64,000 nt of DNA from Hyphomicrobiales bacterium (GTDB taxonomy: Bacteria; Pseudomonadota; Alphaproteobacteria; Rhizobiales; Rhizobiaceae). The DNA is taken from assembly GCA_900473685.1 (NCBI GenBank), contig UCNE01000019.1, forward strand, positions 1 to 64,000. The letters run 5' to 3'. The notes beneath the pieces were generated by a model, which was given only the letters and a program-made list of their open reading frames with translations, had not been told where the DNA came from and ran no database searches. Below are positions 1-64,000 of this stretch, in pieces. Each line of letters starts with the position of its first letter. The first letter of the stretch is position 1. The translations under genes and the position numbers were made by a program.

Positions 1-1329
1 TATTCCACGCCGAAACACACTTTCGATCCGTTCTCTCAGTCCTGCCAGCCCAAGGCTCGTTGGCTGCACGGCGTCCGGGTCGAAGCCCGGCCCGCTATCG
101 GCAACCTCGATCCTGACCCGGTCACCTTCCATGGTCTGCACAACGCGTTGACCGATGCCGCCACCGTGCCGATACGCGTTGTTAAGTGCTTCCTGCACAA
201 AGCGGTATATGCATATCCTGGCTGACGGTGAAAGGTGATCAGGCGGGGTGGATATCGACAATTCCACGACTGATCCCGTTCGCTGCTTGTGGACCTGAAC
301 GCTCCGCTCCAAAATCTCCGGCAGGCTTGCGGCCTCTATCTGGGGCAGGATCAGTCCGCCAGATATCGTTCTGATCTCATCCATTGCCTCGTCGAGGCTT
401 GCCTTGATGGCCGCGATTTCGCGTTCGCGCACCGCCATCGACGTTGCCGGGCTGGTCAACGCATTGCTGTCCAGTCTTAGTGACGCAAACGCGACGAGCT
501 GCGCGGGGCCGTCATGCAAGTCGGCGCCGATACGCCGCAGATGGCTCTCATTGAGCGCCGTCGCGCGCTGCGACGCGCGCTGGAGGCGTCCCCGGAGCGT
601 CTCGTTCTGCGAAAGGAGCGCCGAGAGCTCGTCTATGCGCTGCCGAAGAGAACGGCGTTGACTTTCGATGGTCCTGCTACCCCGCAGGACAATCACCAAA
701 AGCACAGTGAAAAAGGAGATGGTGAAGGCGGCGACAGCCAGCCAGCTATGGAACCGTGCCTGGCTCAAGCTGTGTTGGAAATCATTGGCAATCTCATGGA
801 ATTCGGAAACAGCAACAACCTGGCCCGACCACGGTTGCAGGACAGGATTGTAGATCTCAAGGAGCGGCTTACCCGCCAACTGGTCACTCCCGCCCGTGGC
901 ATCAAAGGGCTTGAACTGGGCGACCATCTCGCCGGCAAATGCCGTTCTCAGCTCTTCACTGAGTTTAAACCGCTTTCCAACGGTGTTCTCTTCGTTCGAA
1001 TAAAGAACGGTGCCGTCTGCCCGCCACAGCCGGAACGACAGGAGGCGATCCCCCAGCGCTCCCTGCCCAAGCGTTTCATTGAGCGCGCGGGTGGCTGCGT
1101 CGTCGAGGACCTTGGTCGTCTGCATGTCTGGCAAGAGGGGTGCGATAACGCTATCGACATAGAGCGCAGTTGTCGCGGCCGAATTTCGCGTGACGGCGTC
1201 TTCGATAAGGCTGGATACGAACCCGCCAACCAGGACCATGGCTGTCGCCGCAACAATGCCACCGATCAGCAGGAACTGCTTCGTTAGTGATTGCGAGTTC
1301 CATCGTGTGATTAAAGTGTCGGCGCGCAC
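1..1329 (-). CDS. Sensor histidine kinase, NarL/HisKA_3 class (C-terminus beyond window)
   Basis: The minus strand is open without a stop from a GTG at 1329 to the window edge, 443 codons. It has a membrane segment near residues 14-31, an extracytoplasmic stretch, and a second membrane segment near 196-213. The dimerisation motif ADLHDGPAQ carries the phospho-accepting His at about 272. The ATPase part shows the N box (ALNNAYRHG near 381), the G1 box (DSGPGFDP near 411) and LGLAGLRERI. The arrangement fits kinases that signal to LuxR/NarL-type response regulators; a partner would lie to the left of the window. The start is uncertain because no strong ribosome binding site is visible and an upstream TTG is also in frame. 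Confidence 0.85.
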   Translation of the reverse strand, partial: MRADTLITRWNSQSLTKQFLLIGGIVAATAMVLVGGFVSSLIEDAVTRNSAATTALYVDSVIAPLLPDMQTTKVLDDAATRALNETLGQGALGDRLLSFRLWRADGTVLYSNEENTVGKRFKLSEELRTAFAGEMVAQFKPFDATGGSDQLAGKPLLEIYNPVLQPWSGQVVAVSEFHEIANDFQHSLSQARFHSWLAVAAFTISFFTVLLVIVLRGSRTIESQRRSLRQRIDELSALLSQNETLRGRLQRASQRATALNESHLRRIGADLHDGPAQLVAFASLRLDSNALTSPATSMAVREREIAAIKASLDEAMDEIRTISGGLILPQIEAASLPEILERSVQVHKQRTGSVVELSISTPPDHLSPSARICIYRFVQEALNNAYRHGGGIGQRVVQTMEGDRVRIEVADSGPGFDPDAVQPTSLGLAGLRERIESVFRRGI

Positions 1330-1604
1330 GAGAAATCTCGGAGTCGGCCGCCTAACGTCAAGGCAGCATTTCGGTAATGTTGGTGCCGGCAAACTACCGT
1401 CTCCAGGTGAGCGGTCAATGCTACGCTATCCGTTTGCATACCTGCCGGACCTTTGGCGCAGCTCGATCAGACCTAAGTCTTATATACCCGAGCAATGGTC
1501 TGAGGGCGATGGATGTCGCCTCCCGCAGCAACTATTCTGCCGCCACTTCGAGGGCGGCTCACTCATCTGCAACAGAGGCCGCAAAAATTCAAAAGGAGGA
1601 CACT

Positions 1605-2294
1605 ATGGCCATTGCAAGAACAATCGCACGAGGCATCGTCGCATTGAGCATTGCAGTTGCCCCCTTGGCAAGCGGCACATTTGTCGTGACGGGCGCAGCT
1701 TATGCAAAGGGCGGAAACGGCAACTCCGGAGGCGGGAATGGCAATGGCAATGGAGGAGGTCACGGCGGCAACGGCGGTTCCAGCCATGGGAAATCGGGGG
1801 ACACCCACTCGGAAAAAAGCGGAAAAGCCAACCACGCCAAAGACACGCCAGCATTGAAGTCGCTTTTCACGTTCGGGAATAAATCCGATAAGGCAACCCG
1901 CACGGAAAAAGCGCCCAAGACGGCTAAAGCGAAAACGAACGCTGCTGACTCCAATACTGCCGGAATACGTTCGCTGAACCGGAACTATCACGCCTACCTG
2001 AACTCGAATGATCCTCGCATGGCGGCAATTTCGGCCTACGCAATCGCATATGCGCAGTTCGAAGCTGAGAACGGAACGGACGTCATTCCGGCTGATCCGG
2101 CCCTGAGCGACGATGCCTTGCGTGACGCGCTCGCCAGCTTCACGAAGAACGGCGTTGTGACCGATGACACGCTGGAGACGGCGAAAGACATACTCGGCGT
2201 CGGACCTGCGGTCGGCAAGATCGATCAGATTCGTGACACGCTTCCGGAAACGGACGCTGAAACAGACTCGCCCGAACTGGATACTGCAAACTAG
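1605..2294 (+). CDS. Secreted Gly/Asn-rich hypothetical protein
   Basis: The gene encodes 229 residues and starts at the ATG that follows a near-perfect AAAGGAGG site. The N-terminus (MAIARTIARGIVALSIA, then GAAYA) is a typical Sec signal peptide. The mature protein opens with a low-complexity Gly/Asn/His tract (about residues 32-60), followed by a Lys/Thr/Ala-rich linker. A more ordinary helical region (about 110-200, beginning SLNRNYHAYLNSNDPRM) and an acidic tail complete it. No enzymatic motif is visible. It is divergent from the sensor kinase, so it could be a target of that system, but nothing in the sequence proves this. Function unknown. Confidence 0.75.
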   Translation: MAIARTIARGIVALSIAVAPLASGTFVVTGAAYAKGGNGNSGGGNGNGNGGGHGGNGGSSHGKSGDTHSEKSGKANHAKDTPALKSLFTFGNKSDKATRTEKAPKTAKAKTNAADSNTAGIRSLNRNYHAYLNSNDPRMAAISAYAIAYAQFEAENGTDVIPADPALSDDALRDALASFTKNGVVTDDTLETAKDILGVGPAVGKIDQIRDTLPETDAETDSPELDTAN

Positions 2295-2305
2295 ACCTCA
2301 GTGTT

Positions 2306-2330
2306 GCCGGCACAAATCTGGCGTGCCGGC
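2306..2330 (+). terminator. Inverted repeat after the secreted protein gene
   Basis: GCCGGCAC (2306-2313) and GTGCCGGC (2323-2330) form a perfect 8-bp stem with a 9-nt loop, 11 bases after the stop codon. There is no clear T-run, so termination is only probable. Confidence 0.4.
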
Positions 2331-2579
2331 CACGCGTTCGTGTGGGCGGGAATGTCAGTTTGCCTCACTGTCAAGGCACGCCGCGGTGCAATCTGCTGAT
2401 CAAGCTGCCGCTCGTCAAAGTCTGGTCGGATTCGCCTTTCATTCTCCGGCTCTGCCATAGCACTTCACACGTCTGTATGGACGCTGACAAGGTGAATACG
2501 GTGGGCCGGAGGAACGGTATTGGGGAGCTAGCACTATCAAGGAGAGCGTCCGATAAACGCTGACAGCCAAGAGGTGTCT

Positions 2580-3773
2580 ATGCCGAATGCACGCGACCGG
2601 CAGCTGGACGGGCTGAGAGCCGTCGCCGTCACGATGGTGCTGTACGCCCATTTTTTTGCCGCTGACGGGTCCCATTGGGGTCACCTCGGCGTGCGCCTGT
2701 TCTTCGTGCTCAGCGGATTCCTGATAACGCGGCTCCTTTTGGATGCGCGTCGCGCCGATCGCTATAAACCATCTACGGCATTGAAATCATTCTATGCGCG
2801 TCGTGCGCTGCGCATATTTCCTCCCTATTTCGCCATGTTGGGCTTCATCTGGATTGTCAATCTCGAAGGCGCCAGGAGCAACGTGCCGTGGCACGCGCTC
2901 TATCTGTCGAACTTCTGGTATGCGCTTCGCGGTGAGTGGGACCCTTGGATTTTATGTCACACATGGAGCCTAAGCATCGAGGAACAGTTCTATATCATCT
3001 GGCCGCTGGTGATCCTTCTGGCGCCACGCCATTTGATTGAGCGCATCTGCATCACCGTCATCGCATGTTCGTTGGCATACCGTTTCTTCTGGCCCGTGAC
3101 CGGGACGCCGTCCCTCATGCGCGATCTGCTCCCTTTCGCGTCGATGGATGCGCTGGTATCGGGCTCGCTGCTGGCAGCTTATCGCGCCAGAACGTCGGTC
3201 TGGCCGCAATGGATGAGGCTGAGCTGGATGCCGTTTGCCGCTGCCTTTTTCATCCTGCTGGGGCTGAAATCGACACCGATGATGCGAACGCTTGAGTGGG
3301 CGACCTGGATCGGCATGGAAGTCATTCCACTCGTACCGCTTACAATGCTTGTGGGATCTTGTTCGGCCGGCTTTGGAGGCTATCTCGGCCGATCGATCGA
3401 ATCCCCCCCGCTGACTGCTCTGGGACGCATCAGCTATGGCGTCTACCTTTTCCATCCGATCATGCTTTCCCTGGTGGTCAAGGCCCAACCCTGGATTCCC
3501 GTTGATGTTGCCCAGCAGGGTCCGGGTCGGTTTGTGGTCGCGGGCGCAGCCACGGTGATGCTTGCCGTGATATCCTGGTCGGTCTTCGAAAAGCGGCTCA
3601 ACCAGCTCAAGCGCCACTTCCCCTACGTTGTCCCTCGAGACCACGGCGCTGCAACATCATTCGCGCATGGGAGCAATCCGGTTGAGTTGATTCACCGCAG
3701 AAGCGACCACGCGTCCGTGAATCATGCACACGCCAATCGCGGCGACGCTTTCCAAGCATCCGATCTTCAATAA
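2580..3773 (+). CDS. Acyltransferase 3 family membrane protein (OafA/YrhL type)
   Basis: This 397-residue multi-pass inner-membrane protein transfers acyl groups, usually acetyl, to cell-surface or exported polysaccharides. The family hallmarks are visible: DGLRAVAV near residue 10, the conserved His in LYAHF (about 24), GVRLFFVLSGFLITRLLL (about 37-54) and WSLSIEEQFYIIWPL in the middle. Alternating hydrophobic segments follow to about residue 340, then a hydrophilic tail. The ATG at 2580 is preferred over an in-frame GTG at 2574 because AGAGG lies at a proper distance. Two glycosyltransferases and an ABC exporter follow on the same strand, so the substrate is probably an exported glycan. Confidence 0.88.
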   Translation: MPNARDRQLDGLRAVAVTMVLYAHFFAADGSHWGHLGVRLFFVLSGFLITRLLLDARRADRYKPSTALKSFYARRALRIFPPYFAMLGFIWIVNLEGARSNVPWHALYLSNFWYALRGEWDPWILCHTWSLSIEEQFYIIWPLVILLAPRHLIERICITVIACSLAYRFFWPVTGTPSLMRDLLPFASMDALVSGSLLAAYRARTSVWPQWMRLSWMPFAAAFFILLGLKSTPMMRTLEWATWIGMEVIPLVPLTMLVGSCSAGFGGYLGRSIESPPLTALGRISYGVYLFHPIMLSLVVKAQPWIPVDVAQQGPGRFVVAGAATVMLAVISWSVFEKRLNQLKRHFPYVVPRDHGAATSFAHGSNPVELIHRRSDHASVNHAHANRGDAFQASDLQ

Positions 3774-3789
3774 ACACGCGAGCTGAACC

Positions 3790-4893
3790 ATGCCCCACCC
3801 AATGGTCTCCGTCCTGCTGCCCGTCTACAATGGCGAACCCTATCTCGCCGCTGCACTTGAGAGCATCCTGCACCAGGATCATGATCGCCTGGAAGTCATT
3901 GCAATCGACGATGGCTCGACGGACCGCTCCCTGGATATTCTGCGGCGGTATCAAAAGGCCGACGATCGCATTTCTATCGTCTCTCGCGAAAACCGCGGCC
4001 TCATTGCGACATTGAACGAGGGCCTGACCATCGCGCAGGGCGACCTCATCGCGCGGATGGACGCGGATGACATTGCCTATCCTTCGCGTCTTTCCCGCCA
4101 GGTTTCATCATTTATGCAGCAACCTGAGCTCGCAATCAGCGGTACCGGCATCGACAGACTTGTCGGTAATCGAATGGCCCGCGGCATGCCCAATCCGATC
4201 TATCAATCGGGAAATTGGCATATATTGTCGATGTTCTTCACCATCTTCATGCACTCGACCGTGATGTATAACCGGCGGGTCATACCGGAGGACATGCTGG
4301 TCTATGACGCGAGCTATGTGCATGCGGAAGACTTCGATCTGTTCAGGCGAATTACCGGCCGCTTTCCCGCGGCGATGATCGATGAGAGCCTGGTCGCCTA
4401 TCGCATCCACGACGGCAGCGTCACAAACAAGCATAAACGGCTGATGCGTCAAACGCACCTGAAGATTGTCGCGGAGAACCTTGTGCGTGAATCCCTTATC
4501 GACAATCCCGATGCCCTGCGCGACATCGGTGTCGCGGTAACGTCCGATACCACGCGACGCGCGGCCGATTTCATCCTCTCGCTCGAAGCGAAAATCTCCG
4601 CCCGCCCGACGGCGGAGCAGTCCAGTTATCAGGACGGCGCCTTGTGTTTCTTCTATTTCCTCTACCAGCTCATCACCGATGCGGAGCAGCCGCAGCTGAC
4701 GCATGAGTTTCTCACTCGAACAGAGAAATGGAGGTCTATTCGACGCCGTGAGCGATACGGCCTGCGCGCCGGTGCTTGCGCGCCATGGTGCAGCCGTCTC
4801 TCAATCGCGGCAACCAGGCGGCTGGATGCGCTGTCGCGATATTTTGAGTCCGTACCTGCCTCCACCATTCTGCCGCAGTATGGTCTTGGTTAG
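3790..4893 (+). CDS. Family 2 glycosyltransferase
   Basis: The 367-residue protein has a GT-A fold at its N-terminus: VSVLLPVYNGEPYL (about 6-19), the nucleotide-binding DDGSTDRS (about 40-47) and the metal-binding DADD at about 91-94. An acidic region HAEDFDLFRRI follows near residue 180, as in inverting GT2 enzymes that transfer a sugar from an NDP-sugar. No membrane segment is evident, so it should act on the cytoplasmic face on a lipid-linked acceptor. It starts 16 nt after the acyltransferase gene and touches the next glycosyltransferase gene, indicating one transcript. Donor and acceptor cannot be read from the sequence. Confidence 0.88.
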   Translation: MPHPMVSVLLPVYNGEPYLAAALESILHQDHDRLEVIAIDDGSTDRSLDILRRYQKADDRISIVSRENRGLIATLNEGLTIAQGDLIARMDADDIAYPSRLSRQVSSFMQQPELAISGTGIDRLVGNRMARGMPNPIYQSGNWHILSMFFTIFMHSTVMYNRRVIPEDMLVYDASYVHAEDFDLFRRITGRFPAAMIDESLVAYRIHDGSVTNKHKRLMRQTHLKIVAENLVRESLIDNPDALRDIGVAVTSDTTRRAADFILSLEAKISARPTAEQSSYQDGALCFFYFLYQLITDAEQPQLTHEFLTRTEKWRSIRRRERYGLRAGACAPWCSRLSIAATRRLDALSRYFESVPASTILPQYGLG

Positions 4894-5917
4894 CATGGCT
4901 CCGGAACGCCCCGAAATGCAGGAGAGCGCCCCGCCCATTGTTGCCGCTCCTTCATCTGCTCAGCGGCGCGAACCGCTGGCGAGCTTCATCGTCTGCACGC
5001 GCAACCGCGCCGAGGCTCTGGAGGCTTGTATCCGATCGATTGAAAGAGCTTGCCGGTCTCACCCCACGGTCACCAGCGAGCTTGTGGTGGTCGATAACGG
5101 TTCCACCGATGGCACGGCCGAATGGTTGATGCGAACCGCAGCAACGTCGAGTCTTGCGATGACGCTGGTGACGGAGCCGCGCCCGGGCCTGGCCACCGCC
5201 CGCAATGCAGGGATGGAAAGGTCGTGCGGCCGGATTCTGATTTTCGTCGATGACGATTGCGAAGTCGACTGTCGCTACCTGCAGGATTTGGAACGGCACT
5301 ACGCGACCGGCGAGCGGTTTATCATCCGTGGCGGCCGCGTCGAACTCGGCGGGTCGCTCGATCTCCCCTTTACAATCAAACGGTCGCAGAGGCGCGAGCG
5401 TTTTACCCCCGATATCCATCCCGGCGGCTTCATACTGGGTTGCAATATGACGATGCATCGTGAGATTGCACTCCAGGTCGGCCGTTTTGACGAGCGGCTT
5501 GGAGCCGGCAGCGCCCTGAAATCGGCCGAGGACACGGACTACCTGGTGCGGGCTTTTCAACTCGGCATCCCGATTGAATATGTTCCCGACATGACCGTCC
5601 TTCACTATCACGGCCGGAATTCGCGCGAGGCGATCGAAAGACTTCACCGGGATTACAGCCTTGGGAATGGCGCGCTTTGCCTGAAACACATACTCAGGGC
5701 GCCCTGGCTGCTTCGCCATTTTTGCTGGTCTGTGCGATCTGCGTGGCGGGAACTTTTGGGCGGCCCCCGATTCGATCCTGAGGTCTCCCTGTCCCACTGG
5801 CCGATCGTGTTCATGAATCTGGTCGGAGCGGCGAAGTTCGCGCGCCTTGCCGTAACCAGACGGGCGCGGCCCCCGGAAGTAACCCAGATCAAACAGGCGA
5901 CCCGTTCGCTGAGGTGA
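4880..5917 (+). CDS. Family 2 glycosyltransferase (second)
   Basis: This gene encodes 345 residues from the ATG at 4880, or 340 from an in-frame ATG at 4895; neither has a clear ribosome binding site. The first start overlaps the preceding gene by 14 nt, the second lies 1 nt beyond it. The GT-A core shows ASFIVCTRNRAEAL, VVVDNGSTDGTAEW, the GLATARNAGM motif, and the metal-binding VDDDCEVD. A later AEDTDYLVRAFQLG provides the probable catalytic acid. It resembles rhamnosyl/galactosyl-type GT2 enzymes. It sits in the polysaccharide operon; sugar specificity is unknown. Confidence 0.87.
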   Translation: MVLVSMAPERPEMQESAPPIVAAPSSAQRREPLASFIVCTRNRAEALEACIRSIERACRSHPTVTSELVVVDNGSTDGTAEWLMRTAATSSLAMTLVTEPRPGLATARNAGMERSCGRILIFVDDDCEVDCRYLQDLERHYATGERFIIRGGRVELGGSLDLPFTIKRSQRRERFTPDIHPGGFILGCNMTMHREIALQVGRFDERLGAGSALKSAEDTDYLVRAFQLGIPIEYVPDMTVLHYHGRNSREAIERLHRDYSLGNGALCLKHILRAPWLLRHFCWSVRSAWRELLGGPRFDPEVSLSHWPIVFMNLVGAAKFARLAVTRRARPPEVTQIKQATRSLR

Positions 5918-5925
5918 TATCGATC

Positions 5926-7716
5926 ATGTTGAAATTCGTCCTGCCGGGCTTTGAAGTACTACGCAGCACGCTGAGTCGACAGTGGCGCCTGCTCGCTGCC
6001 GTCGTTGCTTTGGGGTTGGGCAGCGCCGTGCTTGAGGGCACCGGCATTGGTCTGATTATCCCGATGCTCAGCATCATTGCCGGTCAAAAAGACGCGGTAG
6101 GCGCGGGCGGACTATCTGCAGTCTTCGAACAGGTCGGGTCGGGCTTCGACGATGGCGAACGATTGCTGGTGATCTCCGTTGCCGTCCTCGCATTGATCAC
6201 GCTTAAGAACATTCTGGCCTTTGCGAATACCGTCCTTACCAGTTTCATCTACGGCAAAGCCAGCCATGCCATACGAAGCGCGCTCGCGGGTCAGCTCTTG
6301 ACGGTTGGGTACCCATTTTTCCTGCAGCAAAGCCCGGGGCGATTGCTGAACATAATTTCCAACGAGTCCTGGCGTGCGTCGGATGCGATGCAGACCGTCC
6401 TTGGCGCAATCGTGAACGCTTCGGCCGCCGTCATTCTGGTTATCTTCCTGCTGCTCCTGTCATGGCAGATGACGTTGTGCGTCGCGTTCGGCCTGATGTT
6501 CGTCCAGCTTGCGCACGCGGTTCTGTCGGCCAGCCTCAAAAATCCAAGCCGCAATGTCACATGCCTCAACAGTGAACTTGCAACACGGATGCTCCATCTC
6601 GTTCACGCCGGTCGGCTTATCCGCGTATTCGGACAAGAACCGCGAGAAAAGGCTGTCTTCGATACGGTTTCGGACGCAGTTCGAAAGGCAGGCTTCGTCC
6701 TTCAAACCCGGCAGGGCGCTCTGCCGCCCTTGACCGAAGTGTTGCACTCGGCTCTGTTTCTGGCAGCGGTGGTCAGCGCATGGGCTCTGGGAGTGACCTT
6801 TCCCGTCATTGTGGCGTTCGTCGTCCTGCTTTACCGGTTGCAGCCGCATATCCGCGCCCTACAGTTGGCGTGGAGCCAAATACAGGGCTGGAGCGGCTCT
6901 CTGGAAGAGGTGCGCTGGCTGTTGGATACGTCGGACAAGCCGCCGCCACCGGCAGGCGACGAACCGGCCAGAGGCTTGCGCCAACAGATTAAATTTGACC
7001 GCGTGGCGTTCAAGTACCCCGGGACGGACTCACGGCCTGGTGTGCTGCGCGCCGCAACATTTGAAATCCGGAGTGGCTGTTCGACCGCCATCATCGGTCG
7101 ATCTGGCGCCGGAAAGACGACGATCGTCAATCTCCTGTGCCGGTTTGTTGAACCTGATCAGGGTCATATTCTGATCGACGGAATGCCCCTGAACAGTATC
7201 GAGCCGGCCCAATGGAGAAGCCAGATTGCCGTTGCCAGCCAGGATCTCGAACTGGTGGATGGCACTATTCTGGAAAACATCACCTATAGTCAGAGCGCTT
7301 CGATAGCCGATGCGGAGTATGCGGCCAGGCTTGCCGAGGCGCACGAATTTATCGAGAAACTACCCCACGGCTACGAAACGATCGTCGGCTATCGCGGCGC
7401 AAGCCTGTCTGCCGGCCAGCGCCAGCGGATAGCGCTGGCAAGAGCCCTGGTGCGGGATCCCGAAATCCTCATTCTCGACGAAGCCACAAACGCCATGGAC
7501 GGGCTGTCGGAAGCAGCAATCGTCGAGACCTTGCGGTCGAGGGCCGGTCGCCGCACGACCATCGTGATCAGCCATCACCGCAGCACGATTTCGTTCTGTG
7601 ACGACGTCGTTGTCCTCGGCGACGGCCACGTGACGAACCGGGCTTCTTTTGCCAACGTCGCTTCCTTGAGCATGGACCAACTCTATGAGCTATCCCTCCC
7701 TCCCGGGCTGACATAG
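5926..7716 (+). CDS. ABC exporter, fused membrane and ATPase domains (MsbA-like)
   Basis: A 596-residue half-transporter. The N-terminal half (about 1-310) has hydrophobic segments typical of a type IV ABC exporter. The C-terminal ATPase has Walker A GRSGAGKTT, the signature LSAGQRQRIALARAL, Walker B ILILDEATN and the switch His in ISHHRS. An ATG at 5926 is chosen, with GAGGTGAT just upstream overlapping the stop of the second glycosyltransferase, which suggests translational coupling. As the last gene of the acyltransferase-GT-GT-ABC set it probably exports or flips a glycolipid or oligosaccharide made by those enzymes. Confidence 0.88.
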   Translation: MLKFVLPGFEVLRSTLSRQWRLLAAVVALGLGSAVLEGTGIGLIIPMLSIIAGQKDAVGAGGLSAVFEQVGSGFDDGERLLVISVAVLALITLKNILAFANTVLTSFIYGKASHAIRSALAGQLLTVGYPFFLQQSPGRLLNIISNESWRASDAMQTVLGAIVNASAAVILVIFLLLLSWQMTLCVAFGLMFVQLAHAVLSASLKNPSRNVTCLNSELATRMLHLVHAGRLIRVFGQEPREKAVFDTVSDAVRKAGFVLQTRQGALPPLTEVLHSALFLAAVVSAWALGVTFPVIVAFVVLLYRLQPHIRALQLAWSQIQGWSGSLEEVRWLLDTSDKPPPPAGDEPARGLRQQIKFDRVAFKYPGTDSRPGVLRAATFEIRSGCSTAIIGRSGAGKTTIVNLLCRFVEPDQGHILIDGMPLNSIEPAQWRSQIAVASQDLELVDGTILENITYSQSASIADAEYAARLAEAHEFIEKLPHGYETIVGYRGASLSAGQRQRIALARALVRDPEILILDEATNAMDGLSEAAIVETLRSRAGRRTTIVISHHRSTISFCDDVVVLGDGHVTNRASFANVASLSMDQLYELSLPPGLT

Positions 7717-8291
7717 GATGAGCGGGTTGATGTTCAGGCGCATAGTTGACGTAAATATCTGCAGAAAGCACCAACCGCTCATTGTGCTCCGGCAGGTTCA
7801 CAGGGAAAATGATGCAGTTCGAAACAGATATTGGTTGTTGCCTAAACTTGTCGGGATGAAGGAAAGAGAATATCCACAAAGACACGGTAGACGTGCATTA
7901 ATTTTGAAATTTCTGTTTGGCGCATCTTTAGATGCTATCGGGCTTAGCCGAAGCATTGCAGGCCAGCACGCGTCACGCATTCCTCTCATTTTCTCCGCAA
8001 ACGGTTTACACGGAGATGGAGTTGTATATCCACACCCTCCAAACTTCCCAATCTTCATGATGAGCGCGTGATCCGTGGCAAAATTCAGTAATAAAGGAAG
8101 TACCTCGCGAACCACGCCAGATCAGAAGCAACCACCCCACTCTCAGTCCCAAGTCCCTAACTCACCAAACGGATCTGTTGCAGAAAAAATCTGAAATAGC
8201 AGGGTCATTGGTTCTGATCCTATCAAGAGCTTAGATCTCATATGGCCGATCAACGGACGTCTTCCGATCAACGCGTATGAAACGGGAAGGC
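7717..8291. other. Long intergenic stretch with no supported gene
   Basis: The sequence is more AT-rich than its neighbours. The short open frames on both strands here lack recognisable motifs and ribosome binding sites. No RNA gene or IS end was recognised. Its 3' side leads into the palindrome at 8292-8320. Confidence 0.5.
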
Positions 8292-8320
8292 ATCTAAGCG
8301 GAAATCATTTCCGCTTAGAT
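8292..8320. repeat. Perfect palindrome with 14-bp arms and one central base
   Basis: ATCTAAGCGGAAAT (8292-8305) and ATTTCCGCTTAGAT (8307-8320) are exact reverse complements around C8306. It lies about 230 bp before the sulfur operon. It could be a dimeric regulator site or a member of a dispersed palindrome family; no T-run marks it as a terminator. Confidence 0.7.
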
Positions 8321-8524
8321 CGTTTAGCGGTGGTTCGAAGGCATTCATGACGATTACCCATGGTCGTCAAACAGCGCATCTGAGGTTACTGCGCGTAACG
8401 CGCCGTAGAGGCTGTTGAGTTTTATATTCCGTCCAATGGATACCATATCAGGATCAGAATTCCACAATTAGACCGAATATTAGCATCCTGTCGTTATCAT
8501 TAAGCTATAAAATACATAGACTAT

Positions 8525-8545
8525 GGCAACAAATAAGGTGTTGCC
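8525..8545 (+). promoter_or_regulatory. Inverted repeat enclosing the ribosome binding site of the FMN reductase gene
   Basis: GGCAACA (8525-8531) and TGTTGCC (8539-8545) are exact inverted repeats separated by AATAAGG, which carries the purine-rich Shine-Dalgarno bases. The ATG follows at 8549. In RNA the stem would hold the ribosome binding site in its loop; in DNA it could be an operator. A TATAAAAT box at 8506-8513 may be part of the promoter. Confidence 0.5.
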
Positions 8546-8548
8546 GAA

Positions 8549-9136
8549 ATGAAAATTCTGGGTCTATCGGGGAATGTCAAACAACCGTCGCGAACTGCGT
8601 TCCTTGTGGAAGCGATCGTTTCGGCAGCCGCATCAAGCCTGGGTCTCGAGGGGCGAACCATAGAGTTGGTTGACGCTGCCCCCATTCTCTTCAAGGCGCT
8701 TCGATCCGACCAACTGGATGCCGAGGGGCGTGCGATTATCGGCGCCGTCGAGGCGGCTGATGTCCTGGTCGTCGGGTCGCCGGTCTACCGGGCATCCTAT
8801 ACAGGCGCACTCAAACATCTTTTCGATCTTGTCGACTACCGCGCCCTGACCGGCAAGCGGGTGATCCTGGCCGCCACGGGCGGCACCCCCCTACACGGTT
8901 TGATGACCGAGCATCAGTTGCGTCCGCTGTTCGGCTTCTTCAACGTCCTGACGCTGCCGACCGCGATCTACGCCACCGAATCCGATTTCGCGGATTATCA
9001 GATCACCAGTCCTGCGGTTCACGAGCGCATCGCGCGTGCCGTTTCAGAGCTGGCGCAGGTGCTGCCGGTCTCCGATCACACCGCGGCCGCCCGTGCTCAT
9101 GGACATCGTCCAGCGCTCGTCGCCGCGTCAGCCTAG
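8549..9136 (+). CDS. msuE: NADPH-dependent FMN reductase (MsuE/SsuE family)
   Basis: The 195-residue flavodoxin-like protein opens with MKILGLSGNVKQPSRT, a phosphate-binding loop for FMN, and has GSPVYRASYTGALKHLFDL (about 76-94), the usual FMN-reductase signature. Enzymes of this family reduce FMN with NAD(P)H and hand FMNH2 to partner monooxygenases that desulfonate or oxidise organosulfur compounds. The partner, an SfnG-like monooxygenase, starts 22 nt downstream. It is the first gene of an eight-gene same-strand run, and its ribosome binding site lies inside an inverted repeat. MsuE versus SsuE cannot be separated from sequence alone. Confidence 0.87.
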   Translation: MKILGLSGNVKQPSRTAFLVEAIVSAAASSLGLEGRTIELVDAAPILFKALRSDQLDAEGRAIIGAVEAADVLVVGSPVYRASYTGALKHLFDLVDYRALTGKRVILAATGGTPLHGLMTEHQLRPLFGFFNVLTLPTAIYATESDFADYQITSPAVHERIARAVSELAQVLPVSDHTAAARAHGHRPALVAASA

Positions 9137-9158
9137 CCATTTCAAGAGGGAGAGTATC

Positions 9159-10262
9159 ATGTCCTATGCCAGCAGAGAGCCGGTCAAATTCGCCTACTGG
9201 GTTCCCAATGTTTCGGGTGGCCTCGTCATTTCCGATATCGAGCAGCGGACGAGCTGGACAATCGAGTACAACAGAAAGCTGGCGCAGATCGCCGAGGCCA
9301 GCGGCTTCGATTATGCGCTGAGCCAGATCCGCTTCACCGCAGGTTATGGCGCCGAATTCCAGCACGAGTCCGTTTCCTTTAGCCATGCGCTGCTGGAATC
9401 GACGACCACACTGAAGGTGATCGCCGCCATTCTGCCGGGGCCTTGGAACCCGACACTGGCGGCCAAGCAGATCGCCACGATCAATCACCTCACCAATGGG
9501 CGTGTCGCAGTCAATGTCGTCAGTGGCTGGTTCCGCGGCGAGTTCCACGCGATCGGCGAGCACTGGCTGGACCACGACGAGCGCTACCGCCGCTCGGAAG
9601 AGTTCATCCGCGCGCTGCGCGGTATTTGGACCGAGGACAATTTCACCTTCCACGGCGATTTCTATCGCTTCAACAATTATTCGCTGAAGCCCAAGCCGAT
9701 CGATCCGCAGCCGGAAATCTTCCAGGGCGGCTCGTCGCGCGCCGCCCGCGACATGGCATCACGCGTTTCCGACTGGTACTTCACCAATGGCAACACGCCG
9801 GAGGAAATCGGCAAGCAGGTGGCCGACATCCAGGGCAAGGCGAAGGCCTACGGTCATTCCGTCCGGGTCGGCGTCAACGCTTTCGCCATCGTCCGCGAGA
9901 CCGAGGAAGAAGCGAGGGCCGTTCTGGCCGAAATTATCGAAAAGGCCAATCCGGCCGCGGTCAATGCTTTCGGTCACGAGGTCAAGAATGCCGGAAAATC
10001 ATCGCCTGAAGGGGAGGGCAACTGGGCGAAGTCCTCCTTCGAGGATCTGGTCCAATACAATGACGGCTTCCGCTCCAACCTGATCGGCACGCCGGAGCAG
10101 GTGGCACAGCGGGTGGTTGACCTAAAACGGGCCGGTGCCGACCTGATCCTGCTCGGCTTCCTGCACTTCCAGGAAGAGGTCGAGTATTTCGGCAAGCACG
10201 TCATCCCGCTGGTGCGGGCGATCGAAGAAGCCGAAGCAGCTACCGCAATCGCTGCAGAATAA
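9159..10262 (+). CDS. sfnG: FMNH2-dependent dimethylsulfone monooxygenase
   Basis: The 367-residue protein belongs to the bacterial luciferase-like (TIM-barrel) monooxygenases. Its N-terminus (KFAYWVPNVSGGLVISDIEQ) and the blocks FTAGYGAEFQHESVSFSHA, NVVSGWFRGEF, IFQGGSSRAARDMA and DWYFTNGNTPEEI match SfnG closely. SfnG oxidises dimethylsulfone to methanesulfinate using FMNH2, here presumably supplied by the preceding reductase. The ATG at 9159 follows AAGAGGGAGAG; an upstream in-frame start inside the reductase gene is unlikely. No SsuD/MsuD-type monooxygenase for the next step lies in this operon. Confidence 0.92.
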   Translation: MSYASREPVKFAYWVPNVSGGLVISDIEQRTSWTIEYNRKLAQIAEASGFDYALSQIRFTAGYGAEFQHESVSFSHALLESTTTLKVIAAILPGPWNPTLAAKQIATINHLTNGRVAVNVVSGWFRGEFHAIGEHWLDHDERYRRSEEFIRALRGIWTEDNFTFHGDFYRFNNYSLKPKPIDPQPEIFQGGSSRAARDMASRVSDWYFTNGNTPEEIGKQVADIQGKAKAYGHSVRVGVNAFAIVRETEEEARAVLAEIIEKANPAAVNAFGHEVKNAGKSSPEGEGNWAKSSFEDLVQYNDGFRSNLIGTPEQVAQRVVDLKRAGADLILLGFLHFQEEVEYFGKHVIPLVRAIEEAEAATAIAAE

Positions 10263-10400
10263 GTCAGCATGACATGGGCGGCCGGTTATTCGGCCGCCGC
10301 CGGGAATAACAGAACCGTAGATCGTGTCGCGATCTGCGGGTGGGATATTGCGCGCCAGAGCATCCGGTTGGGTGCCGCGAAGAACAGGGGCATGCACGCG

Positions 10401-11306
10401 ATGACATTGGCTTTCGGAGCGGTGGGATCAGCACCTTTCCTGCCGGATATACAGGAGCATCTGGCTGGTCTCGACAGGTCCCCGCGCCATGACGACACGC
10501 AGCAGCTAACCATCGGCGACACGGTTCTGGATCTCGTCGGCGTGACCCTGTCCTTCGGGGGCGTCGTCGCCCTTGCGGACATAGACCTGTCGGTACGCCG
10601 TGGAGAAATCCTCGCCATTATCGGACCGAACGGCGCAGGAAAGAGCTCGATCATCAACGTCATCAGCGGCGTGTATCGACCGGATCGCGGCCATATACGG
10701 CTCTCCGGGCGATCCTATTCCCAGATTCCGACACAGAAACTCGCGCGCCTCGGCATTGCCCGCACGTTCCAGAACCTGGCCTTGTTCAAGGGATTGAGCG
10801 TTCTCGACAATGTCGTGGCCGGCAGGGCGCACAAGACACGGTCGAGCTTCGTCGAACAGATCGTCGGCCTCGGTCGCGCCGGTAAGGAGCAGGCGGATGC
10901 CCGCAGTCGGGCCCTGGACGCGCTTGAATTCCTCCACCTCTCACATGTCGGCGACCGTCTAGCCGGCACATTGCCTTATGGGCTGCAAAAACGGGTGGAA
11001 CTGGCGCGCGCGCTGGTCGCCGAACCCGAAATCCTGCTTCTCGACGAACCGATGGCCGGCATGACGGCGACGGAAAAGAACGAGATGGCCGATTTCGTGC
11101 GCGCCGCACGTGACAGGTTTGGTACGACTGTCGTGCTGATCGAACATGATATCGGCGTGGTCATGGGGCTTTCCGACCGCGTCGTCGTGCTCGATTACGG
11201 ACGCAAGATTGCGGATGGGACGCCCGACGAGGTTCAGCGCGACCAGCGCGTGATCGATGCCTATCTCGGTGTCGCCCCCGAGAACGAAGACGGGGAGGGT
11301 ATCTGA
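10401..11306 (+). CDS. Liv-type ABC importer, ATP-binding protein (LivG-like)
   Basis: About 301 residues. The ATPase begins near residue 40 (LDLVGVTLSFGGVVAL) and shows Walker A GPNGAGKSS, the LivG-type Q-loop RTFQNLALF, the signature LPYGLQKRVELARAL, Walker B ILLLDEPMAGM and the H-loop VLIEHD. The start at 10401 is placed 10 nt after AGGGG; ATG 10392 is too close, and the 44-codon extension upstream (from 10269) looks non-coding. The stop overlaps the start of the first permease. It energises the importer of the sulfone operon. Confidence 0.86.
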   Translation: MTLAFGAVGSAPFLPDIQEHLAGLDRSPRHDDTQQLTIGDTVLDLVGVTLSFGGVVALADIDLSVRRGEILAIIGPNGAGKSSIINVISGVYRPDRGHIRLSGRSYSQIPTQKLARLGIARTFQNLALFKGLSVLDNVVAGRAHKTRSSFVEQIVGLGRAGKEQADARSRALDALEFLHLSHVGDRLAGTLPYGLQKRVELARALVAEPEILLLDEPMAGMTATEKNEMADFVRAARDRFGTTVVLIEHDIGVVMGLSDRVVVLDYGRKIADGTPDEVQRDQRVIDAYLGVAPENEDGEGI

Positions 11307-12202
11307 TGGCCGATTTCGACTGGCTGTTCTTTACCGAGGTCCTGGTTGGCGGTCTCCTCTCCGGCGTCATGTATTCGCTGGTCGCGATCGGCTTTGTGCT
11401 GATCTACAAGACATCCGGCGTACTCAATTTCGCGCAAGGAGCGATGCTGCTGTTTGCGGCGCTGACCTTCGTCAGTCTCACCGAGCGCGGTATTTCCTTC
11501 CCTCTCGCATTCGTCATCACCTTCGCCATCATGGTCGCCATTGGCATCGCCATCGAGCGGACCGTTCTGCGGCCGCTCACCAACAAGCCGCCGATCACCC
11601 TGTTCATGGCCACACTCGGCCTCTCCTATATCCTCGAGGGCGCGGCGCAACTGATCTGGGGCACACAGGTTCACGGGCTTGATCTCGGTATCGAGGATGT
11701 GCCTTTCGATGTTGGCGGCGTCTATATCAGTCAGTTCGACATCTTCGCCGCCGTCGTTGCCGCCGGAATGGTGCTGCTGCTCTCCGTCTTCTTCCGCTAC
11801 ACCCGCATCGGGTTGGGTTTTCGCGCCGTCGCCGACGACCAGTTCGCGGCGCTTACCGTTGGGTTGAGGCTGCCCTGGATCTGGGCGACGGTCTGGGCCG
11901 CCGCAGGCCTGGTGGCGCTGGTCGCGGGTCTGTTGTGGGGAGCCCGCGTCGGAGTGCAATTCTCCCTATCGCTGATCGTTTTGAAGGCTTTGCCGGTTCT
12001 CGTGCTCGGCGGATTCGACTCGATCCTCGGCGCGATCGTTGGCGGATTGCTGATCGGCGCGTCCGAGAAACTGGCTGAGGTCTATATCGGCGAATATTTC
12101 GGCGGCGGCATCGAAGGCTGGTTCGCCTATGTCATCGCGCTTGCCTTCCTCCTCATCCGGCCCTCCGGCCTGTTCGGCCAGAAGCTTGTGGAAAGGGTCT
12201 GA
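11306..12202 (+). CDS. Liv-type ABC importer permease (LivH-like)
   Basis: A 298-residue inner-membrane protein with about eight hydrophobic segments. The LivH pattern is clear: LLSGVMYSLVAIGFVLIYKTSGVLNFAQGAM split over residues 14-46, then ERTVLRPL and, near the C-terminus, KALPVLVLGGFDSILGAIVGG. That last region is the coupling-helix region contacting the ATPases. It starts at the last base of the LivG-like gene and is followed 3 nt later by the second permease, so the genes are cotranscribed. Substrate is inferred from the operon, not from the protein. Confidence 0.9.
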   Translation: MADFDWLFFTEVLVGGLLSGVMYSLVAIGFVLIYKTSGVLNFAQGAMLLFAALTFVSLTERGISFPLAFVITFAIMVAIGIAIERTVLRPLTNKPPITLFMATLGLSYILEGAAQLIWGTQVHGLDLGIEDVPFDVGGVYISQFDIFAAVVAAGMVLLLSVFFRYTRIGLGFRAVADDQFAALTVGLRLPWIWATVWAAAGLVALVAGLLWGARVGVQFSLSLIVLKALPVLVLGGFDSILGAIVGGLLIGASEKLAEVYIGEYFGGGIEGWFAYVIALAFLLIRPSGLFGQKLVERV

Positions 12203-12205
12203 CCG

Positions 12206-13246
12206 ATGGCCGTCGTCGCTGCTGATCTTCCCTCCTATCGTTTCTCGGTCCGCTGGGCCGCGCCACTCGCCCTGCTTCTCATAGCCTATATCGCGGTGCC
12301 ATTGCTGGGTTCCAATTATCTGTTCGAGGCCATACTCCTGCCGTTCCTGGCGCTCAGCCTCGCTGGCCTCGGTCTCAATATTCTGACCGGTTATGCCGGC
12401 CAGGTCTCGCTCGGCAGTGCCGCGTTTATGGCGGTCGGGGCTTTTGCCGCTTTCAATTTCAATCTCAGGGTCGATGGATTGCCACTGATCGCCAGCATCG
12501 TGCTGGCCGGGTTTGCTGCAGCTTCCATCGGCTTGGTGTTTGGCCTTCCAAGCTTGCGCCTCAAGGGGTTCTATCTCGCGGTGTCGACCCTTGCAGCGCA
12601 GTTTTTCGTCCAATGGGCACTGACGAAATTCAGCTGGTTTTCCAACGAGTCCGCCTCCGGTGTGATCGACGCGCCGCAACTTTCCATTGCGGGTTTCGTT
12701 TTCGAGGGACCGGTCGGGCGCTATTATTTCGCGCTGACAGTCGTCGCGGTGCTGACCTTGCTCGCTTACCGGCTGGTCAACTCCCAAACCGGTCGCAATT
12801 TCATCGCCGTGCGCGACAACGAAACGGCAGCGCGTATCATAGGCGTGCCGGTGCTGAAGACCAAGCTTCTCGCCTTCGCGATCTCGTCCTTCATCATCGG
12901 GGTTGCCGGTGTGCTCTGGGCCTTTGCCTATCTGCGCACCGTCGAACCAGCGGGCTTCAATCTCGACCGGTCGTTCCAGATCCTGTTCATTGTCATCATC
13001 GGCGGGCTCGCCTCGATCCGTGGAGCTTTCTTCGGTGCGGCTTTGATCGTCGTGTTTCCGCTGGTGCTATCGCGAGTGGGGTCCTTCCTGCTCGGGGATG
13101 TCTTCAATTCAGGTGTTCTCGACATGAGCCAGCGTATCGTGCTCGGCGCACTTATCATCTTGTTTCTGACCCTCGAACCGGATGGGCTGACCGCCCTTTG
13201 GGACCGGGTCCGAAAACGGTTCGGCGCCGCCATAGCGTGGTCCTGA
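12206..13246 (+). CDS. Liv-type ABC importer permease (LivM-like)
   Basis: The 346-residue protein has the LivM features: LSLAGLGLNILTGYAGQVSLG (about 49-69, shown here in part), SAAFMAVGAFAAF, the internal block NFIAVRDNETAARIIG, and a C-terminal GGLASIRGAFFGAAL. It pairs with the LivH-like subunit to make the membrane channel. The gene is separated by 3 nt from its neighbour. The protein ends in a basic cytoplasmic tail (WDRVRKRFG). Family assignment is firm; the imported compound is inferred to be an organosulfur molecule from flanking sfn-type genes. Confidence 0.9.
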   Translation: MAVVAADLPSYRFSVRWAAPLALLLIAYIAVPLLGSNYLFEAILLPFLALSLAGLGLNILTGYAGQVSLGSAAFMAVGAFAAFNFNLRVDGLPLIASIVLAGFAAASIGLVFGLPSLRLKGFYLAVSTLAAQFFVQWALTKFSWFSNESASGVIDAPQLSIAGFVFEGPVGRYYFALTVVAVLTLLAYRLVNSQTGRNFIAVRDNETAARIIGVPVLKTKLLAFAISSFIIGVAGVLWAFAYLRTVEPAGFNLDRSFQILFIVIIGGLASIRGAFFGAALIVVFPLVLSRVGSFLLGDVFNSGVLDMSQRIVLGALIILFLTLEPDGLTALWDRVRKRFGAAIAWS

Positions 13247-13345
13247 TCGAAACGGAGCCTTCAAAGCTCTGAAATGCCACCAGTCTTCATCAGATCAACC
13301 CGGACCGGCGCCTTGCCCCGGTCGATACCCGGAGTGTGTCCAGAC

Positions 13346-14680
13346 ATGACAATCCTTTCCAAATTCAAGATCGCGGCTCTTGCCGCCGGCCTCGCCTTCA
13401 CGGTGGCGCTGCCGACTGCCCATGCCGACGAGCAGTATTTCCCGCTGCAGAGCTACCGGGTCGGCCCGTATGCCGCCGGCGGAACCGGCTTCTTCGGTGG
13501 CTTCATCGACTATCTCAACCTGATCAACACCCGCGACGGCGGCGTCAACGGCGTCAAGCTGACCTGGTCGGAAGCCGAAACCCAATACGAGGTCGAGCGC
13601 GGCGTAGAGGCCTATGAACGCCTGAAGAGCAACCCGAATGTGGCTGCATGGAACCCGCTGTCCGTGGGCATTGCGTATGCGATGATCGACCGTATCACCG
13701 CCGACAAAGTGCCTTTGATCACCATCAACCACGGTCGCACGGATTCGACCGACGGCCGCGTTTTCCCCTATGTCTTCCCGTTGCTGCTCAACCCTTACAG
13801 CGAAACATCCGGCATCGTGAACTACATCGCATCCAAGGAAGGTGGGCTGGAAAGCCTGAAGGGCAAGAAGATCGCCGTGCTCTATCACGGCTCGCCCTAT
13901 GGCAAGGAAACGATCCCGATCTATGAGCTGCTCGCGCAGAAATACGGTTTCGAATTGCAGCAGATCGAGGTGCCGCATCCCGGCAACGAGCAGCAGTCGC
14001 AATGGCTGGCGATCCGCCGCGCCAAGCCGGACTATGTGGTCCTGCGCGGTTGGGGCGTGATGAACCCGGTTGCGCTCAAGACCGCCGCCAAGACGGGATT
14101 CCCGGTCGATCACATCATCGGCAATGTCTGGTCGAACTCGGAAGAGGACGCCATTCCCGCCGGTGACGCCGCCAAGGGCTACACCGCGATCACCACCCAA
14201 GCATCGGGCGCCGAATATCCCGTCGTTCAGGAGATCGTCAAGACGATCTACGACGCCGGCAAGGGCAACCTTGAAGACAAGAAGCGCATTGGCTCGGTCT
14301 ACCACAATCTCGGCATCGTCAACGGCATCCTGAACGTCGAGGCTATCCGCATCGCACAGGAAAAGTTCGGAAAGAGGACGCTGACCGGCGACGAGGTTCG
14401 CTGGGGCTTCGAGCACCTGCAACTCGATCCGGCCCGCGTCGAGGCGCTCGGCGCCAAGGACCTGTTCCACTCGATCAACGTTACCTGGGATAACCACGAG
14501 GGCAACGGCTACGTGACCTTCCAGCAGTGGGACGGCAAAAAGTGGAATGTGGTTTCAGACTGGATCGCGCCGGACTGGGCACTGCTGCGCCCGATCATCG
14601 AAAAGTCTTCGGAAGCCTATGCGGCCGAAAAGGGCATCAAGCTGCGCACGGCGGAAGATGCCGAAACGGCGACCAACTGA
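13346..14680 (+). CDS. Periplasmic substrate-binding protein of the Liv-type importer
   Basis: This 444-residue protein starts at MTILSKFKIAALAAGLAF, a Sec signal peptide ending at AHA-DEQ near residue 28. The mature part has the type I periplasmic-binding fold used by LivK-like proteins: a bilobal layout with a conserved KGKKIAVLYHGSPYGKET segment in the middle. It is longer than LivJ/LivK (about 370) and lacks obvious amino-acid-binding signatures, consistent with a non-standard ligand. It lies 99 nt after the permease gene and is followed by a short GC-rich spacer before the second ATPase. The upstream in-frame start at 13274 would place extra residues before a good signal peptide and is rejected. 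Confidence 0.86.
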   Translation: MTILSKFKIAALAAGLAFTVALPTAHADEQYFPLQSYRVGPYAAGGTGFFGGFIDYLNLINTRDGGVNGVKLTWSEAETQYEVERGVEAYERLKSNPNVAAWNPLSVGIAYAMIDRITADKVPLITINHGRTDSTDGRVFPYVFPLLLNPYSETSGIVNYIASKEGGLESLKGKKIAVLYHGSPYGKETIPIYELLAQKYGFELQQIEVPHPGNEQQSQWLAIRRAKPDYVVLRGWGVMNPVALKTAAKTGFPVDHIIGNVWSNSEEDAIPAGDAAKGYTAITTQASGAEYPVVQEIVKTIYDAGKGNLEDKKRIGSVYHNLGIVNGILNVEAIRIAQEKFGKRTLTGDEVRWGFEHLQLDPARVEALGAKDLFHSINVTWDNHEGNGYVTFQQWDGKKWNVVSDWIAPDWALLRPIIEKSSEAYAAEKGIKLRTAEDAETATN

Positions 14681-14807
14681 TCCCTCAAAGCCGCGCACAG
14701 CGGGTGCGGCTTTGAGGACCGGGCGCGGGGATGGCTGTTGTTCCCTCTCAACCACCTCGCGCCTTCTTCTTTCAACCCAGGCCTTTCAAGGCTACAGGAA
14801 CACGATC

Positions 14808-15590
14808 ATGGCTCCCGAAACCGCGCTGCTTGCCGTCGATGGCCTGAAGGCGACCTATAATCACGCCATCACGGCGCTCGACGGTGTGAGCTTCAGTTTG
14901 GCGCGCGCCGAGATTCTGGCGCTTCTGGGCGCCAACGGTGCAGGCAAGACGACAACGCTCAAAGCGCTGTCCAACCTGCTTCCCGCGGAGCGTGGTCAGC
15001 TCGTCTCCGGCAGCATCCGGTTCGAAGGGCTCGATGTCACGCGGACAAGCCCCGCCGATCTGGTGCGGGCCGGCCTCGTGCAGGTGCTTGAGGGCCGCCA
15101 TTGCTTTCGCAGCCTGACAGTCGAGGAAAACCTCGTTTCCGGTGGGCTCGGCCGCAGCAGCACACGCGCGCAGATCGCCGAAGATATCGAGAAGGTCTAC
15201 ACACATTTTCCCAGGCTGAAAGACAAGCGCCGCACGCTGTCCGGCCTGACTTCGGGCGGCGAGCAACAGATGACGGCGATCGGCCGGGCGCTGATGTCGC
15301 GACCGCGCCTCCTGGTCCTCGATGAGCCATCCATGGGCCTGGCGCCGATCGTCGTGCAGAACATTTTCCGGACGTTACGCCAACTCAATCGCGAAGAGGG
15401 TCTTTCCATCCTCGTGGCGGAGCAGAACTCCGCCGTCGCGCTGAAATATGCCCATCGCGCCATCATTCTCGAAAACGGCGTTACCGTGCTTGCGGGCGAT
15501 GCGCGGGAACTGCGGACGCGCGACGACATCAAGACTTTCTATCTCGGCCAGCGGAGCGTGGCTCCGGCCACTCCGGCCCTTGCCGGCTAA
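14808..15590 (+). CDS. Liv-type ABC importer, ATP-binding protein (LivF-like)
   Basis: The 260-residue ATPase carries Walker A GANGAGKTT, the LivF-type VLEGRHCFRSLTVEENL segment, the signature LTSGGEQQMTAIGRAL, Walker B LLVLDEPSMGLAP and the AEQN switch that LivF proteins have in place of the usual EHD. It is the partner of the LivG-like ATPase. ATG 14808 follows AGGA at about 8 nt; the longer open frame upstream is not coding. The next gene (SfnB-like) begins 29 nt after its stop. Confidence 0.9.
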   Translation: MAPETALLAVDGLKATYNHAITALDGVSFSLARAEILALLGANGAGKTTTLKALSNLLPAERGQLVSGSIRFEGLDVTRTSPADLVRAGLVQVLEGRHCFRSLTVEENLVSGGLGRSSTRAQIAEDIEKVYTHFPRLKDKRRTLSGLTSGGEQQMTAIGRALMSRPRLLVLDEPSMGLAPIVVQNIFRTLRQLNREEGLSILVAEQNSAVALKYAHRAIILENGVTVLAGDARELRTRDDIKTFYLGQRSVAPATPALAG

Positions 15591-15619
15591 AACCATCCAA
15601 TCCACGAGGAGAAACCGAA

Positions 15620-16867
15620 ATGACGCTTTCCAATATCAATACCGAAAATGCCGCAAAAGCCGTTCCACCGGTTCCGCGTCCCACTGAGCCTGCCCACATC
15701 ATCAAGACCGACTCTGAAGCAATCGCCGTCGCCAAGGCACTCGCGGTGGAGTTCATCAAGGGTTCGGCGGCACGCGACCGCGACCGTATCTGGCCGGTCA
15801 ACGAACTGGATGCCTTCTCGCAGAGCGGACTCTGGTCGATCAACGTACCGAAGGCGTTCGGCGGACCGGAAGTCTCCTATGCAACGCTTGCCAGGGTGAT
15901 CGAAATCATCTCGGCAGCCGATTCTTCCATTGGACAGATCGCGCAGAACCATCTGGGTGTCGTTGCCGCCATCCGGACCGTCTCGGACGCCAGCCAGCAG
16001 AAGCTGCTTTTCGCCGAGGTATTGAAGGGCACGCGCTTCGGCAACGCCTTTTCCGAATTCGGCTCCAAGCGCGCCGTCGATTTCGAGACGCGGTTCATCG
16101 ACGCCGGCGATCATGTCGTGGTCAACGGACGGAAGTTCTATTCGTCCGGAGCGCTGCTGGCGCATCTCGTGCCGATCGTGGCGCTCGATGACGAGGGCAG
16201 GGCCTGGTACGCGATCGCGGAACGCGATGCGCCGGGCCTGACTGTCATCGACGACTGGTCCTCCTTCGGCCAGCGCACGACACTGTCGGGCACCGTGCTG
16301 CTCGACAACGTCAAGGTGCCGAAGACGCATCTGGTGCCGGGTTACAAGGGATATGAGGTGCCGACAGCGGATGGGGCAATCTTCCAGATCATCCAGGTCG
16401 CCGTCGATACCGGCATTGCCCAGGCGGCGATCGACGAAACGATCAGTTTCGTACGGACCAAGAGCCGTGCGTGGGTGGACTCCGGCGTCGACAACGCTTG
16501 GGATGATCCCTACACGATCCAGGCAATCGGCGATCTGACGCTCCGGCTGCATGCGGCCCAGGCATTGCTGGAAAAGGCAGGCCATGCCATCGACCGGGCC
16601 ATTCTCGACCCCAACGCCGAAACCGTGGCCGAGGCGCAGATCGTCACGGCAGAGGCAAAGATCCTGTCGACGGAAATCGCAATTGCCGCGACCAACAAGC
16701 TCTTCGAACTGGCGGGAACGCGCTCGACCCTGGCAGAGCACGGGCTTGATCGCCATTGGCGCAACGCCCGCACCCATACGCTGCACGACCCGGTTCGCTG
16801 GAAGTACGCCATTCTCGGCAAGTATTTCCTGAACGGCGAGAAGCCGCCGCTTCACGCCTGGAGCTGA
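15620..16867 (+). CDS. sfnB: SfnB-like acyl-CoA dehydrogenase family oxidoreductase
   Basis: The 415-residue flavoprotein resembles the acyl-CoA dehydrogenase/DszC/SfnB group. Visible blocks are FGGPEVSYATLARVIEIISAAD split near residue 75, GQIAQNHLG, FGNAFSEFGSK, WSSFGQRTTLSGTVLLDNVKVP split near 210-235, and GTRSTLAEHGLDRHWRNAR near the C-terminus. SfnB-family proteins accompany sulfone use and are thought to act on sulfur-containing intermediates with FMN or FAD; the exact reaction is not established from this sequence. A good site (GGAG) precedes the ATG. It is the last gene of the operon, just before a strong hairpin. Confidence 0.85.
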   Translation: MTLSNINTENAAKAVPPVPRPTEPAHIIKTDSEAIAVAKALAVEFIKGSAARDRDRIWPVNELDAFSQSGLWSINVPKAFGGPEVSYATLARVIEIISAADSSIGQIAQNHLGVVAAIRTVSDASQQKLLFAEVLKGTRFGNAFSEFGSKRAVDFETRFIDAGDHVVVNGRKFYSSGALLAHLVPIVALDDEGRAWYAIAERDAPGLTVIDDWSSFGQRTTLSGTVLLDNVKVPKTHLVPGYKGYEVPTADGAIFQIIQVAVDTGIAQAAIDETISFVRTKSRAWVDSGVDNAWDDPYTIQAIGDLTLRLHAAQALLEKAGHAIDRAILDPNAETVAEAQIVTAEAKILSTEIAIAATNKLFELAGTRSTLAEHGLDRHWRNARTHTLHDPVRWKYAILGKYFLNGEKPPLHAWS

Positions 16868-16876
16868 AAGGCGCTA

Positions 16877-16904
16877 CTGCAAAGCACCCTTGGGTGCTTT
16901 GCAG
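16877..16904 (+). terminator. Strong hairpin closing the sulfur operon
   Basis: CTGCAAAGCACCC (16877-16889) pairs exactly with GGGTGCTTTGCAG (16892-16904), a 13-bp stem with a tiny loop, 10 nt after the sfnB-like stop. The bases after it (ATTGTGT) are only weakly T-rich. Confidence 0.75.
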
Positions 16905-17110
16905 ATTGTGTCTCGCCGCAGTGCACTTCAGGAGCTGTGAGTTTGAGCGCCTTGCAAGGCAATAAATGATCTCAATACCTGCTTTGGTCTGATCCTGGAC
17001 CTTCGCACTCGGGCTTCATGAAAGGACACCAGACAGGGCCGCTCAACTCAGGTTTCGCTACGGCGCCCGCGTCTGGTGCGGCCTGGCCCTGCGTTGGTTA
17101 AATTAGTAAT

Positions 17111-17458
17111 TCAGGAATTTTGCAATCTGGGGGCGCCACCATTTTTCCCAAGATTGACCCGTTTATGCTCGCGCTGAGAAATCGAGTCCCGCCTCCACGC
17201 AAGGCGTTCCCGGGAAAGCCCTCGGGAACCCGAAGCTTCCGACCGGGCCAAGTCAAAAGTGGTGTCTTGTTTCGACATGATCGGATCGGGCGGGCCGGAA
17301 ATCGAGACCAGCTTGCCGCAAGACTTCAACGCGGCAAGAGATTTCTCCAGCGTGTCTTTCCCAAGGCCATGCTCACTCCCGTAATCAAGATTTGTCTTGG
17401 ACAGATTTCCGGTGGTCCGAGAAGCTATGTCTCCGTGCCGCTTTGGAGAAGCCCCCAA
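17111..17458 (-). pseudogene. Remnant of a zinc-independent MDR/quinone-type oxidoreductase
   Basis: A minus-strand open frame of 115 codons has a block, KDTLEKSLAALKSCGKLVS followed by ISGPPDP, that matches the middle of NADPH-dependent medium-chain dehydrogenases, where DTLEKSL..LKPGGKLVSI is usual. Sequence on either side does not continue the family, so only a short decayed piece is left. The identification rests on this single block. It lies between the sulfur operon and the homocysteine methyltransferase gene. Confidence 0.4.
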
Positions 17459-17498
17459 GCGGCACGCTGTTCTCCGTCACGGCATCTGACGCTTCCAA

Positions 17499-18413
17499 TC
17501 ACACACAGCGATACTCGCCCGAAAGCGCGTGGATATGGTCTGTGCCAATACCGCAGCAGCCGCCGATGATGCTGGCGCCCGACGCCGCCCAACGTTTGGC
17601 CCATTGCCCGTAAGCATCGGGGCCGAGGTCCTGGCGGACTTCGGTGATCGTGGCGTTGGCTTCCTCGTCATCCTGCTGGGACGGGAAGGCATTGGCGTAA
17701 ACGCCGACCCGGATATCGGCACCCAGTGCCTGGAATGTCGATGCGGCGGTGTTGATGGCTGCCTCCATCACTTCCGGCATGCTGCAGTTGAACAGCATTG
17801 CCTCGACACCCAGCGACGCAACCAGTTCGGCGGCGGCCTTGACCGTTTCGTTGGATCGCAGCAATGGCTCGGGCATGTCGGAAGGTGCGACGTCGTCGCG
17901 AAGTGTAAAGGAAACCCACAGTGGCTTGCCGGTGGTCTTGGTGGCTTGATAAGCGGCGCGCGCTTCCGCAAGGCTGCTCTGAGTTTCGGCGAGCCACAGA
18001 TCGACCGATGGCTGCATGCCGTGGACCAGAACGTCAAGGTAACGTCCGGCCAGTTCAGGATTGAAAAGGTCAGGCTGATATGAGCCGAAGATGGGTGGCA
18101 GCGAGCCTGCGACGAGGATTTCGCGATCCTTCGCGGCGTCGGCAGCCTCCCGCGCAATGCGTCCGGCACGGGCGGCGAGCATCGCGCCGTCGGTTTCGAA
18201 ACGTGCGTCGCCGATATGGAAGGGCACCACGGCGTAACTGTTGGTGGTGATGACGTCGGCGCCGGCGCCAATATAGTTGTCATGCACCGTGCGGACGAAT
18301 TCCGGCGCTTCCATCAGTGCGAGCGCCGACCACTCGGGCTGACGGAAGGGTGCACCGATGCGCTCGAGTTCGCGGCCGGTGCCGCCATCCAGGATAAGTC
18401 CACGCCGTGTCAT
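17499..18413 (-). CDS. mmuM: Homocysteine S-methyltransferase family protein
   Basis: The 304-residue protein opens with GLILDGGTGRELERIG and carries the zinc ligands in FNCS (about residue 210) and GGCCGIG near the C-terminus, as in MmuM/YbgG-type enzymes. These move a methyl group from S-methylmethionine or a related donor to homocysteine, giving methionine. The ATG at 18413 is chosen over 18431 because AAGGA sits properly ahead of it. It is the last gene of a minus-strand set with a peptide-type ABC importer and an M20 hydrolase, so its methyl donor may be an imported or released S-methyl compound. Substrate is inference. Confidence 0.85.
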   Translation of the reverse strand: MTRRGLILDGGTGRELERIGAPFRQPEWSALALMEAPEFVRTVHDNYIGAGADVITTNSYAVVPFHIGDARFETDGAMLAARAGRIAREAADAAKDREILVAGSLPPIFGSYQPDLFNPELAGRYLDVLVHGMQPSVDLWLAETQSSLAEARAAYQATKTTGKPLWVSFTLRDDVAPSDMPEPLLRSNETVKAAAELVASLGVEAMLFNCSMPEVMEAAINTAASTFQALGADIRVGVYANAFPSQQDDEEANATITEVRQDLGPDAYGQWAKRWAASGASIIGGCCGIGTDHIHALSGEYRCV

Positions 18414-18447
18414 GCCATCATTCCTTGTCATTATGTGTTCGTGAGGT

Positions 18448-20055
18448 TCAGCCGTTTATAAGGGGTAACGTCCGCCTGGCGATGACTTCGTCGAGCCAAC
18501 CCGGACGCATTTCGGGAACCGAGGCAATCAGTTTCCCGGTGTACGGATCAAAGGGCGGTGCCAGAACCTCGGCCTTGCGACCGTATCGCACCACCTTGCC
18601 GTCAAGCATGACTGCGACCGTATCGGCGATCGCGCGCACGATGGCGAGATCATGGGTGATGAACAGATAGGACGTGCCAATGTCCTTTTGCAAGCGCATC
18701 AAAAGATCGAGAATGCCTTCGGCAACAAGCGGATCGAGCGCCGAGGTCGGTTCGTCGCATATGATGAGCTTGGGATCGGCGGCCAGCGCACGGGCAATAC
18801 AGATGCGCTGCTTCTGTCCGCCGGACAGTTCGGCCGGATAGCGGTCATTAAGGGTGCGCGGAAGCTCTATCTGGTCGAGCAGGCCTGCTACCCTCCGCTT
18901 CAATTCAGATCCCTTCAGCCCAAAATAGAAGGCAAGCGGGCGCGACAGGATTGCCTCAACCGTTTGGCGCGGGTTGAGCGCCAGATCGGGAATCTGGTTG
19001 ATGATCTGGATATTGCGCAAGGTCTCCGGAGTGCGCGCGGCAAGCTCGCTTGGCAGCCCTTTGCCCTCAAAGCGCAAATGGCCGGCCGAGGCCGGAAGAA
19101 GGCCGGTGACGACACGCGCAAGGGTCGATTTTCCCGATCCGGATTCGCCGACCACCGCGAGCGTTTCGCCACGCCCGAGATCGAGGCTCACATCTTGAAG
19201 TACGGATACGCCTGGCGTGTACCCCGCCTCGATGCCCACGATGCTGAGCAGGTTGTCGTGCGTTTCAGCGCCCGCCTGCTTTTCAGTTTGCCGCATCGAG
19301 ACGAGGCGCCGTGTATAGTCTTCCTGTGGTGAATTGAAGATGTCATCGACAGATCCGCGCTCGACCATCCGCCCGTTGCGCAGCACCAGGATCTCATCGG
19401 CTATCTGTGCGACGACTGCGAGGTCGTGGGATATATAGAGTGCGGACGTGCCGGTCCGGGCGATCGCGTGCTTGATGGCGGCAAGGACCTCGATCTGTGT
19501 CGTGACATCAAGCGCCGTGGTGGGTTCGTCGAACACGATCAGCTCTGGATGTGGGCAAAGCGCCATCGCAGTCATGGCGCGTTGCAGCTGACCGCCGGAA
19601 GCCTGGTGCGGATAGCGGTCGCCGAAGTTCTCCGGATTGGGCAGGCCGAGCAGGCCGAAGAGCTCCTTGGCCCGTTGGATCGCCTTTGCGCGGCTCATCA
19701 GCTTGTGCCAGAGCGTGGCCTCGATCACCTGATCGATCAGCCGGTGCGCAGGGTTGAACGCTGCTGCTGCCGACTGTGCAACATAAGTGACAGAAACGCC
19801 GCGCAAATCCCGCGTGTCCCGCGGCGACAACTGCAATATATCGCGACCGTTCAACTCTGCCCGTCCGCCGGTGATCTGCAGGCCTGCGCGGTTATGACCA
19901 AGCGAAGCCAGGCCGATGGTCGATTTGCCAGCGCCGGATTCGCCGATCAAGCCAAGAACGCGACCCTTTTCAAGGTCGAACGAAACCTTGTCGACGATCG
20001 TCGCATCGCTTGCCTTTACTTCAAGATCCGTGACTTTCAGCAGGATATCAGCCAT
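18448..20055 (-). CDS. Dpp/Opp-type ABC importer ATPase, two fused ATP-binding domains
   Basis: The 535-residue protein joins two complete ATPase domains. Domain one (about 1-250) has GESGAGKSTIG, the signature ASGGQLQRAMTAMAL and VFDEPTTALD. Domain two (about 265-535) has GESGSGKSTLA, LSGGQKQRICIARAL and ICDEPTSALDP. It therefore replaces separate DppD and DppF subunits. The ATG at 20055 follows AAAGGTG; a GTG 12 nt earlier is also in frame. The start overlaps the end of the upstream permease gene. It drives import by the two permeases with the binding protein encoded at 22047-23633. Confidence 0.92.
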   Translation of the reverse strand: MADILLKVTDLEVKASDATIVDKVSFDLEKGRVLGLIGESGAGKSTIGLASLGHNRAGLQITGGRAELNGRDILQLSPRDTRDLRGVSVTYVAQSAAAAFNPAHRLIDQVIEATLWHKLMSRAKAIQRAKELFGLLGLPNPENFGDRYPHQASGGQLQRAMTAMALCPHPELIVFDEPTTALDVTTQIEVLAAIKHAIARTGTSALYISHDLAVVAQIADEILVLRNGRMVERGSVDDIFNSPQEDYTRRLVSMRQTEKQAGAETHDNLLSIVGIEAGYTPGVSVLQDVSLDLGRGETLAVVGESGSGKSTLARVVTGLLPASAGHLRFEGKGLPSELAARTPETLRNIQIINQIPDLALNPRQTVEAILSRPLAFYFGLKGSELKRRVAGLLDQIELPRTLNDRYPAELSGGQKQRICIARALAADPKLIICDEPTSALDPLVAEGILDLLMRLQKDIGTSYLFITHDLAIVRAIADTVAVMLDGKVVRYGRKAEVLAPPFDPYTGKLIASVPEMRPGWLDEVIARRTLPLING

Positions 20056-20878
20056 TGCGGCGCGCACCTTTCAGGCTTGTGGTCTTCTGGAGCATCCAGT
20101 CCACGACAAGATTGACGCAGATGACCAGAACGGCGATCGCGGCGCCGGGAATAAGCGCGGCGAAGACACCGAACAGCAAGCCATCCTTGTTCTCTTTCAC
20201 CAGGCTTCCCCAATCGGCGATTGGCGGCTGCACACCAAGACCCAGGAAGGAGAGGGTGGATAGAAAGAGAATGGCAAAGGCGAAGCGCAGGCCAAGTTCG
20301 GCCAGAAGCGGCGACAGTGCATTCGGAAGGATCTCCCGCACCATGATCCAGCGCCAACTCTCGCCGCGTAGCCGCGCCACTTCGACATAATCCAGCCCGA
20401 CCAGATCGGCGGCGATTGCGCGGCTGACGCGAAAGACCCGGGTCGCCTCGAGCGTCGCCATGACGAGGACGAGTACCACCATGTTCTTCGGAAGGACCGC
20501 GAGCACGACGAGTGCAAAGATCAGCGTCGGGATCGCCATCATCAGGTCGTTCAGCCGCGACAGGACCTGATCGACCCAGCCGCGCCGGACGGCCGCATAG
20601 AATCCGAGGGAGACGCCGATGAGAAAGGCGATGGCGGTCGCAAGCGCCGCGATGGTGAATGTAACCCTGGCACCCCAGACGAGTCGCGAGAAGAGATCGC
20701 GGCCGATATTGTCGGTTCCCAGCAGCGCATCGGCGGAGGGCACGTCCCAGACGCCGCCGACCACCTCTGAAACCGGATGAGGTGCCAGCCAGGGCGCAAA
20801 TGCCGCCAGTACGATAAAGGCAGCGACGCCGGCAAGGCCTATCAGCGCCATGGGCGTCAGGGGCGGTAGATTTCTCAT
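20048..20878 (-). CDS. Dpp/Opp-type ABC importer permease (DppC-like)
   Basis: The 276-residue inner-membrane protein has an N-terminal membrane anchor followed by the periplasmic segment with GTDNIGRDLFSRLVWGARV, diagnostic of DppC/OppC. It then has five further hydrophobic segments and the coupling motif EVARLRGESWRWIMVREILPN split over residues 165-190. Its ATG overlaps the stop of the DppB-like gene by four bases, and its end overlaps the fused ATPase gene, so the three are translationally linked. Confidence 0.92.
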   Translation of the reverse strand: MRNLPPLTPMALIGLAGVAAFIVLAAFAPWLAPHPVSEVVGGVWDVPSADALLGTDNIGRDLFSRLVWGARVTFTIAALATAIAFLIGVSLGFYAAVRRGWVDQVLSRLNDLMMAIPTLIFALVVLAVLPKNMVVLVLVMATLEATRVFRVSRAIAADLVGLDYVEVARLRGESWRWIMVREILPNALSPLLAELGLRFAFAILFLSTLSFLGLGVQPPIADWGSLVKENKDGLLFGVFAALIPGAAIAVLVICVNLVVDWMLQKTTSLKGARRNG

Positions 20879-21909
20879 CGCGAGTGCCTCAGCCGCGGAT
20901 TGGTGAGAACGGACACCATGTCGGCAAGAATGTTCAACAGGATGTAGACGGCCGCAAAAACCAGGCCGGCCGCTTGAACGACGGGTACGTCACGCTTTGC
21001 CACGTGATCCACCAGGTACTGGCCCATACCGGGATAGACGAAGATCACTTCCACCACGACAACGCCGACGATGAGATAGGCAAGATTGAGCGCCACGACA
21101 TTGACGATCGGCGATAAGGCATTGGGCAGTGCATGTTTCCAGACGATCCGCCACCAGGGCAGTCCCTTGAGGAGGGCCGTTTCGATGTAGGGGGAGGCCA
21201 TGACGTTGAGGAGGGCGGCGCGCGTCATCCGCATCATGTGGCCGAGAACGGCGAGGACCAGCGTCAGGCACGGAAGCAGCATGACGACGAGCCGCTGCCC
21301 AATCGGCATGGCGTCCGAAACGGTGGCGCTGCTCGGAAGCCAGAAGTGCGCGACGGAAAAATATGCGATGAGCAGATAGCCGGCGAAGAATTCAGGAAGC
21401 GATATCGCGCTCAGCGTCACCAGGCCGATTGTCCGGTCGATCCAGGTGCCGTTGTAGAGCACGGAAAGAATTCCCAGCAGGATCGCCAGCGGCACGGCAA
21501 TGACGGCAGCCATCGCTGCCAGCAGCAGTGTATTCTTGAGGCGCGGCGCGATGCTCTTGGCGATATCCTGCCGGTTGCTGTAGCTGCGGCCGAAGTCGCC
21601 GCCAATGGCGGCGCCGAGCCACTTGACGTAGCGGACGGGTGCCGGCTGTTCGAGACCAAGCTCCTTGCGGATGCTCGCCACCGCTTCCGGTGTTGCCTGC
21701 TGGCCGAGCATGGAGGTCGCGACATCACCCGGCAGGATCTGCGTTCCGGCAAAGATGACGAGCGACACGGCCCACAGGAGCAACAGTCCAAGCAGGAGCC
21801 GCTTGACAAGTAGCAACCATACGCTGCCGCCGCCCGCTTTTTGTACCGGTAAAGGGCTTATCGCCCGGATGTCTGTGTCAATTCCGTCAGCCAACGGCGG
21901 ACCGCCCAT
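20875..21909 (-). CDS. Dpp/Opp-type ABC importer permease (DppB-like)
   Basis: The 344-residue protein has the DppB layout: first membrane helix RLLLGLLLLWAVSLVIF, then PGDVATSMLGQQATPEAVASI, a loop and five more hydrophobic segments. The coupling motif is YIETALLKGLPWWRIVWKHA followed by LPNALSPIVNV. The first 30 residues before the helix are longer than usual and begin at the only in-frame ATG, so the true start may be a non-ATG codon closer to the helix. The gene follows the binding-protein gene after a hairpin. Confidence 0.88.
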   Translation of the reverse strand: MGGPPLADGIDTDIRAISPLPVQKAGGGSVWLLLVKRLLLGLLLLWAVSLVIFAGTQILPGDVATSMLGQQATPEAVASIRKELGLEQPAPVRYVKWLGAAIGGDFGRSYSNRQDIAKSIAPRLKNTLLLAAMAAVIAVPLAILLGILSVLYNGTWIDRTIGLVTLSAISLPEFFAGYLLIAYFSVAHFWLPSSATVSDAMPIGQRLVVMLLPCLTLVLAVLGHMMRMTRAALLNVMASPYIETALLKGLPWWRIVWKHALPNALSPIVNVVALNLAYLIVGVVVVEVIFVYPGMGQYLVDHVAKRDVPVVQAAGLVFAAVYILLNILADMVSVLTNPRLRHSR

Positions 21910-21994
21910 CTGTCTGTTGTCGAGATTTGGTAACCGGCGCTATCGCGAACATGGCTGCGACGCAACAGTTCAGTTGCAGGGCGCCGACAATAAG

Positions 21995-22020
21995 TGCCCC
22001 CGAAGCGTCCTCCGGGGGCA
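21995..22020 (-). terminator. Hairpin between binding-protein and permease genes
   Basis: TGCCCCCG and CGGGGGCA form an 8-bp GC-rich stem with a 10-nt loop, 26 nt after the stop of the binding-protein gene on the minus strand. Such a hairpin typically lets binding protein exceed permease by partial termination or RNA protection. Confidence 0.6.
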
Positions 22021-22046
22021 AGGATTGTGTGGTCTTCGCTGCCTGG

Positions 22047-23633
22047 TCAGGCGTTGAGCCACGCGCGCTCGGCAAGGCGGTAGCCGCTGAGATCGCCGCC
22101 GCCCGGGACAGGAACATAACCGCCGACCTTGTCGGATGCCGCCGCCAGATTGTCGACAAAGAGCGGAATGAGTTCGCCACCTTCATCAACCAGCTTGACC
22201 TGCAGGTCATGGTAGATCTGTTTGCGCTTCGTTTCGTCCAGCTCAACGCGGGCATCGGCCAAAAGCTTATCGAAGGCTGGATCGCGCCAAGCCGTTTCGT
22301 TCCATGGTGCGTCGGACTGAAAGATCAACGACAACATGGCATCGGCTGTGGGGCGCACGGACCAGTTGGAGGCAACGAAAGGCTTCTTCAGCCACACCTC
22401 ATCCCAGTAACCGTCGGAGGGCACGCGTTCGACATCGATCGTAATCCCGGACTTGGCCGCCGACGCCTGGAAGAGCTGCGCGGCATCGACAGAGCCCGGA
22501 AAGCCGTTGTCGGAGACGCTAAGCTGAATGCCGCCGGGCGAGCCTGCCTTCTTGAAATGGAAGGCTGCCTTGTCCGCATCATAGGCACGCAGTGGAATAT
22601 CCTTGGCGAAATAGGGGTTCCAAGATGCAATGGGATTGTCGTTGCCGATGGCGCCGGTGCCAACGAGGAGGCTTTTCTGCAGTTCCTCACGATCGATCGC
22701 ATATTTCAGCGCCAGGCGTAGATCGACGTTGTCGTAGGGTGCTGCATCGACGCGCATCGGGAAGCAGAACATGGTGTTTTCCTGCGAACGCAGGATCTGG
22801 ATGCCCGGACGGGAACTCAGCCGGTCCAATGTGCGCGGCTCGACGCGGTTGATAACGTGGACCTGTCCGCTAAGAAGAGCGGCCATGCGTGCCGTCGCAT
22901 CGCTCATGGCAATGGTTTCGACAGAATCCACATGGGCGCGGTCGGATGCCCAGTAGTTCGGATTGCGCTTGGTCAGGGCGCGAACGCCGGGCTGAAAGTC
23001 TTCCAGAATGAAAGCACCGGTGCCGACGCCCTTGTCGAAATCGCTCCCATCGGGGCCGATGCCCATATGGTAGTCAACGAGCGCGGCGGGAAAATCAGCA
23101 TTGCCGGCGCTCAACGTCACGGTGACTTCGTGCGTGTCGGTGGCCTTGATGTCGGTGACGGCCAGCAACTGGCCCTTGCCGCCGGAATTGCTGTTCTCGC
23201 CGCGGTGATGGTTGAGCGAGTAAACGACGTCCTGTGCGACAAGTTCCTTGCCGTTATGGAATTGGATGCCCTTTTTCAGCTTGAAGACCCATTTGCTGGC
23301 GTCTGGGGTCGCGGCTTCCCAGCTTTCGGCCAGGGCGCCGAAGAGCTTGCCATCCGGCCCGAGTTCCAGCACCGTGTTGAAGAGCTGGAAGCCGACCGTG
23401 TACATGTAGGCTTCGGTATAGAAGGCCGGGTCCAACCTGTCGGAACTCGATGCAGTATCAAGGCCCAAGATAAGGTGACCGCCCTTGGTTGGCGCCGCTG
23501 CCTGAGCGTTGGCCGAACCGGGCAGCAACACCCCCCCGGCCGAAAGCGCCGTGGTCATCAATCCGGCATTTTGTAGAAACTGTCTGCGCGTCGGCTGCAG
23601 GATGTTCGAGAGAGTTGGGGAACCCGGCATCAT
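22047..23633 (-). CDS. Periplasmic binding protein, family 5 (peptide/nickel type)
   Basis: The 528-residue protein has a twin-arginine export signal: TRRQFLQNAGL near residue 15, then a hydrophobic run and the cleavage region NAQA near 44. The mature domain shows the family-5 pattern, including GGHLILGLDTASSSDRLDP, the block KGIQFHNGKELVAQDVVYS near 140, and DLRLALKYAIDREEL. Such proteins bind peptides, opines, amides or glycosides for Dpp/Opp-like permeases. The ligand is not predictable. A 217-nt gap separates it from the amidohydrolase gene, so it may have its own promoter. Confidence 0.9.
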   Translation of the reverse strand: MMPGSPTLSNILQPTRRQFLQNAGLMTTALSAGGVLLPGSANAQAAAPTKGGHLILGLDTASSSDRLDPAFYTEAYMYTVGFQLFNTVLELGPDGKLFGALAESWEAATPDASKWVFKLKKGIQFHNGKELVAQDVVYSLNHHRGENSNSGGKGQLLAVTDIKATDTHEVTVTLSAGNADFPAALVDYHMGIGPDGSDFDKGVGTGAFILEDFQPGVRALTKRNPNYWASDRAHVDSVETIAMSDATARMAALLSGQVHVINRVEPRTLDRLSSRPGIQILRSQENTMFCFPMRVDAAPYDNVDLRLALKYAIDREELQKSLLVGTGAIGNDNPIASWNPYFAKDIPLRAYDADKAAFHFKKAGSPGGIQLSVSDNGFPGSVDAAQLFQASAAKSGITIDVERVPSDGYWDEVWLKKPFVASNWSVRPTADAMLSLIFQSDAPWNETAWRDPAFDKLLADARVELDETKRKQIYHDLQVKLVDEGGELIPLFVDNLAAASDKVGGYVPVPGGGDLSGYRLAERAWLNA

Positions 23634-23850
23634 CTATCCGTTCTTGGCGTGGTCGTTATGCGGCTGCGAGAGGGGATACTGGCGCCGTCTGCAGTTGTCT
23701 AAGGGGTTCAGAGCGCGCAATCTCGCAAATTCCTTCTAAAATACGCCTACCGAGAGGAAGAAAATGCGGATTGCGCGCAAGCGCTATTCCAAAGGGAAGC
23801 GAAAGGCGAGTTTGCTGCAATAATGACGGTACACGCCGCACGAAATCCCT

Positions 23851-25035
23851 CTATGAGAGCAATCTCACCGCCGCCAGAGAAAGTGCCACCACGCCATTGC
23901 CGATGCAGCGCTCATCCGGCTGATAATCGGAATTGTGCAGCCGGTCATTGCGGCCCTCCTGCGAGGCGCCGACACCGAGTTGAAAGGCGGGAACCTTTGC
24001 GCCTACCAGGGCGAAGTCTTCCGCTCCAAGGCTGGACTCGCGCCGGTGCACGACATCTCCGAAATGGTCGCGGATGGCCGCCGTCGTCGTTTTGACAAGG
24101 CGATCGTCGGAAACCAGCGATGGAACGCCACGCACGTAATTTATCGCGCACCTTACCCGCATCGAAGCCTCAAGGCCGGTGCAGACGCGTCTCAGCGCCG
24201 CCTCTATGACATCGCGCGAGACGGGATCCTGGCAACGTACTGTGCCCATGATGCTGACGGAATCCGGGATAATATTGTGTGTGTTGCCCCCATGGATGGA
24301 ACCAATGGTCAGAACCGCTGGCAGCATGGGGTCGACCTCACGCGAAACAATCGTCTGCAACTGAGTAATGAGTTGTGCGGTGGCGACAACAGGATCAATC
24401 GCCATGTGCGGACGGGCTGCGTGGCCCGATGCCGCGTGGATGGTAATATCGAATTCGTCGGACGAGCCATTGGAAATTCCCTCGACAAAACTGAACGTGC
24501 CGATCGGTTCGTCGGGGTGGTTGTGGAAACCGAGGGCAAAATCGACGCCATCGAGGACGCCGTCGGCGATCATCGCGGCGGCGCCGCTTTCCTGCGTTTC
24601 TTCGGCGGGCTGAAACATCAGCTTGATGTTTCCGCGAAGACGCGGAGCGATCTCCTTGAGCACGGCTCCTACTCCGATCAGAGTGGCGGTATGGAGGTCG
24701 TGACCACAGGCGTGCATCTTGCCTTCGACAATGCTGGCAAAGGGCAGGCCGGTCTGCTCCTCGATCGGCAGAGCATCCATGTCGGCGCGAATGACCAAGG
24801 TTGGTCCCGGCGCTCCACCCTTGATGAAGCCGACGACACCGGTGCGTCCGACACCCGTCACATGTTCGATGCCAAGGGCCGCCAACTCGCGAGCCACGAC
24901 TCCGCTGGTTCTTTCGACGTCAAACCCGGTTTCAGGATGCATATGGATGTCACGGCGGAGTTCGATCAGGTGTGTCTCGTGATCCAGAGAGAGTTTCTGA
25001 ATGAGCCTATCGAGGTCATTGATCTGGGAGTCCAT
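23851..25035 (-). CDS. M20 family amidohydrolase (N-acyl amino acid / hippurate hydrolase type)
   Basis: The 394-residue metal-dependent hydrolase carries the M20D signatures: RRDIHMHPETGF, IRADMDALPIEE, HACGHDLHTATLIG, FQPAEETQESGA and, at the C-terminus, SLGAEDFA. The conserved Cys/His/Glu metal ligands are all present (ACGHD, PAEE, HNHP). Family members remove acyl groups from N-acyl amino acids, including N-acetyl-S-alkyl-cysteines in sulfur-salvage operons. It is the first intact gene of the minus-strand import cluster and lies just downstream of a truncated LacI-type regulator. The acyl substrate is unknown. Confidence 0.9.
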   Translation of the reverse strand: MDSQINDLDRLIQKLSLDHETHLIELRRDIHMHPETGFDVERTSGVVARELAALGIEHVTGVGRTGVVGFIKGGAPGPTLVIRADMDALPIEEQTGLPFASIVEGKMHACGHDLHTATLIGVGAVLKEIAPRLRGNIKLMFQPAEETQESGAAAMIADGVLDGVDFALGFHNHPDEPIGTFSFVEGISNGSSDEFDITIHAASGHAARPHMAIDPVVATAQLITQLQTIVSREVDPMLPAVLTIGSIHGGNTHNIIPDSVSIMGTVRCQDPVSRDVIEAALRRVCTGLEASMRVRCAINYVRGVPSLVSDDRLVKTTTAAIRDHFGDVVHRRESSLGAEDFALVGAKVPAFQLGVGASQEGRNDRLHNSDYQPDERCIGNGVVALSLAAVRLLS

Positions 25036-25127
25036 TTTGAAGTCCTTGCGAATGCGGATCTGGAGCGAAGAATGCTGACTGCAACACGAGGCCCCTCGTC
25101 AGCGCATGTAGGGAATGAAGTCTGGTG

Positions 25128-25412
25128 TTAAAGTGTCTGCACTCTTTTGCCCAGATTCGATCGCGTATCCAAGGATCCTAACGCGTCATTTGGGAGGGGG
25201 GGGGCGGAGCCGCGTTCGATGATGGACGTCGCCAAAATTACCCTCTCAGGCTGCCGGATATCGCCCTTAAGCCTGCGGATCAGCAGTTCTGCAACACTTT
25301 TACCGAGGCCGTAGACCGGCTGGTCGATGACTGTGATCGGAGGGCTTGTAACACTCGTCCAGTCCGCATCGTGGAAGGTGATCAGCGAAATATCCTCAGG
25401 CACACGGTCCCC
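25128..25412 (-). pseudogene. C-terminal stump of a LacI-family regulator
   Basis: The block RVPEDISLITFHDADWTS followed by SPPITVIDQPVYGLGKSVAE and LLIRRLKGD is the last third of a LacI/PurR-type ligand-binding domain. Nothing upstream encodes the DNA-binding helix-turn-helix or the rest of the domain; unrelated sequence and an IS110 remnant begin within 200 nt. The surviving frame can only be read as a 134-residue chimera. Its position 92 nt before the amidohydrolase gene, same strand, suggests it once controlled that cluster. Confidence 0.7.
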
Positions 25413-25594
25413 GCAGGGACGCCTCTTCACGCCGCGGGCGCTACTGTCAACGGCGGAGCAGAACATGGGGTAATCGCGGCGCGATGTTCCCAGGCCGAAT
25501 TTATAAGTTGGCTGGTAAGGGTAGTTGCCCACGATAAGATGGAAAATACGGGCTCACGATTAGCACCGGGCCCAAACATCAACCGGAGGCAACC

Positions 25595-26153
25595 ATGGTG
25601 GAATATATCGGACTGGACGTTTCATTAAAAGAGACCGCAATTTCGATCCGAAAGGACGGGAAGCGGATATGGCGGGGCAAGTGCCAATCCGATCCAAGGG
25701 GGCTTTGGCGCAAATGACCCGGAAACACGCCCCGCACGCCAAGCGCGTTGTATTTGAGACAGGTCCGTTGTCGACATGGTTCTATCATGCGCTAACGGCC
25801 GAAGGGCTCCCCGTAATCTGCATTGAGGCGCGGCGCGCGCAAAAGGTCTTGGACGAGACGCTCAACAAGACCGATGCCAATGACGCGGATGGCCTGGCCC
25901 ATTTGGCCGAAGCCGGCTTCTACAAAGCAGTCCGGGTAAAGTCTTTTGATAGCATGCTGACCGCACGCTGGTGGCGGCTCGCAATCAGCTCCTCAACATC
26001 TCGCCCCAACTCAGCAACCAGATCCGCGGCCTGATGAAGACATTCGGTCTCATCGTCCCGAAAGGGAGGGGTCGAATATTTGATGGGAACGTGAGGCAAT
26101 TCCTGGATGGGAATGACGGCCTGGGGAAAATCATATTGCCGCTCCTGGCATGA
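25595..26153 (+). pseudogene. IS110-family transposase remnant, frameshifted and 3'-truncated
   Basis: Reading starts at ATG 25595 (MVEYIGLDVSLKETAISI), the RuvC-like DEDD N-terminus with the first Asp. It runs into a stop at about codon 40. Homology resumes in another frame (TRKHAPHAKRVVFETGPLST, KTDANDADGLAHLAEAGFYK) and shifts again near 25960 (QLLNISPQLSNQIRGLMKTF). It ends at 26153 without the C-terminal transposase_20 domain. At least two frameshifts and a truncation make it inactive. A ribosome binding site (GGAGG) is kept. Confidence 0.8.
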
Positions 26154-26224
26154 ACAGCGGTGCTAAAATGCGCGTTGCAAAACTCTGGTGCGAAATTCCA
26201 ACTTTTGTTGGGACTATTGCGAAT

Positions 26225-26716
26225 TCAGCCCTTCGTTATGAGTTCACGTCCAATACGCTTGGCGGGCTCGCTGCGCAGAACGATCGCCGTGGTGACCGAA
26301 CCATAGCGGGCAACGGCATCGACAATGCTTTCCAGCTCGGCTGGTGAAGGCACGATCACTTTCAGGTGGAAGCAGTCCTCTCCAGTCAACCTTAGTACTT
26401 CAATGATCTGGGGCATCTCCGAAAACTGCTTCAAGCACGTTTTGATGTATTCATGCGTGGTGCGCAGGCGAATGATAGCCATCATTCCAAGCCCTATCGA
26501 GGCAGGATCAATGACAGCCCTGTAGCCGTTGATGATACCACGCTCTTCGAGCCGCTTCAGACGTTCCGACGTTGCCGGCTGAGAGAGGCCGACCTTTCTT
26601 CCAAGTTCGGAAACGCTGATGCGTCCGTCGTCCTGCAAGATTTCGATCATGGAAATGTCCGTCGGATCGAGTTGGGGACGTGAATCGAAATATTTCGTCA
26701 TTGACATTGAATCCAT
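26225..26716 (-). CDS. Lrp/AsnC family transcriptional regulator
   Basis: The 163-residue protein has an N-terminal winged helix-turn-helix (LDPTDISMIEILQDDGRISV, then SELGRKVGLSQPATSERLKR) and a C-terminal RAM/ActD ligand-binding domain (about 85-160, with EVLRLTGEDCFHLKV). It begins at the first of three closely spaced in-frame ATGs (26716, 26707, 26701); none has a strong ribosome binding site. It is divergent from the serine hydrolase gene at 26806, about 90 nt away, so that gene is a reasonable target. Effector unknown. Confidence 0.88.
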   Translation of the reverse strand: MDSMSMTKYFDSRPQLDPTDISMIEILQDDGRISVSELGRKVGLSQPATSERLKRLEERGIINGYRAVIDPASIGLGMMAIIRLRTTHEYIKTCLKQFSEMPQIIEVLRLTGEDCFHLKVIVPSPAELESIVDAVARYGSVTTAIVLRSEPAKRIGRELITKG

Positions 26717-26805
26717 CGGTTTGTGAGGCTCTTTTCCGATGAATGCCTATTTTTCCTGTTCTCGTAAATGGTCATAACTGCAGGAGGATAACGAAGAGAC
26801 GAAGC

Positions 26806-27339
26806 ATGACTGAAATCATTCATCTGCCGGGTATCGCCAATTCCGGCCAGTCCCATTGGCACACGCTTTGGGAGGACGCCGATCCCGCGATACGTCGTTT
26901 TGCCCCTACGAGTTGGGACAAGCCTGATCTTTCCGACTGGGTAGCGGCGCTGGAGAAAGCCGTGCGTGCCGCCCAAACGCCGCCCATTCTGGTGGCTCAT
27001 AGCCTAGCCTGCCTGCTTGTCGCACATTGGCATCAAGTTTCTGATCTGCCAATCACGGGGGCAATGTTGGTCGCCGTGCCGGATCCGGAATCTTCGGTTT
27101 TTCCCTTACAAGCTGTAAGCTTTGCAGATACGCCGCAGAGGAAATTCCGATTTCCTTCCCTCATCGTGGCAAGTACCGATGATCCCTATGGTTCACTGCC
27201 TTATGTCCAGACGCGCGCAGAACAGTGGGGTTGCGATTTGAAGGTAATCGGCGCGGCTGGCCATATCAACGGCCAAAGCGAACTCGGCGGCTGGCCAGAA
27301 GGTCTGGCGCTTCTGAGAGACTTCGTGAGCCGTGTGTAG
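26806..27339 (+). CDS. RBBP9/YdeN-type serine hydrolase (alpha/beta hydrolase)
   Basis: The 177-residue protein fits the small RBBP9-like hydrolases: LPGIANSGQSHWHTLWE near the N-terminus, the nucleophile elbow VAHSLAC (Ser at about 67), the acid in STDDPYG and the catalytic His in GAAGHING. Family members are small esterases of mostly unknown substrate. The ATG at 26806 is used; an in-frame start at 26743 would add residues without family match. It is transcribed divergently from the Lrp-type regulator. Confidence 0.85.
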   Translation: MTEIIHLPGIANSGQSHWHTLWEDADPAIRRFAPTSWDKPDLSDWVAALEKAVRAAQTPPILVAHSLACLLVAHWHQVSDLPITGAMLVAVPDPESSVFPLQAVSFADTPQRKFRFPSLIVASTDDPYGSLPYVQTRAEQWGCDLKVIGAAGHINGQSELGGWPEGLALLRDFVSRV

Positions 27340-27580
27340 TCCGCGCTGCACCTGGGCTGCAAGGGGCTCCGTGGGAATCTCTGCAATAATACCCGCTACG
27401 GGATTTTGCGGGTGACGGGAAACAAGTGATTTCCGCATAGCGGTGTGGCGGAGCGAAATCGCTGACGTGAACCGGCGCTTTTTTTGCGCGACAAACCCTG
27501 TCGGAATGTGACACTGTACGACAACGCCTGATTTGGGGTTTGTCGCCTGTCGTGTTTTGGGCATTGCGCTACATGTTAAG

Positions 27581-27757
27581 CTTCAGGCTCATTTGATGAG
27601 TGACGAGGCAAAGGCATTCATTGCTATTGGCGAAAACTTCGCCGCACACGAGAGGGGCAACCACACCAGCCGTGAATATGTCCGGGATACCGTCCACGTG
27701 ATTTCAATTGAAGGATTCAACGCTCGAGTTCGGCGAACTATCGCAGGTGTTTTCCAA
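27581..27757 (+). pseudogene. IS1595-family (ISXO2-like) transposase fragment
   Basis: About 59 codons read LQAHLMSDEAKAFIAIGENF then AAHERGNHTSREYVRDTVHV and EGFNARVRRTIAGVF. This matches the DDE domain of ISXO2-type transposases (LMSDE..KAF..IG..FAAHE.VNH...EYVRG..HVN). The N-terminal two-thirds and the terminal residues are missing, so it is a relic. It lies between the hydrolase gene and the plasmid-type block. Confidence 0.7.
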
Positions 27758-28192
27758 ATTGGTCAGTATCAAGTTAGAAAGTATTGCAGACCAAAATTTA
27801 TAGCGAAATTTTGGTCAAACCCTGCGCCCAAGCGGGGAGGGGTGGCGGCTCGGAGAGAGTATCCGCTGCTCGCCAGGGAGCAGTAAGCCTCACCAGCATG
27901 AACTTGCCAGCGCCCTTGATCAGGTCATGTCGCCCAACCATGCTCCCCGAGATGACGGTGACACCCGCAGGGGTCTATCCCATTTGGCGGCCGAATCCTC
28001 TTTCCTGGCATCCGATTTCCATCGTGCAGGCCATCTGAACAAACCATCATCTGCGATTTGCGATCAGGCGGGCGCCAGCCGGAAACGGGGAGGGCGGCGG
28101 ACCGGAAAGGGAGGGAGAGGGGGGAAGGGGCGTTCGTGGCGGGTTGAGGTTGCTGGAGAGAGGCTCCGGCCGATCCGCTACGGAGAAACGAT
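27758..28192. other. Intergenic leader with purine-rich tract before the ParB-like gene
   Basis: No gene was found. The last 120 bases are extremely G/A-rich on the plus strand (for example GGAAAGGGAGGGAGAGGGG near 28104-28122) and end in GGAGAAACGAT before the start codon. Similar G/A-rich tracts precede the genes at 31334 and 33427. Confidence 0.5.
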
Positions 28193-29974
28193 ATGGCACA
28201 GGCCATTCAAAAAATCGCGCTCAATGCCGGGCGCGATATCCCCTTCAACAAGCTCGTCCTCAGCCAGCAGAACGTCCGCAAGACCAAGGCGGGCGTTTCG
28301 ATCGAGGAACTCGCCGACGACATTGCCCGGCGCGGGCTGCTGACCAGCCTCAACGTCCGTGCGGAATTCGACGCCGAAGGCAAGGAGACGGGCATCTATC
28401 GCATCCCGGCCGGCGGCCGTCGATACCGTGCGCTGAAACTGTTGGTCGACCGCAAGCAACTGACGAAGACCACCGGCATTCCCTGCATCGTCAGCGAGAG
28501 CGAAACCCTTGAAGCCGAGGACTCGCTTGCCGAAAACGTCAGGCGCGTCGATCTTCATCCGCTGGACGAGTTTCGCGCCATGATGGCCCTGCGCGAACAG
28601 GGGTTGGACGAGGAGGAAATCGCCGCAAATTTCCATATGTCGGTCGCAACCGTGAAGCAGCGCCTGCGGCTGGCGTCGGTCTCGCCGCGCCTTCTCGAAT
28701 TCTACGCCGACGACGAGATGAAGCTCGGCCAGGTCATGGCGTTCACAATCACCAATGACCACGTCCGTCAGGAGCAGGTCTGGGATACGATCTCCCGGTC
28801 GCACAATCAGGGCGCATATTGCATCCGCCGGATGTTGACCGAAACCGCGGTTCGGGCTTCCGATCGCCGCGCCGTCTACGTCACCGTCGAGGCCTATGAG
28901 GCGGCTGGCGGCGTCGTGATGCGCGACCTCTTCGAGCAGGACAATGGCGGATGGCTACAGGATCCGGCAACGCTCGAGCAACTCGTCCTCGAAAAGCTGA
29001 CGGCTGACGCGGAAGTTCTCAAGGCGGAAGAGGGGTGGAAATGGGTCGATGCAGCCTTCGACTTTCCGTATGGCCACACGTCCGGACTGCGGCGCTTCTA
29101 CGGTGAAATGGCCGAACACACCGAGGAAGAGCTTGCCCGCCACGATGCGTTGAAGGCGGAATACGACAAGCTTGAAGCCGAGTACGCGGAAGCGGACGAC
29201 TCTTCCGAAGAAACCGAGGCACGTCTCGAGGAGCTCGGCACCCAACTGGATGCGCTGAATGACAGGCCTTACGTCTTCGACCCTGAGGACGTTGCCCGTG
29301 GCGGTGCGTTTGTCTCGCTAGCCGCCAATGGCGAGTTGAAGATCGAACGCGGTTATGTCCGGCCCGAAGACGAGCCAGTCACTGAGACGGATGACGCCGC
29401 CGGCGATGATGTCGATCAGGACGGTGAAAGCGACGACGACGCTGTTCCGGCGACGGGTGGTGTGTCGGTCAACGGCAAGCCGGCCGGCGTCGAGGAACCG
29501 GACGAGGACGACGGCAAAATCCGGCCGCTGTCCGAGCGTCTCATCGAGGATCTGACCGCGGCCCGCACTGTCGCGCTCAGGAACGCACTCGCCAATGATC
29601 CGATCATGGCGTTCATCGCCGCGCTACACCTTCTCGTGCTGAAGACTTTCTACCGATATGGGACGGCGTCTTGCCTGGAAATCACGGCGCAGCACGGGGT
29701 TTCGAACCAGGCGCACGGACTGGCGGATACCGTCTGGGCAAAGGAGATCGATCAGCGCCAAGAGAACTGGGGGCACGATCTTCCCGGTGATGCCGATGCG
29801 GTCTGGAGCTATCTCATCACACTCGATCAGGATAGCCGCATGGCGCTGTTTGCCCATTGCACCTCGCTGGCGCTCAACGCCACGATCCAGCAGTGGAACC
29901 GCCGGGCAAAGGAAAACGACCATGCCAAGCAGCTTGCCCAGTCGATCGGGTTCGGCATGGTCGAGGCAGGCTGA
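28193..29974 (+). CDS. ParB/RepB/Spo0J-like protein, cut short by an in-frame TGA
   Basis: The readable part is 593 residues. The ParB N-terminal nuclease-like domain is clear (FNKLVLSQQNVRKTKAGVSI, the GGRRYRALKLL box near 76, ESLAENVRR-like EDSLAENVRRVDLHPLDEF). A helix-turn-helix follows (EEIAANFHMSVATVKQRLRL near 148), then a long acidic, partly coiled region (about 320-440) and a C-terminal domain. Proteins of this size are common on rhizobial plasmids and integrative elements and are accessory DNA-binding proteins rather than the partition ParB. The TGA at 29972-29974 stands where a tryptophan codon (TGG) is likely, and homology-like reading continues in frame to 30340. Confidence 0.85.
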   Translation: MAQAIQKIALNAGRDIPFNKLVLSQQNVRKTKAGVSIEELADDIARRGLLTSLNVRAEFDAEGKETGIYRIPAGGRRYRALKLLVDRKQLTKTTGIPCIVSESETLEAEDSLAENVRRVDLHPLDEFRAMMALREQGLDEEEIAANFHMSVATVKQRLRLASVSPRLLEFYADDEMKLGQVMAFTITNDHVRQEQVWDTISRSHNQGAYCIRRMLTETAVRASDRRAVYVTVEAYEAAGGVVMRDLFEQDNGGWLQDPATLEQLVLEKLTADAEVLKAEEGWKWVDAAFDFPYGHTSGLRRFYGEMAEHTEEELARHDALKAEYDKLEAEYAEADDSSEETEARLEELGTQLDALNDRPYVFDPEDVARGGAFVSLAANGELKIERGYVRPEDEPVTETDDAAGDDVDQDGESDDDAVPATGGVSVNGKPAGVEEPDEDDGKIRPLSERLIEDLTAARTVALRNALANDPIMAFIAALHLLVLKTFYRYGTASCLEITAQHGVSNQAHGLADTVWAKEIDQRQENWGHDLPGDADAVWSYLITLDQDSRMALFAHCTSLALNATIQQWNRRAKENDHAKQLAQSIGFGMVEAG

Positions 29975-30340
29975 ACGCCGACGGTCGATAATTATCTCGG
30001 GCGCGTCACCAAGGCCCACATCCTGCAGGCCGTCCGCGAAGCCAAGGGCGAACAGTCGGCGCAACTGATCGACCACCTCAGGAAGCCCGATATGGCGCAC
30101 GAAGCCGCACGGCTGCTGGAGGGCACCAGATGGCTGCCGGAGGTCCTGCGGTATCCGGCGGATGAGATCCCGGTCGAAGCTGCGCCTTCCGAGACCGCGG
30201 GAGAGGCGACCATCGACGACAATCCCACCGAAACTGTCGACGTCGATTTGCCCGCCTTTCTGACCGAAGAGGTCGATGCCAGGCAGGCGCCCGCTGATCC
30301 CGACAAGGACGGGGGCGAACATCTCGAAGCGGCGGAATAG
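29975..30340 (+). pseudogene. Detached C-terminal tail of the ParB-like protein
   Basis: In the same frame as the ParB-like gene and directly after its TGA, 121 sense codons run to a TAG at 30338-30340. They begin TPTVDNYLGRVTKAHILQAV, a region that normally continues ParB-like proteins of this type, and end in an acidic tail. No own start with a ribosome binding site is seen near the junction, so the tail is probably untranslated unless the stop is read through. Confidence 0.7.
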
Positions 30341-30369
30341 CCCGTCAGGCGACCATTGATCAATCCGAG

Positions 30370-30391
30370 GCCCGGCCATCGCGCCGGGCTT
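30370..30391 (+). terminator. CCCGGC hairpin after the ParB-like gene
   Basis: GCCCGGC (30370-30376) pairs with GCCGGGC (30383-30389), then TTCTCC follows. It lies 30 nt after the ParB-like reading frame and 20 nt before the next gene. Related hairpins occur at 31138 and 33371. Confidence 0.6.
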
Positions 30392-30410
30392 CTCCATTTC
30401 GGGAGGTCAT

Positions 30411-31067
30411 ATGCCTGCCTATAAGATCGAAACGACCTATAATTTGCCGGTGTACCGGCAGCGCAGTTATGAGGCGGACACGCTCGAAGAGGCGTGCCGC
30501 GCAGCCATCGCCGACGAGGGCTGGGACGATGGCGAGGAGGATGTCGACGCCTCCGGTGAAACCTACGTGAGTGGGATTTGGAAGGGCGCGGACTCCGCGA
30601 ATACCGGAGCGTCGATACCGATACCCTCCCAGTTCGACGAACTCACCCGGCGCTGGGCCCGTCACTTTGAAATCCTGCTCGGCCTGTTGAAGATACTGTT
30701 CCGCGGAGCTCGCACAGCGCAGCTGCCGTCCCTCGACTGGCTTGCCAGATCGGCTTGGGCGATTGCGCGGGGCGAGGCGATCTTGGCTGGCGCTCCCGAT
30801 CCAGAAGGGCCTCCCGACGCTCCAAAGCCAAGCCATGTCCTTGTACGTTTGCAGGAAGAACGTGTCCGCGTTGTGATCGACGTCAAGTACGGCAACGATC
30901 GCGATTTCTGCGGGCTTTCGCCAGATTTGGTGAGCGATGAGGAGATCCAATCGGCTTGTGAGACCGTCGTAGCCACGATGGACCTTTCGGATGCTGTCGG
31001 CACTGCCGAGTTTCGGGCGGCAATGGCAGCGATTCGAACGGCGTACCGGCGCCTCCATCCAGGTTAA
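30411..31067 (+). CDS. Conserved hypothetical protein of rhizobial plasmid blocks
   Basis: The 218-residue protein begins MPAYKIETTYNLPVYRQRSY after GGGAGG. The N-terminal 70 residues form a small unit with EADTLEEACRAAIADEGWDD and a TYVSGIWKGAD motif; the remainder (about 80-215) is a helical and mixed region with several Trp and Arg residues. I recognise the N-terminus only as a type found next to ParB-like and DUF932 genes on rhizobial mobile replicons. No catalytic motif or membrane segment is visible, and no function can be assigned. Confidence 0.7.
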   Translation: MPAYKIETTYNLPVYRQRSYEADTLEEACRAAIADEGWDDGEEDVDASGETYVSGIWKGADSANTGASIPIPSQFDELTRRWARHFEILLGLLKILFRGARTAQLPSLDWLARSAWAIARGEAILAGAPDPEGPPDAPKPSHVLVRLQEERVRVVIDVKYGNDRDFCGLSPDLVSDEEIQSACETVVATMDLSDAVGTAEFRAAMAAIRTAYRRLHPG

Positions 31068-31137
31068 TTCCTGTTGGGGCACTCGGACTTTTGACCCAGT
31101 CCGCCGTCAATGCAGAACCTCACTTCAATCTATCCCA

Positions 31138-31160
31138 GCCCGGCCGTCGCGTCGGGCTTC
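31138..31160 (+). terminator. CCCGGC hairpin before the antirestriction gene
   Basis: GCCCGGC (31138-31144) and GTCGGGC (31151-31157) form a stem with one G-T pair, followed by TTCTGCTTCTC. It closes the preceding hypothetical gene and precedes a 170-nt leader with a G/A-rich tract. Confidence 0.55.
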
Positions 31161-31333
31161 TGCTTCTCGTCAAGCAGCGACCCGACGTCTGCCTCCTTCT
31201 TCCCGCGCGGGCGAAAGAAGGAGGCGGTTGGTATCGGCCGGAAAGGAAAGAGTGGGGCCGGGAGAGGGGCGAGCCGGACGGTTAAGAGAGGGCCGGCCGG
31301 CCTCAATCCTTTCGCCTCCCTGGAGAAAAATCG

Positions 31334-31756
31334 ATGTCGATATCCGAAGTTCCCCTCCAAACCGCCTCCATCGTCGGTGACGAGCGCCGCCTGCAATTCC
31401 TGCCCACCCTGTTTGGGCGTTCTCTCCTGATCATCGGTGAGAACGCCACTTACAGCTTGATGGAGCGGCTCAGCCCGCTCGATTATGGCGGCGGGTTCTG
31501 GGATTTCTACGAGTATGAGGGCAAGCCGCTGTTTCTGGCTCCGAGATCCAAATCGCGATTCAGGATCACCGGCGAGATTACCGGCTTTCAGGGAGAGGTC
31601 TCGGCCGAGGCCGCGGGGATTATAGCAACGCTTTTTGCGTTCTCGCATCTTTCCTTCCAATATCGATCCGACGTCCTGTCGGATGGTTACACGCGCCTCT
31701 ACGAATATTCGGCGGACCACTCCGAGGCCGCCGAAATCTTTCAGGCGATCGATTGA
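31334..31756 (+). CDS. Antirestriction protein, KlcA/ArdB family
   Basis: The 140-residue protein matches the antirestriction family found on conjugative plasmids: RRLQFLPTLFGRSLLIIGEN near residue 15, YSLMERLSPLDYGGGFWDFY near 40-60, and a C-terminal AAGIIATLFAFSHLSFQY. ArdB/KlcA proteins protect incoming DNA from type I restriction without contacting the nuclease in a simple DNA-mimic way. The ATG follows CTGGAGAAAAATCG. Its presence argues that this block belongs to a transferable replicon or element. Confidence 0.82.
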   Translation: MSISEVPLQTASIVGDERRLQFLPTLFGRSLLIIGENATYSLMERLSPLDYGGGFWDFYEYEGKPLFLAPRSKSRFRITGEITGFQGEVSAEAAGIIATLFAFSHLSFQYRSDVLSDGYTRLYEYSADHSEAAEIFQAID

Positions 31757-31863
31757 GGTACCAGTATGCACCCGTCTCGATTGGCGCATCTATCCGGTAG
31801 ATCGGGCGGTTCGATCCCGACGGCATATTGTCCGGACCGCCGTACCACTAAAAGGTCAAATCC

Positions 31864-32157
31864 ATGACGAAACCGGAAAGCCACCAATTCGTGGCCATCT
31901 CAACAGGTCATGTAAGTGCCGAAACCGCCCGGATGCTCCACAGCACCCCGTGCGCGCAATGGCCGTGTGTGGGAGGGGCGTATGCCGACTATGGCTGGTT
32001 CTTCTACGCCCATGACGAAAACGCCGGCGAAGGGGACCTGCGCATTCCCGGCGATCTTTTCGGCGTCATGACATGGGTCCGCCAGCAGGGGTTCAGCCAT
32101 GTCTTGCTCGATCGCGACGCAGAGCAGGTCGAGAATCTGGCCTGGCATCACTGGTGA
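31864..32157 (+). CDS. DUF5983 family small protein
   Basis: The 97-residue protein starts MTKPESHQFVAISTGHVSAE and contains a YADYGWFFYAHDENAGEG segment. The ISTxHVxxET opening and the aromatic-rich middle are typical of DUF5983 proteins encoded beside antirestriction genes on plasmids and integrative elements. No function is known. It lies 107 nt after the KlcA-type gene on the same strand and is convergent with the toxin-antitoxin pair. Confidence 0.72.
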   Translation: MTKPESHQFVAISTGHVSAETARMLHSTPCAQWPCVGGAYADYGWFFYAHDENAGEGDLRIPGDLFGVMTWVRQQGFSHVLLDRDAEQVENLAWHHW

Positions 32158-32183
32158 CGCCAGCACATCCGCGATCGTGCCGG

Positions 32184-32507
32184 TCAGCGCAACAATCGCC
32201 GTTCCAGGAAGGACTGCATATCGCGACGGCCATCAACGACGCAGTAGACCACCACGTCGTTGTCCATGATGCGGTAAATCACCCGCCAGGGCTTATGATG
32301 CAGTTCACGATAGTCCGAGATGCCTATAGAAACGAGTTCCTTCGGAATGTTTCCCCGCTCCGGGAGCGCGTCCAGGCCGAGGCAGGCCGTTTCGATTTCG
32401 CCAAGAATGCGCTCGGCCGTTTCGACACCGTCTCGCCCTGCGATGAAGCGGTATAGCTCCTCGATATCCCGTTCGGCGTCCTCGGCAAAGAGAACCCGAT
32501 AGGACAT
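32184..32507 (-). CDS. RelE/ParE-family toxin
   Basis: The 107-residue protein has the ParE layout: YRVLFAEDAERDIEELYRFI at the N-terminus, LGEIETACLGL, and the C-terminal beta-strand HHKPWRVIYRIMDNDVVVYC followed by VDGRRDMQSFLERR. ParE toxins poison DNA gyrase; RelE relatives cleave mRNA at the ribosome. Sequence favours ParE. It shares its start region with the stop of the antitoxin gene, the usual antitoxin-then-toxin order, and should be controlled by that protein. Confidence 0.88.
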   Translation of the reverse strand: MSYRVLFAEDAERDIEELYRFIAGRDGVETAERILGEIETACLGLDALPERGNIPKELVSIGISDYRELHHKPWRVIYRIMDNDVVVYCVVDGRRDMQSFLERRLLR

Positions 32508-32788
32508 CAGGGCTGCTCATCCGATATGCGCTTGCGAATGCGTGCGAAGGCTTCCGCGGCCGGACGAACCTTGCCTTCTTCCACCTGCTTGCCGGTCAGA
32601 GCCAGCACCTTCAGGAGCGCCAGGGTTTCCTGCGTCTCTTCATATTGCGCCACGTCCTGAAGCACCGCTTTCGCCTCTCCATGCACGGTGATGACCACCG
32701 GCTGGCGGTTGTCGCCAAGCGTGCGGATGATCTCCGGCGCATGCGCCTTGAGATAGCTCATTGGCTTGACCTGTTCCGACAGCTTCAT
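32507..32788 (-). CDS. Phd/YefM-type antitoxin
   Basis: The 93-residue protein starts MKLSEQVKPMSYLKAHAPEI at an ATG preceded by AAAGGAGA and contains RQPVVITVHGEAKAVLQDV, the Phd/YefM DNA-binding fold. The C-terminal half (about 55-93) would wrap the toxin. A longer frame starting upstream is rejected because it has no ribosome binding site. It overlaps the toxin gene by one base; the pair is a plasmid-stabilisation or stress module. Confidence 0.88.
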   Translation of the reverse strand: MKLSEQVKPMSYLKAHAPEIIRTLGDNRQPVVITVHGEAKAVLQDVAQYEETQETLALLKVLALTGKQVEEGKVRPAAEAFARIRKRISDEQP

Positions 32789-32960
32789 GGTTCGCGTCTC
32801 CTTTGACCAGAATATAGACCGTGAACAGGTCGATGAGAAGAGGTGCCGGCTCTCCAATCCCCCGCGGTCACCGCTCCGCTCATTCCTCCCCAAAGAAAGG
32901 ATCAACCATGACGACGCTCATGACCATCGCCGAACGAACCTGGCCACGGGACCTGCAGCC

Positions 32961-33215
32961 ATGATCGGGACCATCATCATCTCCAGCGGCAGCAAGATGG
33001 CCGGTGAGGCGTCGGATACGATTGATGCTCTGATCGCGGTGCTGGAGCAATATCCGCTGGATCGCTTCTTCGAAGAGCACTTCGTCAGGACTCTCCCCGA
33101 CGGCGAAGTCCGCTTCCACGGCAATTTTCGGACCGTCCCGCATGTGTTCGACATTCGTTCGGACGATCCTGACGTGATCGAACGCTTGACCTCCGCGATC
33201 CGTAGAAACCGCAGG
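32961..33215 (+). pseudogene. Small conserved hypothetical protein with uncertain ends
   Basis: Codons from ATG 32961 read MIGTIIISSGSKMAGEASDT, IDALIAVLEQYPLDRFFEEH, and later VPHVFDIRSDDPDVIERLTS, a compact 85-residue unit. After about residue 85 the frame runs on through a leader-like region into the DUF932 gene, which is unlikely for a real protein, so a 3' frameshift is suspected. A separate 18-codon frame (ATG 32909, after AAAGGATCAACC) ends in ATGA overlapping this start. It may be a leader peptide or the displaced true N-terminus. No function known. Confidence 0.45.
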
Positions 33216-33370
33216 ATGCCAGGAATTCCTGGCGCAGCCCTCTGCCGCGCGGCAGTGGCGGTTGATCCGGCAGGAGAGGAGAGAGCGGCGGCGGGCGGGG
33301 TGGCCGCGAGGGGGTTAGAGAGAGCACGCTCCGCAGCGGCAGCAACTGAGAATCCGTTTTCGACCCACCA

Positions 33371-33406
33371 GCCCGGCCTTCGCTCGACGCGGAACCGCCG
33401 GGTTTT
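33371..33406 (+). terminator. CCCGGC hairpin before the DUF932 gene
   Basis: CCCGGC (33372-33377) pairs with GCCGGG (33397-33402), followed by TTTT (33403-33406). It sits 21 nt before the DUF932 start and follows another G/A-rich tract. Confidence 0.6.
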
Positions 33407-33426
33407 CCGTTTCAGGAGACTGCATC

Positions 33427-33978
33427 ATGAACAATCTTGCCCAACATTCCCGCTCCGGCTCCGCCGGTTTCAAGGTCGATATCTCGCGCGGCGAGCGCAT
33501 CGGCCGTGTGTCGTCCGAATGGTTCTCACGCCCGGACGACGAACGCTATCTCTCGCTCTGCGATCTGCATCGCACCGTCAGCGCCAGGACCGAGCGCGCC
33601 CGTGTCCGTACCGTCGAAACTGCCGAGATCCGCGTCGAGGCCACTCGTGACAATGCGGAACGTTTGTCCCTGATCGTTCCCGGCGGTCGCGATCCACTGG
33701 CGCCGACCCAGTGGAGTTATGGTCAGCTCTGCAGCCTGGTTGGCGCGCCGGCGAGCTATATGCGCCAGTTGCCGGCGCCACTGGCCGCGATCAACCTCCA
33801 GCACGGGCTCCTCAACCACAGCGCCGAAATGGTCAAGACGCTGGAGATGGACGACGGGCGCGTCGAACTTCGGGCGGTGACCGGTCCCGAATATGGCCGT
33901 ATCTGGGGTCGGAACAAGACCAGTGCGAAATCGTACGCTAAGGGCGAACGGAGTAGGAACTTACGCGGCGTGCCTTAG
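33427..33978 (+). CDS. DUF932 family protein, truncated by a Tn3-family element
   Basis: The frame starts with [20 protein letters not shown] and reads through [40 protein letters not shown] and [20 protein letters not shown], matching the N-terminal half of DUF932 proteins (normally 350-400 residues). At 33905 it runs into the terminal repeat of the Tn3-type element. The last 25 codons are transposon sequence ending at 33978. DUF932 proteins occur on plasmids and phages next to ParB-like genes; function unknown. The truncated product is probably inactive. Confidence 0.8.
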
Positions 33979-36900
33979 CCCAGCCGGAAGGCGGAGCGAT
34001 CGGAATCCGCTCGACATCTGATGCTCCGCATCCCAGGTGTAGATACCTGTAAGGTTGATATGTTCCCAACTGAGCGGGGAGATGTGCTTCAACAGAGCGT
34101 CAGGAATGTCTCGCCCCGCTCGTTTCAGCTGAGTGACCGCGCGATCAAGATAAACCGTATTCCAGTGCACGATCGCACTGACCACCAGATTGAGCCCCGA
34201 GGCGCGGAAAGCCTGGCTTTCGAACGACCGATCACGGATTTCGCCTCGCTCGTGGAAGAAGACAGCGCGCTTCAGCTTATGCGCTGCCTCGCCCTTGTTG
34301 AGGCCGGCTTGACAGCGCCGCCGCAATGCTGGACTTGAGTACCATTCGATCATGAAGAGCGACCTCTCGATACGGCCGAGTTCTCGCAGCGCCCTTGCGA
34401 GATGGCTTTGCTTTGGAGATCCGGACAGCTTCTTCAGGATCGTAGACGGCACCACGGACCGCGTTGTGATCGACGCCGCGAGATGGAGCAGATCGTCCCA
34501 ATGGTCGAGAATGAGAGTGGTGTTGATCGGCGCCCCGATATGGTTCGACAGGGCCGGATATGCGTCGCCCTTCTCGAACGTGTGGAATTTCCGGTCTTTG
34601 AGATTGCGCAGTCGCGGTGAGAACCGCTTTCCGAGCAAGGCGAACAGCCCGAAGATATGATCACTGGCACCACCCGTGTCGGTAAAGTGTTCATGGATGT
34701 CGAGGACCGTGTCCTGATCGAAGAGCCCATCGAGCACATAGGCCGCCTCGCTTTCGGTCGGACTGATGGGCAAAATGCTGAAGTAGCCGTACTGATTTGA
34801 TAGATGGCTATAGAATTTCGATCCGGGTTCACTGCCGTAATGCAAATTGATGTCGCCGCGCTTTGCGGCTCGGTCGCTCGCACGAAAGAACTGGCCATCT
34901 GAAGAAGATGTCGTCCCGTTGCCCCAAAGGCGGGAATGCGGATGGCGGGTGTGTGCATCGGTTATAGATGCTTGCGCAGCACGATATGTTTCGGATCGGG
35001 CGTGGAAAGTGCGCATCCAGCCGATCTGGTGAGCGCTGATCCCCTTGGATGCGCCCGCCATTCGCTTTGGCCCGAGATTGGTCGCATCCGCCAGTACGCC
35101 CGCGAGCATGGCAGAGACATTTTTCGGAGTGTCGCCGGTGCGAACATGCGTGAAGAAATCCGCAAAGCCGGTCCATTCACGCACGTCTCTCAACAGATCG
35201 GGAACCTCGACCAGCGAATACATGTCGCTGATCTCGGCATTCAGTTCCTCGGCGGCCACGGGGACTTCGCCGGCGGTTGGTGTGACGATCAACGTTCCGG
35301 CCGCAAGACGAACTCCTTCGAGCTTTCCGGATCGGGCTCTGTGCGCCAGACGCTTCAGGTTGAAGTCGAGCATCTGACGGGCTTCGGCAAGCCACCGCGC
35401 GCCATCAGCCTCGACGCCCAATCCAAGACGATCCTCTTCCTTCATCGTGATGAATGTCGACCGCGGCATCAGATGTTCGTCAATCGGCCGGAAAGATCGG
35501 CTGCCGTCGATCCAGATCTCCGCAGATCTAAGCCGGTCTCGCAAAACTGCGAGCGTTGCGATCTCGTAGAGACGGCGATCGGGTTTTTCCTGTTCGAAGA
35601 TGAGTCGCCGATCGGTCTGGCTGAGGTGGGTGAGCGGGATGCGATCCGGCAGTGTCCGCCGTTTCTCGGCATGGAGTCGCTTCAGCAGTGCAATTGCCGC
35701 GAGAAGCGGATCGTGACGACGCGCCGAGCGGAACGTGAAGACCTGAAGGAATGCACCGGCATATTTGTTGACCGTCGCATATTGCTCGGCTGCTACGGCC
35801 AACGCCGCTGCCTCGTTGTCCTCAACCATCGACTCGAGCTCAGGCTTGATCCGAAGCAGCCGGTCCCAGCCGACTTTCTGGTCGAGCACCTCCAACGCGT
35901 TCCGACCATAGTCGTTGGCGGACTGCAGTGCGGTGATCGTATCTAGAAACATGCGTAGCGCTTTGGCGGTGTTCGCTCTGCAGTCCACCTGTCGCTGCTT
36001 CTTTCGATTGTTGGCTTGTGAGAACAACTTACCCATCAGCTTGATGAACATCGTGACCGCATCGTCCGTGAGCTTCTGGCCAAGCTTGATGACTTGAGCC
36101 ACGATCAGAGCGTGGCGACGGCTAGCGTTGAAGTCGTTGGCAAGCCAGGCCGGCGTTGCGTTACCTTCCCGTATCATCTGCTCCCACCGTCGGGATGATA
36201 CCCGCGCCTGTAGTTTCGGATCGATCTCCAGCCGCCGCAGAAAAGCTATCCGCTCGGTCAGCCCGACGAGGTTCGACGCGCCCGGCGCGTCTGGCGCCGA
36301 GCGCAGCCAATGACGGCGCGTCTGGCCAATCGACGGGTCAACCTCTAACAGCCGATCCAGTGATTGAAGCCTATCGACTGGGATGTCTTCAACCAGAGTT
36401 CTTTCTGCCCGGCGCCGGGCTATCGCACGGCTGGCAAGGCCGATCCGTTCGATCGTGTCGATCGCCGGCAGAAGAGCTCCGTGTTCGCGAAACGTTGCGA
36501 CAAGCGAACTGGCTATTGCAGCACCGTCGTCGGACGTCGCCGCCGCCTGGATTGCGGCCAATAGCGCGGCTCGGCGATCTTGCACCGTGGCGCTTCTTGT
36601 ATCCAGATATGCCATTAAACGTGCCGTGTGATCCCGACGTGTTTCTTCGCGGCGTGCATAGAGGGTAAATGCTTCTGGGGTGGCGCCGATTTGATCAGCA
36701 ACATATTTCAGCATGGGGCGAGGCGGAGTTTCCTCTGCCCCCAGCGCTCGACCCTAGCTGGATGGCAAAGCCGAGCCGATTGTGATTACGTCTCCGCAGT
36801 TCGATCTCCAGGCGATCGGCCGGCGACAACGAATAGTGTCGGATTAGGCTGTCCTCGTCGACTGGTACGTCGACAAGCTTCCGTCGATCTTGATCTTTGA

Positions 36901-37103
36901 GAAGCTTGCGCTTTGCCATCGCCCGACTCCATTCGTGACCAATCTTTGTGGAGCGTTGTCGAGCCGAGCCGGACAGAGAAATCAAAACTGGCGCATGTCG
37001 ATGGCTATCCACAGAGATCGGATGCCGCAGATCCGAGCTATGACATCGTTCACGTTCCGTTCGGCCTTAGCGTACGATGTTGGACTGCTCTTGTTCTGAC
37101 CCC
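33905..37103. mobile_element. Tn3-family transposable element (3.2 kb, single transposase gene)
   Basis: Both ends carry a long inverted repeat beginning GGGGTC. The left copy runs from 33905 and the right copy ends at 37103; the inner bases ATCGTACGCTAAGG are identical in both and overall about 40 of the first 48 positions agree. The only gene inside is a tnpA; there is no resolvase or cargo. The five bases outside each end (TATCT left, TCTTT right) do not match, so the target duplication expected for Tn3-family insertion is absent. The left side interrupts DUF932, the right side an IS5 transposase. Confidence 0.85.
33961..36919 (-). pseudogene. tnpA: Tn3-family transposase TnpA, broken by a deletion near its N-terminus
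   Basis: The first 54 codons, from ATG 36919 (MAKRKLLKDQDRRKLVDVPV, then SLSPADRLEIELRRRNHNRL), give the N-terminal DUF4158 region. The frame is then lost. It resumes at about 36745 (GAEETPPRP, then [16 protein letters not shown]) and runs 917 codons to 33961. The large part keeps the DDE core: [19 protein letters not shown] and [20 protein letters not shown]. At the break about 17 bases appear missing compared with the usual family spacing between FAIQL and PGR. Transposase without the N-terminal region should not bind the ends properly. Confidence 0.82.
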
Positions 37104-37341
37104 TCTTTGCCGGGCCATATTCCCTCAGCGCATCCCGCCATCTGAGCCCATTACGATTGACGAAGATGATCCCGCTCAAAACCCGCCCATCGTCGACCCG
37201 CTCGCGGCCATGGCTCTTCGGAAAATAGGGCTGAAAACGCGCCATTTGCTCTCCGTCAGCCAGAACAAATCACGCATCATCCAAGCTCCTCACCGCGAGC
37301 CTGAATCACAGCCCTCAGACCAAATCAATGGGTCCTGACCC
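37104..37341 (-). mobile_element. 5' end of an IS5-family element, cut by the Tn3 element
   Basis: The outer end is GGGTCAGGACC (read from 37341 on the minus strand), matched by the copy at 39982. Inside, the minus strand encodes the start of an IS5/IS427-type transposase (MARFQPYFPKSHGRERVDDG, then RVLSGIIFVNRNGLRWRDA and LREYGPAKRG). The usual upstream residues MRDLFWLTE are present but one base out of frame. The gene stops where the Tn3 end begins. Confidence 0.75.
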
Positions 37342-38238
37342 TACGAATGCCCCTGCCGGGAACAGATGTTCAGCCATGAAATCAACGAACGCCCGCACTC
37401 TGGGCAACAGTTGCCGATTGGAAGGCCACAATATCCAGAAGGTACTGGACGAACCGGCCCATTCGTCCAACACCGTCACAAGTTCTCCACGATCGAGGGC
37501 CGCCTTGACCGCGAAGTCCGGCAGATAGGCGATACCGTGGCCCTGGATGGCCATATGCCGCAGCGTCTCAAGGTGGTTGCTCGTCATGCTTGCCGCTGGG
37601 CGCATGTCGGCGTCCTCGCCGCCGCGCCGCAAACGCCATTTCTCCAGCAGACCGGTGCTTGGGACGCGATGCAGCAGACAAGCGTGCCGGGCGATGTCCT
37701 CGGGTTGTTCGGGCATGTCGTGCTGCTCGAAATAGCGTGGTGCGCCCACGCAGACAAAGCGGCTGATACCCAGGCGCTTACTCATCAGTCGGGAGTCGCT
37801 CAATTCTCCAGTGCGCACCACCACATCGAATCCTTCGTCGACGACATCCACCAAGCGGTCGCTGAAATCCAGGTCGAGTTCGATTTGCGGATAGTGGCTG
37901 GCAAAAGCCGACAACACCGGCCACATCAACCCGCTGACCAGAGGCAGACTTACCCGCAATCGGCCTTGCGGGGTCGCCGTCGTGCTGGCCAACTCATTCT
38001 CGGCCGCAGCGATCTCCGCAAGGATGCGCCGGCAACGGTCGAGGAACAGCGTGCCTTCCGCTGTGAGGCTCACGCTGCGGGTACTGCGCTGAAACAGGCG
38101 CACGCCTAGCTTCTGCTCCAGCCGGGCCACGCCCTTGCTAACCGCCGACGCGGAGATACCCAACCGCTGTCCCGCTGCCGCGAAGCTGCGCAATTCGGCC
38201 ACCTGCACAAAGATCGTCATGCCGCTGTGGCTATCCAT
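37315..38238 (-). CDS. LysR-family transcriptional regulator
   Basis: The 307-residue protein has the LysR winged helix (MTIFVQVAELRSFAAAGQRL, then GISASAVSKGVARLEQKLG, about residues 7-47) and a CrgA-type effector domain (RLRVSLPLVSGLMWPVLSAF near 93). It starts at ATG 38238 after GGAGGG. Its last eight or so residues (GSGPIDLV) and stop codon are encoded by the end of the IS5 fragment, so the native C-terminus was trimmed. It is divergent from an MFS exporter gene, with a 9-bp inverted repeat between them, and probably controls that gene. Confidence 0.9.
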   Translation of the reverse strand: MDSHSGMTIFVQVAELRSFAAAGQRLGISASAVSKGVARLEQKLGVRLFQRSTRSVSLTAEGTLFLDRCRRILAEIAAAENELASTTATPQGRLRVSLPLVSGLMWPVLSAFASHYPQIELDLDFSDRLVDVVDEGFDVVVRTGELSDSRLMSKRLGISRFVCVGAPRYFEQHDMPEQPEDIARHACLLHRVPSTGLLEKWRLRRGGEDADMRPAASMTSNHLETLRHMAIQGHGIAYLPDFAVKAALDRGELVTVLDEWAGSSSTFWILWPSNRQLLPRVRAFVDFMAEHLFPAGAFVGSGPIDLV

Positions 38239-38251
38239 TTCACCCTCCAAT

Positions 38252-38277
38252 TGATGATCAATCAGTCATGATCATCA
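38252..38277. promoter_or_regulatory. Inverted repeat in the LysR/MFS divergent promoter
   Basis: TGATGATCA (38252-38260) and TGATCATCA (38269-38277) are exact inverted copies separated by 8 bases, 14 bases before the lysR start. Position and symmetry fit a LysR-type operator. Confidence 0.55.
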
Positions 38278-38430
38278 TGATATTTGCTCTATTTTTCCAT
38301 GAATAGTTCCTTTGTATCATCAGTTATTCAATAGAGCCTTCGCGGCATTGCCGCTACAGCCATGAATCCGAGGACGTAAGTCACTCTCGGCGGAAACCGG
38401 GAGTGACGCGCCATCTTTAAGGGATACCCG

Positions 38431-39966
38431 ATGAGTACCACCACCACCGAACCTGCGTCGGACGCGAGGGTTTATAAGACCCCGTTGATCGTGACCGGTT
38501 GCCTGACAGCTGCCGTCATTCCGTTGAGCATCGCCGGCCCCGCTGTGGTCGTCCCCTCGATCAACCAGGCACTTGGCGGCAGCGCGGTCGAGCTGACCTG
38601 GATCATCAACGCCTACATCCTGACCTACGGCAGTGCGACACTGGCCGCAGGCAGCCTGGCTGATACCTATGGGCGCAAGCGGGTCTGGCTGTCTGGCATG
38701 TTGTTGTTCGCCTTGATAACGGCGGCCATTCCCTTCATGCAGTCCGTGTTCTGGATCGACATCCTGCGGCTCATTCAGGGCCTGGGCGCCGCAGCAGCCT
38801 TTGCGGGCGCGATGGCTGCGCTGACACAAGAGTTCGATGGACACGCCCGCACGCGCGTATTCAGCCTGATCGGTACGACTTTCGGCGCTGGAGCGGCATT
38901 CGGCCCATTTATGGCTGGACTGCTGATCGACACCCTGGGATGGCAATGGGTGTTCTTTCTGCCGGCGCTGGTCGCCTTGCTGGCAGCCGCACTCATTGCA
39001 CCATTTGCCCGCGAGACACGCGACCCCGACGCCACGGGACTGGACTGGCCCGGCGCCATCAGCTTTACCACCGGTCTGGCCGTGCTGACCTACGGCATCA
39101 TTCTTGCCCCCGAGCGAGGTTGGAGCCATGCCTGGGTACTGGCTTGCCTGGCGAGCGCCCTCATGTTGCTGGCCGCCTTTGTCGTCATCGAACGCCGGCA
39201 GACCAAGCCCATGCTAGACCTGTCCCTGTTCGCCAATGCCCGGTTCATCGGAGTGCAGGTGCTGGCGATTGCGCCGGCCTATGCGTACATCGTGCTGCTG
39301 GTCATGCTGCCAGCCCGATTCATCGGGGTCGAAGGATATAGCGCACTGGCAGCCGGGCAGATGATGATTGCGCTGTCCGCGCCACTACTGGTGGTGCCCT
39401 TCATTGCCGGCGTGCTGGCGCGCTGGATCAACGTCGGTGTGCTGTCTGGCATCGGCCTCGCCATTGCGGCAGCCGGACTGGCCTGGTTGGGTTTGACGCT
39501 ATCCGGCGGTGCGCAAAGCGCACGTTTGCCGGCGATGCTGGTGATTGGCATTGGCATCGGCCTGCCCTGGGGGTTGATGGATGGTTTGGCCGTTAGCGTT
39601 GTTCCCAAGGAACGGGCGGGCATGGCTGCGGGAATCTTCAATGCGGTACGCCTGGCCGGCGACGGGATGGCCATTGCCGCCGTGGGGGCCATGATGTCCG
39701 CCAACATTCTCTCTGGACTGGTGACTTCAGTGCCGAATGGCGCATCAGGGAAAATGGCGAATGCAGACTTGGTCGAAGCATCGAACCGGTTGGCAATGAG
39801 TGATCTACAGAATGCCCTGGTGCATTTGCCGACGGCTGGACGGTCGCTGCTGTTGCAGGCATATGAAGGCGCATTCCGTTTTCAGCTTCTTGTCCTGGCG
39901 GGTGCTGCGACAGCGACGGCGATCCTGGTGCTCGTGCTGTTGGGAAGGGTAAGACGGCATGACTGA
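38431..39966 (+). CDS. MFS drug efflux transporter, DHA2 (14-helix) type
   Basis: The 511-residue protein has about 14 hydrophobic segments and the DHA2 hallmarks: LGGSAVELTWIINAYILTYG near residue 50, motif A GSLADTYGRKRVW near 75, and the motif C-like FGAGAAFGPFMAGLL near 150. Such transporters expel cationic drugs, antiseptics or toxic metabolites with proton antiport. The start follows AAGGGATACCCG. It is divergent from the LysR gene and ends 15 nt before an IS5 end. It forms a two-gene module bounded on both sides by IS5 sequence. Confidence 0.92.
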   Translation: MSTTTTEPASDARVYKTPLIVTGCLTAAVIPLSIAGPAVVVPSINQALGGSAVELTWIINAYILTYGSATLAAGSLADTYGRKRVWLSGMLLFALITAAIPFMQSVFWIDILRLIQGLGAAAAFAGAMAALTQEFDGHARTRVFSLIGTTFGAGAAFGPFMAGLLIDTLGWQWVFFLPALVALLAAALIAPFARETRDPDATGLDWPGAISFTTGLAVLTYGIILAPERGWSHAWVLACLASALMLLAAFVVIERRQTKPMLDLSLFANARFIGVQVLAIAPAYAYIVLLVMLPARFIGVEGYSALAAGQMMIALSAPLLVVPFIAGVLARWINVGVLSGIGLAIAAAGLAWLGLTLSGGAQSARLPAMLVIGIGIGLPWGLMDGLAVSVVPKERAGMAAGIFNAVRLAGDGMAIAAVGAMMSANILSGLVTSVPNGASGKMANADLVEASNRLAMSDLQNALVHLPTAGRSLLLQAYEGAFRFQLLVLAGAATATAILVLVLLGRVRRHD

Positions 39967-39981
39967 CCGCGATGGAATTTA

Positions 39982-40051
39982 GGGTCAGGACTCATTGATC
40001 AGAGCCGGAAGATGACGGTAGCAGCGAGTGCCACGGCGGAGAAGAAGGCCT
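39982..40051 (-). mobile_element. 3' end of a second IS5-family copy
   Basis: The end GGGTCAGGAC (39982-39991) repeats that of the left IS5 fragment in inverted orientation. The minus strand reads AFFSAVALAATVIFRL then stop, the usual C-terminus of IS5/IS427 transposases. The rest is lost at the junction with the IS6 element. Both IS5 copies run in the same direction. Confidence 0.7.
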
Positions 40052-40596
40052 GGCATCGTAAACTTAAGGGACGGCGGTCAAGAATCTCGGCTGCCGCTTT
40101 CGCTTTATGCGGCGTTCAGGCGTGCGATCTCGTTCCACATCTGCATGGCGGCGGTTCTCAGTCGCGATGATGGTCGGACGGAATATCATGGCGTGGGGTG
40201 TGAAAGAGGTTGGCGACCGGGTCATGAATGGAGACGAAACGCTGGAGATGTCGGGTTGACTTGAAACCCTTCATGATCCGTTCTCGTCGTCGTGTCGGCT
40301 GATGGGAAGTCTCCGCCCGATTGTTTAATCCTTTGTGCGAACGATGTTCGACGCCGGGCATGATGTCGCGCTTTGCCGCGCCGTAGGATCGAAGTTTATC
40401 AGTGATCGTGACGCGCGGCGCACGCCCTTGTCCTTTCAGAAGCTTTCGCATCAGACGTCTGGCAGCCTTGGTATTACGGCGGCTCTGCATCAGCACGTCG
40501 AAAACGAAGCCATCCTGATCGACAGCTCGCCACAGCCAGTGTTTCTTGCCGCCAGATCGCCTATCTCCCTCGACAGCCCGTTAAGTTTACGATGCC
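40052..40596 (-). mobile_element. Internally deleted IS6-family element
   Basis: GGCATCGTAAACTTAA (40052-40067) at one end and its complement TTAAGTTTACGATGCC (40581-40596) at the other are terminal inverted repeats. The spacing of 545 bp is short for IS6 elements (about 800 bp). The transposase N-terminus is missing just inside the right end. Flanking 8-mers (GAAGGCCT and GTAGCAAG) differ, so no target duplication is kept. Confidence 0.75.
40158..40559 (-). pseudogene. IS6-family transposase, N-terminus deleted
   Basis: The minus strand reads SGGKKHWLWRAVDQDGFVFD, MQSRRNTKAARRLMRKLLKG, VTITDKLRSYGAAKRDIMPG and HRSHKGLNNRAETSHQPTRR, the C-terminal two-thirds of an IS6 DDE transposase. It includes the second Asp region (ITDKLRSY) and the Glu (NRAETSHQ). 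About 100 N-terminal residues, including the DNA-binding helix-turn-helix, are absent, so it cannot move by itself. Confidence 0.8.
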
Positions 40597-40663
40597 GTAG
40601 CAAGTCCAGAAAGCTATCTGTACTTCACCCGTGAGATATCATCGGCATGGCGATGCGGGAGAT

Positions 40664-42040
40664 TCAAATTATTGTCGTTGAAAGGGCGGGCTCCTGCGCA
40701 AGGAGATCGACCAGAAGCGAAAGGCTACGCGTCAATTCCTTCATCGTTGCTGGAGCCCCTAATCCAAGTCTTACTGCTTCCGGAGGTCGTGACAGCGCAA
40801 AAGCGTCGCTTGAAACGATACCGACTCCCACAGAGCGAAGCGCCGAAACCAGTTCGCCTCTCGACCATGGTTTCGGTACAGCAAGCCAGACGTGGAACCC
40901 ACCAGGGGAAACTTCAACCTCGTAAGGCAACATCGCCTTCATGGCCTGAACTCTGGCCGCAGTTTCCTGAATGATTGCTTGGCAGACCGCATCCGCTACC
41001 CCACTCTCGATCCAACGTGATGCAGTCGCACTGGTAAGAGGTGAAACCAGCGAGGCGGACGCACGGATGGCGCTAGCGACCCTTGGACTACGCCCGTTGG
41101 GCACCGCGACGTAGGCGACCCGCAAGGCTGGAGACAAACACTTGGACAAACTGGCCACATGATAGACAATCTCCGGCGCGAGCACAGCGAGTGGCGCGGG
41201 CGCATCAGAAACCAAAGCACCGTAGGCATCATCTTCGATAATAGGAACGTTGTACGTGCGCCCCAACTCCACCAGCTCTAGGCGGCGGCCGTGCGGCATC
41301 GTACGGGACGTAGGGTTATGGAGCGTCGGCATGCAATAGAGAGCTTTTGGCTTTGTTTTTTGGCAGGCCTTCGCGAATGCCTCTGGAAGCAAGCCCTGTT
41401 CGTCCATTTCCAGCGGCAGCAACTTGAGCTTCAAATGCGAAGCTACCGAGCGGAAGCCTGGATAAGTCAGTTCTTCGGCACAAACCGTATCCCCCGGTTC
41501 CGCGAGAACGCTCAATATGGCGTGCAGACCGCCCTGAGCGCCCGCCGTAATCAGGATTCGGTCTGCAGAAACGTCGGGGAGACGTTTCCTAAGCCACGAT
41601 GTTGCAGTCATCCGGTCCCGCATGATCCCGCCAGGCTCCTGGTACCGCATCAAAAGATCAAGTCCTTCGGCTTCAAGGTCTTTCGTTGCGTCCCAGATCC
41701 GGCGCGTGAGTGCTGTGTTATCGAAACGCGGCGGCAGGTTCATGCTCATGTCGACCAAACCGGAAGGCTGTGGGCTGGACAATCGGCTCGGTCGCGTTCT
41801 GACATATGTGCCTTGGCCAACCCTTCCTTCTACCAGTCCTCGGCTTCGAGCTTCGGCATAGGCGCGGCTCACCGTCGTGAAGTCAATGTCGAGATCGCCA
41901 GCTAGCCTGCGCTGCGTCGGAAGCCGAGCACCCTCCGCCAGCCGCCCGCTTGCAATATCCGTCGCAAGTGCGTCAGCGATTGCCAGGTAGATGGGGCTAT
42001 CCTTTGTGTCTAGTCTTGGCGTCCATGATGTCGCAACCAT
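40664..42040 (-). CDS. MocR-type regulator (GntR helix-turn-helix fused to aminotransferase domain)
   Basis: The 458-residue protein has an N-terminal GntR winged helix (PIYLAIADALATDIASGRLA, LPTQRRLAGDLDIDFTTVSR, about 15-75) and a fold-type I aminotransferase domain. The latter has YCMPTLHNPTSRTMP, EDDAYGAL and the pyridoxal-phosphate lysine motif SLSKCLSPALRVAYV. MocR proteins use PLP to sense amino acids or vitamers and usually act on adjacent divergent genes. The divergent neighbour here is the DUF983 gene at 42371. The 330-nt gap between them should carry the operators. Confidence 0.92.
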   Translation of the reverse strand: MVATSWTPRLDTKDSPIYLAIADALATDIASGRLAEGARLPTQRRLAGDLDIDFTTVSRAYAEARSRGLVEGRVGQGTYVRTRPSRLSSPQPSGLVDMSMNLPPRFDNTALTRRIWDATKDLEAEGLDLLMRYQEPGGIMRDRMTATSWLRKRLPDVSADRILITAGAQGGLHAILSVLAEPGDTVCAEELTYPGFRSVASHLKLKLLPLEMDEQGLLPEAFAKACQKTKPKALYCMPTLHNPTSRTMPHGRRLELVELGRTYNVPIIEDDAYGALVSDAPAPLAVLAPEIVYHVASLSKCLSPALRVAYVAVPNGRSPRVASAIRASASLVSPLTSATASRWIESGVADAVCQAIIQETAARVQAMKAMLPYEVEVSPGGFHVWLAVPKPWSRGELVSALRSVGVGIVSSDAFALSRPPEAVRLGLGAPATMKELTRSLSLLVDLLAQEPALSTTII

Positions 42041-42370
42041 TGGAAGTCCTATAGTATTTGATTTGCTGATTGTATGGACATTATCTGGAAGTGTCTCGCA
42101 GCTGCTGTCAAGCCAGACATAGCATCTGTAAAGCGTGACACCTTACCGCCCAGATTTCGCTGATCTATCCAAGCTTCAGGACTTGGCACTTACCGCGGAG
42201 ACCTTCTGGGGGTCAAGCTGGCCAAGCTTTTTAAATAGCAGGGAACCTGCGGTCGCAGCAAGGGTTCAGCCCATGGAGGTTGTATGTGCGGCATTTTGTA
42301 ATCTTTCTGGATTGATTGCATTAATGTATGTATTGATAGTGCATATAATCTAAAATTGAAAGGAAAGACG
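42041..42370. promoter_or_regulatory. Divergent promoter region between mocR-type and DUF983 genes
   Basis: The region holds no gene. Close to the regulator start lies GATTGTATGGACATTAT (42069-42085), and close to the DUF983 start lies ATTGATTGCATTAATGTATG (42312-42331). The latter resembles ATTGATTGGATAATGTATG upstream of the second DUF983 gene, suggesting a shared regulator. Confidence 0.4.
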
Positions 42371-42787
42371 ATGGCAAGTGAATGGCCTCCGCTGCCGCCA
42401 ATTCGGACTGGCATTAAAGGTCTTTGCCCACGGTGTGGGCAGGGTCATATCTTTGATGGGTTTCTTTCTCTGAAGCCCAGATGTGATGCATGTGGCCTGG
42501 ATTATTCCTTTGCCGATCCCGCCGATGGGCCAGCCTTCTTCGTTATATGTTTTACATGCATTCCTGCTGTCGCAGTCGCCTGCTATATCGAGGTGGCTTA
42601 CACGCCTCCCATCTGGGTACATCTTCTTACATCGGTACCTTTGGTCTTGGCCGCCTGTCTTCTACCTCTGCGCCCGCTCAAAGGCTGGTTAGTCAACAGC
42701 CAGTATTTCTACAAAGCCGAGGAAGGGAAAATCGACTGGGAGTTCCGTCGGCAGGGAAGCGGAACGAGCGAACGAGACCCGATCTGA
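42371..42787 (+). CDS. DUF983 family membrane protein with zinc-ribbon
   Basis: The 138-residue protein begins MASEWPPLPPIRTGIKGLCP after AAAGGAAAG. The N-terminus has a zinc-ribbon of two Cys pairs (CPRC near 19-22 and CDAC near 39-42) with GHIFDGFLSLKPRC between. Two membrane helices follow (FFVICFTCIPAVAVACYIEV and VHLLTSVPLVLAACLLPL) with a cytoplasmic end rich in charged residues. This is the typical DUF983 layout in alphaproteobacteria. The role is unknown. A shorter relative lies at 43153. Confidence 0.85.
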   Translation: MASEWPPLPPIRTGIKGLCPRCGQGHIFDGFLSLKPRCDACGLDYSFADPADGPAFFVICFTCIPAVAVACYIEVAYTPPIWVHLLTSVPLVLAACLLPLRPLKGWLVNSQYFYKAEEGKIDWEFRRQGSGTSERDPI

Positions 42788-43096
42788 TCTTGTAAGAGTT
42801 CAAGCGCGATGAGGATTGCAACATGAGCTTTTTTGGGCTTCGAGGCTAGAATACGATCTTCGCTTCGCAATGGGTGTCGTCTCCGGAATTGTGATGTCCT
42901 GCCAGTTCGACACTAGTTGGTCGGCTGGCGCATGACTGACGCCTTACGCCCTGGTGAATAGTTTGCAGTCACCAGTCTGATCCAGCTGAACACCAGTGAG
43001 AACCGGCAAACGGTCGCTCGAATGCGTGGGCCGGACCTTGCATCGGTCAATCTGACGATAACCACCAACCCTGCGACAATTTGAATTGTGGGCGAC
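42788..43096. other. Intergenic region without a recognised gene
   Basis: Only short frames without family motifs or ribosome binding sites were seen. The 3' side leads to the inverted repeat before the second DUF983 gene. Confidence 0.4.
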
Positions 43097-43135
43097 ATTG
43101 ATTGGATAATGTATGCACAATAGCATCCAATCAAT
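43097..43135. promoter_or_regulatory. 11-bp inverted repeat before the second DUF983 gene
   Basis: ATTGATTGGAT (43097-43107) and ATCCAATCAAT (43125-43135) are exact inverted repeats 17 bases apart, ending 17 bases before the start codon. The left arm with its flank resembles a sequence before the first DUF983 gene. Confidence 0.55.
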
Positions 43136-43152
43136 TCTAGGAAGCTGCAACA

Positions 43153-43533
43153 ATGACTGACAAATCGCCTCTGCTGTCGCCGAGCAAAAGAGGGTTGGGA
43201 CGTGGCCTCGAAAACGCCTCCGCCAAGCCAACTAATCGTCTGGCGTTCTTTCTAATCTGCTTCATTTGCTTAACAGGCGTGGCGCTGGCGTGCCGAATCC
43301 AAGTTGCTTATGCGCCCTCTATCTGGGCGCACCTCTTCATCGCACTCCCACCCGTGCTTCTGGCTTGTCTTCTGCCCATTTGGTTGTTGAAAGGCTGGCT
43401 TATAAGGAGCCGGCCTTGCTTTGAGGCGGAAGAGCGAAAAAACAACCGCGACTACGCTCAATCGAAGCCTCGCAATGGCACACCGAACGCGGTTAACATT
43501 AACATCTGCAATCGCACACGAGTTCCGAATTGA
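43153..43533 (+). CDS. DUF983-like membrane protein lacking the zinc-ribbon
   Basis: The 126-residue protein aligns with the DUF983 protein at 42371 through its membrane part: FFLICFICLTGVALACRIQV, WAHLFIALPPVLLACLLPIW and LLKGWLIRSRPCFEAEE against the corresponding segments. The N-terminal Cys-pair region is absent and replaced by an unrelated basic stretch (MTDKSPLLSPSKRGLGRGLE). It is probably a diverged duplicate. A changed C-terminus after about residue 95 has no match, so decay is possible. Confidence 0.6.
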   Translation: MTDKSPLLSPSKRGLGRGLENASAKPTNRLAFFLICFICLTGVALACRIQVAYAPSIWAHLFIALPPVLLACLLPIWLLKGWLIRSRPCFEAEERKNNRDYAQSKPRNGTPNAVNINICNRTRVPN

Positions 43534-43763
43534 GAACACTTTGACGCTCGGGGTCGGAGGCCGAGGGCTTCGGTTACCCAGTCCGGTCGTCACCTCATAC
43601 AGCTCATGTCGGCAGTTGCTTAGTTTAAACAAACTATTGAGGCGAACAGGTCAATCGTTATTCGAACCCACAAGTAGCCACCTGCCGTTACATCTAAACA
43701 TTGCTACGTTTGCCTAAGTTGAAATCATAACGCGCGTAGCTCATACACTTGAGAGCCTTCATT

Positions 43764-43991
43764 ATGGATTGGGTACCTATTGCCTTCGGTACGTTCAAAG
43801 CCCTCGGATTGGGCGCGGGCATGTTCTTCGCGATCAAGTGGCACTACGACCAAGGGGGGAAGGAGGAAAGGCGAGCTGCGCTACGCGCGAGCGGGATGAT
43901 TGCTGCAGCCTTCCTTTTGGCAGTTTTGGCAGTAGGGCTGTTAGCGTTCGTCCTTAGCAGGATGCTTGGTTTGGACCTGAGTTACCCGTGA
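43764..43991 (+). CDS. Small two-helix membrane protein, hypothetical
   Basis: The 75-residue protein reads MDWVPIAFGTFKALGLGAGM, then FFAIKWHYDQGGKEERRAAL, with one membrane segment near residues 5-25 and a second near 48-70 (AAAFLLAVLAVGLLAFVL). The loop is charged. The preceding GAGAG offers a weak ribosome binding site. An in-frame upstream start (43749) is less likely. No family recognised; it may be a partner of the neighbouring DUF983 proteins, but only proximity supports that. Confidence 0.55.
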   Translation: MDWVPIAFGTFKALGLGAGMFFAIKWHYDQGGKEERRAALRASGMIAAAFLLAVLAVGLLAFVLSRMLGLDLSYP

Positions 43992-44747
43992 TGGCATCAC
44001 GTTCTCAGTTTTGGCTACGCCGTGCACCGGCAAGGAGATAACATTGGCTTCATCTGAACTTCCTTCCGTCGGTTCCTTCAGCTGGCAAGTCGTTTGCCCA
44101 GGACACCTGTGATTAGGTGTTGAAGTTAGACTCCTTTCGGCACGGAAGAATGATCCTGGTCTGGCTAGATTAATATGCTGACCAATTTGAGTTTCTTCTG
44201 TGTGGCTGGGGTCAGCGGTCGGTGCTGATGGTGGGGTTAAACATCACGCCGAAACACAGTCGTGACTTGCCATGAAGCTATTGCGTGAGCGGCCGGACGG
44301 TGGGATTCGTGGAGGCGTGGCCTTACTACGAATGGCAGCAATGAGGTCATTTCCGGAATAGCAGGTTTCGGGCGAGGTGATGAAAGCCAGAATTGAACGA
44401 CGAGAGTCGTGAGGCGCGGTGTCCTGAGCGAACGGGAAGCCCCGCCGACCGAACTTCACGTGACACGCGATCTACTCGACGGGCGTGCCATCAGGGAAGG
44501 GGGCAGGCCGTGGCTCACTTCATGAATTGTGGGGTGCACCGGGTTTACCGGCGCTGCCTCTCCAGATGTCATCGAGGCGAACGATGATGGCGACAAATCC
44601 TGTCATGCCCGGCGTAGTCGATCGCATAGATTGGAATACGTGTTACCCACAACAGGGCTTTGGGAACCGGCAGGTCGACTCTTGAAGTCGTGAAATCGGG
44701 AGCGAAGCCGAGGCTTTAGACGATCCGCGACCGCCTGAGGCCAGGAC
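43992..44747. other. 756-bp stretch without a supported gene; possible structured RNA remnant
   Basis: No frame has a ribosome binding site and family motif. The part from about 44283 (GTGAGCGGCC) to 44747 has features reminiscent of the 5' non-coding domains of a group II intron, including short GC-rich hairpins such as CCGG GTTTA CCGG (44539-44551), but no reverse transcriptase is present. The comparison is weak. Confidence 0.3.
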
Positions 44748-45389
44748 CTAACGATGAAAAGTGACGTGGATCGTGCCGCTTTCGGCCGTTTCTGATTTGA
44801 CCGTGTAGCCGGCCTCCAGGCCGCGCACATCGTCCCATAGGCGTATGCCACGTCCTAGCAGAATGGGAACAATGGCGACATGCAAGCGGTCCACAAGTCC
44901 GGCCTTTAGATAATCGCGAACCATCGTTGGCCCGCCACCTATCCGTACATCCTTGCCGTTTGCGGCTTTTACGGCCTGCTGCAGCGCATCAACCGGGTTA
45001 GCGGCGAGGAAGTGGAACGTGGTGCCTCCAGCCATTTCGATCGAGGCGCGCGGTGTGTGCGTCAGGACGAAGACCGGGCATTTGAATGGCGGCTCATTGC
45101 CCCACCACCCTTTCCAGTTTGGATCATCAGGAAAGTTGTGCAGCCCGAACTTGCCGGCGCCCATGATTTCCGCGCCGATATTGTCGAAGTAATCCCTTGC
45201 ATAAGCGTCGTCCATGCCGGTGGTGCCTTTGCCGCTGGTGTCCTTGAACACACGCTCCCGGAACGTCCTCGTCGCGACATAAGCGCCGACTAGGCGCGAC
45301 CAGTCCTGGCCGAACGGATTGTCTGGCGTCTGGTCCGTCGTTGTTGCGAAGCCATCGAGCGAGATAACAAGGTCGACACGTACTGTCAT
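44748..45389 (-). CDS. RibD C-terminal domain (dihydrofolate reductase-like) protein
   Basis: The 213-residue protein starts MTVRVDLVISLDGFATTTDQ and has the RibD_C/DHFR-like fold marks: GAEIMGAGKFGLHNF, PVFVLTHTPRASIEM, and the NADPH-binding VRIGGGPTMVRDYLKAGLVD followed by LHVAIVPILLGRGIRLWDD. Stand-alone members are reductases of unknown substrate. It is divergent from an ArsR/SRPBCC pair. Two identical-type palindromes in the 109-nt gap suggest common control by the ArsR protein. Confidence 0.88.
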   Translation of the reverse strand: MTVRVDLVISLDGFATTTDQTPDNPFGQDWSRLVGAYVATRTFRERVFKDTSGKGTTGMDDAYARDYFDNIGAEIMGAGKFGLHNFPDDPNWKGWWGNEPPFKCPVFVLTHTPRASIEMAGGTTFHFLAANPVDALQQAVKAANGKDVRIGGGPTMVRDYLKAGLVDRLHVAIVPILLGRGIRLWDDVRGLEAGYTVKSETAESGTIHVTFHR

Positions 45390-45407
45390 TGAAGTACTCC
45401 CAAATAC

Positions 45408-45457
45408 TAAGGTATTTACCTTCCTAATTCAAACAAAACACTAAGGCAAGTGCCTTT
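45408..45457. promoter_or_regulatory. Two AAGG-N6-CCTT palindromes in a divergent promoter
   Basis: AAGGTATTTACCTT (45409-45422) and AAGGCAAGTGCCTT (45443-45456) are both perfect palindromes with 6-bp arms and a 2-bp centre. Their centres lie 34 bp apart between the RibD-like and arsR-type genes. They fit operators of the ArsR-type protein. Confidence 0.65.
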
Positions 45458-45498
45458 TTATCATTGACTGGCACACGCGATGGGCTTACCGAGTTGGT

Positions 45499-45849
45499 AT
45501 GCCCTACCACTCGAACCCGCTCGACCTCGCCTTTCATGCCTTGAGCGACCCGACCCGTCGCGCGGTCGTGTCGCGTCTGGTGGAGGGCGAATTGCCGGTC
45601 ACTACACTGGCTGAGCCTTTCGACATGGCGCTGCCGTCCTTCGCCCAGCATCTCAAGGTTCTGGAGGATTGCGGATTGATCACCAGCGAGAAGCGCGGAC
45701 GAAGCCGCTGGTGCCGCCTGGTCCCATCTCGCTTCGACGAAGCGGCGGACTGGATGGAAATGGAGCGCCGGCGTGGGGCCGAGCGGCTCGATCGCCTTGA
45801 AGCCTACCTGAACAAGACGGAAGGGCATGACGATGGAAAAGCTGTTTGA
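45499..45849 (+). CDS. ArsR/SmtB-type winged-helix regulator (SRPBCC-linked)
   Basis: The 116-residue protein has the ArsR fold: LAFHALSDPTRRAVVSRLVE near 9-28, the recognition helix LPSFAQHLKVLEDCGLITSE, and the wing KRGRSRWCRLVP. No metal-binding Cys pair is visible, consistent with the subgroup paired with SRPBCC (AHSA1) proteins, which responds to organic ligands or stress. The start codon lies 42 nt after the second palindrome. The next gene overlaps its end by 17 nt, indicating an operon. Confidence 0.9.
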   Translation: MPYHSNPLDLAFHALSDPTRRAVVSRLVEGELPVTTLAEPFDMALPSFAQHLKVLEDCGLITSEKRGRSRWCRLVPSRFDEAADWMEMERRRGAERLDRLEAYLNKTEGHDDGKAV

Positions 45850-46312
45850 AACTTGGTCGATCGAGCGCGAGATCGTGCTGGTGAAGGTGCTGAAGCACCC
45901 GCGGCATAAGGTCTTCGCCGCTTGGCTGGACCCAGCCGCCCTGGCGCAATGGTATGGCCCGGCCGGCCTCAACATTGAGAGCCACGAAGCCGATATCCGC
46001 GAGGGTGGGCAATGGCGCTTCGACATGGTGGGCGTATTCGAGGGCCAAGAGCGGCGCTTCCCCAATCTCATGCGTTTCTTGAAAATCGTTCCGGATGAGC
46101 TGATCGTGGTGGACTATGGTACCCCAGACCCCGACGACCCGGACCGCTTCTACATGACGATGACCTTCGATGAGCAGACCGACGGCAAGACTGTGCTGAC
46201 CATGCGCCAGCTCCATCCGAGCCGCGAAAGGCGCCAGGTGATCGTCGGCTTCGGCGCAGTGGAGTATGGGCTGCAGACCCTGGACGGCCTCGCCACCTGG
46301 CTGGATGGTTGA
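45833..46312 (+). CDS. SRPBCC (AHSA1-like) domain protein
   Basis: The 159-residue protein opens with MEKLFETWSIEREIVLVKVL and has KVFAAWLDPAALAQWYGPAG, EGGQWRFDMVG, and a C-terminal amphipathic helix (VEYGLQTLDGLATWLDG), the START-like AHSA1 fold that binds hydrophobic ligands. ATG 45833 is preferred to 45827 because the GAAGGG site is then at normal distance. Its frame overlaps the arsR-type gene. In such pairs the SRPBCC protein is thought to modulate or accompany the response; the ligand is unknown. Confidence 0.87.
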   Translation: MEKLFETWSIEREIVLVKVLKHPRHKVFAAWLDPAALAQWYGPAGLNIESHEADIREGGQWRFDMVGVFEGQERRFPNLMRFLKIVPDELIVVDYGTPDPDDPDRFYMTMTFDEQTDGKTVLTMRQLHPSRERRQVIVGFGAVEYGLQTLDGLATWLDG

Positions 46313-46649
46313 GCGATGCTCATCAGGAACGTCGATGGCCGTCACCACGGGATCCCTAAACGACTGCCTATCGGGCTGATCTAAAGATTTCTGAGATCCA
46401 GGTTGGCCACTGCGAGGGTGATGGCATGTCTAGATGGTACCCGTTTGGCAATGTGATTTTAGCCGGCGCTTGAACTTTGCGGGTCGGGTGCAGTCATGTC
46501 TTCGGTGTGTTTGTGCGGCGCGTTATGACCGCTGGCCCTGATATTGCCCGCAGGTCGATTGGAAAACGAAAGTACGGCAGGAATGCGCCGATATCGGTAC
46601 TGCTGCGATGATCAGCTCCGCGACCATATCCGAAGGCCTCGCTCCCCAT
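46313..46649. other. Intergenic remnant upstream of the decayed RND gene
   Basis: No gene or RNA was recognised. The region ends where similarity to the intact RND pump gene begins abruptly at about 46650. Confidence 0.4.
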
Positions 46650-47674
46650 GTCCGCCAAGCTAACCGCGACTGGGGTAACCGCACGCCGGTGTTACGCTTC
46701 ATACCGGATCAGGATCGGTTAAACCTGATCGGCCTTTCTCCATCGGAGGCGGCACAGCAGATGCTACTGAACGGCATTCCGGTCACGCAGGTGTGCGACA
46801 ACATCCGCAACGTGCCTGTCGTTGCTCGAAGCGCCGGCGAAAACCGACTTGACCCTTCGAGGCTTGCCGACTTTTCTCTGATGAGCAGAGATGGCCGTCA
46901 GGTACCGCTCGATCAGGTCGGGCACTCCGAGATCCGGTTTGAGGAGCCAATCCTGAAGCGTCGCGACCGGACGCCAGTGATCACGATCCGCTCCGACATC
47001 AACGAGGCGACACAGCCCCCGGAGGTCTCGCAGGAGGTCATGACGGCTGTGCAACCACTCATCGCCTCGCTGCCGGTCGGGTATCGTATCGAAATGGGCG
47101 GAACATCGAGGAATCCCAAAAGGCCAATAACGCACTCGTCCAGGTCTTTCCGCTGATGATCGCGGCGATGTTGATCGTCATCATCCTGCAGGTTCGCAGT
47201 CTCTCGACAATGACAATGGTGATGCTGACGGCGCCGCTAGGCCTCGCCGGCGTGGTGCCGGCATTGCTCCTGTTCAACCAACCGTTCGGCTTCAACGCCA
47301 TTCTCGGCTCGATCGGATTGGCAGGTATCCTGATGCGTAACACGCTGATCCTGACGGAGCAGATCAAGGAGAACCAGGCGGCTGGTCTCGATGACTATCA
47401 CGCCGTCATTGAAGCGACTGTACAGCGCACACGCCCTGTCATCCTGACGGCGCTCGCAGCCGTCCTGGCCTTTATACCCCTAACGCATTCGGTGTTCTGG
47501 GGATCAATGGCCTATACGCTGATCGGCGGAACGGCAGCAGGGACGGTGATGATCCTGCTTTTCCTTCCGGCGCTGTACGCCGTGTGGTTCCGGATCAAGC
47601 CTCCAAAGGAAGGGCGCCACCGCGAAACGATTGCGGAGGAGCCGCGGTTTACCAGGACCATGGCTGCCGAGTAG
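46650..47674 (+). pseudogene. C-terminal third of an RND efflux pump gene, frameshifted
   Basis: From 46650 the translation VRQANRDWGNRTPVLRFIPD onward matches residues about 698-1037 of the intact RND pump at 55557-58670. The N-terminal two-thirds are missing. At about 47101 one base is lost (GGCGGAAC where the intact copy has GGTGGCAAC), shifting the frame. Reading resumes at 47156 (MIAAMLIVIILQVRSLSTMT) to the natural stop. Codon differences between the two copies are frequent, so this is an old paralog or separately acquired relative, not a recent duplication. Confidence 0.88.
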
Positions 47675-47843
47675 GGCAACCTGCTGTGCAAGGAAGATAG
47701 CACAATCATATCGGCCATGCCTGCGAGAATAACGTTGTTCCCAACCATGGCCTCCTTCATGCCGGCCCCCTTATTCATCGTCGTGGCGCCAATTGTCTCC
47801 GAGAGACCCGCGCCACACTCTGCCTCCCGACTGTTAATTCCTA

Positions 47844-48707
47844 TCAGCTTGCAGGATTGCGCGCGGTGACGATCCAAGTCGCGCCGTTGATCATCACCGA
47901 CCGCTCACCGGGGCAGCCCGCGAAGCCGGCACGAACCGCGACCGAGGCGCGGTTGCGTATGTCGTCGGGCTGATCAGCAAGCACGCGCGACAGCGGGCCG
48001 ACCCCAAAGGTCATGTTTACTGCGTCGTCGAGCGCCGCATCCCGCGTCTCCCCCTTACCGAATGGGATGGAGGCATCGAATGGCACGATAGCGACATCGG
48101 TGTAGCCAGCCGCCGTTAGAATACGCGCCACACGCCCCTGGTCGCCGAACGAGAACGGGCCGGGCGCTTCGGGAGCGGCCGGCGGTGTCGGCGGGACGAT
48201 GCCTTTGATTGCGCCAACCGGAAGACGCATCCAATCGTTCTCCGCCATGCCGCGCCAGCAGACAAAAGCGACCCGTCCGCCCGGCTTGAGCGCACGGCGC
48301 ATATGGGCGAACGCCCCTGTCGGATCGTCGAAGAACATCACCCCGAAACGTGAGAACAGGATGTCGAACGCGCCGTCGGGCAACTCGGCCCTGCTGGCGT
48401 CGGCTACTCGGAACACGACCGACATATCCTGTGGCGCAAGAGCGCGCGCTCTGGCAATCATCGGTTCGGATATGTCCACGCCTAGCACTTGGCCCTTCCT
48501 GCCGACGAGGGCAGCCAGTGTCAGACTCGACTCGCCTGCGCCGCAGCCGACGTCCAGCACGCGTTCGCCGGTTGTGGGCGCGGCGGCTTCGATCGCGGCC
48601 TGGCCGAACACCGCCAGCATGGCGTCCAGCCGGGCCTGGTGGATGACCCAGCGCTCGCCGCTTTGGTCATTCCAATCCGCGACCCGATCACCAGTTTGCT
48701 CTGCCAT
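47844..48707 (-). CDS. Class I SAM-dependent methyltransferase
   Basis: The 287-residue enzyme has the SAM-binding motif I VLDVGCGAGESSLTLA near 53-68, the acidic motif II LGVDISEPMIARA, and FDILFSRFGVMFFDD with the post-motif ALKPGGRVAFVCW. This is the UbiE/Methyltransf_11 type. The ATG 48707 follows AGGA at 7 nt. It lies 30 nt downstream of a TetR-type regulator gene on the same strand, so the two are probably cotranscribed. The methyl acceptor is unknown. Confidence 0.88.
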   Translation of the reverse strand: MAEQTGDRVADWNDQSGERWVIHQARLDAMLAVFGQAAIEAAAPTTGERVLDVGCGAGESSLTLAALVGRKGQVLGVDISEPMIARARALAPQDMSVVFRVADASRAELPDGAFDILFSRFGVMFFDDPTGAFAHMRRALKPGGRVAFVCWRGMAENDWMRLPVGAIKGIVPPTPPAAPEAPGPFSFGDQGRVARILTAAGYTDVAIVPFDASIPFGKGETRDAALDDAVNMTFGVGPLSRVLADQPDDIRNRASVAVRAGFAGCPGERSVMINGATWIVTARNPAS

Positions 48708-48737
48708 GTCCACATCCTGCCTTGTCCCGATCCGTTC

Positions 48738-49394
48738 TTAACCAGGCTGTCCACCTGCATGGTCGTTGCCGCGGTGCGCGGCGATGAACATGGCGACGGC
48801 CGACCGGCAATAGGATTCGATCTCGTTGTCGTCCGATGCTTTCGCCTCGTCGAAGCGTGCAATCATAAGGAGATCGGAGCCCTTGAAAAGTGCTGCAAAC
48901 AAGCGGGCGGACCGGAGCGGATCGGGCGCGTTCAAAGCCGCCTTTGCATGCAACTGACGCAACAGGCCCTCGATTTGCGCAATGATATGGGCGGGGCCCG
49001 CTTCGTAATGGAGCTTGCTCAACGACTTCTGGTTTGGCGTGTCGGCCATGACCATGGCTTCGACATTGCGGACCTCCGGGCGCAGAAGCGTGCGAAGCAG
49101 TGACGATCCCGCCGCCATGAGCTGATCTTCGGCTGAACCATCGACGCCTTCAAAAAGTTTCTGCGGCACTAACTGCTGGCAGCGGGCCGCAAAGGCCGCG
49201 CCAAACAGCGCCTCCTTGTTCTCGAAGTGCTTGTAGATGCTGAGCTTGGATATCTTCGCGCGCTGGGCGACCTTATCCAATGTCGCCGCATGAAATCCCA
49301 GTTCCTCAAACAGTTCGCACGCAGTGTCGACGATCGTTTGACCAAGCGCCTCGTTGGCGGGCCGGCCGCGTCGGTTTCGGACATTTTCACTCAT
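48738..49394 (-). CDS. TetR-family transcriptional regulator
   Basis: The 218-residue protein has the TetR helix-turn-helix near residues 15-60 (IVDTACELFEELGFHAATLD, KVAQRAKISKLSIYKHFENK, EALFGAAF) and an all-helical ligand-binding domain with a TetR_C type end. It is divergent from the FAD oxidoreductase gene, and a 7-bp inverted repeat lies between them. It likely represses itself with the methyltransferase and possibly the oxidoreductase. Confidence 0.9.
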   Translation of the reverse strand: MSENVRNRRGRPANEALGQTIVDTACELFEELGFHAATLDKVAQRAKISKLSIYKHFENKEALFGAAFAARCQQLVPQKLFEGVDGSAEDQLMAAGSSLLRTLLRPEVRNVEAMVMADTPNQKSLSKLHYEAGPAHIIAQIEGLLRQLHAKAALNAPDPLRSARLFAALFKGSDLLMIARFDEAKASDDNEIESYCRSAVAMFIAAHRGNDHAGGQPG

Positions 49395-49414
49395 GGCTAT
49401 TGCGATCCTTGACA

Positions 49415-49439
49415 GTATCGTTATTTGATATTACGATAC
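49415..49439. promoter_or_regulatory. TetR-type operator candidate
   Basis: GTATCGT (49415-49421) and ACGATAC (49433-49439) are exact inverted repeats separated by 11 bases, 20 bases before the tetR start and 58 bases before the oxidoreductase start. Size and spacing fit a TetR-family dimer site. Confidence 0.6.
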
Positions 49440-49496
49440 CATTCAGTATCTGAAATGTGCAAGTCAAATTCCGCCGACCTAAGCCGCGAGGGTGCC

Positions 49497-50507
49497 ATGC
49501 AGCGACGAACAGTGCTGAAGCTGGCCGCAATTTCCGCCATTGGCGTCCCTCCTGCTAAGGCCACCGCACAATCCAATCCAGCCCCCTCTATCCGCAACAC
49601 GGAGCCAATCACAATGAATCACGTCATTATCATCGGCGGCAGCTTTGCTGGCCTCGCCGCTGCTCTGCAGCTTGGCCGTGCCCGCCGCAAAGTCATCGTT
49701 CTCGATACCGGCCTTCAGCGCAACCGCTTCGCTGGCCGCTCGCACGGTGTGCTCGGCCACGATGACAAGCCACCGTCCGACATCCTGGCCGCGGCGCGGC
49801 AGCAACTCGCGCGCTACCCTGCTATCAGGATGGTCAATGCCCGCGCCGACAGCATCGCAGGTACCATCGACAATTTCTCCGTCCTCACTGGCGATGGTGA
49901 AACCCTTAGCGCGCGCCGCCTGCTCCTGAGCTATGGCGTTGTTGACCAAATGCCTGATATTCCGGGTTTTGCCGAGAACTGGGGCACATCCGTTATCCCG
50001 TGCCCCTATTGCGACGGCTTCGAAGTTGCTGACCAGCATTGGGGCCTCGTCTGGTCTGGCCCGCAGTCGATGAATCAGGTCAGGCTGTTTCACGATTGGA
50101 CCGACAGGTTGACTGTCTTCGGCAATGGTCACGACATCACCCCCGACATACGGGCCGATCTGGCGGGCCGCAAGGTACCTCTCGTTGATGGCCGGATCAC
50201 CGAAGTCGCACGTCACGGGAGCCATAGTGCCACCATCAAGATCGATACCGGCCCCGATGTCGCGGTCGACATCCTGTTCGCGCATCCGCGCAATAAGCCG
50301 TCCGCAAGCCTTCATGACGCACTGGGCCTCGCCACGGTCAATACGCCAACCGGCATCGCCCTCAAGACCGACGAGCGCCGCGAAACCAGCATGCCAGGCA
50401 TCTACGCTGCCGGTGACCTTGCCAACCCCGGCATCCCCTCGGTTACCACGGCAATATGGCAAGGCGCGAGCGCGGGTATCTTCGCTCAGCAGTCGATGCT
50501 CGTTTGA
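49497..50507 (+). CDS. FAD-dependent NAD(P) oxidoreductase, thioredoxin-reductase-like, with Tat-like N-terminus
   Basis: From ATG 49497 the protein has 336 residues. The enzyme proper starts at MNHVIIIGGSFAGLAAALQL (ATG 49615), an FAD-binding GxGxxA/G fold, and has a CPYCDGFEV redox motif (Cys-x-x-Cys) near the middle and GIYAAGDLANPG near the C-terminus. These mark thioredoxin-reductase-like flavoproteins. The 39 residues in front begin MQRRTVLKLAAISAIG, a twin-arginine-like signal with an alanine-rich cleavage region, in frame. Either start has a plausible ribosome binding site (GAGGGTGCC for 49497, GGAG for 49615), so the protein may be exported or cytoplasmic. Confidence 0.82.
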   Translation: MQRRTVLKLAAISAIGVPPAKATAQSNPAPSIRNTEPITMNHVIIIGGSFAGLAAALQLGRARRKVIVLDTGLQRNRFAGRSHGVLGHDDKPPSDILAAARQQLARYPAIRMVNARADSIAGTIDNFSVLTGDGETLSARRLLLSYGVVDQMPDIPGFAENWGTSVIPCPYCDGFEVADQHWGLVWSGPQSMNQVRLFHDWTDRLTVFGNGHDITPDIRADLAGRKVPLVDGRITEVARHGSHSATIKIDTGPDVAVDILFAHPRNKPSASLHDALGLATVNTPTGIALKTDERRETSMPGIYAAGDLANPGIPSVTTAIWQGASAGIFAQQSMLV

Positions 50508-50590
50508 GAGCAGAATTTGCGTTCTCCGGTCCCAATTAGCCAACCCGAGTGGCGGCGCTCCAATCTGAAGCAAAAAGGGAAGTGATCCTC

Positions 50591-51111
50591 ATGAATACGA
50601 CCAGTTTTGGCGTCGCACTGGTGACCGGCGCATCCTCCGGCATCGTCCCGTCCGCTGGACGCGCTCAGGAAGCCGTGGTCGTGTCCGATAATCCGGAAGC
50701 ACTGTTCACAAGTGCCGACCCAAGGCTGAATGCCAACAACAGGTGGTCTACAAGATTATCCTTGAGCTTTTGGAAGCGGGCCAATGGGACAAGGCAAGCC
50801 AGTACATTGCTGACGACTACATCCAGCACAATCCGAACGCTCAAAGTCGATTGAAGCCTGTCATTTACTATTTTATCGAAGTGCTCAAGGTGAAACCCAA
50901 GCCGATCCCGGCGAAGATCTCCATGAAGATAGCCAATGTGGTTGCGGAGGGCGATCTGGTGGTAGTGACCTATGCCCGGACCGAAGAAGACCCGCAAAAT
51001 TTGTCGAAAACCTACAGCACGACCTGGTTCGACATGTGGCGCATCAAAGATGGCAAGGCCGCAGGGCATTGGGACCCGGCGTTGCTCAACGAGGCGCCCG
51101 ATTTGCGCTGA
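50591..51111 (+). pseudogene. SnoaL/NTF2-like protein gene, frameshifted and fused to an SDR start
   Basis: The first 18 residues (MNTTSFGVALVTGASSGI) are the start of a short-chain dehydrogenase. They run directly into AQEAVVVSDNPEALFTSADP, the usual beginning of an exported SnoaL-like protein. At about 50741 one base is lost, so the rest is read in another frame: QVVYKIILELLEAGQWDKAS, then TTWFDMWRIKDGKAAGHWDP to LLNEAPDLR. The mixture of two gene starts and one frameshift marks a broken gene. Function in the family is a small ligand-binding or isomerase-like fold. Confidence 0.75.
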
Positions 51112-51175
51112 TCGCGGCGAGCCCGAGAATTTGCACCGGATGAGGTTCATCTTGCCCGCTCAATGCGGGCAAGGT

Positions 51176-51373
51176 TCAGACCTTTGGTTTGTCGAGCGAC
51201 AGAAGTTGCTCGATCTCAGTCTCCGAGCGGCGTTTTGGCTGCAGTTGGGCCAGTTGTTGTTCGATCTGGCGGACCCGCTGTTCAAGGCTGAGCAATTGAT
51301 TGCCGCGCAGGTCATCGATACCGGTCAGGGCCTCCTCCCAGATCCGCCATTTCGCCAAAAATCGTTTCAGCAT
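51176..51373 (-). CDS. 65-residue coiled-coil protein, hypothetical
   Basis: The protein starts MLKRFLAKWRIWEEALTGID after GGGAGTAAGACG and contains a Leu/Gln-rich heptad segment (LLSLEQRVRQIEQQLAQL, about residues 26-43) with a basic and acidic tail. This looks like a short coiled-coil able to dimerise. It is on the same strand as the ftsZ-like gene and starts 50 nt after its stop, so it may be the last gene of that transcript. No family recognised. Confidence 0.6.
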   Translation of the reverse strand: MLKRFLAKWRIWEEALTGIDDLRGNQLLSLEQRVRQIEQQLAQLQPKRRSETEIEQLLSLDKPKV

Positions 51374-51423
51374 CGTCTTACTCCCGCATGAATGAATCCA
51401 GGTTGTGCCCAACGCTGGGACAT

Positions 51424-52449
51424 CTAGGCGACCCGCGCGCCAAGCACGGATGCCGACAGGGCACGGCTCAGGCCCGTTGCCACGATAGAGACCCGCATCG
51501 TGTCCCCGAGCGCAGCGTCAAACGACGCACCAAAGATGATGTCAGCATCCGCATCGACCTCGTCGCGGATCCCGTTTGCCGCCTCATCGACTTCGAACAG
51601 CGTCAGGCCATGAGCGGCCGACATAGCGACCAGAACCCCTTTTGCCTCTTTGAGTGTGGCGTCGCCAAAGAGCGGATTGTCGATCGCGGCCTTTGCGGCT
51701 GCCGCTGCCCGGCCTGGACCTGACGCTTCTCCAGTGCCCATCACGGCCATTCCCATATTCCGCATGACCGAGCGCACATCGGCAAAATCCAGATTGATCA
51801 GTCCTTCGGTGAGGATCAGGCGGATGATCGAATTGACGCCTGCCGATAACACCGCGTCCGCCATGGCAAATGCCTCAGCGAGCGTGGTGGATGGATCAGA
51901 AAGACGAAAAAGGCATTGGTTGGGCACGACGATCACCGTGTCGGCGCATTCGACAAGCCGCTGGATACCCTGTCTTGCCTGCCGCAAGCGATGGGGACCT
52001 TCGAAGGCAAACGGTTCCGTGACGACCGTGACCGTGAGAATGCCAGCATCACGCGCCGATCGCGCAATGACGGGCGTCGCTCCGGTTCCCGTCCCGCCTC
52101 CCATTCCCGCCGCGAGGAAGCACATATCGCAGCCGTCCAGATGCGCCATGATCTCGTTAATCGATTCTTCCGCTGCGGCACGGCCGACGTCGGGCAGGGA
52201 CCCGGCGCCAAGGCCTTGGGTGAGGTTCAGGCCAAGTTGCACGATGCGCGGCGATGTGGAGGACGCGAGCACCTGGGCATCGGTGTTCACAACCAGAAAA
52301 TCGACCTCTGCCAGATTTTGCGCGAGCATGTTAGCGACCGCGTTGCCGCCACCACCACCGATGCCGACCACGGTGATCGCCGGCTTCGGTCCTGCCATTT
52401 TTCGTGAAGGGGTCATTGTCGTCATCCGTTCGTCGGCGTCGAAGATCAT
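51424..52449 (-). CDS. ftsZ: FtsZ-type tubulin homologue without C-terminal tail (FtsZ2-like)
   Basis: The 341-residue protein has a complete FtsZ GTPase core: GIGGGGGNAV near 29-38, the tubulin signature MGGGTGTGATP at 116-126, and the T7 catalytic loop NLDFAD at 219-224, all key residues intact. It ends soon after the core. The long linker and the conserved C-terminal peptide that binds FtsA and other membrane tethers are absent. Short second FtsZs of this kind occur in rhizobia. It overlaps the stop of the KAS gene by four bases (ATGA), so the two are translationally coupled. The first ATG is taken; ATGs 24 and 33 nt later are possible. It can probably polymerise but not anchor itself. Confidence 0.9.
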   Translation of the reverse strand: MIFDADERMTTMTPSRKMAGPKPAITVVGIGGGGGNAVANMLAQNLAEVDFLVVNTDAQVLASSTSPRIVQLGLNLTQGLGAGSLPDVGRAAAEESINEIMAHLDGCDMCFLAAGMGGGTGTGATPVIARSARDAGILTVTVVTEPFAFEGPHRLRQARQGIQRLVECADTVIVVPNQCLFRLSDPSTTLAEAFAMADAVLSAGVNSIIRLILTEGLINLDFADVRSVMRNMGMAVMGTGEASGPGRAAAAAKAAIDNPLFGDATLKEAKGVLVAMSAAHGLTLFEVDEAANGIRDEVDADADIIFGASFDAALGDTMRVSIVATGLSRALSASVLGARVA

Positions 52450-53723
52450 ACTGCTTTTCGAGGCCAGCGTTTGAACAGCGCGCTTGCGTTCACCCCGCCG
52501 AAACCAAAGCCGTTTGTTATGGCGTAATCCATTGAAACGGATCGGGCTTTGTTGGCGACGAAGGGAATGCCGTCGCTTGCGGGGTCGGGCGCGTTGAGGT
52601 TCAAAGTCGGTGGCGCCACCTGGTCTCTGAGCGCCATGATCGTGAAGATTGCCTCGAGTCCGCCGGCAGCACCTAGAAGATGACCTGTCGCAGATTTCGT
52701 CGCGCTGACGGCAAGATCCGTTCCTATCCCGAACACGGTCTTGATCGCTTCGATTTCGCCACGGTCTCCGACCGGGGTCGATGTTGCATGCGCGTTCAGA
52801 TGACGGATCTGATGTGGGGCTATTCCTGCCTGATCGATGGCGATCTGCATTGCTCTTGCCGCGCCAGACCCATCCTCGGGGCCGGAGGTGATGTGATGGG
52901 CATCTGCGGTGGTGCCGTAACCAACAAGCTCGGCCAAGGGTTCGGCGCCGCGCGCAATCGCATGGCTCAGCGCTTCGATGACCAGCACGCCCGCACCCTC
53001 GCCCATCACGAAGCCGTCGCGCAACATGTCGAATGGCCGCGAGGCAAGCTCGGGGGTGTCATTGAAGCCGGACGACAGCGCGCGCGCCGCCGCGAAGCCT
53101 CCAAGACTGACGGTATTGATGCAGGCTTCGGTGCCACCGCAGACAGCTATGTCAGCTTCGCCCGCCCGGATCATGCGCGCGGCGTCACCGATGGCCTGAA
53201 CGCCGGCCGCGCAGGCTGTCACCGGCGCACCGAGAGGACCCTTGAACCCATGCCGGATCGATACTTGACCGGCCGCGAGATTGACGAGGAAGGAGGGAAT
53301 CGTAAAGGGCGACAGGCGTCGTGGACCCTTCTGATCGACGGTCCTGACAGCTTCGGTTATCGCCGGAAAGCCGCCAATCCCAGAGGCGATGATTGTTGCC
53401 GTTCGTAGGTGCTGTTCTTCAGAGCCTGGCTTCCACCGGGCTTGCGCGATCGCCTGATCTGCCGCGGCCAAGGCAAGCAGAATGAAGCGATCGACCTTGC
53501 GCTGATCCTTGGGCGCAAAAACGATATCGGAATCAAAGCCGGCCTCCGGATCATCCTCGATCGACGGAACGACGCCGCCGACCTTCGCGGGAAGATCCCC
53601 GACAATGTCATCCGGCAGACGGCGGATGCCGGACCTGCCAGCGACGAGCCGTGTCCAGGAGCTGGACACAGTGGCACCGAGCGGACTGACCGCTCCCATG
53701 CCGGTTACGACAATGCGACGCAT
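52446..53723 (-). CDS. fabF: Beta-ketoacyl-ACP synthase II family protein (FabF paralog)
   Basis: The 425-residue condensing enzyme starts MRRIVVTGMGAVSPLGATVS and keeps the Cys-His-His triad: Cys in VTACAAG (about 171), His in NAHATSTPVGD (about 312) and His in ATGHLLGAAG (about 348). It would condense malonyl-ACP with an acyl group. An additional FabF outside the core fatty-acid locus often serves a special lipid or polyketide. No acyl carrier protein or other fatty-acid gene is next to it; instead it is coupled to the ftsZ-like gene downstream and follows a tetR gene by 45 nt. Confidence 0.9.
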   Translation of the reverse strand: MRRIVVTGMGAVSPLGATVSSSWTRLVAGRSGIRRLPDDIVGDLPAKVGGVVPSIEDDPEAGFDSDIVFAPKDQRKVDRFILLALAAADQAIAQARWKPGSEEQHLRTATIIASGIGGFPAITEAVRTVDQKGPRRLSPFTIPSFLVNLAAGQVSIRHGFKGPLGAPVTACAAGVQAIGDAARMIRAGEADIAVCGGTEACINTVSLGGFAAARALSSGFNDTPELASRPFDMLRDGFVMGEGAGVLVIEALSHAIARGAEPLAELVGYGTTADAHHITSGPEDGSGAARAMQIAIDQAGIAPHQIRHLNAHATSTPVGDRGEIEAIKTVFGIGTDLAVSATKSATGHLLGAAGGLEAIFTIMALRDQVAPPTLNLNAPDPASDGIPFVANKARSVSMDYAITNGFGFGGVNASALFKRWPRKAV

Positions 53724-53768
53724 GTAAGCTCCAATATTCAAGACAGGGGAGGCGGGGCGGAGTCCGGG

Positions 53769-54353
53769 TTAGTCGTCCTTGATCGGCGCGAGACGCTTTA
53801 CCTCGTTAACGGCCGCTTCCAGCACGCGGTTTGACATATCGCCATCGGTCATGACGCGAGAGAGTGTGACGGCGCCGACGAGGAGCGACAGAACAACCAT
53901 TGCCTTCTCGTCAGCGCGGATGTCGCCTGCCCTTGGCATCAGTTCCTCCAGCACCTGAAGGTGCGCTTCTATGCCGTCCTGGAACGGGGTCCGAACCTGC
54001 GTACTCTGGCGTGCGGCGTCAGCACCGAGCGCGACCAGCGGGCATCCGTCGCCGGTTTCCCCCCGATGATCGGCGGAGAGGTAGAACTCGACGACAGCTC
54101 GAAGCGGATCCGAACTGGAGGCCGCAACGGAGGACCATCGGCGGGTCGCACTTTCCATGGCGCGCCGTGATGCAAGGGCTGCGAGATCGTCCTTCGATGC
54201 GAACTGCTTGTAGAAGCCGCCCTGGGTGAGACCGGCTCCCTTCATCAGATCCTTCAGGCCAATGCCGTCGAAGCCGCGCTCTCGAAACAGCCTGCTGGCG
54301 ACGTTGATCACGGTTTCCCGGTTAGCCTCTGCCTGGGCGCGGCTTACTCTCAT
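53769..54353 (-). CDS. TetR-family transcriptional regulator
   Basis: The 194-residue protein begins MRVSRAQAEANRETVINVAS with a helix-turn-helix (RERGFDGIGLKDLMKGAGLT, QGGFYKQFASKDDLAALA). The ligand domain follows to about residue 190. It belongs to the AcrR/QacR-like set. It is transcribed away from an RND efflux operon, 97 nt from the membrane-fusion gene, and precedes the fabF-ftsZ genes on its own strand. It may therefore control both directions. Confidence 0.9.
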   Translation of the reverse strand: MRVSRAQAEANRETVINVASRLFRERGFDGIGLKDLMKGAGLTQGGFYKQFASKDDLAALASRRAMESATRRWSSVAASSSDPLRAVVEFYLSADHRGETGDGCPLVALGADAARQSTQVRTPFQDGIEAHLQVLEELMPRAGDIRADEKAMVVLSLLVGAVTLSRVMTDGDMSNRVLEAAVNEVKRLAPIKDD

Positions 54354-54366
54354 GGTGACTTCCTTT

Positions 54367-54416
54367 TAGATTTCATTTGACATCTATATACGTTTTAGAG
54401 TTAGAGTGCAATCTAA
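54367..54416. promoter_or_regulatory. Weak inverted repeats in the tetR/RND divergent promoter
   Basis: TAGAT (54367-54371) faces ATCTA (54382-54386), and TTAGA (54395-54399) faces TCTAA (54412-54416). The arms are only 5 bp, but they share the TAGA core and lie between the two start codons, as expected for TetR-type sites. Support is limited. Confidence 0.3.
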
Positions 54417-54450
54417 TTCGAATTCGTCGACCGTCAAGAAGGGTCAGCCC

Positions 54451-55557
54451 ATGAAAAAGAAACTTCTCCTTTCCTCCGCGGTGCTGGCCAGCATTGGCAT
54501 CGCGGTGACCGCCATTGCCTTTTGGCCCGCTGAAAAGGTGGCTGCGGCTGCTGACCCCCGCACTAACGCGCCGCTCGTGAGCATCTTCAAAGCGAAAACC
54601 CCCGATACGGTCTCGCGAAGCTTCACTGGCACGATTGCGGCACGGGTACAGAGCGATCTTGGCTTTCGCGTTCCTGGCAAGATCGTCGAGCGACTGGTGA
54701 ATATCGGTGATGAGGTGCGTGTTGGGCAGCCCTTGATGCGGATCGATGAAACGGATCTTCGTCTGGCCCTGACCGCTAAACGTAACGCGGTCGTGGCTGC
54801 CCAGGCAACATTCGTTCAAGCCCAGGCGGACGAGAAGCGTTTCGCAGCTCTGATCAAATCGCTGGCTGCATCAACACAGCAGTATGAGCGGTCGAAGGCG
54901 GCGCTTGATACGGCGACGGCTCAGCTTGCCGCGGTCAAGGCCGAAGCCGAAGTGGCTGAAAACGAGACGAAATACACACTCCTTCTGGCGGATGCGGACG
55001 GCACGATTGTTGAGACCCTCGGAGAACCGGGTCAGGTCGTTGCGGCAGGCCAGACGGTCGTGAGGCTTGCCAAGGCTGGTTCGCGCGAAGCGTTGGTCTG
55101 GATGCCGGAAAATCAGAGGCCCGATATCGGCGCTTCCGCTTTCGCGACGGTTTACGGGCAGGAGACGCAGGACAAGGCAGTGCTGCGGCAAATGTCCGCT
55201 GCAGCCGATCCCCGAACACGCACCTATGAAACGCGTTGGGTGTTGGAGGGTGCCGCCGCGTCGGCAGCTTTGGGCGCGACCGTCACGATCCGCATCGCCA
55301 ACAAGGACGCTCAGTCGCACGCGGAGGTGCCTGTCGGGGCGCTTCTGGACGATGGCACCCGCACCGGCGTCTGGGTGATCGATACGAAAGCATCGAGCGT
55401 CCGCTTCCGTGAGGTGAAAATCGAACGGCTTGGCGAAGAGACCGCGATCGTCTCCGGCGTGAAAACGGGCGAGGAGGTCGTGGCCCTTGGTGCACATCTT
55501 CTGACCGACGGCGCCTCGGTTCGCACCACTATCGAAGAAGCAAAGGCGGCGAACTGA
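54451..55557 (+). CDS. RND efflux periplasmic adaptor (membrane fusion protein)
   Basis: The 368-residue protein starts MKKKLLLSSAVLASIGIAVT, a signal or N-terminal anchor, after AAGAAGGG. It has the MFP layout: lipoyl half-motifs around IAARVQSDLGFRVPGKIVER and GTIVETLGEPGQVVAAGQTV, a coiled-coil hairpin between about residues 105-175 (rich in Ala, Gln, Glu), and a beta-barrel region. It bridges the RND pump and an outer-membrane channel (not encoded here). The stop overlaps the pump gene start by one base (TGATG). Confidence 0.9.
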   Translation: MKKKLLLSSAVLASIGIAVTAIAFWPAEKVAAAADPRTNAPLVSIFKAKTPDTVSRSFTGTIAARVQSDLGFRVPGKIVERLVNIGDEVRVGQPLMRIDETDLRLALTAKRNAVVAAQATFVQAQADEKRFAALIKSLAASTQQYERSKAALDTATAQLAAVKAEAEVAENETKYTLLLADADGTIVETLGEPGQVVAAGQTVVRLAKAGSREALVWMPENQRPDIGASAFATVYGQETQDKAVLRQMSAAADPRTRTYETRWVLEGAAASAALGATVTIRIANKDAQSHAEVPVGALLDDGTRTGVWVIDTKASSVRFREVKIERLGEETAIVSGVKTGEEVVALGAHLLTDGASVRTTIEEAKAAN

Positions 55558-58500
55558 TGACGTTCAACCTTTCAGCGCTTGCCGTTCGCGAGCGGGCGGT
55601 CACCCTGTTCTTCATCGTGCTTCTGGCGGCGGCGGGCGTTTATGCCTTCGTCAAGCTGGGGCGTGCTGAAGATCCTTCCTTTACCATCAAGACGATGACG
55701 GTCACTGCCGCCTGGCCGGGCGCGACGGCCCGCGAGATGCAGGACCTGGTCGCCGAGCCGCTCGAAAAACGTATACAGGAGCTGACCTGGTACGACCGCG
55801 TGGAGACGATGACACGTCCGGGCTACGCCTATCTGACAGTGACGCTCAAGGACAATACTCCGCCAAGCGCCGTTGAGGAGGAGTTCTATCAGGCTCGAAA
55901 GAAGCTGGGCGATGAGGCCAGGAACCTTCCGCCCGGTGTGTTCGGGCCATTCGTCAACGACGAATATTCCGACGTCAGTTTTGGCCTATACGCTCTAAAA
56001 GCCAAGGGTATGCCGATGCGTGATCTCGTCCGGCAGGCCGAGACGATCCGCCAGGACCTGCTGCACGTGCCGGGTATCAAGAAGATCAACATTCTCGGCG
56101 AGCAGCCCGAGCAGATCTTCGTCGAGTTCTCCTTTGCCAAGCTGGCAACACTCGGCATTTCGGCACAGGACATTGCCGGCGCTCTCCAGAAGCAGAACAC
56201 CGTTACGCCGGCGGGTTCGATCGACACGCGTGGACCGCAGGTGTTCATCCGCTTCGACGGCGCCTATGACAATATTCAGGCCATCGCCGACACGCCGATC
56301 GTTGCTGGCGGCCGCACGTTGAAACTGTCGGATTTCGCCGAAATCCGCCGCGGCTACCAGGACCCGGCAACCTATGTCATTCGCCACGAAGGCGAGCCGG
56401 CCATCATGCTTGGCGCCGTCATGCAGCAGGGCTGGAACGGGCTCGAGCTCGGCAAGGCTCTTGAAGCGCGTTCGGCCGAGATAGCACAAAAGCTGCCACT
56501 CGGCATGACGCTTGCGAAAGTCAGTGATCAAGCCGTCAACATCGACGCGGCGGTCGGCGAGTTCATGCTGAAGTTCGCGATGGCGCTCGGCGTCGTACTG
56601 TTCGTGAGCCTTGTCGCCCTGGGCTGGCGCGTCGGCATCGTCGTGGCGCTCGCCGTCCCGCTGACGCTCGCCGTCGTCTTTCTGATCATGCTGGAAACCG
56701 GGCGTTTCTTCGACCGCATCACGCTCGGGGCCCTGATCCTGGCGCTCGGTCTGCTGGTCGACGACGCCATCATCGCCATCGAAGTGATGGTCGTGAAAAT
56801 GGAAGAGGGCATGGATCGGATCAAGGCAGCCGCCTATGCTTGGAGCCATACGGCAGCCCCCATGCTGTCAGGTACGCTCGTGACGATCGTCGGCCTGATG
56901 CCGGTGGGCTTTGCCAAATCCGCGGCCGGTGAATATGCTGGCAACATCTTCTGGGTCGTTGGTTTCGCCCTGATCGTCAGTTGGGTCGTCGCGGTGGTGT
57001 TCACGCCGTATCTCGGCGTGAAAATGCTGCCCGACATCAAACCGATCGCCGGCGGTCACGCCGCCATTTACGGCACGCCGAACTATCAGCGGCTGCGTTC
57101 GGTCATCAAGCTCGCCGTGCGCCACAAGTATGTAACCTGCGCCATCGTTGTTGTGGTCATGGCTCTTTCGGTCGTCGGTATGGGTGGTGTGAAGCAGCAA
57201 TTCTTCCCGACGTCAGACCGTCCGGAGGTCCTGGTCGAAGTGCGTTTGCCACAAGGCACCAGCATCGAAACGACGACGGCCACCGTTGCCAAGGTGGAAC
57301 GCTGGCTCCAGGAACAGCCCGAGACCAACATCGTCACCAGCTATGTCGGTCAAGGCGCACCGCGCTTCTTCTTTGCCATGTCGCCTGAACTGCCGGATCC
57401 CGCTTTCGCCAAGATCGTGGCGCTCACCCCGAATGCGGAAGAGCGCGAGGCGCTGAAGCATCGCCTGCGTGCCGCGATATCCGATGGTCTCGCGCCGGAA
57501 GCGTTTGTGCGTGTGACACAGCTCGTCTTCGGACCGTTCACGCCGTTCCCTGTCGAGTTCCGCATCATGGGACCCGATCCGGAAAAGCTTTACCAGATCT
57601 CGGAAGAAGCCATGTCCATCATGCAGACGGTACCGGATGTGCGCCAGGTCAATCGTGACTGGGGCAACCGCACGCCCGTCCTGCGCTTCATTCCCGATCA
57701 GGATCGCTTGAACCTTATAGGGCTATCGTCCGCCGAGGCCGCGCAGCAGATGCAGCTTCTGTTGAGTGGAGTTCCAATCACCCAGGTTCGCGAGAACATT
57801 CGCAACGTACCGGTCGTTGCCCGCAGCGGCGGAGAAAACCGCCTCGATCCATCTCGGCTCGCGGATTTCTCCTTGATGAGCAGGGACGGGAGAGCGATCC
57901 CGCTCGACCAGATCGGTCACTCCGAAATTCGTTTCGAGGAGCCGATCCTGAAACGGCGAGACCGCACTCCGGTCATCACGATCCGGTCCGACATCAACGA
58001 GGTGACGCAACCGCCTGAAGTCTCGCAAGCCGTGATGCAGGCCCTTCAGCCGCTGATCGCGTCGCTGCCGGTCGGATATCGCATCGAGATGGGTGGCAAC
58101 ATCGAAGAATCACTGAAAGCGAACGTTGCGCTTGTCCAGGCGTTTCCGTTGATGATCGCCGTCATGCTGATCGTCATCATCCTTCAGGTTCGCAGTCTCT
58201 CGACGATGACCATGGTGATGCTGACGGCACCACTTGGCCTTGCCGGTGTCGTGCCGGCGTTGCTCCTCTTCAAACAGCCGTTCGGCTTCAACGCCATTCT
58301 TGGATTGATCGGTCTTGCGGGCATCCTCATGCGCAATACCCTCATTCTGACCGAGCAGATCAAGGAGAATCAGGCGGCCGGTCTCGACGACTATCACGCG
58401 GTAATCGAAGCGACCGTGCAGAGGACGAGGCCCGTCATCCTGACAGCGCTTGCTGCCGTGCTCGCCTTCATCCCCCTGACGCATTCGGTGTTCTGGGGAT

Positions 58501-58670
58501 CGATGGCCTATACGCTGATCGGTGGCACGGCTGTCGGAACACTGATGATCCTGCTCTTCCTGCCCGCGCTTTATACGGCCTGGTTCAGGATCAAGCCGAC
58601 GCCGGACGTGGCACATGAGGAACACGTGACCGAAGAACCGCAATTGCCGTTAAAAATGGCGGCGGAATGA
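55557..58670 (+). CDS. RND-family efflux pump, inner-membrane subunit
   Basis: The 1037-residue protein is of full AcrB/MexB length with 12 predicted membrane helices and two large periplasmic loops. The proton-relay acidic pair is in helix 4 (LLVDDAIIAIEVMV), and the first helix region LFFIVLLAAAGVYAFVKLGR and the C-terminal TRPVILTALAAVLAFIPLTH are typical. It belongs to the heavy divergent branch of multidrug pumps that includes nodulation-efflux and MexF-like proteins. It is coupled to the adaptor gene before it and to a TetR gene after it. A decayed partial paralog is at 46650-47674. Substrates are unknown. Confidence 0.93.
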   Translation: MTFNLSALAVRERAVTLFFIVLLAAAGVYAFVKLGRAEDPSFTIKTMTVTAAWPGATAREMQDLVAEPLEKRIQELTWYDRVETMTRPGYAYLTVTLKDNTPPSAVEEEFYQARKKLGDEARNLPPGVFGPFVNDEYSDVSFGLYALKAKGMPMRDLVRQAETIRQDLLHVPGIKKINILGEQPEQIFVEFSFAKLATLGISAQDIAGALQKQNTVTPAGSIDTRGPQVFIRFDGAYDNIQAIADTPIVAGGRTLKLSDFAEIRRGYQDPATYVIRHEGEPAIMLGAVMQQGWNGLELGKALEARSAEIAQKLPLGMTLAKVSDQAVNIDAAVGEFMLKFAMALGVVLFVSLVALGWRVGIVVALAVPLTLAVVFLIMLETGRFFDRITLGALILALGLLVDDAIIAIEVMVVKMEEGMDRIKAAAYAWSHTAAPMLSGTLVTIVGLMPVGFAKSAAGEYAGNIFWVVGFALIVSWVVAVVFTPYLGVKMLPDIKPIAGGHAAIYGTPNYQRLRSVIKLAVRHKYVTCAIVVVVMALSVVGMGGVKQQFFPTSDRPEVLVEVRLPQGTSIETTTATVAKVERWLQEQPETNIVTSYVGQGAPRFFFAMSPELPDPAFAKIVALTPNAEEREALKHRLRAAISDGLAPEAFVRVTQLVFGPFTPFPVEFRIMGPDPEKLYQISEEAMSIMQTVPDVRQVNRDWGNRTPVLRFIPDQDRLNLIGLSSAEAAQQMQLLLSGVPITQVRENIRNVPVVARSGGENRLDPSRLADFSLMSRDGRAIPLDQIGHSEIRFEEPILKRRDRTPVITIRSDINEVTQPPEVSQAVMQALQPLIASLPVGYRIEMGGNIEESLKANVALVQAFPLMIAVMLIVIILQVRSLSTMTMVMLTAPLGLAGVVPALLLFKQPFGFNAILGLIGLAGILMRNTLILTEQIKENQAAGLDDYHAVIEATVQRTRPVILTALAAVLAFIPLTHSVFWGSMAYTLIGGTAVGTLMILLFLPALYTAWFRIKPTPDVAHEEHVTEEPQLPLKMAAE

Positions 58671-58675
58671 TCACC

Positions 58676-59356
58676 ATGAGTTTCGATGCAATTTGCCAGG
58701 GTAAGTCCAACCGGAAGGCACCTGATGAGCCGCTTCCGCTAAACGAAGTGTTCGTGTCGCAGGAGGTCAGATCTGGGCTTGAACGCGAGCGCATAGCGGA
58801 CGTTGGGGAGAGGCTTATTCGCCACGTTGGCCACCGTAAGACAACGGTCGCCGATATCGCGTCGGACCTGCAGACGAGCCGAGCGAACGTCTACCGCTTC
58901 TTCCCGACGAAGGAGGCCATTGATCAACATGTTTGCGGTCGCGTGATCGACCAGACGCTACAGGCCTTGCGCCTGGTCGTAGGCGAAAATGAAGCCGCAA
59001 CGGTCCGCCTCCAAAAGCTTATTGAGCATCTACACCAGCTAAACATACGTCGTGTGACGGAAGAGCCTCACGTTCACGAGCTTCTTCTGGCTGCAATGGA
59101 GCAACGGTGGAGTGTGGCGCTTCGATATTTCGCAGAGACAGCGCGTTTGGTCGAGGCGGTGGTTCGCGATGGTCTCATTGGTGGAGAGTTCAATGTCCGT
59201 GACCCGGTAGAAGCGGCAAAATGCGTCGTGATCTCCATCACACCATTCATCTACCCAAGCTTTGCCCGCCAGCCCGTCCTTACGCACCAAAACATGGATG
59301 ACGCGCTTGGCATCCAAATCCGGTTTCTGAACGCGTCTCTGCAAAGTCGACGTTAG
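58676..59356 (+). CDS. TetR-family transcriptional regulator
   Basis: The 226-residue protein has a TetR helix-turn-helix located after a long leader: VGERLIRHVGHRKTTVADIA, SDLQTSRANVYRFFPTKEAI near residues 43-83. The ATG at 58676 lies 5 nt after the pump stop. It is placed at the distal end of the efflux operon, so the operon is bracketed by two different TetR-type genes (the other at 53769). A natural role would be substrate-dependent release of pump expression. Confidence 0.88.
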   Translation: MSFDAICQGKSNRKAPDEPLPLNEVFVSQEVRSGLERERIADVGERLIRHVGHRKTTVADIASDLQTSRANVYRFFPTKEAIDQHVCGRVIDQTLQALRLVVGENEAATVRLQKLIEHLHQLNIRRVTEEPHVHELLLAAMEQRWSVALRYFAETARLVEAVVRDGLIGGEFNVRDPVEAAKCVVISITPFIYPSFARQPVLTHQNMDDALGIQIRFLNASLQSRR

Positions 59357-59442
59357 AGGCGCGTTCGGAAGGGCACGGTTCGTACTCGAACATTTACCCC
59401 GGGGGGTCAACTCGGGTTCATCATCAAAGAAAGGAGGTCACA

Positions 59443-60255
59443 ATGGCCGAACAAAAAGTGATCGTAATTACCGGTACATCCTCGGGGATCGGCGAGGCGG
59501 CCGCTCTGCAACTCGCGCAGGCAGGACATCTCGTTTACGGGGGCGCACGCCGTGAGGGCACATCCTCCATTCCCAACTTCAAACGCCGCATTGTGGATGT
59601 ATCCGATGACGCCTCTGTTGCCAGCTTCATAGAGGGCGTATTGTCGGAGGCTGGACGGATTGACGTGCTGATCAACAATGCCGGGGTGTCCCTCTTGGGG
59701 CCAACCGAAAACACCACGTCTCAAGAAGCATCGTGGGTCTTTGACACCAATGTCCTTGGTCCTCTTCGCCTGATCCGCGCAGTCCTGCCTTCAATGCGAG
59801 CGAGACGAAGCGGCCTCATCATCAATGTCAGCTCCGTACTCGGATTCCTGCCGGCCCCGTTCATGGGCATCTATGCAGCCAGTAAGCATGCGTTGGAAGG
59901 TTTGTCAGAGAGCCTCGACCATGAGATTCGCGAGTTCGGTGTCAGGGTTGTTTTGCTGGAGCCAACCTTCACGAATACGAACTTGGACGTGAATGCCGTG
60001 CAAGCGGCCGTACCGCTCGGCGCCTACGCCGCGCAGTTCCAGGCCACGATTAATGCCGTGCAGGGTCAGATCAAATCGGCGCCATCGGCTCAGTTCGTGG
60101 CTCAGAAAATCGCCGATGTCATCAACGGACGCTACAAGCTGCGTCAGCCGGTCGGCAAAGACGCAACCCTTCTTTCCCGTCTGCGCCGGTTTATGCCGGC
60201 CAAGGCTGTCGACGGCAGTCTGCGCAAGACATTCGGTTTCGCCAAAGGAAAGTAA
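59443..60255 (+). CDS. Short-chain dehydrogenase/reductase (SDR)
   Basis: The 270-residue protein has the Rossmann motif VIVITGTSSGIGEAAALQLA (TGxxxGxG), NNAGVSLLG near 84, the catalytic Ser in VSSVLGF and the YxxxK pair in YAASKHALEGLSE. It is a classical SDR and is probably NADP(H) dependent. The ATG is preceded by AAAGGAGGT, a strong ribosome binding site. It lies 86 nt after the TetR gene and is convergent with the next SDR gene. Substrate unknown. Confidence 0.9.
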   Translation: MAEQKVIVITGTSSGIGEAAALQLAQAGHLVYGGARREGTSSIPNFKRRIVDVSDDASVASFIEGVLSEAGRIDVLINNAGVSLLGPTENTTSQEASWVFDTNVLGPLRLIRAVLPSMRARRSGLIINVSSVLGFLPAPFMGIYAASKHALEGLSESLDHEIREFGVRVVLLEPTFTNTNLDVNAVQAAVPLGAYAAQFQATINAVQGQIKSAPSAQFVAQKIADVINGRYKLRQPVGKDATLLSRLRRFMPAKAVDGSLRKTFGFAKGK

Positions 60256-60387
60256 AGTAAAGTCCGATTTCCTCGGCCAGCACAGGCGTTATTCCACAGC
60301 TGGTGAGGGGGCCGCCGGTTCACATCCTTTCAAGGCGGTCAACAACAAGTGGCAACAGACGAATTAGAAAGCGGTGGGCCGGAATTC

Positions 60388-61149
60388 TCAGACGACAGAT
60401 TCGCCACCATCCACCACGAGGATCTGGCCGGTCATGTAGGATGAACGGCTGGAAACGAGGAACAGGATCGATTCGGCGATCTCGCCGACATCGGCCCATC
60501 GGCCCATCGGCACCTTTTCCCGCACATAAGCCTCGATCGCTGCGCGCCCCCCCATCTGGGCGATGAAGGGGCTATTGAAGGGGGTATCGACCCAGCCGGG
60601 GCAGAGCGCGTTGACACGGATGCCGAACCTTGCGTAATCGCCGGCCATCTGCTTGGTCATGGCGATGACGGCATGTTTGGTGGTCGTGTAGGCGATCATC
60701 TCGCGGTCGTAGAGCACACCGGAAGAGGACGAGGTGTTGAGGATGACGCCGGCGCTTTGCGCCTTCATCGCCGGCATGACGAAGCGGGCGGCCATGAAAT
60801 GGGCACGCACATTCAGGCTCCAGGAGCGATCGAAGCCTTCGATCTCCACCTGTTCGAGATCGCCCGCCACCTGAGCGCCGGCATGATTGTGCAGGATATC
60901 GATGCGGCCATGACGGGCAAGTACCGAAGCGATTCCGGTTTCAAGCGAGACGTCGTCGGTGACGTCGAGGACGAGGCTTTCGGCGCTGCCGCCGGCATTT
61001 CGGATCAGCGCGACGGTTTCGGCTGCACCTTCGGCGCTACGATCGGCGACGGCGACATGGGCTCCCTCGCGCGCCATGATCGCAGCACCCGCCTGTCCGA
61101 TGCCGGAGCCGGCGCCGGTGACGATAGCCACCCGGTCTTTCAGGATCAT
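60388..61149 (-). CDS. Short-chain dehydrogenase/reductase (SDR), importer-linked
   Basis: The 253-residue classical SDR has VAIVTGAGSGIGQAGAAIMA, the active-site Ser in NTSSSSGVLYDREMIAYTTT with YxxxK in YTTTKHAVIAM, and a C-terminal GQILVVDGGESVV. The latter is typical of 3-oxoacyl-reductase-like and sugar-alcohol dehydrogenases. It is the last gene of a polyamine-type ABC importer run and overlaps the preceding permease gene by four bases, implying that it oxidises or reduces the imported compound or a derivative. Confidence 0.9.
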   Translation of the reverse strand: MILKDRVAIVTGAGSGIGQAGAAIMAREGAHVAVADRSAEGAAETVALIRNAGGSAESLVLDVTDDVSLETGIASVLARHGRIDILHNHAGAQVAGDLEQVEIEGFDRSWSLNVRAHFMAARFVMPAMKAQSAGVILNTSSSSGVLYDREMIAYTTTKHAVIAMTKQMAGDYARFGIRVNALCPGWVDTPFNSPFIAQMGGRAAIEAYVREKVPMGRWADVGEIAESILFLVSSRSSYMTGQILVVDGGESVV

Positions 61150-61976
61150 CGTCTACTCCCGGCTTGCACTTTTGGTGTCTTGTCCCGCATCAGCACGCGG
61201 GCAATCAGGATCGTCAGCAAAGAGGCGATCAGAACCATGGTGGCGATCGCGTTGATCTCCGGTGTTACGCCGCGCCTGATAGAGGCAAAGACGTAGATCG
61301 GCAGCGTCGTCTTCGAGCCGGCGACGAAGAAGGCGACGATGAAATCGTCAAAGGAAAAGGTGAAGGCGAGCAGGAAGCCTGCCAGCACCGATGGCAGGAT
61401 CTGCGGCAGGACGATCTGGCGGAAGGTGGTGAATGGCGTGGCATAGAGATCGCTGGAGGCCTCGACGATATCGCGGCCGAGGCTGGCAATGCGGGCCTTG
61501 ACGATCATCGTCACCAGGGCCAGGGAAAACAGGCCGTGGGCTGCAATGATCGAGCCGTAGCCCAGGCCAAGCTGCGGTGGTTTTTCGCCCGGCCAGATCA
61601 AGGCGAGCGCGGGATTGAGGAAGGAGAACACTTCGACCAGCGCCACAAGCGTGGCGATGCCGATGACCACGCCGGGCACAACGATGGCGGCGGCAAACAG
61701 GCCGTCGAAAATGGCACGGCCGCGGCTGCTGAGCCGCTGCATGCCGAGCGCTGCCATCGTGCCAAAAACCGCCGCAAGCACGGCGCTGGTGAAGGCGATC
61801 ATCAGACTGTTCTGCAGCGCGGTGATCAGGAACGTGTTGCCGAGCGCCTTGCCGTACCACATGGTCGAGAAGCCGGTGAACTCGCTGGCATTGCGGCCGG
61901 CGTTAAAGGAGAACAGCACGACCAGCGCAATCGGCGCATAGAGGAACAGATAGACGAAGGTGATCAGCGCGCGCAT
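61146..61976 (-). CDS. Spermidine/putrescine-type ABC importer permease (PotC-like)
   Basis: The 276-residue inner-membrane protein starts MRALITFVYLFLYAPIALVV at an ATG that overlaps the stop of the PotB-like gene by one base. It has six hydrophobic segments and the coupling motif EASSDLYATPFTTFRQIVLP near 160-180. It resembles PotC/PotI and the related permeases for aromatic or phosphonate-like substrates. Together with the PotB-like gene, the SDR gene and the binding protein it makes a four-gene transcript; no ATPase is visible within the window. Confidence 0.9.
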   Translation of the reverse strand: MRALITFVYLFLYAPIALVVLFSFNAGRNASEFTGFSTMWYGKALGNTFLITALQNSLMIAFTSAVLAAVFGTMAALGMQRLSSRGRAIFDGLFAAAIVVPGVVIGIATLVALVEVFSFLNPALALIWPGEKPPQLGLGYGSIIAAHGLFSLALVTMIVKARIASLGRDIVEASSDLYATPFTTFRQIVLPQILPSVLAGFLLAFTFSFDDFIVAFFVAGSKTTLPIYVFASIRRGVTPEINAIATMVLIASLLTILIARVLMRDKTPKVQAGSRR

Positions 61977-62845
61977 CAGACGAGATCCACCTGTCTTGAG
62001 CCGGAGACTCTCCATGCGATCCGCATGGCGACGCTGAGCACGATCACAACCACGACCACCAGCGTCACCGCAATGGCCGAACCGAACGGCCAGTTGCGCG
62101 ATTGCAGGAAGAGATCGACCAGCGCATTGCCTATGAAGAACACCTTGCCGCCGCCGAGCAGCTGCGGGATCAGGTATTCGCCGAGCAGTAAGATAGTTAC
62201 CAGCGCCACGCCGGTCATGACGCCGGGAAGTGACAGGGGCAGAGTGATGCCAAGGAAGGTCGAAACGGGTTTTGCTCCGAGATCGGCCGAAGCTTCGAGC
62301 AGGCGGCGGTCAAGTTTTTCCAGGCTGACATAGATCGGCATGATCATCAGCGGCAGGTAGCCATAGACGATGCCGAGCAGCACGGCGCCGGGCGTGTTGA
62401 GCAGCCTGATATCCTCGATGCCGATCATGCCGAGCAGATTGGGAATACCGCGCGAACCCAGAATGTACATCCACGCATAGGTGCGCACGAGCAGGCTCGT
62501 CCAGAACGGCACGACCACCAGCGAAACCAGCACCAACCGGTATTTCGGATTGGACTTGATCGCCAGATAATAGGCGGCGGGATAGGCTACGATCAGGCAG
62601 AGGAAGGCGCCGATAGGCGCGATCATCATGGTGTTCCAGAAGGCCGCCGCGCGGGAGGGTAGATTGGCGAACTGTGCGAACGTGAAGGCCGCCTGATATC
62701 CGCCTTCCGGCGCGCGCTCGCCGAAGGCGAAGACGACCATGGCCATGAAGGGCAGGACGAGGAACACGCACAGCCAGAGCCCGGCCGGCGCTATAAGTGC
62801 GGCCGTAACCAGCTGTCTCTTTCTGTCGGTTGTCATGGGCTTCAT
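61976..62845 (-). CDS. Spermidine/putrescine-type ABC importer permease (PotB-like)
   Basis: The 289-residue protein has an N-terminal helix (LVTAALIAPAGLWLCVFLVL), a periplasmic loop and further hydrophobic segments. The coupling motif EASADLGAKPVSTFLGITLP is near 188-207, matching PotB/PotH-like permeases. It starts at ATG 62845 or the ATG 9 nt later. It follows the binding-protein gene after a 185-nt gap filled by a RIME-like repeat. The ATPase component would have to be encoded beyond the right edge or elsewhere. Confidence 0.9.
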   Translation of the reverse strand: MKPMTTDRKRQLVTAALIAPAGLWLCVFLVLPFMAMVVFAFGERAPEGGYQAAFTFAQFANLPSRAAAFWNTMMIAPIGAFLCLIVAYPAAYYLAIKSNPKYRLVLVSLVVVPFWTSLLVRTYAWMYILGSRGIPNLLGMIGIEDIRLLNTPGAVLLGIVYGYLPLMIMPIYVSLEKLDRRLLEASADLGAKPVSTFLGITLPLSLPGVMTGVALVTILLLGEYLIPQLLGGGKVFFIGNALVDLFLQSRNWPFGSAIAVTLVVVVVIVLSVAMRIAWRVSGSRQVDLV

Positions 62846-62904
62846 TCGACTTTCAATAGCTGCGACTTCGCTCGAAATCTGGACGGAATCGTGCCGCGAA
62901 CATC

Positions 62905-63027
62905 CTCTTCTCCCCAGTGGGGAGAAGAGCCGAACGCAGTAAGGCGATGAGGGGGAACCACACCCGGTGGGCTTCGCGCGCCCTCATCCGGCCCTGCGGG
63001 CCACCTTCTCCCCGTCGAGGAGAAGAG
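62905..63027. repeat. RIME-like rhizobial intergenic palindromic repeat
   Basis: The element begins with a palindrome (CTCTTCTCC / GGAGAAGAG, 62905-62929) and ends in CTTCTCC... GGAGAAG (63005-63025). Between lie GATGAGGG (62948-62955), CCCTCATC (62990-62997) and GGCCCTGCGGGCC (62999-63011... approximately). This mosaic matches the RIME/RPE repeats scattered in rhizobial genomes. It sits between the binding-protein and permease genes of one operon and could form RNA hairpins that alter their ratio. Confidence 0.75.
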
Positions 63028-63030
63028 AAA

Positions 63031-64000
63031 TCAAGCCGATTTGAACCGCGCCATGAGCTCAGCACGGGCCGGATCGGTCAGCGTCACCGCCGCACCGAAT
63101 TCCAGCTTGGTCAGCGACGCCTCGTCCGGATAGACGATCTTGTTCGACGTTACATCGGCCGGAAGCAGCTTGAGCACGCGGCTGTCGGTGGTGGGCGCAC
63201 CGTTGGCGATATGTTCCTTGACGGCGTTTTCCGGCGTCATCAGGTAGTTGAGCAGTGCATAACCCGCCGGTTTGTTGGCGGCGCTTTTGGGGATTGCGTA
63301 GAAATCGGTCCAGATTTCACCGCCGTCGACGCCGAGGATGTAGGCGATTTCCGGCATGTCGCGGTTGAGTTGGGCGCCGTCATTGGTCCAGCACATGGTC
63401 ATCCAGGCGTCTGTCGCCCGCATGCCCGGCTGGTAGTCGCTGTTGATACCGTAGAGATGCGGCTTGACCTTGATCAACAGTTCCTCTGCCTTCGCCAATT
63501 CTTCCGGCTTGATCGAGTTGAAGGAATAGCCAAGCGACACCAACGCGCTGCCGATGGTGGTCAACTGGTAGTCATGCACCATGGCACGGCCGTCGGCCTC
63601 GGTCATGGCGACTTCAAAGAAGTCCTTCCAGGAGGTCAGCTTCGTCTTGATCTTAGAGGTGTTCACGGCCATGCCGGTTGTGCCCCAGTTCTTTGGCAAG
63701 GCGTAGGTCGTGCCGTCGATGGCGCCTTCGGAGGTGAAACGCGCCGATTCTGTGGCTTGCGAGAAAGCGGAAACCTTCGACATGTCGAGCGGGTCGATCA
63801 GGCCGAGTTTCACATAAGTGGAGATCGTGTAATTGGTCGGCACGAACAGATCCCAGCCGGTGCCGCCGGCCTGGAGCTTCGCCAGCATTTCCTCGTTCGA
63901 GCCGAAGACGTTGACTTCGACTGCAACGCCGGTCGCCGCCGTGAAGGCTTCGAAGGTCGCCGGGTCATGATAGTTGGGCCAGGTGGCAAGCGACATGGTC
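63031..64000 (-). CDS. Periplasmic binding protein of the polyamine-type importer (N-terminus beyond window)
   Basis: The visible C-terminal 320 or so residues begin within SLATWPNYHDPATFEAFTAA, which is the start of the mature PotD/PotF-like fold, so the signal peptide and a few residues lie to the right of the window. Recognisable blocks are DLFVPTNYTISTYVKLGLID near the start, LPKNWGTTGMAVN, and WTDFYAIPKSAANKPAGYAL near the C-terminus. The family binds polyamines and other small cations or acids. The ligand is not predictable here. It is the first gene of the importer run visible in this window. Confidence 0.88.
   Translation of the reverse strand, partial: TMSLATWPNYHDPATFEAFTAATGVAVEVNVFGSNEEMLAKLQAGGTGWDLFVPTNYTISTYVKLGLIDPLDMSKVSAFSQATESARFTSEGAIDGTTYALPKNWGTTGMAVNTSKIKTKLTSWKDFFEVAMTEADGRAMVHDYQLTTIGSALVSLGYSFNSIKPEELAKAEELLIKVKPHLYGINSDYQPGMRATDAWMTMCWTNDGAQLNRDMPEIAYILGVDGGEIWTDFYAIPKSAANKPAGYALLNYLMTPENAVKEHIANGAPTTDSRVLKLLPADVTSNKIVYPDEASLTKLEFGAAVTLTDPARAELMARFKSA

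Follow-up and report, generated by a model that had tools for sequence, protein, structure and literature searches.

NemR is the electrophile/chlorine response repressor of Escherichia coli, encoded with the genes it controls in nemRA-gloA. Platensimycin producers are described as carrying a FabB/F homologue, PtmP3, that is able to replace FabF, together with an efflux pump, PtmP4, and self-resistance has been proposed as their role (PMC6804068). In FabF, residue I108 is a cerulenin-resistance position (PMC3996569, PMC7138838). Disturbed lipid synthesis is reported to be capable of producing division defects (PMC11237625), and a GTP-mimic prodrug has been connected with FtsZ, in an account that makes no link to the cassette described below (PMC9239236).

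Here, the window (the whole stretch of DNA analyzed, 64,000 nucleotides) was found to encode a TetR-family repressor, an RND pump, a FabF-type beta-ketoacyl-ACP synthase (KAS), a tail-less FtsZ and a 65-residue protein side by side. From sequence comparison, the locus looks like a means of surviving toxic compounds, in which a repressor-controlled pump and a spare lipid enzyme, joined in some lineages by a spare FtsZ, recur across root-associated bacteria and their relatives. The reading that we prefer, and to which we give about an even chance, is that of an inducible tolerance cassette (pump and spare FabF, optionally a spare FtsZ) directed against a thiol-reactive or FabF-targeting compound. 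No such cassette was found described in the titles and abstract openings of the literature searched.

Layout, regulation and spread of the gene run

Four genes follow one another on the minus strand: the TetR-family repressor (53,769–54,353; Pfam TetR_N 43.8 bits, with TetR_C_13 and TetR_C_13_2 above cut-off), KAS (52,446–53,723, from the ATG at 53,723; TIGR03150 524.8 bits, cut-off 493.75), FtsZ (51,424–52,449; TIGR00065 366 bits, cut-off 295.2) and the small gene (51,176–51,373), whose product, read as a coiled coil, matches no Pfam or NCBIfam model. All four reading frames were confirmed, as was the spacing given in the first-pass annotation: 45 nt separate TetR from KAS, KAS and FtsZ share the 4 nt ATGA, and 50 nt lie between FtsZ and the small gene. 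Where FtsZ starts is uncertain, codons 9 and 12 being ATG as well, and the overlap with KAS rests on use of the first ATG. Conservation of the overlap, which the same annotation had proposed to check, was not borne out: KAS and FtsZ are 41, 51 and 59 nt apart in the three annotated cassettes, and translational overlap was dropped as a conserved feature. A single run is supported by the absence of minus-strand terminator-like sites between 51,000 and 54,600 and by a sole promoter-like site on that strand, in front of TetR, although shuffled sequence gave a mean of 0.8 such sites and the single site alone is little proof.

The pump genes lie opposite on the plus strand. The adaptor (54,451–55,557) scores 193 bits against TIGR01730 (cut-off 94.9, scored on 54,406–55,557) and the permease (55,557–58,670) 466.8 bits against Pfam ACR_tran, the profile combination of an RND efflux pump; no outer-membrane factor is annotated in the cassettes examined. 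Between the two arms lie two operator-like 20-mers without strand assignment, one nearer TetR (54,367–54,386) and belonging to a conserved pair of sites, the other, TAGATTGCACTCTAACTCTA (54,396–54,415), overlapping the promoter-like site. Because this operator covers the GTG at 54,406, the adaptor start was placed at the ATG at 54,451. All 52 distinct intergenic regions contain at least one operator-like site, and 44 of them contain two or more.

The repressor is NemR/LmrA-like. It aligns with NemR at 24% identity over 188 residues (blastp E 4e-12), and its single cysteine, Cys104, aligns with the NemR sensor Cys106; a TetR fold with this cysteine makes it NemR-like. The cysteine is present in every one of the 59 cassette TetR rows that were aligned, which comprise 53 distinct sequences.

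The order TetR-KAS-FtsZ also occurs in Rhizobium, Ensifer, Agrobacterium, Shinella and Methylovirgula, as a rule accompanied by the RND pump. The KAS-FtsZ order thus reaches beyond close relatives, into several genera and one other family, and survived the refutation set for it beforehand. The proposed link to a divergent RND pump likewise proved right for most FtsZ-bearing cassettes, eight of which carry permeases of 84–90% identity; no RND genes were found in the 13 kb read at two FtsZ-bearing loci, Agrobacterium larrymoorei L056/L209 and L208 of genome G055, despite the presence of TetR-KAS-FtsZ.

The tail-less FtsZ as a probable cassette member

The cassette FtsZ is the third ftsZ of the source genome. 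Its GTPase motifs were correctly described as intact (GGGTGTG at 117–123, T7 loop NLDFAD at 219–224), as was its lack of a C-terminal tether peptide: the protein stops after the C-terminal domain, at 341 residues, unlike FtsZ1, which ends in IPAFLRRQ(S/A)N. The linker and conserved C-terminal peptide of the canonical divisome form are absent from the cassette FtsZ, and motifs T1, T4 and T7 are retained in 11 of 11 cassette copies.

Possibly, though we find it doubtful, this FtsZ is a mere passenger. A short paralogue carried on a plasmid would then have entered an ancestral cassette between KAS and the small gene, and would be expressed there with little or no role. Its distribution is consistent with this, FtsZ being intact behind KAS in just 4 of the 58 KAS-bearing genomes of the family, with remnants in 3 further loci (among 30 KAS loci fetched with flanks, out of 62 KAS matches) and 10 or more gain or loss events on the tree of KAS. 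It also changes faster than KAS in the window's group, with omega values of 0.11–0.18 in four pairings of the window FtsZ with copies from other cassettes vs 0.04–0.08 for KAS. However, omega is well below 1 in 9 of 9 pairs, indicating purifying selection, with many dS values above 1 and one pair using the frameshifted Shinella copy L053. Two of the three pairs from the Agrobacterium/R. jaguaris group match KAS (FtsZ 0.045 and 0.049, KAS 0.049 and 0.056) and one is higher (0.100 vs 0.058), and the retained GTPase motifs and co-inheritance with KAS across genera also speak against a passenger. The main groups coincide between the trees of FtsZ and KAS; 15 rows were omitted from the FtsZ tree (duplicates, L053, the plasmid FtsZ1 L040 and L028, which is incomplete), and L047 was re-entered at full length. 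Given this agreement and the purifying selection, FtsZ looks like an old, co-inherited and often lost member of the cassette. As read from the trees, it would have joined before the two main rhizobial cassette groups split, been inherited with KAS and been lost many times. Since most cassettes are missing it, the module works without FtsZ.

Only 10 class-specific FtsZ columns emerged from the scan. At position 207 (window FtsZ numbering), Ser or Ala occurs in 10 of 11 cassette copies vs Cys in 57 of 57 other rows, counts from which L041 and L211 were additionally omitted; among the omitted rows, Cys is present in L028, L040, L041 and L211, and Ser in the second half of L053. An explanation by a drug site in FtsZ was set aside, the change at 207 being a mere lead and the window FtsZ keeping other cysteines.

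The accessory KAS and the small protein

KAS has the features of a FabF (KASII): an equivalog-level TIGR03150 score and an intact Cys-His-His triad, as first annotated, with Cys171, His312 and His348 aligning with Cys163, His303 and His340 of E. coli FabF (positions that become one higher when the initial Met is included in the numbering). It is 52% identical to the next-best FabF of the genome, on another contig, and belongs to an accessory clade separate from housekeeping FabF (support 100/100). In a set of 36 accessory-type and 44 housekeeping-type KAS relatives (80 in total, all taken from named genomes), acpP lies nearby in 0 of 36 vs 40 of 44 loci. A TetR or HxlR gene is nearby in 31 of 36 vs 1 of 44, and efflux genes in 11 of 36 (within about 6 kb) vs 0 of 44, contrasts that are favoured by regulator and efflux queries derived from accessory loci. 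By neighbourhood and grouping, the accessory KAS is therefore not a housekeeping FabF. Its linkage to export and regulation is that of a PtmP3-like target duplication. The clade spans Proteobacteria and reaches the gammaproteobacteria, KAS being adjoined by EmrAB-like DHA2 or RND pumps on Pantoea and Pseudomonas plasmids and by an HxlR regulator in gamma- and alphaproteobacteria.

Another explanation, in our judgement unlikely, is that KAS, a short-chain dehydrogenase (SDR) and a thioesterase act on lipids or a small metabolite, the modified form of which the RND pump exports or responds to. PaaI-type thioesterase and SDR genes are indeed present in some cassettes, the catalytic residues of KAS are intact, and changes at its gate and pocket could alter the substrate. 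Against this, thioesterase and SDR are not constant, and an acpP-like gene is absent from the sequence read around all 36 accessory KAS genes. Because KAS is common to loci with unrelated pumps and regulators, a shared threat fits better than a shared product. For the biosynthetic cluster expected in the genome of a producer, Pfam was run on 26 of the window's 57 long ORFs and 3 others, and gave no polyketide or peptide synthase domain beyond KAS and KR side-matches of ordinary SDRs.

Three changes, L111F, F133T and P272G, are fixed in 87 of 87 accessory KAS relative to 41 housekeeping FabFs (counted without L087, L089, L090, L091 and L092), and L111F lies near I108; they are at most hints in the sequence of drug insensitivity. 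Concentration of class-specific changes in the active site was considered and rejected (9 of 56 listed pocket or loop positions vs 28 of the 298 remaining aligned positions; Fisher p 0.15). The nearest solved structure by sequence is the Burkholderia vietnamiensis KAS (4ddo and 4f32; 62% identity, Z 58.7 and 58.3), which has the signature residues of the accessory clade but was deposited as an ordinary FabF. Since 4f32 was crystallized with platencin, the clade is not closed to all KAS inhibitors. Counting against tolerance are this platencin-bound enzyme, the spread of class-specific changes beyond the pocket, the presence of efflux genes in only 11 accessory loci, the rarity of FtsZ among cassettes and the two FtsZ-bearing loci without an RND gene in the sequence read.

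Clear homologues of the small protein occur only in pump/TetR/KAS cassettes among the matches listed. In the class-wide sample, at least 1 of 385 genomes, namely the source genome itself, matches at 1e-5; counts are lower bounds, with at most 15 candidates per genome scored in both searches. The weak matches L142–L146 (E 4.2e-4 to 6.8e-4) were taken as chance because no cassette gene lies in the 3 kb around them, and the idea of a DUF1127-type protein was discarded for lack of a Pfam match. It had been suggested that the enzyme remodels the membrane and that the small protein tethers FtsZ there, which gene order and a basic/hydrophobic N-terminal segment would allow, but this is very improbable, as RND genes are found no more than a few kb from all eight clear homologues outside the family among the matches listed, and from that of Microvirga, and none of the eight is near FtsZ, two A. 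tumefaciens plasmids carry KAS and the small gene without FtsZ, no small gene was detected at FtsZ-bearing loci L038, L047, L056, L208 and L210, the helical moment of the supposedly amphipathic N-terminus does not stand out in most of the nine sequences compared (permutation fractions 0.03–0.27), and no finding points to remodelling, the KAS clade and its neighbours pointing instead to drug tolerance. The best reading is that the small protein belongs to the pump/KAS module and not to FtsZ; a protein family tied to an RND pump and lacking a Pfam or NCBIfam model is thereby brought to light.

Proposed inducible tolerance and comparison with known systems

In the inducible tolerance cassette that we favour, the comparison gives two arms, with the NemR-like TetR between the RND pump arm and the TetR-KAS(-FtsZ-small) arm. 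A thiol-reactive or KAS-targeting compound would relieve TetR repression, the pump would remove the compound, and the spare, putatively less sensitive KAS would sustain fatty-acid elongation. FtsZ may replace or supplement a division step blocked by the same stress, perhaps as a second spare target co-polymerizing with FtsZ1, and the small protein would serve the pump/KAS module. Drug insensitivity of KAS and the part played by FtsZ are the steps that we infer. A more specific version, which we consider a long shot, is that one thiol-reactive compound or class disables both the condensing enzyme and FtsZ of rhizosphere bacteria, that the cassette supplies a pump and replacements of both, and that the tail-less FtsZ is a working substitute co-assembling with FtsZ1; FtsZ would then be a drug target in nature, opposed by a mobile gene dedicated to resistance. 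If inducible tolerance is the correct reading, plant- and soil-associated Proteobacteria hold mobile, inducible protection against compounds hitting fatty-acid condensation, the spare FtsZ in some of them would be a rare sign of natural attack on FtsZ, and a function can be offered for at least one group of unexplained tail-less rhizobial FtsZ paralogues.

How does the cassette compare with known systems? Like PtmP3/PtmP4 as described in platensimycin producers, it combines a spare FabB/F-type enzyme with an efflux pump (PMC6804068). Unlike that pair, it shows no biosynthetic cluster in the stretches read, has a NemR-like regulator and a pump of the RND type, includes FtsZ and a small protein, and confers a resistance that is putative. 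As with NemR, a TetR-family repressor heads its own operon, but the neighbours of NemR are a reductase and a glyoxalase, whereas those of the cassette TetR are a pump, KAS and FtsZ. Short Rhizobiaceae FtsZ paralogues of the FtsZ2 type likewise keep the GTPase core and lack the long C-terminal tail. The cassette FtsZ differs from them in stopping directly at the end of the core, in forming a separate group, in having Ser or Ala for Cys at 207 in all but one of its 11 copies, and in residing in a regulated pump/KAS cassette.

The gene run in its possibly plasmid-like setting

The minus-strand run reported in the first-pass annotation was confirmed in the window. It consists of a TetR-type regulator (54353-53769), a FabF-type beta-ketoacyl-ACP synthase (KAS; 53723-52446), a tail-less FtsZ (52449-51424) and a 65-aa ORF (51373-51176); genes for an RND adaptor and an RND permease diverge from TetR and complete what is here called the cassette. 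On the minus strand between 51000 and 54600, one promoter-like site was found, before TetR (shuffles average 0.8), and no terminator-like site, and a single TetR-KAS-FtsZ-small ORF transcript is plausible from sequence. The genome contains three ftsZ genes, namely a long FtsZ1 (C7), a short one (C21) and the cassette copy. Its next-best FabF, on another contig, is 52% identical to the window KAS and groups with housekeeping FabF in the KAS tree.

A second TetR gene (TetR_C_27; 58667-59356, plus strand) begins 4 nt within the stop of the RND permease and is followed by a short-chain dehydrogenase gene (59443-60255, plus strand); a regulator of its own may thus be encoded on the RND transcript. 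The plus strand at 50549-50854 encodes the beginning of a short-chain dehydrogenase (MNTTSFGVALVTGASSGI), which then gives way to other sequence. In the Methylovirgula locus L038 a complete gene that begins similarly stands behind FtsZ; this gene may therefore have been lost from the window cassette. Two successive ORFs at 46608-47674 (plus strand), whose matches are confined to the C-terminal third of an RND permease, are probably the remnant of a second pump. A Tn3-type transposase (33961-36714, minus strand) and a ParB HTH domain protein (28193-29974, plus strand) suggest that the region is plasmid-like or mobile.

Conservation of the neighbourhood and the small protein

Plasmid annotations for R. 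leguminosarum BT01 and A. tumefaciens Yub001 show the gene order RND permease-adaptor / TetR-KAS-FtsZ-small ORF; for Methylovirgula, which belongs to a different family, one plasmid is annotated with RND-adaptor / TetR-thioesterase-KAS-FtsZ. RND/TetR/KAS/FtsZ was also found by tblastn in Ensifer adhaerens, R. jaguaris, two more Agrobacterium genomes and Shinella sumterensis, the FtsZ of the last being frameshifted. The neighbourhood is thus conserved well beyond one strain. The suggested link to the divergent pump also holds, RND genes being present in most FtsZ-bearing loci; the exceptions are A. larrymoorei (L056/L209) and one further genome, G055 (L208), where TetR-KAS-FtsZ is present and the stretch read contains no RND gene. 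Eight other plasmid loci carry RND/TetR/KAS without FtsZ. At E 1e-150 or better, KAS of the window's clade (accessory-type) occurs in 58 of 394 sampled genomes of the family (59-100% identical). Comparing coordinates with an FtsZ search of the other 57 KAS-bearing genomes placed an intact FtsZ directly behind this KAS in 4 of the 58, window included. Among 30 KAS loci with flanks, three more (L162, L163, L177), from related genomes, have decayed ftsZ pieces behind a KAS that is still open.

An HMM of the small protein, built on eight members, was applied to at most 15 candidates per genome in 397 genomes of the order and found matches in at least 14 of them (E 0.001). Eight matches besides the window (E 1.4e-5 or better) come from three other families of this order; the 10-17 kb stretches around them contain RND permease and adaptor in 8/8, KAS in 5/8 (one broken) and FtsZ in 0/8. 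The small gene directly follows the RND permease in three of these eight and likewise in Microvirga, and two A. tumefaciens plasmids have KAS then the small gene, without FtsZ. In five FtsZ-bearing loci the small gene was not detectable. The small protein, previously read as a coiled coil tethering FtsZ, is therefore not tied to FtsZ, and the tether role is dropped. Five weaker matches, with no cassette gene in the 3 kb covered, were taken as chance; a class-wide search matched the genome itself only (at least 1 of 385).

The accessory synthase and its regulators

Neighbours were surveyed for 80 KAS relatives from named genomes, 36 accessory-type and 44 housekeeping-type. The gene acpP is near none of the former versus 40 of the latter, a contrast free of query bias, whereas a TetR- or HxlR-type regulator (31/36 versus 1/44) and efflux genes (11/36 versus 0/44) were sought with queries from accessory loci, which biases towards contrast. 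Accessory-type KAS lies beside DHA2/EmrAB-like or RND pumps on one Pantoea and one Pseudomonas plasmid, and a second Pantoea plasmid carries TetR-KAS. These neighbours point to toxic compounds, and the membrane remodelling first envisaged for KAS, FtsZ and the small protein is abandoned. On a Pseudomonas paraeruginosa plasmid (L050), HxlR and KAS are paired close to a class 1 integron that carries known resistance genes, and in Stenotrophomonas maltophilia (L097) an HxlR regulator lies 96 nt ahead of a 52% FabF relative that was placed with the housekeeping type.

The accessory KAS regulators belong to two unrelated families, HxlR and NemR-like TetR, both of which have thiol-sensing members. 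The single cysteine of the window TetR, Cys104, is kept in 59/59 cassette TetR rows (53 distinct) and aligns with NemR Cys106, described as the sensor cysteine in PMC8748444. A 20-bp motif, derived from the same 52 sequences in which it was counted, occurs in the divergent promoter region of 52/52 distinct cassettes (at least two copies in 44) and in 0-3 of 52 shuffled sequences.

Clean differences between 87 accessory KAS and 41 housekeeping FabF fall at 44 columns, including L111F near the cerulenin-resistance position I108, F133T, T137F, P272G and G304A/S (E. coli numbering without the first Met); two further changes flank the GFGG gate. Such sequence hints suggest an altered KAS target, and the changes could equally alter substrate choice instead. 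Their enrichment in the pocket is not significant (9/56 listed positions versus 28/298 others, p 0.15), and the case for blanket KAS resistance is weakened by a platencin-bound structure (4f32) of a Burkholderia KAS that shares these signature residues.

FtsZ and the proposed function of the cassette

In the FtsZ tree, 9 of 11 cassette copies form one group (93/95, slightly below the usual mark), and the other two (Methylovirgula, G055) have an unresolved position near it. All 11 are apart from 17 long FtsZ1 (100/100), solitary short FtsZ, which may fall among the cassette copies, being uncounted. The groups {L047, L209, L036, L055} and {window, L034, L210, L035, L054} recur in the KAS tree, and the two trees argue for co-inheritance. 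Mapped on the KAS tree, remnants included, the FtsZ label changes 11 times, at least 10 of these forced by well-supported branches. FtsZ looks like an old cassette member, the simplest reading being that it joined early, was inherited jointly with KAS and was lost repeatedly. The rival reading, in which FtsZ is a passenger, would suit these losses and keeps a fair probability, though it is considered less likely: all 11 copies retain the T1, T4 and T7 motifs, and Nei-Gojobori omega is 0.045-0.10 in the first group (three pairs) and 0.11-0.18 in the second (six pairs), against 0.04-0.08 for KAS, with many dS values >1. FtsZ is therefore under constraint, which is looser in the lineage of the window copy. 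Position 207 of the window FtsZ, presumably in helix H7, is Ser or Ala in 10/11 cassette copies, whereas 57/57 of the other FtsZ rows have Cys there, the rows omitted from this count agreeing with it; this loss may be a molecular clue, as a lead only, and the window FtsZ retains other cysteines. Solitary short FtsZ genes (L212, L182, L183) have C-termini resembling cassette copies and are a possible source; no cassette gene lies in 14 kb around L212, and L182 and L183 were read to about 4 kb. The Bradyrhizobium diazoefficiens plasmid pNK6a (L041) carries a further ftsZ-like gene, on a long branch, amid NopM-type genes and transposases.

Gene content, conservation and shared operator-like sites are established for the cassette. 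In the proposed mechanism, a thiol-reactive or KAS-directed compound would inactivate the repressor, the pump and a spare KAS would then be produced, and the cassette FtsZ would help division under the same stress. A KAS plus pump precedent, described in PMC6804068, is the FabB/F homologue PtmP3 with the efflux pump PtmP4 in platensimycin producers. The cassette is filed under an already-known kind, target duplication plus efflux, in a variant form whose unusual part is FtsZ.
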